Below, in pieces: positions 1-39,866 of a stretch of DNA of 39,866 bases. Under the pieces are notes generated by a model. It did not search any database and was not told the origin of the DNA. It worked only from the letters and a program-made list of their open reading frames with translations. The position numbers and the translations under genes were made by a program. Location of the stretch: assembly GCA_015272205.1 (NCBI GenBank), contig JACYMB010000246.1, forward strand, positions 1 through 39,866, in the 5' to 3' direction. This stretch comes from Synechococcales cyanobacterium T60_A2020_003 (lineage in GTDB: Bacteria; Cyanobacteriota; Cyanobacteriia; RECH01). The stretch's first letter is position 1, and each line of letters begins with the position of its first letter.

Positions 1-60
1 AGAGCGATCTGGGGAAGCCCGCGCTCTACCCGATAGGGTGAGCGTCGGGAGGATGTCACC
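1..60 (+). mobile_element. Probable right end of an IS200/IS605-type (TnpB) element, cut by the window edge
   Basis: Frame 1 from base 1 reads an 11-codon tail ending WGSPRSTR and a TAG at 34-36, resembling C-termini that I recall for cyanobacterial TnpB reading frames. Overlapping it is a strong hairpin at 18-49: CCCG/CGGG, CGCTC/GAGCG and ACCC/GGGT stems, GATA loop, one bulged T per side. GGGAGGATGTCAC follows. Subterminal hairpins of this kind mark right ends in IS200/IS605 elements and form part of the TnpB guide RNA. The identification rests on remembered family resemblance; the rest of the element lies outside the window. Confidence 0.42.
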
Positions 61-90
61 AGCAAAGCCAGGTTGGTCATAAATCTAAAC

Positions 91-141
91 TGTCATTAAG
101 TTCTCACTGTCATTAAGTTCTCACTGTCATTAAGTTCTCAC
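91..141 (+). repeat. Three perfect tandem copies of a 17-bp repeat
   Basis: The unit TGTCATTAAGTTCTCAC occurs at 91-107, 108-124 and 125-141 without a mismatch or spacer. It ends 8 bp before the Shine-Dalgarno sequence (AAGGAGG, about 149-155) of the following interrupted epimerase gene, so it occupies that gene's leader or promoter. Perfect copies suggest recent slippage expansion. No known operator is recognised in the unit. Confidence 0.9.
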
Positions 142-160
142 TCTGAAGAAGGAGGAAACC

Positions 161-1009
161 GTGAAATTAGGCACGGTTGTCGTTACTGGAGCCAATGGGC
201 AAGTCGGACATACGCTTCTCCCAGTCCTTCAAGAACAGTGGGACGTGATCGCCTTAGTACGTTCTCCAGTATCCCTTCCAGTGATGGAGGTTATTCCAGA
301 CTGGATTCATTCGTCCAGTACCCAAGGGGCGATCGCCCAGGCCGATGCCGTTGTCCACCTCGCAGGAAGTTTAAAGCCTAAAAAGGGGGATTACGTGGGT
401 GCAAATGTTTGAACAACCGCTGCTGTTCGATCCGCTTTAAATCCAGAAAAAAACCAGCGTGTCGTTTTTTTAAGCTATGTTGGTGCCTCAGAACAATCGT
501 CAAACGCCTACCTATCCACCAAAGCTCAGGCGGAACGCCTCTTACTTGCGTCTAGCAATCCGGTCACGATTTTTCGCTGCACCCACATTATCGGGTCTCC
601 CAAACGCCCTGGTTCCACTGCGGAAAGCCTGATTAGCAAGCATGGGAAAGCCGTTTCTGTGCTAGGTTCCGGACAACAGCAGGTCGCTCCTATCTGTCTA
701 GACGACGTGGTTTCCGCCATTCTCGCAGCCCTCAATCAACCGCAGGCTGGGATCTTTGAATTGGCAGGCCCAGACGCCTTATCAATGGATGCGTTAGTTG
801 CGCTGCTCAATGCGAATCCATCCGTGCAGATCAATCATCTCCCCCCGTGGCTTGCGAGAAAACTGCCTTGGGTTCTTCGAGATTTGCCTACGGCTCTCGT
901 GGAGGTAATGATGGCGGATAGCCTCGGGAATTCAGATGCCGCGATCGCGACCTTTGATCTGCAACTTACGGCTTTGCACCAGATATGGGCATCGATGCCG
1001 TCGCTTTAG
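161..1009 (+). pseudogene. NAD(P)-dependent epimerase/dehydratase-like (atypical SDR) gene with one in-frame TGA
   Basis: A 282-codon reading frame starts with GTG at 161 behind AAGGAGG and is interrupted only at codon 84 (TGA, 410-412). The same frame continues unshifted to TAG at 1007-1009. The N-terminus has a Rossmann glycine motif, TGANGQVG (residues 9-16), and DAVVHLAGS further on. After the stop, YLSTK (Tyr117, Lys121) fits the SDR YxxxK pair, and the C-terminal part reads like NmrA/NAD-binding epimerases. The motif around the stop, GANV*TT, is typically NVxTT in this family with Glu common at the stop position; GAA to TGA is a single change. It may be a young pseudogene, a readthrough site or a sequencing error. 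Substrate unknown. Confidence 0.8.
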
Positions 1010-1024
1010 GGCTGTAGAACAAGC

Positions 1025-2101
1025 TTAACGGCGGGTGTCGAGGTACATCTGAGCCGCACAAATGCTTGCACCTATTAATCCAACTTTTGGATTCAAGACA
1101 ACATGCACTGGAATTTGCTCCATCACCCCCCGTAACCGCCCTTTGGCGGTAAAGGTGCGCATAAACGTTCCATTTTGAATCAGGGGAAGAATCTTGGCAG
1201 AAATCCCGCCGGCCACATATAGCCCGCCAAAGGGCAAGATTTTGAGCGCTAAGTTTCCGGCTTCGGCTCCATAGGCTTCTACAAAGAGGCGCATGGCCTG
1301 TTCGCAGAGAAAATCATGACCTGCGACCGCCGCTTTGGAAACCTCGGCGGCCAGGTCAACGCGCTTTTCCGATTGCCCCATGTCGTGCTTCCAGGTTTTA
1401 TAAATTTCGGCAAGGGCAGGGGATTCGTGATCGGGGTCGCGATCGCGCAGGAATTCATAAATCCCCACAATTCCTAATCCAGACACCACCCGCTCTACCG
1501 ATACTCGATCGATGTTGTGGAGTTCTTTCAGATAGCGCAGAAGTTGAAAATCTAGTTCCGACCGTGGTGCAAAGTCGGCATGGGATCCTTCGCTGGCAAA
1601 CACCTGGTAGCGTCCGCCACCAATGGGCGTGAGAAAACCTTGCCCTAGGCCCGTGCCTGCGCCAATCACGGCAATCGGTGCAGCCGGATCGGCAGGAACC
1701 GCTTGTAAGGTTTCCACATCGCGATCGGTCAGGCCAAGAACGCCAAACCCGATGGCGACAAAGTCATTAATCAGCTTGACCTTGGGAATTCCTAAATCGT
1801 CTTCAAGGCGATCGCTCGACAATGACCAACTCAAATTGGTCAGTTCAGACGTGTTGCGGACAACAGGACCTGCAATCCCAAAACAGGCAACCTCCGGTCG
1901 AATCGGCTCATGAAAGATCAGCTCCACCGCCATCAGAAACTTTTGAACCATGGGAACCAGATCCGGAAAGGACTGACTGGGATAGGTTTCCTCGTACAGA
2001 GGAGTGAACTGGGGCAGAGGTTGATGTTCGACAAACGTTGCTTTTGCAAGACGCAAAATTGTTTTTGTCCCGCCAATATCGCCCGCTAAGAGGATAGCCA
2101 T
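1025..2101 (-). CDS. glk: Glucokinase
   Basis: This 358-residue cytoplasmic enzyme phosphorylates glucose with ATP to glucose 6-phosphate, feeding glycolysis and the oxidative pentose phosphate pathway. The N-terminal phosphate-binding loop GDIGGTKT is at residues 7-14, INDF with the likely catalytic Asp113 at 111-114, GAGTGLGQG at 148-155 and EGSHADFAPR at 171-180. All match the Glk (PF02685) family rather than ROK kinases, and the length is normal. The start is the ATG at 2101; no strong ribosome-binding site is visible. It converges on the interrupted epimerase gene, 15 bp away, and is divergent from feoA across a 0.7-kb gap. Confidence 0.95.
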   Translation of the reverse strand: MAILLAGDIGGTKTILRLAKATFVEHQPLPQFTPLYEETYPSQSFPDLVPMVQKFLMAVELIFHEPIRPEVACFGIAGPVVRNTSELTNLSWSLSSDRLEDDLGIPKVKLINDFVAIGFGVLGLTDRDVETLQAVPADPAAPIAVIGAGTGLGQGFLTPIGGGRYQVFASEGSHADFAPRSELDFQLLRYLKELHNIDRVSVERVVSGLGIVGIYEFLRDRDPDHESPALAEIYKTWKHDMGQSEKRVDLAAEVSKAAVAGHDFLCEQAMRLFVEAYGAEAGNLALKILPFGGLYVAGGISAKILPLIQNGTFMRTFTAKGRLRGVMEQIPVHVVLNPKVGLIGASICAAQMYLDTRR

Positions 2102-2833
2102 TTCAATTTATTCCAATTCTCACGACGAAACGCATCATTGCAACTCACACAGCATTTTGGGATACGTTCCCACAAATGGCACGTCGGATTAGCGATCGCG
2201 GCTACTCCTTAACGTTACTTGAGGTAGACGCCTTCTCGAATGTTGACGTGCGAAGGTTCAGCAGACGGAAGCCCCGCAACGATCACTGCTCCTGACTTCC
2301 CAGGGGTTGAAAACATTCGTTTCCACTATTCTATGCGTCTTCTTTAGCAAACCTAAAGATTGAATTGCACTACAGATTTCTAGCCCCCCGATCAATAATG
2401 CCCTTATTGAGAATGAGAAGAAGATTTCAATATTTACAATCCTAAAATTTCGCAATAAGAAGATTCATCGAGGGGTTCTCATAATCATGAAAACTCTAAA
2501 GCGTTTCTACGGGGCTTTCGCCCTTTGATGAAAAAGACTCACCGCAGAGTAGGCCACTTCATGACAAATCAGACGCAGGCATGGGTACCAGGTACTCGAT
2601 CCTTTCATTAAAGCTGTCCATTCGGGAACTCAGTCCTAATCAAGGGCGTATACCTTCTTTAATTATTTTGGGAAAACCTAAATAGCTATCCTATACACCC
2701 TCTATAGAGAATCTACACACCGCGAGATCCACTCCCGAGTTCTAAACTTGTTCCACAAATAAGTTCTCCATAGTCCTATGCAACCCAGATTCCATCTGAT
2801 AGAATTAATGCAAATCTTTATCAATAAATCCGT
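2102..2833. other. Long spacer between glk and feoA
   Basis: This 732-bp stretch holds no convincing gene. It must contain the divergent promoters of glk and feoA. A 13-codon frame starting ATG at 2487 (MKTLKRFYGAFAL) and a 65-codon minus frame at 2258-2455 are present, but neither shows family resemblance. The only regulatory candidate found is the weak Fur-like site listed separately. Confidence 0.6.
2798..2816 (+). promoter_or_regulatory. Candidate weak Fur box upstream of feoA
   Basis: GATAGAATTAATGCAAATC matches the 19-bp Fur consensus (GATAATGATAATCATTATC) at 11 of 19 positions, with both outer blocks conserved. It lies 17 bp before the feoA ATG. Ferrous uptake operons are commonly Fur-repressed, so the place fits, but the match is weak and could be chance in AT-rich DNA. 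Confidence 0.25.
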
Positions 2834-3097
2834 ATGACACTATCTGAATTACGAGCGGGTGAGACAGCCATTGTTGAGCAAGTGAACGGTGAACAGTATG
2901 ATGCGGCTCTTGCCTGCCGCCTAACGGCTATGGGGATCAGCGCCAATCGTTCCGTTAAGGTGCTACGAAAAGCCATATTAGGAGGACCACTTCACATTCA
3001 GGTCGGTGCTACAACGGAGGTTGCAATTCGACGCAGAGAAGCAAATCATATTTTGGTTCGCACGGTAGAAACCCTCGAAGCATTCTGCCAAGATTAA
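2834..3097 (+). CDS. feoA: Ferrous iron transport protein FeoA
   Basis: An 87-residue cytoplasmic SH3-like protein that is thought to modulate the FeoB ferrous iron transporter. The sequence has the usual FeoA pattern: an N-terminal MTLSELRAGETAIV strand, a central LTAMGI segment followed by the basic VKVLRKAILGGPLHIQV, and a closing EVAIRRREANHILV. Length is typical. The start is the ATG at 2834. It lies 70 bp upstream of feoB on the same strand and is almost certainly cotranscribed with it. A weak Fur-like site precedes it. Confidence 0.93.
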   Translation: MTLSELRAGETAIVEQVNGEQYDAALACRLTAMGISANRSVKVLRKAILGGPLHIQVGATTEVAIRRREANHILVRTVETLEAFCQD

Positions 3098-3167
3098 TCT
3101 GCCAGTGGTTGGATGCTGGCCTTCTGTCTGTTGACTTGACTTCAATTCTAGGTTCTAGGAAGCGTGC

Positions 3168-5015
3168 ATGATTCAAGCGGGCAATGATCTTGGCCATGCC
3201 AGTGTGACGCAGGCGGATAATTCTGGCAAACGTATTGTCCTGATTGGTATGCCGAATACAGGCAAATCAACTTTCTTCAACCGCCTGACCAACGCCTCGG
3301 CAACGGTGGGAAACTGGCCAGGAATGACCGTTGCATTACTTCAAGCCAACGTCGTGATCGGCGGAATCCCAACTGAAGTTGTGGACTTACCCGGAATTTA
3401 CAATCTCAATGGCTTCTCAGAGGACGAAGCGGTTGTCCGCCAGTTTTTAGAAAACTTTTCAGTGAATTTGATCGTGGTCGTGATGAACGCAACTCAAATC
3501 GATCGCCAAATTCGCTTACTTTTACAAGTTCAAGCCCTAGGTGTCCCGATCCTGGCGATTCTCAATATGGTCGATGAGGCTCAGAGCTACGGTATTGAGA
3601 TCGATGCTGAAGAACTCGCTCGGCGTTTGAGCGTACCCGTTCTTTTGTTAAGCGCAAAGTACGGCCAGGGTTATCACAACGTTTATGCCGCGATCGCCCA
3701 TGCTCTAAGACAAGAACCTGCTTCTTACCATATCCACCACCTTGAAGACCGTTTAGCCCAATTTCCAGAGCTTCCTGGGGAAACCATAGATGCGCTCTTA
3801 GTTGGTGCGGTCAAGATGCCTACTCATAGGGCGTTAAATCTCACCGCCAGCCTCGATCGGCTACTCTTACATCCTATTTTGGGGTTACCTTTATTTCTTC
3901 TCGGAATATTTCTCACCTTTTGGCTGATTTGGACCGTCGGATTGCCAGCCCAAGACGTGATGGGATGGTTAACAGGTGGATTACAAACCTATCTCATTGA
4001 GCCGCTCATTAGTCCTCTCCCCCCGGTGATCCAGGATCTGATCCTCAACGGACTTTGGAACGGGGTAGCCACCGTTGCGTCCTTTGTCCCCCTAATTCTG
4101 CTGTTCTTCGTCCTGATGGCGATTCTAGAGGATAGTGGATATCTCTCTCGCTCAGCCTATTTAATGGATGCGTTAATGGAGCGGTTGGGGTTAGATGGGC
4201 GCAGCTTTGTCATGCAAATGCTGGGGTTTGGCTGTAATGTACCTGCCCTCATGGGTACGCGCGTGATGCGATCGCGCCCTCTCCGGTTGCTGACCATGCT
4301 GATCGTGCCTTTCTCCCTCTGTTCGGCTCGACTGCAAGTATTCGTGTTTATTCTGGCAGCGGTATTTCCCGATCGGCGAGGGGCGATCGCCCTATTCTCG
4401 CTCTATCTGCTCAGCTTTCTAGTAGCCTTGCTCACAGCGGCGCTTTTCCAACGGGTCTTCAAGCATGAGGAACCCTTTGTTCTAGAATTACCCCCCTATC
4501 GGTTTCCAACCATGGGGCAAGTATTCAAAAGAAGCTGGTTAGAAGTTAGAGATTTTCTCACTCGATCCTCTGGGTTTATTCTGTTTGGCTGTGTAGCCGT
4601 GTGGATGGTGACCAACCTACCACCAGGAGCTACAGGATTAGACACCGTTGGCGGGCAAATTGGGCAGTTGTTAGATCCGGTGATGCGTCCTCTTGGGATT
4701 CCGCCCCAACTTACCCTGGCTCTGATTTTTGGATTTGTAGCGAAGGAAGTTGTTGTCGGTGCGCTAGCCGTGATCTACGGATCAACGGATGCCACTGTCA
4801 GTCAAACGATTGCGGAGCAAATCACCTTTGCCCAAGGCTACAGCTTTTGTATTTTTTGCCTCCTCTACACCCCTTGCCTAGCAACCGTAGCCACCTTGCT
4901 GAGCGAATCGAAATCCTGGAGATTTACGCTGTTTTCGGTGGGATTTTCCCTCGGCTTGGCTTGGTGCGCTAGTTTCATCTTCTACCAAAGCGTTTTACGG
5001 CTAGGTTTCACGTAA
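3168..5015 (+). CDS. feoB: Ferrous iron transporter FeoB
   Basis: A 615-residue inner-membrane Fe(II) transporter with an N-terminal GTPase domain. G1 is GMPNTGKS (28-35), the G2 Thr lies in NWPGMTV (49-55), G3 is DLPG (73-76), G4 NMVD (133-136) and G5 SAK (162-164). The membrane part begins near residue 235 and carries the family gate motifs GFGCNVPALMGTR and CSARLQVFVF, plus KEVVVGALAV. It is shorter than the approximately 770-residue E. coli protein, as is common in cyanobacteria. The start ATG at 3168 is the first in frame. It is the second gene of feoAB and probably iron-responsive. Confidence 0.96.
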   Translation: MIQAGNDLGHASVTQADNSGKRIVLIGMPNTGKSTFFNRLTNASATVGNWPGMTVALLQANVVIGGIPTEVVDLPGIYNLNGFSEDEAVVRQFLENFSVNLIVVVMNATQIDRQIRLLLQVQALGVPILAILNMVDEAQSYGIEIDAEELARRLSVPVLLLSAKYGQGYHNVYAAIAHALRQEPASYHIHHLEDRLAQFPELPGETIDALLVGAVKMPTHRALNLTASLDRLLLHPILGLPLFLLGIFLTFWLIWTVGLPAQDVMGWLTGGLQTYLIEPLISPLPPVIQDLILNGLWNGVATVASFVPLILLFFVLMAILEDSGYLSRSAYLMDALMERLGLDGRSFVMQMLGFGCNVPALMGTRVMRSRPLRLLTMLIVPFSLCSARLQVFVFILAAVFPDRRGAIALFSLYLLSFLVALLTAALFQRVFKHEEPFVLELPPYRFPTMGQVFKRSWLEVRDFLTRSSGFILFGCVAVWMVTNLPPGATGLDTVGGQIGQLLDPVMRPLGIPPQLTLALIFGFVAKEVVVGALAVIYGSTDATVSQTIAEQITFAQGYSFCIFCLLYTPCLATVATLLSESKSWRFTLFSVGFSLGLAWCASFIFYQSVLRLGFT

Positions 5016-5126
5016 TCACCGCAAAGATTAGTCCACCATGCATTGCGCTTGCAAAGGGCACGTTACCCGCAATTCTAGGAAATAGACACGCATTCCAGAA
5101 TTCAGAGTTTGCTACTGGAAGGCTTT

Positions 5127-5981
5127 TTACAGATTTCTAGCGTCAAAGGTATTGCACTGATTCGGATCGCCCGTTTTTACTCCTTGGGTAAACCAGCGCA
5201 CCCGCTGAGCCGATGTGCCGTGAGTAAAGGAATCAGGAACGGCATAGCCTTGCGCCTGTTTTTGAAGGCGATCGTCACCAATGCTGGCGGCTGCATTCAG
5301 GGCTTCTTCGATATCGCCTGGTTCCAAGCTGACGTTATCGCTTTGCTGCGTATATGCTGCCCATACCCCTGCTAAACAATCGGCCTGTAATTCTAAACGC
5401 ACTGATAGCTCATTGGCTTGGACTTTGCTGCTACGTTGCTGCATTCTTTGCACCTGGTCAGAAATGCCCAGCAAGTTCTGGACATGATGGCCGACTTCAT
5501 GGGCAATCACGTAGGCTTGAGCGAAGTCACCCGGCGCACCATGACGATTTTTCAGATCATCGTAGAAGCTTAGATCAATGTAGAGTTTCTGATCCAACGG
5601 GCAATAGAAAGGCCCCATCGCCGCTTGAGCATAGCCGCAACCGGATTGTACTGTTCCGGTAAACAACACTAGGGTCGGTTCCTGGTAGTTGCCACCCATT
5701 TTCCGAAAAATTTGGCTCCAAGTGTCTTCAGTGTCGGCTAACACAACGGACACAAATTCAACCAGCTCTTGCTGTTCAGGAGAATCAATCTGGGCGCTGG
5801 GAGGCGCACTCGTGGTGACCTGAGATGCCTGATCTAGGACAATGCTAGGATCTCCACCGAGGAGGGCAATGATTACGGCTAAGATGATCATGCCAATGCC
5901 GCCACCGACAACTGGAACGCCTACGCTTCGTCCGCGCCGATCTTCGACATTGCTGCTCCTGCGTCCCATTTGCCAACGCAT
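5127..5981 (-). CDS. Neutral zinc metallopeptidase (YpfJ family), membrane anchored
   Basis: A 284-residue protein of the PF04228 neutral zinc metallopeptidase family. A basic N-terminus (MRWQMGRRSSNVEDRRGRS) is followed by one membrane segment at about residues 24-43, so the catalytic domain probably faces the periplasm. The zinc site HEVGH is at 161-165, and ELQAD (197-201) likely supplies the third ligand or downstream acidic residue. Family features GCGYAQAAMGPFYCPLD (114-130) and DPNQCNTF near the C-terminus are present. Natural substrates are unknown. It stands alone, converging on feoB and upstream of nothing in the same operon. Confidence 0.9.
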   Translation of the reverse strand: MRWQMGRRSSNVEDRRGRSVGVPVVGGGIGMIILAVIIALLGGDPSIVLDQASQVTTSAPPSAQIDSPEQQELVEFVSVVLADTEDTWSQIFRKMGGNYQEPTLVLFTGTVQSGCGYAQAAMGPFYCPLDQKLYIDLSFYDDLKNRHGAPGDFAQAYVIAHEVGHHVQNLLGISDQVQRMQQRSSKVQANELSVRLELQADCLAGVWAAYTQQSDNVSLEPGDIEEALNAAASIGDDRLQKQAQGYAVPDSFTHGTSAQRVRWFTQGVKTGDPNQCNTFDARNL

Positions 5982-6205
5982 AATAAATCTCCTGTGTTTT
6001 AGAAGTCCACAATCTGTTACTGCTAAAAACAGATGGTTTTAACGAAAACTGCTGAATATAGTCTAAAAATAGTGCTTTTGAATAAGACACAGCCTAGTCA
6101 GCACCCTGATTTTAGAGCAATAGAGGCGGCATTTCAGCAATCTTCATGCTTTGTTTCCAATTAGGCATCGTACGAGGTTTTGCCTTCCCCTGACGGAAGA
6201 TGCGC

Positions 6206-7900
6206 TTACCGCAGCGATCGCCGTGCCGATTGACTCACCCAATCCACCGCAAAGGTGAGCAGTACAAAGCATGCTAAGGTAACAACCACACTCGAATAGT
6301 CAAAACTGCTGAGTTGCTCGGTCAGCAATCGTCCCAAGCCTCCTGCTCCGACTAATCCTACGATTACCGTTTCGCGCATACAGACTTCCCACCGATAGAG
6401 AATGTAGGCCAGAAATTTAGTGAAGTTGATGGGAAGCACACCGTACAGCAGGACAAGCGGTGAGGATGCGCCCTGTGCTTGCAGGGCTATCAACGGACGC
6501 TGATCGAGGTTTTCGTTGACCTCCGCCATGAGTCGCCCCAGAATGCCCAAGTTATGAATCCCTAGAGCGATCGCTCCTGGCAAAATACCGGGAAAGATCA
6601 CATACAAAATCACCAGTGCCCAGATCGGAGCTGGAATCGCCCGACAGACCAATAGCGTGAACCGACTCCCGATCAGCGTTAGCCAAGCCCCCGCGCGACG
6701 ACGTCCCGCCATACGCCCCGAACTAAAAAGCCCCCCCGGCAGAAAAAACGTCCGCGCCGCCGGAAACGAGAACAGGATGCTGCCAACGCCTGCAAGGGCG
6801 ATCGCCAGAATTGACATGGCAACCGTTTGCCAGGACAGGATTAGGAGCGATCGCCCTTCGGACAGTTCAAACGTTGGTGGAAATGCATCCTCTCCCATCG
6901 CTTGTAAAAGCGTGAATGTGCGCGGTGACCAGAGTTTACTGGCGTCAGCCCCAACACTCCAAAAGCACAGGGGAATTAGCACTGCTAAACCCACTAATGT
7001 CAGCACGATCCATGGATCACGAATCGACACCATCCGTCGCCATCCCTGCGTTTTTTTCAGGTTGAAATCCAGCCGACTAGGGGAACCAAGGTGATGTCGA
7101 AGTAGCGCACTCAGCACATCGACCGTTCCATTGAGCAAAATCAGCGCATAAAACAGCGTCCACAGTTGCTCATATCGCAGCGATTGCAAACTCAGAAAAA
7201 TTTCGTAACCTAATCCGCCCGCACCAATAATGCCCAACACCGCCGCCGACCGGATCGAGCACTCAAAGCGGTAAAAGGTATAGGACAGCAGGTTCAAAAA
7301 TGCCTGGGGTAGGAGGGTATAGGCAAAAGCCGTTAACGGAGCAACGCCGCTGTTCAGGAGCGCATCAAGAGGCTCGCGCGGCGTTTCGTCTAAAATTTCT
7401 GAGAATATCTTGGCGACGATCGCACCGTAGGGAAGGGCGATCGCCAAAATTCCCACTAGGGGATCAAGCCCCAGAATGTTGATGAAAAAGAGTCCCCAAA
7501 TCAGTTCATGAATCGCCCGGGGAAGTGCCAAAGCGGATCGGATCGCGCCCCAAAAACAGCGACGGTAAGGCTGACGGGGTAGCACTGCATCCCACCAGAT
7601 TTCCGAAGCCAAAATGCCACCCAAAATGCCTAAACCTACACTTAGTACCGTACCGCAAACGGCATAGGCCAACGTTACCCAGGTCGCTGCCCAAACGATT
7701 GGCAGAAATTCAGCGCTAGTATCCGGATGCAGGCTAGCCTGGAGAAATCCTTCCAGTTGAGGCAAGCCTCCAGGGTTAAACAGTTCCTTGCCAAAAACAC
7801 CTGCCGTGACTAGCGAGAAGGCGATCGCCCCAATGAATCCCCCGATCCAGAGCGTTCGAGCTGTCAAGAGTGGCGGACGGGGTAGGCTAGCGGTTGTCAC
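6206..7900 (-). CDS. phnE: PhnE-type ABC transporter permease, two domains fused in one chain
   Basis: A 564-residue integral membrane protein made of two consecutive PhnE-type permease units. Each unit ends with a GAGGLG motif (226-231 and 518-523), and each has a cytoplasmic EAA-like loop (around EILDETPREPLDALL at 168-182 and EVNENLDQRPLIALQ in the second half). Typical PhnE proteins of about 260-290 residues act as dimers; here one chain supplies both halves. It is the last gene of the three-gene phnD-phnC-phnE operon, overlapping phnC by 14 bases. The substrate follows that of the binding protein: phosphonate, phosphite or selenate. No C-P lyase or phosphite dehydrogenase gene is present in the window. 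Confidence 0.9.
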   Translation of the reverse strand: MTTASLPRPPLLTARTLWIGGFIGAIAFSLVTAGVFGKELFNPGGLPQLEGFLQASLHPDTSAEFLPIVWAATWVTLAYAVCGTVLSVGLGILGGILASEIWWDAVLPRQPYRRCFWGAIRSALALPRAIHELIWGLFFINILGLDPLVGILAIALPYGAIVAKIFSEILDETPREPLDALLNSGVAPLTAFAYTLLPQAFLNLLSYTFYRFECSIRSAAVLGIIGAGGLGYEIFLSLQSLRYEQLWTLFYALILLNGTVDVLSALLRHHLGSPSRLDFNLKKTQGWRRMVSIRDPWIVLTLVGLAVLIPLCFWSVGADASKLWSPRTFTLLQAMGEDAFPPTFELSEGRSLLILSWQTVAMSILAIALAGVGSILFSFPAARTFFLPGGLFSSGRMAGRRRAGAWLTLIGSRFTLLVCRAIPAPIWALVILYVIFPGILPGAIALGIHNLGILGRLMAEVNENLDQRPLIALQAQGASSPLVLLYGVLPINFTKFLAYILYRWEVCMRETVIVGLVGAGGLGRLLTEQLSSFDYSSVVVTLACFVLLTFAVDWVSQSARRSLR

Positions 7901-8657
7901 CGGATTCTCCCAGACGGTACAAATCGGTCAGCATCTCCGGGGCGATCGCCGCTGTCGGTGCATCAAACTGAAGGCGTCCATCCCGCAAACCCATGACGCG
8001 ATCGCAAAACTCCAGTGCCAGATCGACAGAGTGCAAACTCACCACTAAGGTTTTGCCCGATTCTTTCACCAAATCACTGAGAAGCTGCATCACCTCGCGA
8101 CTGCGCTGAGGATCGAGGCTAGACACGGGTTCATCGGCTAGGATTACGAGGGGATTTTGTACCAAAACACGGGCGATCGCCACTCGTTGCTGTTGTCCCC
8201 CCGATAGTTGATCGGTGCGCGTGTAAATTTTTTCGGGAATACCTACGCGTTCTAAGGCTTGCAGGGCTATACCAACCTCTTGGGGATAAATCAACGACAG
8301 CATCGCCTTCAAAAACGACCAGCGCCCCAAATGTCCTGCATTGACGTTATGGATCACTTGCAGCGTATCCACCAAATGCAACTGTTGGTAAATCGTACCG
8401 ATGTGCCGCTGCACCCGCCGCAACTGACGAGGGGAAAGTTGTCCTAGGGAATAGCCTAAGGCCAGAACCTCTCCCTCGGTTGGATACAAAGTTCCATTTA
8501 GCAACCGCAACAGCGTACTTTTTCCCACCCCGCTTGACCCAACTAGCGCGACCCGCTCTCCCTCAAAAATCTGAAACGACAGATTCGCCAACGCTGGGAA
8601 CCCTCCGAACCGCTGGTTCACCTGCCGCACCTCAAACATCGGGGGTTTCTGCACCAT
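7887..8657 (-). CDS. phnC: PhnC-type ABC transporter ATP-binding protein
   Basis: A 256-residue cytoplasmic ATPase that powers the import system. Walker A GSSGVGKS is at 40-47, the ABC signature LSGGQ at 151-155, Walker B VILADEP at 171-177 and the switch His in [11 protein letters not shown] further on. The arrangement is that of PhnC. Its ATG overlaps the phnD stop by one base (TAATG), and its 3' end overlaps phnE by 14 bases, so the three genes are probably translationally coupled and made in fixed proportion. Confidence 0.93.
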
Positions 8658-9580
8658 TACTGGATCTTACCGATTTCGCGTCCTACCGCTTCGATCTGCT
8701 CATAGTTGGCGTTCTCCGTGGAAATGAACTTTTCCGCGCCAAAGAGTTCTAAGATCTCTGCTTCGTCGGGATTGTTTGGATCTAGGGCCATCAGAGCCGC
8801 CTGTACCCGCTCTACAAAGTCCTCCCCATAGCGCTCCTTCACTGCTGGGTTAATCACCCAGTGGTAGTCAAAGTAGGCTGGAGTCCGCCAGATGACCTGT
8901 ACGTTTGAGGGATCAACCGTGCCATCTTCCACGCGGCTATTCCAAACTTGCTCATTCATTACCCCCGCATCGTAGGTTCCGGCTTGCACCAGTTCCAGCG
9001 TCGCGTCATGGGATTGAGAAAACCCAACGTCTCCCTTAAAGTCTTCTAACCTCACGCCCGCCTCATCTAAAAAGTACTGGGGCATTAATCGTCCAGAGGT
9101 TGAAGACTCGCTCCCAAAGGTGAAGGTATGCCCTTTTAGGGTCGTCAGTTCATTAATATCCGTAATCGGCTGAATGCCACTTGCGGTGTTGGCAATGAAA
9201 ACACTATGGAAATTAGCGTCAATATCCCGCTGGGCGATCGCCTCCGCACCTGGCACCTGCAAGCGCGCCTGTACCCCTGTCAATCCACCGAACCACACCA
9301 TGTCCAAATCCCCAACTTTAAACGCAGTGACCGCAGCGGCGTAGTCCGTCACAGGTTTATAGTCCACGGGAACACCCAGTTCAGACTCCAAGTAATCCGC
9401 TAGCTTGCTGTAGAGTCGCTGCAACTTTTCCGGATCTTGATCTGGAATAGCGCCCGTCACAAAGGGTTGAACATTTTCAGAGGTAGGTGCCGTTGGTTCT
9501 AAATCGGGAGTCGAAGACGGGGTACAGGCTGCTAAGGGAAGCAACACTGCCGCTGCCAGGATAAAAAGCCGGTTTTTCAT
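8657..9580 (-). CDS. phnD: PhnD-type substrate-binding lipoprotein (phosphonate/phosphite or putative selenate)
   Basis: A 307-residue periplasmic binding protein with a lipoprotein signal: hydrophobic residues 4-18 and lipobox LAAC, Cys19 being the lipidated residue. The domain is of the PhnD phosphate/phosphite/phosphonate superfamily (PVDYKPVTDYAAAVTAFKVG, DLDMVWFGG, FTFGSESSTSGR). The C-terminal stretch FGAEKFISTENANYEQIEAV resembles, from memory, the clade NCBI labels putative selenate-binding protein, so selenate or selenite is a real alternative. It is the first gene of the phnDCE operon; the promoter should lie in 9581-9861. Confidence 0.88.
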   Translation of the reverse strand: MKNRLFILAAAVLLPLAACTPSSTPDLEPTAPTSENVQPFVTGAIPDQDPEKLQRLYSKLADYLESELGVPVDYKPVTDYAAAVTAFKVGDLDMVWFGGLTGVQARLQVPGAEAIAQRDIDANFHSVFIANTASGIQPITDINELTTLKGHTFTFGSESSTSGRLMPQYFLDEAGVRLEDFKGDVGFSQSHDATLELVQAGTYDAGVMNEQVWNSRVEDGTVDPSNVQVIWRTPAYFDYHWVINPAVKERYGEDFVERVQAALMALDPNNPDEAEILELFGAEKFISTENANYEQIEAVGREIGKIQ

Positions 9581-9698
9581 ACATGCATCTCAGGTGAGGC
9601 TACAAAACCTAGCATTCTATGGTGATGGAAGGTAAATGGCAATCAAAATGGGCGATCGCCTCTTCAAACATCACGGAAGCATATTCATACCCATAGGA

Positions 9699-9729
9699 AA
9701 GGAGCTAGAAATAAAAGTCTCTGCTCCTT
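9699..9729 (-). terminator. Small hairpin downstream of psbM
   Basis: AAGGAGC (9699-9705) and GCTCCTT (9723-9729) are perfect 7-bp inverted arms around a 17-base loop, about 130 bp past the psbM stop on the minus strand and upstream of phnD. A convincing T-run is missing, so termination is only a guess. Confidence 0.25.
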
Positions 9730-9861
9730 CTTGATATAACAAAAATGAATCCCTAGCGTGACATCAAAGCGCTGTAAACTCCAACAACGTAGACGTAAAT
9801 GCCTCAGTAGGTCAACGCTTTCCTATGTCCATTATCTTGATGAAATCACTCCAGCAAAACG

Positions 9862-9972
9862 CTACTTGCTAGCCTTGCTGCTTGCAGTCTGGATATAGAG
9901 AATCACCAAAAACAGGCTTGGAATTAGTACAAAGAGGATTGTTGCTAAAAACCCTAAGTCGTTCGTTTGCAT
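9862..9972 (-). CDS. psbM: Photosystem II reaction center protein M (PsbM)
   Basis: A 36-residue single-span membrane protein starting [18 protein letters not shown] and continuing with [18 protein letters not shown]. The match to PsbM (MQxNxLGFLA..., LxILYIQT) is essentially full length. PsbM sits at the monomer-monomer interface of the photosystem II dimer in the thylakoid membrane. The ATG at 9972 is preceded by AGAGG with nine bases between. It lies 94 bp downstream of the ferredoxin gene on the same strand and may share its transcript. With psbB and psbT nearby it forms a photosystem II gene cluster. Confidence 0.95.
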
Positions 9973-10066
9973 TGAACCTAGCCTCTGCTATCGCTTTAAA
10001 AAATGGACTAAATCTAAGCTTAAGGATATCATTCGCCGCTACACTTCCGGTACGTTTTTTGAAGAC

Positions 10067-10363
10067 CTATGGCTTGGTTTTAATGCTGACCGCCCCGTTC
10101 ACAAGCGTTTGACAGGCAAGACGATAGGTGTCAGGCTTACGCTTTAGCTTGCGGTTTTCAGCATCCGTGCGAGGCGAAAGATTTTCCATACCGTCCACAA
10201 CCTCAATAATACATGTACCACACTGACCATACCCGCCGCAGTTCAGCAACTTTCCTTTCAATGTGTATATATCAATACCATTCTCCATGGCTTTGAGTCT
10301 CAGATTGGCTCCGTCAGCAGCAACAACCTCTTTCCCCTCTTTGACAAAATTAATAACTGTCAT
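10067..10363 (-). CDS. [2Fe-2S] ferredoxin with a CX5CX2C cluster motif
   Basis: A 98-residue soluble electron-transfer protein. Cys42, Cys48, Cys51 (in [11 protein letters not shown]) and Cys84 (RLACQ) should bind one [2Fe-2S] cluster. Spacing is CX5CX2C-X32-C, unlike the CX4CX2C-X29-C of photosynthetic plant-type PetF, so it is not the main photosystem I ferredoxin. The ATG at 10363 gives a protein that begins like other ferredoxins ([15 protein letters not shown]). An in-frame ATG at 10477 would add 38 unlikely residues. It is divergent from psbB and followed by psbM; cyanobacteria often keep such a ferredoxin beside psbB, which suggests a role linked to photosystem II or thylakoids, not proven. 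Confidence 0.9.
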
Positions 10364-11047
10364 AAATATCCAAGTTCTCTGTACAGGTAGTGAGCAACAG
10401 ACGTAGAGTTCAGGCAAAATCATCCTACCAAGGTTAGTGCCAAAGCCACTCTTCATCAGTGAATGCAGCAAGAACAAAAAACCTCAGAAATTATTCATCA
10501 CCTGCGTCTGAAGAAACAAATTGGGCAAGAGAGCCAGCGCAGCTCGTCTTCGCAGAGCGGCTACAGCCTTCAAACTGTAGACCGCAACTTTGTTGGACTA
10601 GCAACCAACTTGCTTTGAAAGACCATTTTACAAACTTTTGTAACGAAATCGACTCTTCGATCGTGTCCAATCCCATATCGGATTTTCAATGTAGCTATCC
10701 TCGTATAGGTCTTGGCGTTAGTATTCACAATGCCCGAAAAAGCGTTTACGTCAGTCTTTGAGGGTGTTCAACTGACAAGTCTAAATCTCGCGCCCCCCAA
10801 GGTTGCTTAGACTTGACCCTTGAAATCAGGACTCAATTTATGGAACACTTCTTTATACACATTCATTTTTACAAACCCGTTGTCAAACTACTAAACTTGC
10901 TCTAATCCCATTAGAACAGTTAGGTCGGTAGCTTGAGAGCATTCTAGATGTAGGGTGGTTTCTGCACAGGCTTTGTCAGTGTAGAAATCTCAGCGAAATG
11001 CTTAAGAGAGTGTTGAAACACATAGATTTGTAGGAGGAGCGTAGTCG
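10364..11047. other. Spacer holding the divergent ferredoxin and psbB promoters
   Basis: No gene is supported in these 684 bases. The stretch separates two divergent photosynthesis-related transcripts, and a long psbB leader is plausible. GTAGGAGGAGC at about 11030-11040 is a strong ribosome-binding site for psbB. Two short frames (10459-10761 plus and 10491-10676 minus) lack any family resemblance. Confidence 0.6.
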
Positions 11048-12583
11048 ATGGGACTACCCTGGTATCGAGTGCACACTGTGGTCTTGAATGACCCAGGGCG
11101 CCTAATTGCAGTGCACCTAATGCACACAGCACTAGTGGCAGGTTGGGCTGGCTCAATGGCATTGTATGAGCTGGCTGTTTATGATCCGAGCGATCCAGTT
11201 CTCAATCCCATGTGGCGGCAAGGAATGTTCGTGCTTCCATTCATGTCTAGATTGGGTGTGACTGGATCTTGGGCAGGCTGGAGCGTAACGGGAGAAACTG
11301 GAGTTGATCCCGGATTCTGGTCATTTGAAGGCGTAGCCGTCGCTCACATTGTTCTGTCTGGCCTGCTGTTCTTGGCAGCTTGCTGGCACTGGGTTTACTG
11401 GGATCTAGAACTGTTCAGAGATCCTCGGACTGGCGAACCTGCCTTAGATCTGCCCAAGATGTTTGGGATCCACTTGTTCTTATCTGGTCTTCTCTGCTTC
11501 GGATTCGGTGCATTTCACCTCACCGGCCTGTTTGGGCCAGGAATGTGGGTATCTGACCCATATGGTCTGACGGGTAGTGTTCAGCCGGTAGCTCCAGCCT
11601 GGGGACCAGAAGGATTTGACCCCTTCAATCCTGGCGGTATCGTGGCTCATCACATTGCCGCAGGTATTGTTGGCATCATTGCTGGACTTTTTCACCTTAT
11701 CGTTCGTCCCCCTGAGCGTCTGTTTAAGGCACTGCGGATGGGGAACATCGAAACTGTACTATCCAGCAGTATTGCAGCCGTGTTTTTTGCGGCCTTTGTT
11801 GTCGCAGGTACGATGTGGTACGGCAGTGCCGCTACGCCCATCGAGCTGTTTGGACCCACCCGCTACCAGTGGGATCAGGGATACTTCCAGCAGGAAATTG
11901 AGCGTCGCGTACAGGCTAGTGTTGCTGACGGCGATACTTATGCGCAGGCTTGGGAAGCTATTCCCGAGAAACTGGCTTTTTATGACTATGTCGGCAACAG
12001 CCCTGCGAAGGGTGGTTTGTTCCGTGTAGGGCCGATGGTCAAGGGTGATGGTATTGCCCAAGGCTGGCTAGGTCACCCTGTCTTCAAGGATGCTGAGGGT
12101 CGTGAGCTAAGCGTTCGTCGCCTACCGAACTTCTTTGAAACATTCCCGGTTGTGCTGACGGATGCTGATGGAATTGTTCGTGCTGACATTCCGTTCCGTC
12201 GTGCTGAATCCAAGTACAGCATTGAGCAGACGGGTGTGACGGTTGCCTTCTATGGTGGGGAACTTGATGGTCAAACCTTTACGGATCCGGCGTCTGTTAA
12301 GCGTTTTGCTCGTAAAGCTCAGCTTGGTGAACCGTTTGAGTTTGATACGGAAACGCTGAATTCGGACGGCGTCTTCCGCACCAGCACCCGTGGTTGGTTC
12401 ACATTTGGTCACGCAGTATTTGCACTTCTCTTCTTCTTCGGTCATATCTGGCATGGTTCTCGGACTCTGTTCCGCGACGTGTTTGCAGGTATTGACCCCG
12501 AGCTTTCGGAAGAGCAAGTCGAGTGGGGTTTCTACCAGAAAGTGGGTGACAAGTCTACTCGTCGTACCGAAAAGGCTGTTTAG
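11048..12583 (+). CDS. psbB: Photosystem II CP47 chlorophyll-binding protein
   Basis: A 511-residue core antenna protein of photosystem II that binds chlorophyll a and beta-carotene and passes excitation to D1/D2. The sequence is recognisable end to end: [19 protein letters not shown] at the start, six membrane helices with paired His ligands ([94 protein letters not shown]), and the large lumenal loop between helices five and six. The ATG at 11048 follows a strong AGGAGG. psbT follows 134 bp downstream on the same strand. No HIP1 octamer was seen within the gene. Confidence 0.99.
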
Positions 12584-12717
12584 TCTCATTTAGGAACGGC
12601 TTAGACATTTGGAATGGTCTGCAAGTATCATTAAGCAATGTTTAGCTGAGATTTCTTGTTAGACCATTCCATGATTTACCTGTAGACTATTTATATGACT
12701 GAGTGAGAGATTAATCG

Positions 12718-12816
12718 ATGGAAAGTATCGCTTATATTCTTGTCCTTGTCGGAGCACTAGCTGTTTTGTTCTTTGCGATCGCCTTCCGCGAGCCACCCCG
12801 CATCACTAAAGACTAG
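12718..12816 (+). CDS. psbT: Photosystem II reaction center protein T (PsbT)
   Basis: A 32-residue single-helix thylakoid membrane protein (MESIAYILVLVGALAVLFFA, then IAFREPPRITKD), matching PsbT over its whole length. It lies at the photosystem II dimer interface and supports repair of the acceptor side. The psbB-psbT order is the usual cyanobacterial arrangement. The gene contains a HIP1 octamer at about 12777-12784. Confidence 0.97.
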   Translation: MESIAYILVLVGALAVLFFAIAFREPPRITKD

Positions 12817-12841
12817 GCTTTTTAAGTGAGATTTATTCGAT

Positions 12842-12900
12842 GAGCTAACAAGGTTGTGAAAGTGTCGAATGTGAGTCGTCTCCCAACAGCCCGTTAGCTC
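12842..12900 (+). terminator. Possible psbB-psbT transcript-end structure
   Basis: GAGCTAAC (12842-12849) and GTTAGCTC (12893-12900) are perfect 8-bp inverted arms, with a second inner pairing GTTG/CAAC, followed by TTTCTC. It starts 26 bp after the psbT stop. The loop is long (43 bases), so it may be a 3'-end stabilising structure rather than a classical intrinsic terminator. Confidence 0.4.
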
Positions 12901-13154
12901 TTTCTCACTTGATAAAAAGGATTGGATTTCCCGATAATCTTTTTGATCAAGCAGCTTTTCGGGTCAACTTACCGATGTTTAAGTGTCAGTTGCTAAGCTA
13001 GCTTTGATCGAGTCGAAGTTTTGATATTGACTATATATATTTAACTGTTGGTTTCAAATTCTTCATTTCAGTAATTTGTTTTTAGTGAAGATAGCAAGGC
13101 TTAGTTGTTGTGCATACCTGCAAGTTGATCTAGCGTGACTGGGGGGCGGTTGTT
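12901..13154. other. Spacer between psbT and nrdR
   Basis: About 250 bases of AT-rich DNA after the psbT hairpin. It presumably carries the nrdR promoter. No gene or clear operator is visible. Confidence 0.5.
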
Positions 13155-13670
13155 ATGCGATGTCCATTCTGCCAATTTCCAGACAACCGTGTTCTGGAGT
13201 CCAGATCAGCGGAGTCCGGTCAAAGCGTTAGGCGTAGGCGCGAATGTCTAAGGTGTGGTCGGCGTTTTACGACTTACGAACGCATCGAATTTGTGCCTGT
13301 GACTGTGCTCAAGCGAAGTAACGAGCGTGAGTCTTTTGATCGTTCGAAGCTTTTAAGAGGAATTGTGCGTGCCTGTGAGAAAACAGATGTGAGTCCGGCT
13401 CGCATTGAAGCACTAGTGGATGAGATTGAGTCTGAATTGCAACAGCGCACCACACGGGAAGTATCCAGCACAGAAATTGGCGAACTTGTTCTAGAACGAT
13501 TGCAAAGTTTGAACGAGGTTGCCTATGTGCGCTTTGCATCCGTACATCGACAGTTTCAAGGTATCCGTGACTTTGTTGAAGCACTCAATCACCTACAGAA
13601 GAACGCCGCTCACAATGAGGGTGAAACTGTGAGCTATCCGGAACCGTCTCCCATCGCTGTACGTTCATGA
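13155..13670 (+). CDS. nrdR: Transcriptional repressor NrdR
   Basis: A 171-residue nucleotide-sensing repressor of ribonucleotide reductase genes. The zinc ribbon has Cys3, Cys6, Cys31 and Cys34 (MRCPFC... and [16 protein letters not shown]), followed by an ATP-cone domain from about residue 49 ([22 protein letters not shown]) to about 139. Length is normal with a short variable tail. The start ATG at 13155 places the zinc ribbon at the very N-terminus, as in the family. No ribonucleotide reductase gene is in the window. Confidence 0.97.
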
Positions 13671-13722
13671 CCGTTTGAAATTCACAGAGACTCTAGCTCA
13701 GATCAGTAGACTACAAACCTTG

Positions 13723-13840
13723 TTTGGCTCCCCCTAGCCTCCCTTATAAAAGGGAGGAACCGAGCCGGAGATGGCTTGAACTTCTCTTTCTATGGACGCA
13801 AGGCGTCTTCCCGAAGGGTAAGGCGATTGAGGGGGGCAAA
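13723..13840. repeat. MITE-like palindromic repeat element
   Basis: The element begins TTTGGCTCCCCCTA and ends TTGAGGGGGGCAAAG, imperfect inverted ends about 118 bp apart. Inside the left end is a perfect hairpin, CCTCCCTT-ATAA-AAGGGAGG (13738-13757), and in the middle GACGC-AAG-GCGTC. This make-up is typical of short dispersed repeats found between cyanobacterial genes. It lies between nrdR and cobS. Confidence 0.6.
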
Positions 13841-14067
13841 GCCAGGGTTCATTGTGAAGCATGCCTATTTTCGATCTACTGAAGATACACATCTCGTGAG
13901 GAGACGTCCCTGCTATTCAACCGCTATTCTTTGATGGATAGCTCCTAGATACGGAAACTTCTAGGCGAGTTGGCGAAATTCCCCTCAGTTTTGATCATCT
14001 GAAAACCATTACAAAATTGGAAGTTGAGCAATCGCCCTTACTAGAGCGATCGCCCTTAAAGTTTGTT

Positions 14068-14868
14068 ATGTCCGATGAAATGCCTAGGGTTCTAAACGCC
14101 AAGTGGACTGATCGTTTGTTAGAGTCGCCTCGTCGGATTGCTGCGGCTCTCGCGTTTTATACTTGTTTACCGATTCCTGGAATTGCCACCTTAGATTTTC
14201 AATACGTGGCTCGGAGTGCATCCCTCACGGGCTTGATCATCGGCGTAATGTTATCAGGTTTGGACACCGTATTACAAACGCTCCATACCCCACGGTTTCT
14301 AGAGAATGTTCTCATCAGTTTGACCTGGGTTGGTATAACGGGAGGTCTACATCTCGATGGCGCAATGGACACAGCCGACGGCCTATCTGTTCAAGATCCC
14401 GATCGTCGCTTGCAAGTGATGGCAGATAGTGTCACGGGTGCCTTTGGTGCAATGGCCGCTATCGCGATCCTGCTGATCAAAGTTGCTGCGCTTACAGATT
14501 TAACTCAAGGTCGTATCTGGGCACTAATTCTAGTACCCGCCTGGGCAAGATGGGGGCAGCAAATGGCGATCGCATCCTACCCTTACCTTAAGGCCGAAGG
14601 TAAAGGCGCGTTCCATAAGCAAGCCTTGCCCTCAATCCACCACGCATGGCCATGGGCATTGCTGCTAGCTGGCTTAGGTCTAGTTATGCCTGTCACTAGT
14701 TCGATGATGTCCGTATTGGGTTCTTTTACGTGTGGGGCGATCGCCTTGGGGTGGGGTGCATGGTTTCATCAGAAATTAGGTGGCCATACCGGAGATACTT
14801 ATGGAGCCGTGGTTGAATGGACAGAAGCCCTCAGTCTTGGGGCGATCGCCATACTCGCCGCTCAGTAG
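14068..14868 (+). CDS. cobS: Adenosylcobinamide-GDP ribazoletransferase (cobalamin synthase)
   Basis: A 266-residue inner-membrane enzyme that joins adenosylcobinamide-GDP to alpha-ribazole in the last assembly step of (pseudo)cobalamin. The active-site motif HLDGAMDTADG is at about residues 95-105, preceded by the family opening RRIAAALAFYTCLPIP and followed by several hydrophobic helices and GGHTGDTYGAVVEWTEA. I chose the ATG at 14068; an in-frame TTG at 14017 would add 17 residues, and a second ATG lies four codons downstream. No cobalamin riboswitch was recognised upstream. A ferredoxin-like gene starts 41 bp downstream. Confidence 0.93.
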   Translation: MSDEMPRVLNAKWTDRLLESPRRIAAALAFYTCLPIPGIATLDFQYVARSASLTGLIIGVMLSGLDTVLQTLHTPRFLENVLISLTWVGITGGLHLDGAMDTADGLSVQDPDRRLQVMADSVTGAFGAMAAIAILLIKVAALTDLTQGRIWALILVPAWARWGQQMAIASYPYLKAEGKGAFHKQALPSIHHAWPWALLLAGLGLVMPVTSSMMSVLGSFTCGAIALGWGAWFHQKLGGHTGDTYGAVVEWTEALSLGAIAILAAQ

Positions 14869-14909
14869 GGCACAATGAGCTTAGTAATAGAGCTTTCTCG
14901 TTATCCGTC

Positions 14910-15320
14910 ATGAGTGCAGTCCCCGACTCTCAATCGCCCGACTCCCTATCCGCTTGCGTTAAGGCGCTCGGTCTATCCCAGATTGAACGTCATATATTTA
15001 TTTGTGCCGATCAGACTGTTCCTAAATGTTGCGATAAGGCCGAAAGCCTGGTGGCGTGGGATTACCTTAAAAAACGACTGAAAGAACTTGATCTGGATCG
15101 TCCGACTCAAGAGCATCCCACATGTATTTTTCGTACCAAGGCAAACTGTTTACGAGTTTGTCAACAAGGGCCTATTCTCTTGGTTTATCCCGACGGTGTC
15201 TGGTATCGTAACGCGACGCCAGAGGTCATTGAGCGCATTATCCAAGAACACGTACTGGGCGATCGCATTGTGGAAGAATTTGTTTTTCATCGCCATGTAT
15301 TGTCTGCGGTAGTCGAATAG
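14910..15320 (+). CDS. Thioredoxin-like [2Fe-2S] ferredoxin domain protein
   Basis: A 136-residue protein with the layout of thioredoxin-fold [2Fe-2S] ferredoxins: Cys32 (HIFICADQT), Cys40/41 (PKCC), then Cys80 and Cys84 (NCLRVC) followed by QGPILLVYPDGVWYRNATPE. These cysteines probably bind one cluster. The ATG at 14910 is used; an upstream TTG at 14817 would overlap cobS and add 31 unlikely residues. It lies 41 bp after cobS on the same strand and may be cotranscribed. A partner enzyme is not evident. Confidence 0.85.
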   Translation: MSAVPDSQSPDSLSACVKALGLSQIERHIFICADQTVPKCCDKAESLVAWDYLKKRLKELDLDRPTQEHPTCIFRTKANCLRVCQQGPILLVYPDGVWYRNATPEVIERIIQEHVLGDRIVEEFVFHRHVLSAVVE

Positions 15321-15731
15321 GTAAAGTATGAGCCTGTTGACACCTTGGTCAGCCCTTGAATACGGAATACGTCAAGAAACGCAACATTCTGTTCTCAGAC
15401 GTACTGTTAAGGATAGTATTTGATTTAGGAAAAGCCCTATACTTTATCATGGGAGGTGCTAAGTACACATCGGCGAATTCACGGGTGTTTAGTTGGCTAT
15501 CATGCATACAAGTAGATTTTCTGAACGTCTAAGCTACCCTACTTGTACCTTGGATAAATAGAAAACTCGCTTGATGTCCTTTCTCCATGCGGGGTGACAT
15601 TAAATAGCATGAGTAAGCGCGCGAAAATATCCGGAATCAGCCCTAAACTAAATGAAAGCTAAGTTTGTGCATCTTTCTGGAGCTTGTTTGAAACCTTGAG
15701 TGAACATTTTAAGGAGCGGCGAGAGTTAAAC
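15321..15731. other. Spacer upstream of the response-regulator gene
   Basis: No gene is seen in 411 bases. AAGGAG at 15711-15716 is the likely ribosome-binding site for the response regulator, 15 bases before its ATG. No recognised operator or strong hairpin was found. Confidence 0.5.
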
Positions 15732-16379
15732 ATGAAAGAGAACAGCGTCGGAGATAAAAAGCGTCTGATGCTAATCGATGATGACCCCAATCTCATCATG
15801 TTAGTCAAAGACTATCTCGAGTTTCGTGGATATGAGGTGACGACGGCTGAGAACGGACGTGAAGCTCTTGAAATCCTAGAAAATGATATTCCGGATCTCA
15901 TTATCTGCGATGTCATGATGCCTGAAATGGATGGTTACTCCTTTGTAGAACATGTTCGGCAAGATGCCCGAACTAACTGGGTACCTGTTTTATTTCTTTC
16001 TGCCAAAGGTCAAAGTCAAGATAAGGTCAAAGGCTTGAATACTGGCGCAGACGTCTACATGGTCAAGCCTTTTGAGCCTGAAGAATTGGTTGCTCAGGTG
16101 GAGTCGTCATTGAAGCAAGCCGATCGCCTCGCAAAACACAAAGATAAGGGGGTTGAAAATCGTCCAACGATTCAAGTTCCTTTCGACGTAGAGTTAACGC
16201 CCACTGAACTTAAAGTAGTGCAATACGTAGCCCGTGGTATGGCAAATCGTGAAATTGCAGCAGATCTAAACGTGAGCCAACGCACGATTGAAAGTCATGT
16301 TAGCAATATGCTAGGCAAAACGGGACTGCATAACCGCACTGAACTGGCACGCTGGGCCATTGAAAACGATATGGCGTAA
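15732..16379 (+). CDS. NarL/LuxR-family response regulator
   Basis: A 215-residue two-component response regulator. The receiver domain (about residues 11-128) has the acidic pocket DDD at 16-18, the phosphoacceptor Asp60 in IICDVMMPEMDG, and Lys112 in MVKPF. A LuxR-type helix-turn-helix (about 154-212) reads LTPTELKVVQYVARGMANRE, then IAADLNVSQRTIESHVSNML. Overall it resembles the cyanobacterial/plastid Ycf29 type. I chose the ATG at 15732; a TTG at 15684 would add 16 residues. No histidine kinase lies nearby, so the input signal is unknown. It ends 133 bp before tRNA-Thr. Confidence 0.93.
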   Translation: MKENSVGDKKRLMLIDDDPNLIMLVKDYLEFRGYEVTTAENGREALEILENDIPDLIICDVMMPEMDGYSFVEHVRQDARTNWVPVLFLSAKGQSQDKVKGLNTGADVYMVKPFEPEELVAQVESSLKQADRLAKHKDKGVENRPTIQVPFDVELTPTELKVVQYVARGMANREIAADLNVSQRTIESHVSNMLGKTGLHNRTELARWAIENDMA

Positions 16380-16512
16380 CTTTTTGAATGCTTGCCTCGC
16401 GATGGGTAGAGCGATCGCACGTTTGTTCGCCATAAGAGCTACAAGAAAGGTAGTTCTTTTGCGAGGTAATGCGCTTGCTTAGCCTCAAATTTTGTTATCA
16501 TGTTGTTCGATT

Positions 16513-16585
16513 GCTGGTGTAGCTCAGTTGGTAGAGCAGCTGATTTGTAATCAGCCGGTCGCAAGTTCGAGTCTTGTCACCAGCT
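16513..16585 (+). tRNA. trnT: tRNA-Thr (anticodon TGT)
   Basis: The 73-base cloverleaf has acceptor stem GCTGGTG/CACCAGC, D arm GCTC-AGTTGGTA-GAGC, anticodon stem GCTGA/TCAGC with loop TTTGTAA (anticodon TGT, threonine), variable loop CGGTC, and T arm GCAAG-TTCGAGT-CTTGT. The discriminator base is T, and CCA is not encoded. A terminator follows immediately, and an integrase remnant lies just beyond; tRNA 3' ends are common attachment sites. Confidence 0.95.
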
Positions 16586-16593
16586 TTTGATTG

Positions 16594-16624
16594 ACCCCCC
16601 CGTTGCATAAGGCTTCGGGGGGTT
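16594..16624 (+). terminator. Strong hairpin after tRNA-Thr
   Basis: ACCCCCCCG and CGGGGGGTT form a GC-rich stem around a 13-base loop, nine bases after the tRNA 3' end. This is a good candidate for the tRNA terminator, although the T-run after it is short. Confidence 0.65.
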
Positions 16625-16644
16625 CCTGTGTTCGGCCATATCAG

Positions 16645-16670
16645 CGTTTTGGGTATCGTTTTGGGTACCA
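16645..16670 (+). repeat. Imperfect 12-bp tandem repeat before the integrase remnant
   Basis: CGTTTTGGGTAT is followed directly by CGTTTTGGGTAC. Short GTTTTGGGTA repeats of this kind precede tyrosine integrase genes in other cyanobacteria, as far as I recall, so it may belong to the element's attachment or promoter region. Confidence 0.55.
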
Positions 16671-16699
16671 ATAGCTACGCATCTACGCCCAAACCTACT

Positions 16700-16747
16700 T
16701 ATGAATGCGCGAAAATAGGAGTATATGAATGCGCGAAAATAGGAGTA
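16700..16747 (+). repeat. Perfect 24-bp tandem duplication at the integrase start
   Basis: The 24 bases at 16700-16723 are repeated exactly at 16724-16747. Each copy contains ATGAATGCGCG and ends AATAGGAGTA. The duplication covers the integrase's possible start codon (ATG, 16729) and a GGAG ribosome-binding motif. In another frame it encodes YECAKIGV twice. Being a multiple of three it keeps frame. Confidence 0.9.
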
Positions 16748-17986
16748 AATTTAGCACAGGATTTAGCACAATGCCTCGACCGGCTGATTCACCTGACGCA
16801 ATTAACAAGCGGCTCAAGGGTACTGGAATTAGGCTGAAAGTAGAAGCAAGGGGGCGCAAGTTATCACTGCGCGGAACCTTTCCCCTGAAACCGGGGCAAA
16901 CGAAAGTAAAGCAGACCTATCTTGCCCTTGGGATTGATGACACCCCCTACGAATTGAAAATGGCAGAACTCAAAGCTCATGAAGTATGGGCACAGCTAGG
17001 GCAGGGGACCTTCGATTGGCAAGACTGGATAGCCTGACCTTGATACCTGCGCTGCCTGGATCGAGCGATACAAACGCCACTGGTTCGCCATCAACGGCGA
17101 TACTCCCACTACCCAGAAGAAATGGCAGCGTGGAGAGTGGCAGATGGGTCTTCGCTGGTTACCGAGTGACGTCAACCTCTCAGCGCAAGTCCTCAAAGAC
17201 ACAGTCACCAGTCGTCCTCCAGACAGCCGTGCTCGCCAACTATGCGTCCAGGTGCTCAATCGCTTCGCCGAATTCGCCTCAGTTGACGTTGACCTCAACC
17301 AATACCGAGGGAAATACAAAAGACGCACCAATGGTCTTGAGATTCCCTCGGACGAAATGATCGCCCAACTGGTCAGCAGCATCAAAACTCCCCAGTGGCG
17401 CTTAGTTTACATCCGCATGGCTATCTATGGACTGAGCGACCATGAGTGTTGGTTCTGTGACATTAACCCAGCGCCACCCTATGATTGCCGCGTGCTTGAA
17501 GGAAAAACCGGACCCCGCGATGGGGTAATGCCTTTCTACCCAGAGTGGGCAGCCCAGTGGGAACCGTGGAACGGAACCTTACCGAAGGTGACTGACACCG
17601 TAGGTGATCACGCCATCTACGGTGAACGAACGGCCAGGGCATTCAAACGCCACAAGATTCCCTTTACCCCCTACACCCTTCGTCATGCTTGGTGTATTCG
17701 AGCATCTGTAGTGTTCAAACAACCGATTCCCGGCGAGGTTTACCTAATCATCGAGATTTCTGATACCACCCTTGATCGCGATCTCGGCAGCAAAGCCGAC
17801 CTTTATGCCGCTACTAGCATTCCCGACTACTGGGTATTGAACATCGCGGGGCAACAACTGCATGTGTTCAGAGAACCTAGAGCAGATGGCTACCAACGAC
17901 AGCTCATATTAAGGGCACAACAGCCCATTACACCATTAGCCTTTCTTAATTGCACCCTGACCGTCCAGGAATGCTTCGGTATGTGA
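16729..17986 (+). pseudogene. Degenerate tyrosine integrase (XisC-like), frameshifted and fused to a Uma2 nuclease C-terminal half
   Basis: Frame 1 (16729-17037) encodes an integrase N-terminal domain (LKGTGIRLKVEARGRKLSLR, ALGIDDTPYELKMAELKAHE) and ends at TGA. The same protein resumes in frame 2 from about 17039 (DTCAAWIERYKRHWF), so a frameshift lies at about 17031-17042. The catalytic domain follows (YIRMAIYGLSDHE, LEGKTGPRDGVMPFYPEW, YTLRHAWCIRASVVFK). The first catalytic Arg, expected in GLRxHE, is Ser. After VVFK (about 17719) the rest of the integrase, including the Tyr, is missing. It is replaced in frame by the C-terminal part of a Uma2/DUF820 protein (GEVYLIIEISDTTLDRDLGS, KADLYAATSIPDYWVLNI). 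Neither activity should survive. ATG 16771 (MPRPADSP) is an alternative start. Confidence 0.85.
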
Positions 17987-18007
17987 TGAGCTATCATTAA
18001 CAGCCTC

Positions 18008-18988
18008 TCATAGCCGTACCCGCTCAATCTCATCAAGACTCACCTCATCATCCCGCCGATCATATAACGCCGTCGTCCGAATATCCTCATGCGCCGCAAT
18101 TTTCTGGGCATTGTCGCGGCTGCCACCCTTGCGCAGAAAATTCGTGATTCCACTGGCCCGAAACGTATGGTTGCACGCCTCCGTACTCACCCCTGCCGCT
18201 AGCGCTCCACGCTTCACCATCGCCCAGGCTTCCTGCCGCTGAAGTCTCTGTCCAGTAAGCGTTCGACTCTTCCCCGGTGCTGTCTGGAAGAGGGGACTAT
18301 CTTTGATCTTTCGCAGTCCCGCCGCCTCAAGGTACTGATCGCGATACTCCTCAGCCGTGTGGTGGACAGGCAGCTCATGGGACTTCCCACCTTTCTCATG
18401 CAGCCGAAACCAGTACCGCTTCCCCTTGGGAAAATAGTCACCGACATTCATTCCCAGTACTGCCTCAATCCGGGCAAAGCTAAAAAACATCGTGGCGATC
18501 AGCGCCCGGTCTCTTAAGCTCACCACATGAGAAGTATCAATACTGCCCAAAAGCTGCACCATCTCTTCGTCACTTAAGATCGGCGTCTTTCCTTGCTTCG
18601 CCCGATGCTTGATTCCTCGCACCTCCGCCGCTGGATTCTCCACAGTGACACCACCATCCTTGAGCCACCGAAGCAGCGATTTAATTGCTGACAAAGGCTG
18701 ATTCCGCGTGAGCGCCGAACCCGGATGAATCTCGATGTAGTGCGCAATGATGATCGAGTTGACTTGGTGGATCCCAAGGTCTGGATAGCAGGCTTCCAAC
18801 CAATCAAAGAATCGAGTCAGGGCTCGGTAGTAGGCGAGACGGGTATTGAGGTTGCGGATCTCGGCGGTGAAAAACTCGACATACCGGTAGGTGGCTCGTT
18901 TCCCAGCGCGATGCACGATCGCTGGTAGCACAAACTCTGTGCCCGGAAGCATCAGAGCGCTGTTCTGAGGAAGGGTAAGGTTTTTCAC
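18008..18988 (-). CDS. Tyrosine recombinase/integrase, apparently intact
   Basis: A 326-residue site-specific recombinase. An N-terminal SAM-like DNA-binding domain (about 36-112: NTRLAYYRALTRFFDWLEACY) is followed by the catalytic domain with Arg173 (FARIEAVLG), Lys199 (HEKGGK), His274 and Arg277 (HTFRAS), His300 (AAHED) and nucleophile Tyr309 (TTALYDRR). All active-site positions are present. It converges on the decayed integrase with 21 bp between and is unrelated to it in sequence. It may be the enzyme of a mobile element placed next to tRNA-Thr. No cargo genes are seen. Confidence 0.92.
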   Translation of the reverse strand: MKNLTLPQNSALMLPGTEFVLPAIVHRAGKRATYRYVEFFTAEIRNLNTRLAYYRALTRFFDWLEACYPDLGIHQVNSIIIAHYIEIHPGSALTRNQPLSAIKSLLRWLKDGGVTVENPAAEVRGIKHRAKQGKTPILSDEEMVQLLGSIDTSHVVSLRDRALIATMFFSFARIEAVLGMNVGDYFPKGKRYWFRLHEKGGKSHELPVHHTAEEYRDQYLEAAGLRKIKDSPLFQTAPGKSRTLTGQRLQRQEAWAMVKRGALAAGVSTEACNHTFRASGITNFLRKGGSRDNAQKIAAHEDIRTTALYDRRDDEVSLDEIERVRL

Positions 18989-19372
18989 GGGCGACCGTTA
19001 TGCCTTGATATGACTGGATTTTGGCTTATTTCTTCTATGACATAAAGAGACGTTATGTAATGGAAAAGAGGCGGTGGAAAGTGAAGATTTCTCGTAGAGA
19101 TGATTCTTCAGTTCCCTGAATAAGGCTCCATTTATAAAAACCAAGGTGTCCTCTCAAGGACAGGATGTACTCTGAATACTCTGCCGCCGCATTGGCATAT
19201 GCAAGATTTTATGTCTACAAGATGGAATGAGGGCATCAAGTCAAAAGAGAATGGCTTGAGGCGATGCTGAATTCAAATACTTGACGGCAGAAACTTGGGT
19301 TTCCGTAAACCTTGCTGAGTGAATTGCTGAATACGATCGCAATCGCCCTTCAGTATCGTTGAAGAGATCCAA
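18989..19372. other. Spacer between the recombinase and mnmE
   Basis: These 384 bases lack a supported gene. Being upstream of a recombinase gene, they might include its promoter and an attachment site. I looked for a copy of the tRNA-Thr 3' end and found none. Confidence 0.5.
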
Positions 19373-20743
19373 CTACTTCCCAATACAAAACCGACTAAAG
19401 ATCCGTCCCAGCATTGATTCCGTCATTTCCTCTCCTGTAATCTCACCCAGAGCCTGAACCGCACCCCGCAGATCAATCGTCCAAAAATCTAAGGGAAGCT
19501 GCTCCTGAATCGTAGATTGAACCTGGCGCAGAGAAGCTTTCGCCCGACTCAATGCTGCTGCCTGCCGTTGGTTAATTGCCAGATCGAGATTTGCCGCCTG
19601 TAGATTTCCCGTTTGCACCTTTTGTAGAATTGCCGCTTCTAGTGCATTAATCCCCTGATTCTGGGCAACTGCTGTTTTCACGATCGCCCCTATCTCCGCC
19701 GGAATCCCGACGGGAGCCTGTTCCACCAAATCCATCTTATTAATCACCAGAATCAGCGATCGCTCCTTCACCTGGTCATAAATCGCCTGATCCTCGGCTG
19801 TCCATCCCACTTGAGCATCAATAGTCATCAGCACTAAATCCGCTTGCTGTGCGGCACGGCGCGATCGCTCCACTCCGATCTGCTCGACTTGATCCGTTGC
19901 TTCCCGAATCCCTGCCGTATCGAGAACCTGAACCGGAATGCCACCGACGACTAACTGCGACTCCACCACATCTCGCGTCGTTCCTGGCAAATCGGTGACA
20001 ATGGCGCGATCGCTCCGACTCCAGGCATTCAGCAAACTCGACTTGCCCACATTCGGACGACCCACAATCGTCACTTTTAATCCGGTTCGCAAGAGTTCCC
20101 CCCGGTCAGCCGTCGCTAGGATCTGCTCTACCTCCGTCAACACCTGACTCAGTTGGGCTTTCACCGATTCCTCATCCAGGGGTGGCAAATCATCCTCAAA
20201 ATCAATCCGCGCCTCTACTTCCGCCAGAATATCCAAACAGGTCGAGCGCAGTTGACGGATCGGATGCGCCAATTTTCCCTGAACTCCGGCCAGTGCCGTC
20301 TGGGCGGCCTGGGGCGATCGCGCGCCCACCAAATCCGCAATACTTTCCGCCTGGGTCAGGTCAATCCGACCATTGAGAAACGCCCGCAGGGTGAACTCTC
20401 CCGGTTCCGCCAGTCGTGCCCCCTGCTCGATACAGAGTTGTAGAACCTGTTGCACCACCATCATGCCGCCGTGACAGTGAAACTCCACCACATCCTCACG
20501 AGTGTAAGAACGAGGGGCTTGCATCACCAACAGCAACGCTTCATCAACGGTTTGTAACGTTTGGGGGTGGTGAATATACCCGTACAAAATGCGGTGACTT
20601 CCCCAAACCTGCTGCCCCGGAGCCATAAAAAGTGTTTGGGCGATCGCCATTGCGTCTGAGCCAGAAAGCCGCACAATCCCTACACTGCCCTGCTGTGGAA
20701 CTACGGCCGTTGCGATCGCCGCAATTGTATCGCCCTGAATCAT
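19373..20743 (-). CDS. mnmE: tRNA uridine-5-carboxymethylaminomethyl modification GTPase MnmE
   Basis: A 456-residue protein that, with MnmG, modifies the wobble uridine of certain tRNAs. The N-terminal folate-binding domain (about 1-120) starts [21 protein letters not shown] helical domain encloses the G domain: GRPNVGKS (228-235), DLPGTTRD (251-258), DTAG (275-278) and NKMD in the second half. The C-terminus ends FCIGK with Cys453, the family hallmark. Length is normal. Start ATG at 20743. It is divergent from the DUF2062 gene. Confidence 0.98.
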
Positions 20744-20811
20744 GATGATTTCACGTACTTAGTTGATCAGAAAGCCTGAATACAATAAGGATAGTTTGTT
20801 CCGCCAATGCC

Positions 20812-21339
20812 ATGCGATTCTCCGAAACACCCAGTTCCTACTCCTCGTCTAGACCCATTTCCCAACGTCGTGCCACGTCCTGGCTTCGCACCTTCCGATA
20901 CTTTTACCACCGCTTTACCCGGATGGAGGGCAGCCCCCATGCGATCGCCCGTGGTCTGGCGGTTGGGGTCTTTTCAGGATGGTTTCCCTGGTTTGGCGTC
21001 CAAATGATCATTGCGGTAGCCTTGGCAGCACTCGTACGGGGCAACAAGATTATGGCGGCGGCCTCCACCTGGGTCAGCAATCCCCTCACCTATGTTCCCA
21101 TCTATGCCTTTAATTTTCATGTGGGATGCTGGATCTTGGGAATAGACATGGGAAAGGATATCTTTACGGAAATGTCCTCTTGGAGTGATGCGGTGGCCTT
21201 AGGGCAAGACTTTTTGCTGGTGCTGCTGTTTGGCTGTTTTGTTGTGGGTTTGGGTGTTGCCGCCCTGAGCTATGGTGCAGGACTTTGGCTGCTTCAATCG
21301 GTTCGGCAACAACGCTTAGACCGCCGCCGTCTCCAATAG
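20812..21339 (+). CDS. DUF2062 domain membrane protein
   Basis: A 175-residue protein with the DUF2062 pattern: SPHAIARGLAVGVFSGWFPW followed by FGVQMIIAVALAALVRGNKI and WVSNPLTYVPIYAFNFHVG. Three membrane segments are likely at about 54-80, 92-110 and 134-160, with a basic C-terminus (RQQRLDRRRLQ). The first 40 residues are Ser/Arg-rich and less conserved. Function is unknown; family members occur across bacteria. It uses the ATG at 20812, divergent from mnmE. Confidence 0.85.
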   Translation: MRFSETPSSYSSSRPISQRRATSWLRTFRYFYHRFTRMEGSPHAIARGLAVGVFSGWFPWFGVQMIIAVALAALVRGNKIMAAASTWVSNPLTYVPIYAFNFHVGCWILGIDMGKDIFTEMSSWSDAVALGQDFLLVLLFGCFVVGLGVAALSYGAGLWLLQSVRQQRLDRRRLQ

Positions 21340-21349
21340 GGAATTTAGA

Positions 21350-21449
21350 GGGAGCATCCCAATTTTGTACGGGTAGTGCGAGCGTCCCGCTCGCGGGCAA
21401 GATGCCCGCACTCCAGACATTGATAAATTTGCAAATGTGGGATGCTCCC
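21350..21449. repeat. MITE-like element with 12-bp inverted ends and a double hairpin
   Basis: Perfect inverted ends GGGAGCATCCCA (21350-21361) and TGGGATGCTCCC (21438-21449) enclose 76 bases. The centre holds two adjacent hairpins, GCGAGCG-TCC-CGCTCGC and GCGGGCA-AGA-TGCCCGC. The central double hairpin is a common cyanobacterial dispersed repeat. The element lies between the convergent DUF2062 and DUF1868 genes and could end both transcripts. Confidence 0.75.
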
Positions 21450-21494
21450 CATTTACAGGCCTTCGGGACATGTCGCCACATCCCGAAGGTGACT

Positions 21495-22334
21495 CTACGC
21501 ATCAAACGACAGCACCGGCCAGTCGTTTTCCCGGTTGTATTGCATCATGTTTTCGAACTTGCGGAGTTCAGCACGATGCACATGAATTTCCTGGGGAATT
21601 TCGTTCTCGATCCAGGGCTGATTAAGCTCCGAAATAATGGCGCTAAACGTGTTTGCATCGGGCAATTTGCTGATGTCTCCAAAGTAGCCCAGCGTGATGT
21701 GCCCAGTGAGGTGATACTGCTGCTCAACGCCGAGGTTAATCAGCTCTATGTTTTGATAGAGCGATCGCCGCAACTCGGTAACTCGCGCATAGGATCGTTC
21801 GGCCTTGGGAGCAAGTCCTAGGGCGATCGCCCGTGGCATCACCAGAAGACCAATCACTTGCCACGTTACCGGATCTGCGCCCTGTACTAGCGGTTCACAG
21901 CGCTGAAAAATTTGGTCAATACTTTGCTGGAGCCGACGTTCAAAATCCTCGTTGACCTTGAGAGCATGACGGTAGGCATCATTCCAAATCAGATCCGCCA
22001 ACGTCATGTGAAAACTTTCGGCAGGCAAAGGAATGAAAAATCCCTCCGGCAGAGCTTTCACCAGTTCGCGTTGACAGGCCTGAACTTGCTTGTAAAAGTC
22101 GGCATTGCTGGAGTCTTCACCCCAAGGAGGAGTGATCACGGAATACCCTGGAAAGGGAACGACCTGAAACCCATCGTTCCCATCGGGTATAAATTTTGGG
22201 GATGACTGAATGTACTGAACCTGCGCTTTGTAAGCATCGGACAGGGTCATGTGGGCCACCCGGTTCACGTAGACCTGATACGTATCGTCCAATCTCGTTC
22301 GCCTCGCGTACTGTAGAAACGTAGGGTGCTGCAC
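21495..22334 (-). CDS. DUF1868 protein of the 2H phosphodiesterase superfamily
   Basis: A 279-residue protein with two HxT motifs, HMT at 109-111 (ESFHMTLADL) and HIT at 212-214 (TGHITLGYFGD). This is the signature of 2H phosphodiesterases and RNA ligase-like enzymes acting on cyclic phosphate ends. The opening DDTYQVYVNRVAHMTLSDAY and the KFIPDGNDGFQVVPFPGYSVI region match DUF1868 as I recall it. The natural substrate is unknown. The ATG at 22334 is used. It is divergent from holA, 46 bp away. Confidence 0.82.
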   Translation of the reverse strand: MQHPTFLQYARRTRLDDTYQVYVNRVAHMTLSDAYKAQVQYIQSSPKFIPDGNDGFQVVPFPGYSVITPPWGEDSSNADFYKQVQACQRELVKALPEGFFIPLPAESFHMTLADLIWNDAYRHALKVNEDFERRLQQSIDQIFQRCEPLVQGADPVTWQVIGLLVMPRAIALGLAPKAERSYARVTELRRSLYQNIELINLGVEQQYHLTGHITLGYFGDISKLPDANTFSAIISELNQPWIENEIPQEIHVHRAELRKFENMMQYNRENDWPVLSFDA

Positions 22335-22380
22335 TGCACCGTACAGCTATTCTTATTATTGAAAATTATCGCACTGCCCA

Positions 22381-23376
22381 ATGCCAATCTATTTTTACTG
22401 GGGAGATGATCAATTTGCGCTGAATCGAGCCGTTGCAGCATTGCGCGATCGCACCCTTGATCCCGATTGGGCCAGCTTCAACGCCGATAAGATTTCGCCC
22501 GATCAGCCCGATGCCGTGATGCAAGCCCTCAACCAGGCCATGACGCCTCCCTTTGGCATGGGACAACGCTTTGTGTGGTTAGTGGATACAACTGTATGCC
22601 AGCGCTGCTCTGAAGACTTGCTGACGGAACTAGAGCGCACCTTGCCGACGATTCCTGAAACCACAGTGCTGTTGCTGACCAGCGACTCTAAACCCGACGG
22701 TCGTCTTAAGTCCACAAAGCTGCTGCAGAAACACGCTGAAATCCAGGAGTTCTCTTCCATACCCCCCTGGAAAACCGATCTGATCGAACAGCAGGTGCGA
22801 CGAGTGGCGCAGGATATGCAGGTGAAACTTTCCCCAGACGCCGTACACCTACTGGCACAGTCCGTGGGTAACGATACGCGCCAATTAGTGACGGAATTGG
22901 AGAAGCTGAGTCTGTATCAGGGCGATCGCTCAACGCCGATTTCCGCCGATGCCGTTTCTACCTTGGTAAATGTTTACACCCAGAACAGCCTCAAACTAGC
23001 CACAGCTATCCGCGAGGGAGACACTAGTAAAGCCCTCACCATTGTGGCGGATCTGATTGCCCGTAATGAAGCTCCCTTACGAATCTCGGCAGTTCTCGTC
23101 GGGCAATTTCGCACCTGGCTCTGGGTGAAACTGATGGTGGAAGCCGGCGAACGAGACGAACGAGCGATCGCCCGTGCAGCGGAGGTGAATAATCCCAAAC
23201 AGATTTACTTTCTCCAGAAAGAGCTCCGCACCGTGTCCCTCAATGCCCTCCAGCAAAGTTTACCGATTTTCCTCAAGCTAGAGGCAGGACTCAAGCGAGG
23301 GGAAGACGCGATCGCCCTTTTACAGACCACAGCGATTGAGCTATGCCAGCTATTCACGGTATCCACCAAACGCTAA
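22381..23376 (+). CDS. holA: DNA polymerase III subunit delta
   Basis: A 331-residue clamp-loader subunit that opens the beta clamp during DNA replication. The N-terminus (MPIYFYWGDDQFALNRAVAA) and TPPFGMGQRFVWL are typical. The middle region has LLTSDSKPDGRLKSTKLLQKH, with the family RxKxxK pattern, and VGNDTRQLVTELEKLSLYQ. The C-terminal collar domain ends KRGEDAIALLQTTAIELCQL. The length is usual for the family. ATG start at 22381. Confidence 0.93.
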   Translation: MPIYFYWGDDQFALNRAVAALRDRTLDPDWASFNADKISPDQPDAVMQALNQAMTPPFGMGQRFVWLVDTTVCQRCSEDLLTELERTLPTIPETTVLLLTSDSKPDGRLKSTKLLQKHAEIQEFSSIPPWKTDLIEQQVRRVAQDMQVKLSPDAVHLLAQSVGNDTRQLVTELEKLSLYQGDRSTPISADAVSTLVNVYTQNSLKLATAIREGDTSKALTIVADLIARNEAPLRISAVLVGQFRTWLWVKLMVEAGERDERAIARAAEVNNPKQIYFLQKELRTVSLNALQQSLPIFLKLEAGLKRGEDAIALLQTTAIELCQLFTVSTKR

Positions 23377-23838
23377 CGGTATCGATAAGGCTAGACCCAA
23401 GGCCAAAAGCAACCGATCCCGCCCCATCGCCTTGTTTATCTTCCTTTACATCGAAAATGGGGTGAACGATTGAGAATTACGTATGCTTCAATGCCACAAA
23501 AATCTATTAAAGCCCGGATGCCCTCTACATCCGAGAGATCACCGTTGCCAAGGGGAGTCTTAAAGTTTGTTGAAGCTCTACCCCTGATTTGTTTGTAGTT
23601 TTCTATACTAATATTTAGAAAACGCAAAAAAGGCATCTTCAGGTTTAGGGTGAGTCGCATCGTTTTTGATGCTCTAGCAATGGCATAACAAAACGGTTGT
23701 CCTGCTTCACACTAAAATTCGACGCCAACCAATCTGACCAGATGGATCTCCTATCTGCTCTGAGCCTTGGGTGCTGAATATGCCTTTAGGTTTGCGAGTG
23801 CGTGTAACCGATCTTCCGAAAAAGAGGCGCAGATAGGT
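23377..23838. other. Spacer between holA and the ABC1 kinase gene
   Basis: A 462-bp gap without a convincing gene. It contains a hairpin-forming GGATG-CCCTCTA-CATCC at about 23517-23533 and a 74-codon minus-strand frame (23436-23660) with no family match. No known riboswitch class was recognised. Confidence 0.5.
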
Positions 23839-25539
23839 GTGAGCCAACCCCTAAATCAGATTCGACGCTACGACCCCGACGCGATCGCCCGCTATTATCG
23901 CCATCGCCCCTTGGCTGCCGTATGGCGTGCGTTTAGGATCGTCTGGATGTTTTTGGGTTTCGTCCTGGGCATGAAGATGGATGACTGGTTCGGCGTTGCC
24001 GAGCGGCATCATCATCGGCGGGCAACCCAACTTCGCATGATCCTGACCCGTCTTGGCCCCACCTACATCAAGGTCGGACAGGCCCTTTCCACCCGTCCCG
24101 ACCTCGTTCGGAAAGATTTTCTAGAAGAACTCATCAAGCTTCAAGACCAACTGCCGCCGTTTCCGACTCCCATTGCGTTTGGCATTATCGAAGCGGATCT
24201 GGATCGGTCGATTGATGAAGTTTTTAGCTACATTTCACCCGCTCCAGTGGCCGCAGCGAGTTTAGGGCAGGTCTACCGCGCCAAGCTCTTCAGCGGTGAT
24301 GAGGTTGCCGTTAAGGTGCAGCGTCCCAACCTGCTGCCCGTCCTAACCCTTGATCTGTATCTAATGCGGTGGGCGGCAAGCTGGCTCGCACCCTGGCTGC
24401 CGCTGAACTTAGGGCATGATCTGACCCTGATCGTGGATGAGTTTGGCACCAAGCTGTTTGAAGAAATTGACTACCTGAACGAAGGCCGTAACGCTGAGGC
24501 GTTCGCGGCGAATTTTCAAGATGACCCACAGGTAAAAGTACCATCTATCTACTGGCGGTATAGCAGTCGTCGGCTCCTGGTTCTGGAATGGATCAACGGC
24601 ATTAAGTTGACCGATACTGACAATGTGCGGGCGGCAGGTCTGAATTCTGACAAGCTGATCGAAATTGGGGTAACGTCGGGACTGCGCCAACTGCTCGAAT
24701 TTGGCTTTTTCCATGCCGACCCCCACCCTGGTAACCTGTTCGCGATGTCCGATGGTCGCATGGCCTACATCGACTTCGGCATGATGGATCAGTTGGGTCA
24801 TTCGATGAAGGAAACCTTAGTCGATTCGGTGGTTCACCTCATTAACCGAGACTATGATGACCTTGCCCACGATTTCGTGAAACTGGGATTCTTGACCCCT
24901 GAAACGGATATTCGCCCGATCGTGCCTGCTCTGGAACAGGTTCTCGGCAACGCGGTTGGTGAAAGCGTTGGCGATTTCAACTTCAAGACCATTACCGATC
25001 AGTTTTCAGAACTGATGTATGACTACCCCTTCCGGGTTCCCGCCAAGTTTGCGCTGATTATCCGCTCGCTCGTAACCCAGGAAGGACTAGCCCTCAGCCT
25101 TAATCCTCAGTTCAAGATTGTGGAGATTGCCTATCCCTACGTGGCGCGGCGATTGCTGAAGGGAGAATCACCGGAACTGCGGCGACGGTTAATCGAGGTT
25201 CTGTTTAAGGATGGCAAGTTCCAGTGGCAGCGATTGGAAAATCTGATTGCGATCGCCCGTTCCGATGACAACTTTGATCTGATGCCGACTGCTCAGTTAG
25301 CGTTGCAATTCCTTCTCTCTGAAGAAGGCCGCTATCTACGGGAGCAAGTCTTGCTGGCACTGGTAGAAGACGATCGCATTCATACCGAGGAGGTGCGGCG
25401 ATTGTGGGATCTGGTTAAAGATGAAATCAAGCCTGCCCAGCTCTTTGGTGCCACCCTAGGAGCGTTGACCGGATTCTCGACGGAGCAGGCGGCGTCCTTT
25501 ATTCCCGCAATTACCAGCATTATGGTCGAACAGCGATAG
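23839..25539 (+). CDS. ABC1/UbiB (AarF) atypical kinase family protein
   Basis: A protein of about 566 residues in the ABC1K/UbiB family, atypical kinases tied to prenylquinone metabolism; in cyanobacteria and plastids they affect plastoquinone and tocopherol. Motifs, numbered from the chosen start: KVGQALSTRPD (78-88) of the KxGQ helix, the Ala-rich loop AAASLGQVYRA (138-148) replacing the usual glycine loop, Lys159 in VAVKVQRP, EEIDYLNEGRNAE, then HADPHPGNL and the metal-binding YIDFGMM. The C-terminus has hydrophobic helices. I chose the GTG at 23839 (VSQPLNQIRRYDPDAI); an in-frame TTG at 23767 would add 24 residues. A small membrane protein gene follows by 59 bp. Confidence 0.9.
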   Translation: MSQPLNQIRRYDPDAIARYYRHRPLAAVWRAFRIVWMFLGFVLGMKMDDWFGVAERHHHRRATQLRMILTRLGPTYIKVGQALSTRPDLVRKDFLEELIKLQDQLPPFPTPIAFGIIEADLDRSIDEVFSYISPAPVAAASLGQVYRAKLFSGDEVAVKVQRPNLLPVLTLDLYLMRWAASWLAPWLPLNLGHDLTLIVDEFGTKLFEEIDYLNEGRNAEAFAANFQDDPQVKVPSIYWRYSSRRLLVLEWINGIKLTDTDNVRAAGLNSDKLIEIGVTSGLRQLLEFGFFHADPHPGNLFAMSDGRMAYIDFGMMDQLGHSMKETLVDSVVHLINRDYDDLAHDFVKLGFLTPETDIRPIVPALEQVLGNAVGESVGDFNFKTITDQFSELMYDYPFRVPAKFALIIRSLVTQEGLALSLNPQFKIVEIAYPYVARRLLKGESPELRRRLIEVLFKDGKFQWQRLENLIAIARSDDNFDLMPTAQLALQFLLSEEGRYLREQVLLALVEDDRIHTEEVRRLWDLVKDEIKPAQLFGATLGALTGFSTEQAASFIPAITSIMVEQR

Positions 25540-25598
25540 GCCATTTAACGCTAAGCTGTCGATGGTTTGATTGTGTTTATCGGGTTTAGGAGCTTGGC

Positions 25599-25979
25599 GT
25601 GGAGGAGTATTACTACGTAGGTTCGTCTCCGTTTTTTATGTTATTCGCTGGGTTGCTGGCGAGTGCAACCGCAGGCTTAGCCTTTCAGGAGACGTTGAAA
25701 CAATCGCTCAAGGAATGGTCGCGCAATCGTTCGTCGCGCACCCTGGCTAATCTGCGTGGCTTTTCCCTGGGGCTGCCCTTTTTAGGCATGGCAGGAGGCG
25801 TCTGCGTATTCCTAGCGTCAGGATTGCAGATATTCAGCTTTCCCATGGCAACAGCCTATGTGATCGCCGCTCCCCTAACGGTGGCCAGTGCGTGGCTCGT
25901 GTGGTATCAGTTGGGACGGTTGCTGGCGCAGCTTGAAGCGGGGGGATCAAAAGCGATTGACTTAGATTCGCTAGGCTAG
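25599..25979 (+). CDS. Small conserved-looking membrane protein of unknown function
   Basis: A 126-residue protein starting at a GTG (25599) just upstream of GGAGGAG-type sequence inside the first codons. Three membrane segments are likely at about 10-28, 55-77 and 82-103, separated by a basic loop (KEWSRNRSSRTLANLRG). The C-terminus is soluble and acidic. I do not recognise a named family. It lies 59 bp after the ABC1 kinase gene and 39 bp before msrB, on the same strand, so the three may be cotranscribed. Confidence 0.75.
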   Translation: MEEYYYVGSSPFFMLFAGLLASATAGLAFQETLKQSLKEWSRNRSSRTLANLRGFSLGLPFLGMAGGVCVFLASGLQIFSFPMATAYVIAAPLTVASAWLVWYQLGRLLAQLEAGGSKAIDLDSLG

Positions 25980-26018
25980 AAGGATACCCATTCCTAGGAT
26001 ACGTTTGAGGATATTACC

Positions 26019-26420
26019 GTGGTTGATAAGGTTCAAAAAAGCGACGCTGAATGGCAACAGCAACTCTCGCCTGAGGAGTACCGTGTGACCCGCAAGAAGG
26101 GCACAGAGCGGGCGTTTACAGGTAAGTATCACGACAACAAGGCGTCTGGTGTTTACAAATGCGTGTGCTGCGGAACAGAGTTGTTTAGTTCTGAAACGAA
26201 ATTTGACTCTGGAACGGGTTGGCCGAGCTTTTGGGCACCGATGCACGCAGAGAATATTGATTACGAGCAGGACAATAGCCTCTTCATGCGGCGTACAGAG
26301 GTGCTGTGTGCCACGTGTGATGCTCATCTCGGCCATGTATTTGGCGATGGGCCTGCCCCTACCGGACAGCGCTATTGCATTAACTCGGCAGCATTGGATT
26401 TTCAGCCAAAGGCAGAGTAG
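26019..26420 (+). CDS. msrB: Peptide-methionine (R)-S-oxide reductase MsrB
   Basis: A 133-residue enzyme that reduces methionine-R-sulfoxide in proteins using thioredoxin. Zinc-binding pairs are Cys48/Cys51 ([10 protein letters not shown]) and Cys97/Cys100 ([12 protein letters not shown]); the catalytic Cys120 lies in [11 protein letters not shown]. The substrate-pocket sequence SGTGWPSFW (64-72) is present, and no Cys occupies the usual resolving position there. Start GTG at 26019. The NTRC gene downstream in the window is a plausible electron source in the cell, although distant in the operon sense. Confidence 0.96.
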
Positions 26421-26448
26421 TGCTTCTGTTGCCTAAAATTTAGGATTG

Positions 26449-26486
26449 AGGGCGATCGCTCCAGCTTAGGGCGATCGCTCTTTTAT
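26449..26486 (+). terminator. Probable terminator built from two HIP1 copies
   Basis: GAGGGCGATCGCTCC and AGGGCGATCGCTC sit six bases apart, and because GCGATCGC is self-complementary the copies can pair as an 8-bp stem, followed by TTTTATTT. It starts about 30 bases after msrB stops. The position and T-run fit an intrinsic terminator. Confidence 0.45.
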
Positions 26487-26598
26487 TTGTGGAACGGAGA
26501 GTCACACAATTCTTAACGCTGAAATGGGGTGAAACGGCTGACAGATGCCCAACAATCTCCTAGGCTGAGCATGGACGCGATCGCCCTAATTGAACGTT

Positions 26599-27141
26599 AT
26601 GACTACTGAGCTACAACCCCCATCCCTCGCAAGTTTGCCCTTTGTCCCGTACCTCACGGATGAGGGCGATGTGAACCATACCTGGGCCGGACAAATCGGG
26701 GTCTATGCCATTTTTGATGCCGATCAAGCCTTACAGTACGTCGGCTATTCCCGCGATATATCCCTGAGCTTAAAACAGCATGTCGTGCGGCGATCGCCCG
26801 TTTGCAAGTGGGTCAAGGTGCAGACTATTACGAAGCCGAGCCGCACCGTTTTGGACTCCATGCGCGATGCCTGGATTGCTGAAAACGGTACTGTTCCACC
26901 GGGGAATGCCGATGACGAGCCGTTATGGACTCAGCCGATTGACGCAAAGCTGCAAATGACCGAGGCGGAAAAGGCCGCCTATGAGGCCCAAGACGAGGCC
27001 GGTAAGATCAAAGTCCTCAAAAATGTGGCGCGACGAGTTGAAGCGCAAGTGATGGAACAGCTCCAACAGCAGGGAATCACGGCAGCAATCCGATTTGATC
27101 CGAAGTTGAAGGAATCGGGATTGCTGAACCTGAAACCGTAA
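26599..27141 (+). CDS. GIY-YIG nuclease-fold protein
   Basis: A 180-residue protein with an N-terminal GIY-YIG module: GVYAIFD at 34-40 and LQYVGYSRDI at 45-54, then a conserved-type basic strand KQHVVRRSPVCKWVKVQT. The C-terminal half is helical and charged (EAEKAAYEAQDEAGKIKVLK). A related cyanobacterial and plant chloroplast family exists, to my knowledge without an established function; DNA binding or cleavage is possible. I chose the ATG at 26599 rather than the in-frame TTG at 26590. It stands alone, with repeat elements downstream. Confidence 0.8.
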   Translation: MTTELQPPSLASLPFVPYLTDEGDVNHTWAGQIGVYAIFDADQALQYVGYSRDISLSLKQHVVRRSPVCKWVKVQTITKPSRTVLDSMRDAWIAENGTVPPGNADDEPLWTQPIDAKLQMTEAEKAAYEAQDEAGKIKVLKNVARRVEAQVMEQLQQQGITAAIRFDPKLKESGLLNLKP

Positions 27142-27238
27142 TGTTTTCGCTGCCCCAGGTTCCCTGGTAAAACAAGGGCATATCCGCCATAATGCATTGA
27201 TCGGATCTAGGTTGTTTCATCAGCTTGTCTAGAGGTAG

Positions 27239-27333
27239 ATATAGCAATCCTACTTGGATTGTGAAACGTGCGCCTCACGGGGCGCACGTTTCACAACTCA
27301 TCTTTTTCACAAATCACGTAGGAACGCTATATA
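27239..27333. repeat. Long palindromic MITE-like element
   Basis: Outer inverted arms ATATAGC-AATCCTAC and GTAGGAACGCTATAT flank a perfect 16-bp stem, TTGTGAAACGTGCGCC (27259-27274) with its complement at 27281-27296 and a 6-base loop. Almost the whole 95 bases can fold on itself. TATAGC-ended palindromes of this type are dispersed in cyanobacterial genomes. Confidence 0.8.
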
Positions 27334-27435
27334 GCAGTGGACGAGTTAGTTAGGACAAAGGGGGATGGGGGCTTCGCTCCCACGCAGGGGTTTCACCTCT
27401 GCCCCCGTCCTAACCCGCCCTTTTGTTGCTATATC
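27329..27435. repeat. Second TATAGCA-ended inverted-repeat element, back to back with the first
   Basis: It starts TATATAGCA, sharing bases with the right end of the previous element, and ends TGCTATATC. Inside, GTTAGTTAGGAC near the left faces GTCCTAAC near the right, and GGGGG tracts face CCCCC, with a small central hairpin around GGGGGCTTCGCTCCC. It ends 70 bp before the permease gene. Confidence 0.7.
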
Positions 27436-27504
27436 CCTCCAAAGTCCGTGGAGATTGAACCAAATCCGCTAGAATAACTCCAGCTTACGGAGAGCGATCG
27501 CCCG

Positions 27505-28536
27505 GTGCCTATGGAACAGCTCAATAATGCCCTGACCCTTTTCTTCAGCCTGCTGGTAGAGGCTATGCCCTTCCTGTTATTGGGAGTGCTGTTTTCCAGT
27601 GCGCTGCTGCTGTTTGTAGACGAACGCAAGCTGGTGGCGGCTATTCCTCGTAATGCCGTTTTAGCGGCGATCGCCGGAAGTTTAATCGGATTTCTGTTTC
27701 CGGTGTGCGAGTGCGGTAACGTGCCCGTAGCGCGACGACTCATGATCCAGGGTGCGCCCACATCCATGGCCGTTGGCTTTCTCCTCGCCGCCCCGACTGT
27801 GAATCCCATTGTCTTTTGGGCTACGTGGACGGCCTTTCGCGATCAGCCAGAAATCGTGTTTATGCGGATTGGGTTTTCGCTGCTGATTGCGGTGATTATT
27901 GGCTGCATTTTTAGTACTCAAACGGATATCCGTCCATTATTGCAACCTAACGTGGCGCGATCGATCATGCCGGGGATGACGCCGATTCGGGGCGGAACCT
28001 CTAGGGAAGCCGTCGCCTCGCCTCTACTCCAGTCGGGAACCTTTATGTTGGGCACACCGGGTCAACAACCGATGCGGATGGATAGCGGTATGGCGATCGC
28101 GGCGACGGCTCCCATCACCCGTCCGTGGGGCGATCGGTTTCAGCTCATGCTGGATAATGTGGTGCTGGAACTTCGGGAATTGGGTGGCGTATTGATTTTG
28201 GGAAGTGCGATCGCTGCCATTGTGCAGGTTGCCATTCCCCGGGAGGTGATTCTGAGTCTGGGACAAGGCCCGGTCACCTCGATTTTGGCGATGATGCTGT
28301 TGGCGTGGGTGGTGTCGATTTGTTCCACTGTGGACGCTTTCTTTGCCCTCGCCTTTGCCTCCACCTTTACCAGCGGTGCGCTGCTAGCATTCCTGATTTT
28401 TGGCCCCATGATCGACCTGAAGAACATTAGCCTGCTGCTCACCGTGTTTCGAGGTCGTGCAATCCTATACTTATTTCTCCTAGCCGCGCAACTGACCTTC
28501 GCGATCACCCTGGCGGTGAACCTGTACTGGGTCTAA
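27505..28536 (+). CDS. YraQ-type permease (PF03773, DUF318)
   Basis: A 343-residue inner-membrane permease. The hallmark segments FPVCECGNVPVARRLM (about 72-87), GAPTSMAVGFLLAAPTVNPI and STVDAFFALAFAST are intact, and about eight membrane helices are split by a hydrophilic loop (about 150-210) rich in Gly, Pro and Thr. Family members include putative metal or organoarsenical exporters; the substrate here is unknown. GTG at 27505 is the better spaced start behind CGGAGAG; ATG at 27511 is an alternative. It pairs with the next gene, a TIGR03943 protein, as in the Bacillus YcgR-YcgQ pair. Confidence 0.88.
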   Translation: MPMEQLNNALTLFFSLLVEAMPFLLLGVLFSSALLLFVDERKLVAAIPRNAVLAAIAGSLIGFLFPVCECGNVPVARRLMIQGAPTSMAVGFLLAAPTVNPIVFWATWTAFRDQPEIVFMRIGFSLLIAVIIGCIFSTQTDIRPLLQPNVARSIMPGMTPIRGGTSREAVASPLLQSGTFMLGTPGQQPMRMDSGMAIAATAPITRPWGDRFQLMLDNVVLELRELGGVLILGSAIAAIVQVAIPREVILSLGQGPVTSILAMMLLAWVVSICSTVDAFFALAFASTFTSGALLAFLIFGPMIDLKNISLLLTVFRGRAILYLFLLAAQLTFAITLAVNLYWV

Positions 28537-28564
28537 CCACGCTCCGTTTGCTCCCTTGTACCCC

Positions 28565-29368
28565 ATGAAACCGAGAGTCAACCGATCTACTTCTCAAGCC
28601 CCTCTTACCCGCCGCATTCCCTGGTCAGCCATGCTGGATCTGTTGGCGATCGCCGCTTGGGGGGCGTTATTGCTCAAGTACTGGCTGACGGGCAAGATGA
28701 ACATCCTGCTGCACCCGGACTACCACTGGCTAGCCGTATCGGCGGGTATTTTCCTGGTCGTGCTGTCGGTACTGAAGCTGGGGCAACTGCTGAAAATCCT
28801 GGTGGATCCCAAAGGGGAGAAGCGATCGCTGGCGGCTCAGCAGCACATTGCGCTGTTTAAGCCAGGGGTCGGTAGCGCGATTTTGCTATTTGTGGCGATC
28901 GTGGGGTTGCAGTTTACGCCCCAGCCCTTTACCAGTGCGGTGGCATTGCAGCGAGGGATTACGGAAACCCTGTCTATGACGCGATCGCAGCCCCAAGCCT
29001 TTCGGGGAACTACCGCACCGGAGGATCGCTCGATTATCGACTGGGTGCGGACGCTGAATGTGTATCCGGAACCCGATGCCTACGCGGGGCAGCCTGTCCA
29101 GGTGGATGGCTTTGCGGTGCATCTAGACGGCTTTCCCGACCATTACTTCACCATTTCTCGGTTTGTGATTACCTGCTGTGCCGCTGACGTGTACCCAGTG
29201 GGATTACCCGTCAAACTCAGCGGTTCCCAGTCTATCTATCCCGCCGATCAGTGGTTCCGGGTGAAGGGCAAAATGATCACTGAAACCCACAATGATATCC
29301 GGCAGGTGGTGATTGAAGCTGAGGACGTGACCGAGATTCCCGAACCGGAGAATCCCTACGAGTATTAA
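28565..29368 (+). CDS. TIGR03943 family putative permease subunit
   Basis: A 267-residue membrane protein. Three hydrophobic segments are likely at about 18-37, 44-68 and 95-112, followed by a soluble domain with INDWVRTLNVYPEPDAYAG-like sequence, VQVDGFAVHLDGFPDHYFTI and FVITCCAADVYPVGLPV. The CCAAD motif is characteristic of this family and may bind metal. It starts 28 bp after the YraQ-type permease, and the two probably form one transporter. ATG 28565 is preferred to a TTG nine bases upstream. Substrate unknown; metal transport is an inference from the family. Confidence 0.88.
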   Translation: MKPRVNRSTSQAPLTRRIPWSAMLDLLAIAAWGALLLKYWLTGKMNILLHPDYHWLAVSAGIFLVVLSVLKLGQLLKILVDPKGEKRSLAAQQHIALFKPGVGSAILLFVAIVGLQFTPQPFTSAVALQRGITETLSMTRSQPQAFRGTTAPEDRSIIDWVRTLNVYPEPDAYAGQPVQVDGFAVHLDGFPDHYFTISRFVITCCAADVYPVGLPVKLSGSQSIYPADQWFRVKGKMITETHNDIRQVVIEAEDVTEIPEPENPYEY

Positions 29369-29437
29369 AACTAAAAGGCGATCGCCCCTCCGATAGACGC
29401 AATCGCCCGTTGCAAAGCCATCCAAGTTGAAGAGAAT

Positions 29438-30811
29438 TTAGGAGACAGGAACCGGAGTCAGATTGTTTTGAATCATTTCCCGGTACTGACTCTTTTGCTT
29501 CATGCCCTTCATTTCACCGACCAGAGCTTTGGCCTTAAAGAACTGAACCGTCGGTGTACCAATGATGCCTGCGGATTCGGCAATGTCCGGATCTTCAGTA
29601 ATATCGATCTCCACATAGTGAACCTGGTCGCCAAATTCGTCAATCACCTTGCTGAGAATCGGTTTCAGCGTATGGCATGGGCCACAGGTAGGCGATGCAT
29701 ACTTCACCACAATTAGGCGATCGCTCTCATGGTACAGCTTTCGCAGGGCATAGCCCCCTTCATGGTGTACACGGTGAATATCGAACTCCGATGCCTGCTC
29801 CGCTTCGGTCTTGTGGGGCGTTTCCGCATGGGGACGCTCGGAGGCTTCCGTTTGGTGGAACTCCTGGAGTAGACCGTTAGACGACAGCCACCGTTCTGCC
29901 AGCAGGGCGGCCATACAGCCTGTACCCGCCGCCGTAATCGCCTGACGGTACTCGTGATCCTGCACGTCGCCCGCCGCATAGACCCCTTCAATGTTGGTTT
30001 CGACTGAGTTCGGCTTGGTGACGATGTAGCCAACCTCATCGAGATCGATTTGTCCGGTGAACAGGCTGGTGTTCGGGGTGTGCCCGATCGCATAGAACAA
30101 GCCCCGCACTGCGATCTCTTTTTCCGCTCCAGTTTGGCGATCGCGGAGGCGCAGCCCTTTCATCCCTTCGTCATCACCCAGCACGTCTACCGCTTCGGTA
30201 TTCCAGTGGACAGTGATCTTAGGATTACGGAGGACACGATCCTGCATGGCTTTACTGGCTCGCATTTCATCCCGACGAACGAGCAAGTGAACATGGGAAC
30301 CGTACTTTGTGAGATACACAGCCTCCTCTGCGGCAGAGTCCCCACCCCCAACGACAGCGAGTTCTGCATTTCGGAAAATTGGCGTTGCGCCATCGCAAAT
30401 CGCACAGGCCGAAATGCCGCGACTCCAAAAGCTCTTTTCGCTAGGTAGACCGAGGCGTTTTGCCGTGGCTCCCGTCGCAATCACGACACTATGGGCTTTC
30501 ACCTCCCGTTCCTCGGAACGAATGACAAAGGGACGCTGGCTAAAGTCCACGGAAATCACATCTTCGGTCACGAGTTCCGCTCCCCAGCGAACCGCCTGCT
30601 CCTTCATGCGATCCATCAAGTCCGGCCCCATAATGCCATCGGGGAATCCGGGAAAATTCTCAACTTCGGTGGTGGTCATTAACTGCCCCCCCGGCAACCC
30701 TCCCGCTTGGTAGCCTTCAAAAACAAACGGCTTGAGGTTTGCCCGTGCAGCGTAGATGGCAGCCGTATATCCAGCTGGCCCTGAACCGATAATCACTAGA
30801 TTCTCTACCAT
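29438..30811 (-). CDS. NTRC: NADPH-thioredoxin reductase/thioredoxin fusion (NTRC)
   Basis: A 457-residue bidomain enzyme. The reductase part has the FAD site GSGPAG (9-14), [20 protein letters not shown], redox-active CAIC (Cys136, Cys139) and NADPH site [10 protein letters not shown] (155-164). A linker rich in Glu and His (about 318-350) leads to a thioredoxin domain with CGPC (Cys376, Cys379) and GTPTVQFF. This is the cyanobacterial/plastid NTRC, which transfers electrons from NADPH to 2-Cys peroxiredoxin and other targets. It converges on the TIGR03943 gene. ATG start at 30811. Confidence 0.97.
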
Positions 30812-30915
30812 AGGAGTCGTGCTTAGAATATATGAACTCGTAATGACTACGCTTAATATAGCACAGAGGGCTTGGTCTGGAGGAGGCTGCGACGTTAAGG
30901 CAGGGGCTGATGTCA

Positions 30916-30948
30916 GTTTTGAGTTTTGAGGGTTGAGTTTTGAGTTGA
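30916..30948 (-). repeat. Inverted copy of the CTCAAAAC-rich repeat
   Basis: Read on the minus strand, this matches the two direct copies at 32483 and 32533 at 31 of 33 positions. Together they flank the unknown gene at 31137 as inverted repeats. The unit is itself made of near-tandem GTTTTGAG blocks, so independent slippage could also explain the similarity. Confidence 0.75.
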
Positions 30949-31064
30949 AGATGCGCGGTTATGTCAGAGATTCTGTCCCTGCTCCATTACGGCCATTTCA
31001 GATATCGGAATGGGAAACCGGAAGGGGGCTAGCTTAGGAGACTCCTGCAAAGGGTTGATTTTTT

Positions 31065-31078
31065 AGTACAAATATACT
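31065..31078 (+). promoter_or_regulatory. LexA-like box 1 (one mismatch)
   Basis: AGTACAAATATACT fits the cyanobacterial LexA motif RGTAC-N3-D-GTWC-B except for A instead of G at the start of the second half-site. It is also the core of a larger palindrome, TTTAGTA-N6-TACTAAA. It lies 32 bp upstream of box 2. Confidence 0.4.
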
Positions 31079-31096
31079 AAATTATTGCTAGATATA

Positions 31097-31110
31097 AGTA
31101 CTAGCGTACT
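31097..31110 (+). promoter_or_regulatory. LexA-like box 2
   Basis: AGTACTAGCGTACT has perfect AGTAC/GTACT half-sites with four bases between, as in the cyanobacterial LexA motif RGTAC-N3-D-GTWC-B; only the D position (C here) departs. It ends 26 bp before the ATG at 31137. The 32-bp offset from box 1 is three helical turns, so two dimers could bind the same face. Confidence 0.5.
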
Positions 31111-31136
31111 AAAAACGGGTTGCGGTGAATAGGGTT

Positions 31137-32390
31137 ATGACAGACGTACGCACTGAAATCAAGGCGATTAACGAAGAGCTTCAGGCGTTGGAAACGCAGT
31201 TTGTGGAGGACTGGCTGCTCATGCCAGATACTCTAGGCCAAGGAGAATGCGATCGCCCCACGGATCACCCTCTTGAGTCTCCCCCTCCAGAGGATCAAGC
31301 TTCAGTACGCCATATGCCACACTCTCAACCTAGCAAACGATCGGCAGATGCCCTCAAGCCTAAAATTGCCCCCTCCCCAAAGCCCCCCGCACAAATCCAG
31401 ATTTCGGGTTTAGCAAACGGAGAGCAACGACAGCCTACGATCCAGAAACCCATTGGGCTACCGTCGTTTCAGATTTCAAGTCCATCGACTGCTCATACTC
31501 CTTCGGCTAAAACCCAGTCGATGACAAAGCCGTCTAAAGTCCTAGGAGAGGCGATCGCCAAACCTGCAACTTCTCAGAATCCGATATCTCCAGTGCAGGA
31601 ACAGGATGAGTTCGAGTCAGTGCTGGATGCCAAACTCCGCGAACTAGATACCCAGGCCGCCTACGTCAACCACCTAGCCGAGCAGCAGGAAACAGCGTTA
31701 TTAACCCTAAAGGCGATCGCGGAGGCTGCACAGTTTGAGGTCATTCGGTCGGGACTCATGGATGATCCCACAGGTTCTACGGAGTTGAACTGGCTGGAGG
31801 ATTATCAGCAGGCTACAGTTTCATTTGTGGAGGATGATGGGCACGGACGATGGGTGATTCGGAGTCGGGCGATCGATTGGTTTCGGGCGGAACGCGATGC
31901 ACTCACGACAGCCGAACAGCTCCGTCGCCTCCAAAAAACGCGATCGCGCAGTACCGTCTCCAGCCAACCTAGTCCTGTTTCCGCCGCACCCCGCCGCCAA
32001 CCTAGACTGGCGATCGCCCCTGTCAGCGACCCTGAGAAACGGTCGTCCCGTCGGCGTCGGGAGCAATCTGACGCGTCAACCCTTGTTCGCAGTTGGGTAA
32101 AGGGTGCAAAGCGTGCCCTCGATCATCACAAAGCTCAGCTAGAGGCGCGATCGCCCGTCCTTGTATCTCGATTGGGGAGACTATCTCCGCTCACTCCCAA
32201 TTCGTCCCCAAACGAGCAATCACCTGCCGGAGTCCAATTTCGGATTTTTGTGCTGTGGATTGCTGGCGCTGCCGCGATACGAATTGGCTTAAACGTCCTC
32301 TCAGCGATCGCCCCTTCCCTAGTCCCAGTCGTCATTCTCGGTGGATTGGGGATTGGTGGACTGCTCTTCTACCGTCTGTTTACTCAGTAG
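31137..32390 (+). CDS. Unrecognised protein: coiled coils, Pro-rich linker and C-terminal membrane hairpin
   Basis: A 417-residue protein I do not recognise. Residues 1-35 form a helix (TDVRTEIKAINEELQALETQ) that may be coiled coil. About 36-160 are Pro/Ser/Gln-rich and probably disordered. About 165-215 are a second coiled coil (ESVLDAKLRELDTQAAYVNH), followed by a small folded part (GRWVIRSRAIDWFRAERDA), a basic Arg/Ser-rich stretch, and two membrane segments at about 367-390 and 394-413 near the C-terminus. This suggests a membrane-tethered structural or scaffolding protein. ATG 31137 is chosen; a GTG at 31125 adds four residues. Two LexA-like boxes precede it. Confidence 0.75.
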   Translation: MTDVRTEIKAINEELQALETQFVEDWLLMPDTLGQGECDRPTDHPLESPPPEDQASVRHMPHSQPSKRSADALKPKIAPSPKPPAQIQISGLANGEQRQPTIQKPIGLPSFQISSPSTAHTPSAKTQSMTKPSKVLGEAIAKPATSQNPISPVQEQDEFESVLDAKLRELDTQAAYVNHLAEQQETALLTLKAIAEAAQFEVIRSGLMDDPTGSTELNWLEDYQQATVSFVEDDGHGRWVIRSRAIDWFRAERDALTTAEQLRRLQKTRSRSTVSSQPSPVSAAPRRQPRLAIAPVSDPEKRSSRRRREQSDASTLVRSWVKGAKRALDHHKAQLEARSPVLVSRLGRLSPLTPNSSPNEQSPAGVQFRIFVLWIAGAAAIRIGLNVLSAIAPSLVPVVILGGLGIGGLLFYRLFTQ

Positions 32391-32482
32391 AAATGATTAC
32401 CCCTGACAATACCGATTTCTGAAATCCCAGATATAGATCAAATGCTAGATCAAATGCTGAAATCGCTGACAGCGTAACGCAT

Positions 32483-32582
32483 TCTCAACTCAAAACTAAA
32501 ACCTCAAAACTCAAAACCGATATGACCAAATATCTCAACTCAAAACTAAAACCTCAAAACTCAAAACTAATATGATGAATAG
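32483..32582 (+). repeat. Two direct copies of a 50-bp CTCAAAAC-rich repeat
   Basis: Copies begin at 32483 and 32533, with a 35-base identical core in each (starts TCTCAACTCAAAACTAAAAC) followed by ATATGA after two variable bases. They fill the gap between the unknown gene and the next small gene, and an inverted copy lies at 30916-30948. Confidence 0.88.
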
Positions 32583-32593
32583 GATGTGCAGTC

Positions 32594-33022
32594 ATGCCCT
32601 CTGAACCAACCTCGTCCCGGTCTCACAGTACCCAGGTACAACTCGCTCCATCCATTGCCCAATTTGCAGCAGTGACGGCTAGTTTACTCATGCTGGCAAG
32701 CTTCTTTTCGGGCAAATCTCCCTTTACCCTTCGAACTCAGTCTGCTAGCAGTCCCCTCCGCTGTACCCAACTCGTGCAGCCGAACCAGACCCTCTCACGG
32801 GAACAACTCACCGCCCTGCGGAACCTAGACGGACAACAGCAACAGGCCGATCTTCAAGATCGTTTAGGTCAACCCTACTGCCAGATCGCAACGATCAGTG
32901 ATTCCGCAGGCGCATCCTTCACCGGAGATGCCTATCCCCTAGAGTTCGACCCGCAAATCTGGCTAGTGGTGCTGTATTCTGGCGATGCCTATGCGGGCTA
33001 TCAGTTTGAGTTTCGGCAGTGA
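32594..33022 (+). CDS. Small protein with one N-terminal membrane segment, unknown function
   Basis: A 142-residue protein with a polar N-terminus, one hydrophobic segment at about 20-38 (AQFAAVTASLLMLASFFSG) and a soluble remainder that would face the periplasm or lumen. Two Cys residues (RCTQLVQ and PYCQIAT) could form a disulfide. LREQLTALRNLDG-like and LGQPYCQIA segments recall SmpA/OmlA-type lipoprotein folds, but only loosely. ATG at 32594. It converges on the (p)ppGpp synthetase gene 13 bp away. Confidence 0.7.
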   Translation: MPSEPTSSRSHSTQVQLAPSIAQFAAVTASLLMLASFFSGKSPFTLRTQSASSPLRCTQLVQPNQTLSREQLTALRNLDGQQQQADLQDRLGQPYCQIATISDSAGASFTGDAYPLEFDPQIWLVVLYSGDAYAGYQFEFRQ

Positions 33023-33035
33023 GGTTAGACGTTTG

Positions 33036-35330
33036 CTAAACGCCGGATTCCCCAACTTGGCTAACCCGATGGAGATTGAGAATATCGCTCATTTTGCGAA
33101 TTTGGGTAAAGGTGCGATCAAGCTGTTCGCGATCGCGAATGTCGATTCCCAGATCGATAATCGCCGTTTGACCCGGAGCTGTTTTCACATTTGCACTCCG
33201 GACGTTGATATTGTGGTCACTCAACCGCGACAAGATATCCTTAAGAACGCCTACTCGATCCAACACTTCAATCTGAATCTGAACGGGATAGGTTTGGATC
33301 CGGTTACCCGTCCCACTGCTGTCTGTGTTCCAACCTACGGGGATCAGGCGATCGCCCGGAATGTTTTCCAGATTTTGACAGCCCTGGCGATGAATCGAAA
33401 TACCCCGACTGCCCATCGTCACCACCCCAATAATTGGCTCACCGGGAATGGGATTACAGCACCCTGCCAAGTGATACAGCAACCCTTCAATGCCAGAAAT
33501 GGGAGAATCGCTGGGACGAGTCGAGGGTGGAGCCGGAAATGCGCTTGCTGTAATGTTGACTTCACTGCTGAGATCCGTATCCGTTTTAGCGGGGGCAATG
33601 GGTTGCTGTGCCTTAATCGCATCCCGAATCCGGTTGATAACGTGATTCAGCGTAGTCTCACCATAGCCGACGCCTGCCAACAAATCCTCCACGGATTGAT
33701 AGTTGCAACGCTCCGCCGCGACTTGCATCGGTGCAGACTTTAACATGGCCTCAAAGCCCTGTTTGCCCAACTCCTTTTCTAGCATGTCTCGCCCACGGGC
33801 AATGTTCTCGTCACGGTGCGATCGCTTATACCATTGGCGAATTCGGTTGCGTGCCCCAGCCGTAACGGTGAAGTTAATCCAGTCCATACTGGGACGAGCG
33901 TTCTTTTGGGTCAGGATTTCAACAATGTCCCCATTTTGCAATTCAGTATCCAGGGTGACGATGCGTCCGTTCACCTTTGCGCCTGCACAGTGATTGCCAA
34001 CCTCGGTATGAATGCGGTACGCGAAGTCCACAGGCGTTGCCCCCCGACTGAGAGAGACCACATCCCCACTGGGCGTGAACACGTAGACATCTTCGTCAAA
34101 CAGATTGTCGCGAACGCTTTCGAGGTATTCCTGGGCATCTTTCAGATCGTTTTGCCAATCTAGAAGCTGCCGTAGCCAGGTGAGCTTCTCATCTTCTGCC
34201 GTCAGGCGCGTATTGGAATGTCCAGCCTCTTTGTATTTCCAGTGCGCCGCAATTCCATACTCGGCGATGTGGTGCATTTCCAGGGTACGGATTTGCACTT
34301 CAATGGGGCGACCGTGGGAACCAATCACAGCGGTATGGAGAGATTGATAGCGGTTCGGCTTAGGTAGCCCGATATAATCCTTGAAACGACCGGGGATCGG
34401 ACGGAAGATGTCATGAACTACCGCGAGGGCGCGATAACACTCGTCGTTGTTTTCAACAATGATGCGAATGGCGGCTACGTCGTAGATTTCGCGAAATTCC
34501 TTTTGTTGCCGCTGCATCTTTTGGTAAATGCCGTAGAGATGTTTCGGACGACCGCTGATGTCTAAACAGTTAATGCCGCTTTGATCGAGGCGTTCCTTCA
34601 GCATAGAGGCCACATTTTGGAGGCGAACTTCCCGATCGGCGCGTTTGTCGGATACCAGATCCTGAATGCGGCGATAGTCATCGGGTTCGATGTATTTAAA
34701 CGCCAAATCTTCAAGCTCCCACTTGAACCGTCCAATCCCTAAACGGTTCGCAAGAGGAGCAAAAATCTCGCGGGTTTCCTGGGCAATACGCCGCCGTTTC
34801 TCATCGGGCAAATGCTCTAGGGTACGCATATTGTGAAGGCGATCGGCCAGTTTGACCACAATGACGCGAATATCCTGTGCCATCGCCAAAAACATGCGCC
34901 GAAAATTCTCGGCCTGACGCTCAGTTTTGCTGGAGAAGTTGAATTTAGAGAGTTTGGTAACCCCTTCCACAAGTTGACGCACTTCGACCCCAAAGCGTTC
35001 TTCAATTTCTTCAGGGGTAACATCAGTATCCTCAACCACGTCGTGCAAGAATCCCGCCGCAATCATGACGGGGCCACCTCCTAATTCGCGCAACAAACCC
35101 GCCACGGCTACGGGATGGCAAATGTAAGGTTCTCCTGATGCCCGTCTTTGGCCTTGATGAAGACAGTAGGCAAATTCAAAGGCACGACACACTAACGAAT
35201 TATCTGGAAGCGATTCTGTCTGTTCTCCCCGATCGCACGATTGTTCTGAAAGCAGGCATTCAGTAAGCCATTGGGGGAGATTGCAGTCAGTAGGATAGGA
35301 GGTTGGTACGTTTAAAGAAGTGGCTTCCAT
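33036..35330 (-). CDS. spoT: Bifunctional (p)ppGpp synthetase/hydrolase (Rel/SpoT)
   Basis: A 764-residue stringent-response enzyme that makes and degrades (p)ppGpp. The HD hydrolase domain (about 45-200) has His72 and HDVVED (96-101). The synthetase domain has GRFKDYIGLPKPNRYQSLHT, and its RFKD sequence is of the RxKD type found in bifunctional enzymes rather than RelA. A TGS domain (DVYVFTPSGDVVSLSRGATP, about 414-474) and a C-terminal ACT domain (about 690-764) complete the usual layout. ATG at 35330. No other RSH gene is in the window. Confidence 0.97.
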   Translation of the reverse strand: MEATSLNVPTSYPTDCNLPQWLTECLLSEQSCDRGEQTESLPDNSLVCRAFEFAYCLHQGQRRASGEPYICHPVAVAGLLRELGGGPVMIAAGFLHDVVEDTDVTPEEIEERFGVEVRQLVEGVTKLSKFNFSSKTERQAENFRRMFLAMAQDIRVIVVKLADRLHNMRTLEHLPDEKRRRIAQETREIFAPLANRLGIGRFKWELEDLAFKYIEPDDYRRIQDLVSDKRADREVRLQNVASMLKERLDQSGINCLDISGRPKHLYGIYQKMQRQQKEFREIYDVAAIRIIVENNDECYRALAVVHDIFRPIPGRFKDYIGLPKPNRYQSLHTAVIGSHGRPIEVQIRTLEMHHIAEYGIAAHWKYKEAGHSNTRLTAEDEKLTWLRQLLDWQNDLKDAQEYLESVRDNLFDEDVYVFTPSGDVVSLSRGATPVDFAYRIHTEVGNHCAGAKVNGRIVTLDTELQNGDIVEILTQKNARPSMDWINFTVTAGARNRIRQWYKRSHRDENIARGRDMLEKELGKQGFEAMLKSAPMQVAAERCNYQSVEDLLAGVGYGETTLNHVINRIRDAIKAQQPIAPAKTDTDLSSEVNITASAFPAPPSTRPSDSPISGIEGLLYHLAGCCNPIPGEPIIGVVTMGSRGISIHRQGCQNLENIPGDRLIPVGWNTDSSGTGNRIQTYPVQIQIEVLDRVGVLKDILSRLSDHNINVRSANVKTAPGQTAIIDLGIDIRDREQLDRTFTQIRKMSDILNLHRVSQVGESGV

Positions 35331-35862
35331 GCGTTCATGCCTACGAGGGATTGATAGATATTAATCGATGGTTAGATAACAGCAATAGGGGTTCGACCGA
35401 AGATTGGTTTAATATCTGCCGATTCTAGAGCATCGCCAATGGTTCAACATCGGATCATTATGTAGAACTGGGTCAGACATTTAGGAGTTCCCTGGGGGCG
35501 ATCGCTCTATAAGTCCCATTGTTCTCAGCGAGTGCATGCAAACTGTGAGCATGATGACTGATGATAAGGGAGGAGGAAACGCGGTATGGGTCTTGGTGCA
35601 ATAAACGAACCAAACCTAACTGCAAACTGCGCTTTGTTGTTCTGCGGTGATGGGGGAGCGTTCCCAATCGCAACGATGGGGGAACCTTTCTTCTATCATA
35701 TTATTGGTAACGCAGAGCACGAAAACATCAAGTCATGACTTGATTAACAAATGCTTTGAGCGTTGTGCTTCAATGATATCGAATCTGTCCGGTTCAAATC
35801 CTCTCAATCGGTTTAGCAGAGAGAACTCCTGGGGGCAGAGTTTCCGTCGGCGGATAACAATC
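35331..35862. other. Divergent spacer between spoT and patD
   Basis: No gene is supported in 532 bases. The patD frame stays open upstream to a GTG at 35647, adding 72 codons, but that stretch is low in family resemblance and patD proteins are about 120 residues. It probably contains both promoters. Confidence 0.55.
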
Positions 35863-36231
35863 ATGGCCTTGGATGATGCAAATTTGTACGCTCCGTTTGG
35901 GCGATCGCTCCAGGATTTGCGATCGCAGGTTGTCCAGGCTCACCCGGATATTCGCAATCTTCAGGCAGATTTTCTAACCCTTCAGCAATATTTTCAAACG
36001 ACGCTTTTGCCGACCGAGTATCCGAACCTGGCTGACTCGGCAGAATCTAAGTTGGTGTCCTACCACGCGGAGATCAGCAAAGAACTGCGGCTGTTGGGCA
36101 TGGATATTATGTTTTTGCAATCCGCACGGCAGACGATGACGATTCAACAGCGGCAAGCCCAGATACGCGATCGCCTGGATCGGTTAAGGGACTATTGCGA
36201 TCGCATTGTTGAAGGGTTGGAAACGCTGTGA
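35863..36231 (+). CDS. patD: PatD-family protein (heterocyst frequency control)
   Basis: A 122-residue, mainly helical cytoplasmic protein. The C-terminal half matches the PatD family as I recall it: SKLVSYHAEISKELRLLGMD, then IMFLQSARQTMTIQQRQAQI and DRLRDYCDRIVEG. In Anabaena, PatD limits heterocyst number and interacts with cell-division protein FtsZ-related processes; homologues also occur in cyanobacteria without heterocysts. The ATG at 35863 gives the family length. tsaB follows 45 bp later on the same strand. Confidence 0.82.
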   Translation: MALDDANLYAPFGRSLQDLRSQVVQAHPDIRNLQADFLTLQQYFQTTLLPTEYPNLADSAESKLVSYHAEISKELRLLGMDIMFLQSARQTMTIQQRQAQIRDRLDRLRDYCDRIVEGLETL

Positions 36232-36276
36232 AGACAATTCGGTAGGATAGGGCTGGTGTCTCACGATGAGGTAGCG

Positions 36277-36933
36277 ATGCTTTTACCCCCCAACCGATAC
36301 GCGTTGGCGATCCATACCTCAAGCGCCAACCTCGGACTGGCAATGAGCAACTTTAACGGCGAGGTGCGAGGTCAAACCTGGGAGTTGGGACGGGACGTCT
36401 CTAACCAGCTTCAGCTTCAGCTTGAGGCATTTTTGTCTCCCCAAACCTGGCAGGATTTAGAGTTTTTGGCGGTATCAATCGGGCCAGGAGGGTTTACCGG
36501 AACTCGGATTGGTGTCGTAACGGCGCGAACCTTGGCACAACAGCTTGAGATTCCGATCTTTGGGGTGTCGAGTTTAGCGGCGATTGCATGGCAAACCCAT
36601 TTGCAATCTCCTGTAGAGGATGGCACCCGGATCGCGGTACAGATGCTCGCTCAGCGAGGACATATTTACGGTGCAATCTATGTAGTGCGTGCCATGCTCA
36701 ATGATGGCAACACCATGCATTTAGAAACATCGATGCCGGATGCCGTGTTTACCGAAGCGGCATGGCTAGAGGTGCTGAATCAGTGGGACTGTGGGCAAAC
36801 GATTGTGACCGCTGAGGGCATGGGTGATTCAGCCCTGGCGATGCTGGATTTGGCGTATCAGAACTGGCAAGCGGGCGATCGCCCCAGTTGGGCAGATGTC
36901 GTACCTTTCTACGGGTTGAGTCCTGTGTCGTAG
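36277..36933 (+). CDS. tsaB: tRNA threonylcarbamoyladenosine biosynthesis protein TsaB
   Basis: A 218-residue partner of TsaD in making t6A37 on ANN-reading tRNAs, which include the tRNA-Thr encoded in this window. The ASKHA-fold N-terminus (ALAIHTSSANLGLAMSNF), the SIGPGGFTGTRIGVVTARTL motif and FGVSSLAAIAWQ are typical. I chose the ATG at 36277, seven bases after GAGG; a GTG at 36256 is in frame upstream. It ends two bases before the convergent mutS stop. Confidence 0.95.
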   Translation: MLLPPNRYALAIHTSSANLGLAMSNFNGEVRGQTWELGRDVSNQLQLQLEAFLSPQTWQDLEFLAVSIGPGGFTGTRIGVVTARTLAQQLEIPIFGVSSLAAIAWQTHLQSPVEDGTRIAVQMLAQRGHIYGAIYVVRAMLNDGNTMHLETSMPDAVFTEAAWLEVLNQWDCGQTIVTAEGMGDSALAMLDLAYQNWQAGDRPSWADVVPFYGLSPVS

Positions 36934-36934
36934 A

Positions 36935-39649
36935 TTATCGAAAGATATCAAGCTGCTCGATGGGGTCGTAGTTGGGTGATGCCTCAGACGCACGATTGGA
37001 CCCTGCATCGTCCGTCGCACCGTTTTTGCCGTTCTTTTTCCCACTCCTGCCTTTTCGCAAGCCCACTGCAATGCGTGAGTGCGTTTCGATCTGGGTCATG
37101 ACCTGCTTAGCGCGTTGGATCACCGAGGCCGGGAGTCCCGCAAGGCGACCCGCTTCAATGCCATAGGAGCGATCGGCTCCTCCGGGCTGAACTTGGTGCA
37201 GGAAGATGATCTGATCGGGCAACTCCTTCACGGTGACTTGGTAGTTGGCAACGTTGGGTAAGAGGGATGCCAGCTCGTTGAGTTCGTGATAGTGGGTGGC
37301 AAAGATCGTGCGTGCGCCGATTTCGGTTGCTAAATGTTCGGCCACTGCCCAGGCAATCGAGAGACCGTCGAAGGTGGCGGTTCCCCGTCCGATTTCGTCC
37401 AGCAACACGAGCGATCGCGGTGTGGCGTGGTTAAGAATATTCGCCGTTTCGTTCATCTCGACCATAAAGGTGGACTGTCCCGTGGCGAGGTCGTCTACAG
37501 CTCCGACACGGGTAAAGATGCGATCGCACACTGCCAGGATTGCACTCCGGGCAGGGACAAAACTCCCAACCTGAGCCATGAGTTGAATTAGCCCAATTTG
37601 TCGCAGATAGCAGCTTTTGCCGCTGGCGTTGGGGCCAGTGAGGATAATCAGATCCGGTGCCGAATCCGAAGGGGACGACACCGATTTTCCGAGGGTCGCG
37701 CCGTTGGGAACGAAGAAGCCCGCCGGAAGCGATTGTTCTACGACCGGGTGGCGACCGTCGGTGATCCGAATATCACGGCCATCGGTGAGGGTGGGACGGC
37801 AGTAGTTTTGGTAGATCGCTACTTCTGCCAGACCTGCTAAAGCATCCACCGAGGCGATCGCCTGGGCTACGGTGCGGATCGCTTCCGCATGGGTACACAC
37901 CTCTTTGCGGAGTTCTACAAAGAGATCGTATTCCAACTGGTTCAAAGCTTGTCGTGCATGGAGAATCCGGCTTTCCCGTTCCTTAAGTTCGCTGGTGACG
38001 TAGCGTTCTTCGTTGGTGAGGGTTTGGCGACGGATGTAGTCGGTGGGGGCTTGCTCGGTTTTGGCACGCGAGATGCTGATGTAGTAGCCAAAGGCTTTGT
38101 TGTAGCCAACTTTGAGGGTCGAGATACCCGTCCGCTCTCGTTCCGTGACTTCCAACTGAGCGATCCACTGCTGATCCTCGTCTACCTGCTGCCGTATGTG
38201 ATCCAGTTGCTCGTTCACCCCCGACCGAATCAAGTTACCCTCGGTGAGGATGATCGGGGGATTGTCGTGGAGATGGGCTTTGAGATGGAGTCCCAGTTTC
38301 TCTAGCTCTGGGGGAACCGTCTGTAAAACCGTGAGATAGGGAGACGTGGCTGACGCGACTAGATCCGCGAGATCGGGCAAACGGGCGAGGGAATCAGCCA
38401 GGGCAACCAAATCACGGGCGTTTGCAGTTCCCGAACCTGCCCGTCCGGTCAGTCGTTCCAGATCATAGATTTGCTTAAGCAGGTGTTGCAGGGTTTGGCG
38501 CAGGGTTCCGTTCGTTACAAGTTCGGCAATAGTCTCTTGGCGATCGCCAATGGCCTGCAAATCCAGCAAGGGCTGCAAAATCCAGCGGCGCAACAATCGT
38601 CCCCCCATGGCCGTTGTCGTGCGATCGATCGCCCACAGCAGCGATCCGTGAAAGGTTCCATCCCGTGAGGTTTGGGTAATTTCGAGATTCCGTCGGGTTT
38701 GGTGATCGATCACCAGATATTCCGTAATCGCGTAGGTGCAGAGGGGTTGAAGGAGCACCGGATTCTCTTTTTGGGTGTCTTCTAGGTATTCCAGTAAGCC
38801 CCCAGCCGCTCGAACCGCTAAGGGCAAATGCTGGCAGCCCAATCCTTCCAGCGATCGCACCCGAAAGGTTTGGAGCAGTCGTTGCCGGGCTTCGTGTTGT
38901 TCAAAGGGAAGCTGCGATCGCAGGGTGTAGCAGAACTGGGTCGGCAACCAGTCGGGGAGGTGGGGGGATTTCTCTCCCGGTCGCAACAGTCCCCCTAGAT
39001 CGGGCGCGTTGGTCGGGATTAAAACTTCCGACGGTTGCAGCCGCATCAGTTCTTGGACGAGCACCTCAGTCTCGGTAGATTGGGTGGTGAGAAATTCCCC
39101 AGTCGAAACGTCGGCATAGGCCAGCCCCCAATGATTTCCCGCTAGGGCGATCGCCACCAAAAAGTTATTCTTGCGAGCGGTCAGCATCCCATCTTCCAGC
39201 ACCGTTCCGGGCGTAATCACCCGCGTCACTTCCCGCCGCACCAGTCCCTGAGCCGTTGCCGGATCTTCCACCTGATCACAAATGGCGATCGCATACCCTT
39301 TTTCCACCAACTGGGCACAGTAGCGCTCTAGGGCATGGTGGGGAATCCCTGCAAGCGGCACCCGACCCACTTCTTTTCCGGCTTCTTTGCTGGTCAACAC
39401 CAGTTCCAACTCGCGGGCAATGGTAATCGCATCTTGAAAGAAGGTTTCAAAGAAGTCGCCAATTCGGTACAGCACCAGCGCATTGGGATACTGATCTTTG
39501 ACCGCCGCGTACTGCTGAAACATTGGGGTCAGTAGGGTGCGATCGATGGTGCGGTAATCGGCATAGCGTACGGTGTGCTTCAGTAACCGTTCGGGAATAT
39601 CAAGCGTGGGATTTGGTTCGGTGTTCGGGGTGGGATGGGAATCGGTCAT
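36935..39649 (-). CDS. mutS: DNA mismatch repair protein MutS
   Basis: A 904-residue MutS1-type protein. The mismatch-reading F-x-E motif is at Phe66-Phe67-Glu68 (GDFFETF), which together with MFQQY (43-47) marks mismatch-recognising MutS rather than MutS2. Connector, lever and clamp domains precede the ATPase: Walker A GPNASGKS at about 672-679, ST-rich [14 protein letters not shown], and Walker [13 protein letters not shown]. The C-terminal tail is Lys/Gly/Asn-rich and ends [14 protein letters not shown] at 39649. Start-site context beyond is only 217 bp. Confidence 0.98.
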
Positions 39650-39866
39650 GGTGCTACTGGCATGAAATACCCTACAGACACCTTACCGCATGTAGGCTGA
39701 GGAATACAGGTGTCCTATACTCAAGGACGGGTGAAGCCTATTTAGTCGGTTCGTTGGTGAATGAGGCCACGTTTATTTCCAAAGAGAATCCTTTAGGGGA
39801 GGAGTTCTCAGCTCGACTTTATCCAATTGATCCAAAAAGGAAAGCAGCAAGCAGAATTCAGATGAG
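39650..39866. other. Spacer upstream of mutS, to the window end
   Basis: No gene or strong regulatory site is visible in these 217 bases; the mutS promoter is expected here. Confidence 0.5.

Follow-up and report, generated by a model that had tools for sequence, protein, structure and literature searches.

The closest described setting for the locus analyzed here is the cyanobacterial LexA (SOS) regulon, which Mazon reportedly described in 2004. As in that regulon, the box is AGTACN4GTACT, sites occur at lexA, recA, and uvrA, and the LexA protein carries the autocleavage residues. The difference lies in the targets: the main text of the regulon study by Li, Xu and Su (2010, PMC3091678) names repair, photosynthesis, and transporter genes, and no envelope operon of the type described below turned up in the sections consulted, although its supplementary tables may list single members. 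In Synechocystis PCC 6803, LexA has redox, carbon, or salt roles according to PMC3091678 and the abstract of PMC7567884. Genes of unknown function are also on record, namely Anabaena all4790, which has a published LexA box, and the radiation-induced arh genes of Arthrospira, in which lexA was reported absent (PMC4550399). By their description only, the arh genes are a possible functional parallel to the operon A-B-C-D treated here.

SOS-controlled division inhibitors and phage lysis genes, with which this operon invites comparison, are already known kinds. The division inhibitors SulA, YneA, SidA, and DivS are controlled by LexA in the SOS response, and most of them are small or membrane-anchored. 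YneA also figures as an SOS-controlled division inhibitor in PMC13396833. The operon has LexA control in common with these inhibitors, but no sequence similarity to them was found in Pfam or NCBIfam, and protein A is a large coiled-coil protein heading an operon that includes a lysozyme-like protein. The operon resembles phage lysis cassettes (holin, endolysin, and spanin) in joining a membrane protein to a muramidase-like one and possibly to a lipoprotein, and in its probable expression on DNA damage; it is unlike them in being a host operon conserved across cyanobacterial families, in the signal peptide that D has of its own, and in having no holin family match. GH24/T4-type lysozymes and the SpmX muramidase domain resemble D in the predicted fold and in the invariant Glu near the domain start, which is found in an E-G-x-R setting. 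However, D has no Pfam match, and 17 residues lie between this Glu and the next conserved acid, in comparison to 8 residues in T4 lysozyme. Proteins of the EnvC/NlpD type are degenerate LytM factors, and C may be similar to them in being a lipoprotein whose pattern recalls a LytM-like barrel, with an incomplete zinc ligand set, but the similarity is weak, and no coiled coil is seen in C. In the literature searched, which consisted mostly of titles and abstracts, there was no account of a host operon that is conserved across cyanobacteria, combines four undescribed families including a lysozyme-like protein, and is controlled by LexA.

The window, i.e., the whole stretch of 39,866 nucleotides that was analyzed, holds genes A and B, followed by a RelA/SpoT-like gene on the opposite strand. 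The features of the locus are listed in Table 1.

Table 1. Boxes, genes, and protein modules at the gene A locus (positions in the window).
Feature	Position	Strand	Remarks
LexA box 1, AGTACAAATATACT	31065..31078	.	9/10 palindrome positions; includes a TATACT hexamer, a possible -10
LexA box 2, AGTACTAGCGTACT	31097..31110	.	10/10 palindrome positions; shares bases with a TATAAG hexamer (31093-31098)
Gene A, 417 aa, lead gene of the putatively LexA-controlled family	31137..32390	+	Start backed by the alignment of the N-terminal helix in relatives
A, conserved N-terminal helix (MTDVRTEIKAINEELQALE...)	31137..31200	+	From the alignment; modeled as helix 2-22 in a homologue
A, middle module: coiled coil, beta hairpin, and helix (residues ~154-265)	31596..31931	+	From alignment and model
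A, C-terminal membrane module: two hydrophobic segments	32232..32387	+	Most relatives have three helices
Gene B, 142 aa, N-terminal TM segment and small domain (FDPQ.WLVVLY..YAGY)	32594..33022	+	Next gene after A; co-occurs with A

The tandem boxes had been picked out in a sequence-only reading, and its coordinates were right: both 14-mers are present, their starts are 32 bp apart, and 26 bases separate the second box from the ATG of gene A at 31137. Sites with up to two mismatches occur in the window at chance level (8 found versus 7.3 expected), and a single weak box is therefore of little meaning, so that the test lies in the pair and in its conservation. When no more than one mismatch is allowed, the whole genome (4.02 Mb in 403 contigs) has 50 distinct sites. 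Among these, two pairs are no more than 50 bp apart, versus 0.03 expected (P ~5e-4), and these only two close pairs of the genome are located before recA and before gene A. A sigma-70 scan did not find a promoter at the settings used, and the overlap of the box with a -10 came out only in the family alignment described below. The divergent neighbor of gene A (29438-30811, minus strand) appears by eye to encode a thioredoxin reductase fused to thioredoxin, similar to NTRC, and its start is more than 250 bp away from the boxes.

The genome encodes its own LexA of 204 aa (contig C80), which matches TIGR00498 above the cut-off. By eye, this protein retains the Ala-Gly cleavage site (GEIAAGG), the catalytic Ser (GDSM), and a Lys at the expected place, and by these residues it is predicted to be able to cleave itself. 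The lexA promoter carries the box GGTACGTCCGTTCT, and recA is preceded by the tandem boxes AGTACCCTTGTATT and AGTACAAGTGTATT, which are 20 bp apart and about 250 bp before the start. Intergenic boxes were also found before recN, uvrA, radA, recJ, and gyrB, with the genes identified using NCBIfam. The gene A boxes fit this motif of the genome, which in turn accords with the published cyanobacterial LexA consensus AGTACWNWTGTACT (PMC3091678), as does the box consensus of the A family. Several other motif matches inside genes look like chance occurrences. The recA, lexA, and uvrA promoters, which the sequence-only reading had named as the place to look for the motif, thus all carry it. That reading had also offered either an SOS or a redox/carbon role, and the DNA-damage role is favored, because the other intergenic sites are mostly at DNA-repair genes and because LexA keeps the Ala-Gly site and the Ser. 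Despite the LexA-type regulon, no umuC/dinB-type polymerase was found in the genome, the assembly of which is 96% complete. The gyrB-associated site, AGTACAAAAGTATT, lies at position 1500 of locus L005 (G000, contig C22) between gyrB and a divergent gene that by eye is miaA-like; LexA control of gyrB would be unusual.

The sequence-only reading, which had seen in A a membrane-anchored protein, proposed that it is of a new kind and perhaps acts at the membrane. Neither A nor its relatives have a match in Pfam or NCBIfam, yet relatives are present in 151 of 390 cyanobacterial genomes according to a profile search, and the predicted membrane module at the C-terminus is a feature of the family, which agrees with both points. 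A single-sequence search of genome contigs with A gave no match, and the relatives came from whole genomes and profiles; a search of plasmids was likewise without a match. The protein of the window consists of an N-terminal helix, a Pro-rich linker, a central coiled coil, and two C-terminal hydrophobic segments. In its relatives, as seen in the alignment and in the model of a full-length relative (pLDDT 71), there are three C-terminal helices, ending with LLLGGRL, and the last of these is absent from the A of the window. In the full-length layout, the N-terminal helix is followed by a variable Pro-rich stretch, after which come a long coiled-coil helix, a beta hairpin with a helix, a basic linker, and the C-terminal helices. 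A fold search of the PDB with the model of the full-length relative found no match to a solved structure. Parts of this layout also occur alone: in some genomes, the middle module constitutes soluble proteins of 156-178 aa, and the membrane module constitutes proteins of 119-153 aa, both with LexA boxes. The soluble middle-module proteins are encoded at L111, L113, L116, L119, L121, L127, and L099, each with a LexA-like box, and five of these seven loci have in common an unrelated downstream gene of ~146 aa.

A co-occurs with LexA. The family is found in 145 of the 343 genomes with a LexA match, versus 6 of the 47 without one (Fisher p 5e-5, a value that ignores shared ancestry), as counted by reading printed tables. 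Among the six A-positive genomes without LexA, four are fragmented or incomplete (G003, G226, G284, and G330), and two have marginal A matches (G122 and G340). Genome families with a weak lexA match, such as f13, f19, f22, and f23, are without A.

To examine conservation of the boxes, we scanned the 300 bp before the first Met at 88 distinct A loci and scored the best-matching site of each. A box with at least 9 of 10 positions was found at 73% of these loci, in comparison to 0.6% of shuffles and 0.7% of other windows from the same loci, and a perfect 10/10 box was found at 34% versus none in the controls. The apparent misses are partly due to a wrong guess of the start codon, as L036, L124, and L128 do have boxes. 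Seven distant A relatives in other genomes, with ~30% identity, all had LexA-like boxes upstream on inspection. In the family alignment, the box starts on a TATAGT-like hexamer, the would-be -10, at 30 of 71 loci, and LexA would therefore block the polymerase directly. The comparative evidence thus strongly supports the putative LexA control of gene A that the sequence-only reading had suggested, with the motif at the SOS genes of the genome and with boxes in the upstream regions of the orthologues, where it had proposed to look for them. Its further claim that the boxes are helically phased gains modest support. Across relatives of A, the spacings between tandem boxes (n=35) cluster near 20-23, 31-32, and 40-43 bp, which corresponds to about two, three, and four helical turns, and the periodicity (R = 0.41 at period 10.5) has a p of ~0.003 that is uncorrected for relatedness; because the sequences are related, the evidence for phasing is modest.

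Neighbor clustering together with profiles for B, C, and D defined the operon. The order A-B-C-D on one strand was found at 40 of 72 readable loci, a few of which are one genome region retrieved twice by different tools, and 20 more loci have partial or expanded orders (A-B-C, A-B, A-B-D, and others). Among the named genomes, Oculatella sp. LEGE 06141 shows A-B-C and Pegethrix bostrychoides A-B-C-D. At the remaining 12 loci, A is alone; the soluble variants account for seven of them, and at two there is no space left downstream of A. D was found in 141 of the 151 A-positive genomes (a count that ignores shared ancestry), and the ten others are soluble-A genomes, marginal matches, or in one case a fragmented assembly. 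In the genome analyzed here, the window contains A and B with a gap of ~200 bp with repeats between them, so that co-transcription at this locus is only putative, and C and D are on another contig. There, a second set A'-B'-C'-D' is located (contig C147, L164 2285-5209). A' is the membrane module alone, a protein of 124 aa with three hydrophobic helices, and is preceded by two boxes 23 bp apart, AGTACTTGTGTACC and GATACACTTGTACT. The repeats belong to dispersed intergenic repeats of the type CTCAAAACTCAAAAC, which are found in the window at 32483-32575 and 30919-30944, with similar motifs in L001 and L164; copies of the 43-nt repeat sit between genes A and B.

None of the proteins B, C, and D reached a convincing score with Pfam, NCBIfam, or PHROGs. 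B proteins, at ~140 aa, carry a membrane segment at the N-terminus. D consists of a signal peptide, recognized by eye, and a Pro-rich stretch, followed by a domain of 179 residues with a mean column identity of 68%, in which Glu20, Asp38, and His53 are invariant in 34 sequences. The AlphaFold2 model of D has a pLDDT of 90, and the first nine fold matches in the PDB are phage or prophage muramidases, endolysins, peptidoglycan hydrolases, and the SpmX muramidase domain, at E values of 0.05-0.6, none of them below 0.001, with probabilities of 0.57-0.97 and TM scores of 0.35-0.46. Among viral models, D came closest to a phage protein with a LysM domain (E 2e-8, TM 0.77), with lysozymes and endolysins next in rank. 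By sequence, a relative of D in a Microcoleus phage is encoded between genes for an N-acetylmuramoyl-L-alanine amidase and an LD-endopeptidase, and on a Leptolyngbya plasmid another relative forms part of a protein whose annotation is M23 metallopeptidase. Loci with D-like proteins that are not part of the operon are L229 (Leptolyngbya boryana plasmid) as well as L227 and L226 (phages). D is therefore predicted to fold like T4-type lysozymes, and by its model it probably works like one. A search with D gave no match to the Pfam lysozyme family, and as no family profile matches and the muramidase activity is a prediction, we do not file D as a GH24 member.

C, of which 27 of 42 sequences contain a lipobox-like motif, is a probable lipoprotein. 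Its comparison with M23/LytM by hhalign gave a plausible register, which is a faint pattern in a weak match (probability 5.7%, E 0.007), and Pfam showed no M23/LytM match. Matches of C to designed repeat proteins in phmmer were judged spurious because they amount to ~7 bits per repeat.

Taken together, we consider it probable that the site acts as an SOS promoter repressed by LexA, from which gene A is expressed as the first gene of a cyanobacterial envelope operon (A-B-C-D). The best reading of this operon is that it cuts or remodels peptidoglycan during the SOS response, for which we infer the muramidase activity and the cellular outcome. DNA damage would trigger LexA self-cleavage, upon which the operon would be expressed. 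The C-terminal helices of A would insert in the cytoplasmic membrane and leave the coiled-coil module in the cytoplasm, B would be membrane-anchored with its domain outside, and C, as a lipoprotein, would carry a degenerate LytM-like barrel. D would be exported and could cut peptidoglycan by means of its T4-lysozyme-like fold with the invariant Glu. A to C may place or restrain D, with the result that damaged cells, instead of dividing at a given place, would have their wall remodeled or opened there. Two boxed loci would share the function in this genome, of which the window holds A-B and the other contig A'-B'-C'-D'. Candidate outcomes are arrest of septation, separation of the damaged cell from the filament, or lysis, and the most likely purpose is an action on the wall of damaged cells. 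The boxed soluble A proteins without B, C, and D nearby in some genomes (probably Nostocaceae) argue against this envelope reading, as they imply that the middle module has a LexA-controlled function independent of wall enzymes.

These soluble variants bear on the view, which we regard as rather unlikely, that A is an SOS division inhibitor, i.e., a membrane-anchored checkpoint like YneA or SidA that binds the divisome via its coiled coil, with B, C, and D adjusting septal wall synthesis or cell separation and no lysis taking place. It would fit such a role that the middle module alone is kept under LexA in genomes without D, that other short boxed variants are the membrane module alone, and that LexA control and a membrane anchor come together in A. 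In addition, the literature searched, largely titles and abstracts, gave no known cyanobacterial SOS division inhibitor. However, Pfam and NCBIfam, the family libraries searched, link A to none of the known inhibitors, and the fold of D argues for wall cutting. The resemblance of D to phage endolysins and its phage relatives, one of which lies in a cluster of wall-degrading genes, would rather agree with programmed lysis by a host-owned SOS device similar to a phage holin-endolysin cassette. In that case, A or A' would be holin-like and D the endolysin, and irreparably damaged cells would lyse, thereby fragmenting the filament or releasing their contents. Three hydrophobic helices in a protein of about the size of A' are a layout known among holins. 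We nevertheless hold such a device to be unlikely, as D brings its own signal peptide, as A and A' match no holin in Pfam or PHROGs, as A usually has a large cytosolic part, and as the four genes are widely and stably conserved, unlike a prophage remnant. Lysis genes of a prophage proper were set aside, with no phage genes noticed beside the conserved host operon.

A regulatory rather than enzymatic objection is that the LexA-like sites serve redox, carbon, or salt control instead of the SOS response. The roles ascribed to LexA of Synechocystis PCC 6803 in PMC3091678 and in the abstract of PMC7567884 provide a precedent, but in the LexA encoded here both the Ala-Gly site and the catalytic Ser are retained, the motif is found at recA, recN, uvrA, radA, recJ, and lexA, and genome families with a weak lexA match (such as f13, f19, f22, and f23) lack A, which makes a non-SOS role very improbable. 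To the assumption that the boxes are chance palindromes we give practically no weight: weak single sites are indeed common, but this does not account for a tandem pair, for the overlap with the promoter, or for boxes being conserved in most relatives, ~100 times as often as in the controls. We keep to a probably SOS-controlled operon that would act on the wall. Its most far-reaching version is a host-owned, LexA-controlled wall-cutting device, made of undescribed protein families, by which many cyanobacteria would purposely lyse or sever DNA-damaged cells of a filament, as the bacterial equivalent of eliminating cells upon damage; in our estimate, this is unlikely.

Little is known about how the cyanobacterial envelope and division respond to DNA damage, and the published LexA work that we found deals with repair, photosynthesis, carbon, and salt. 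The present analysis provides a defined gene set with a common promoter. For biotechnology, this set is a candidate DNA-damage-inducible system for opening the wall. If D is a muramidase, one repressor would couple wall cutting to DNA damage in much of the phylum, which would have consequences for filament fragmentation, for survival of UV and other radiation, and for the release of organic matter.
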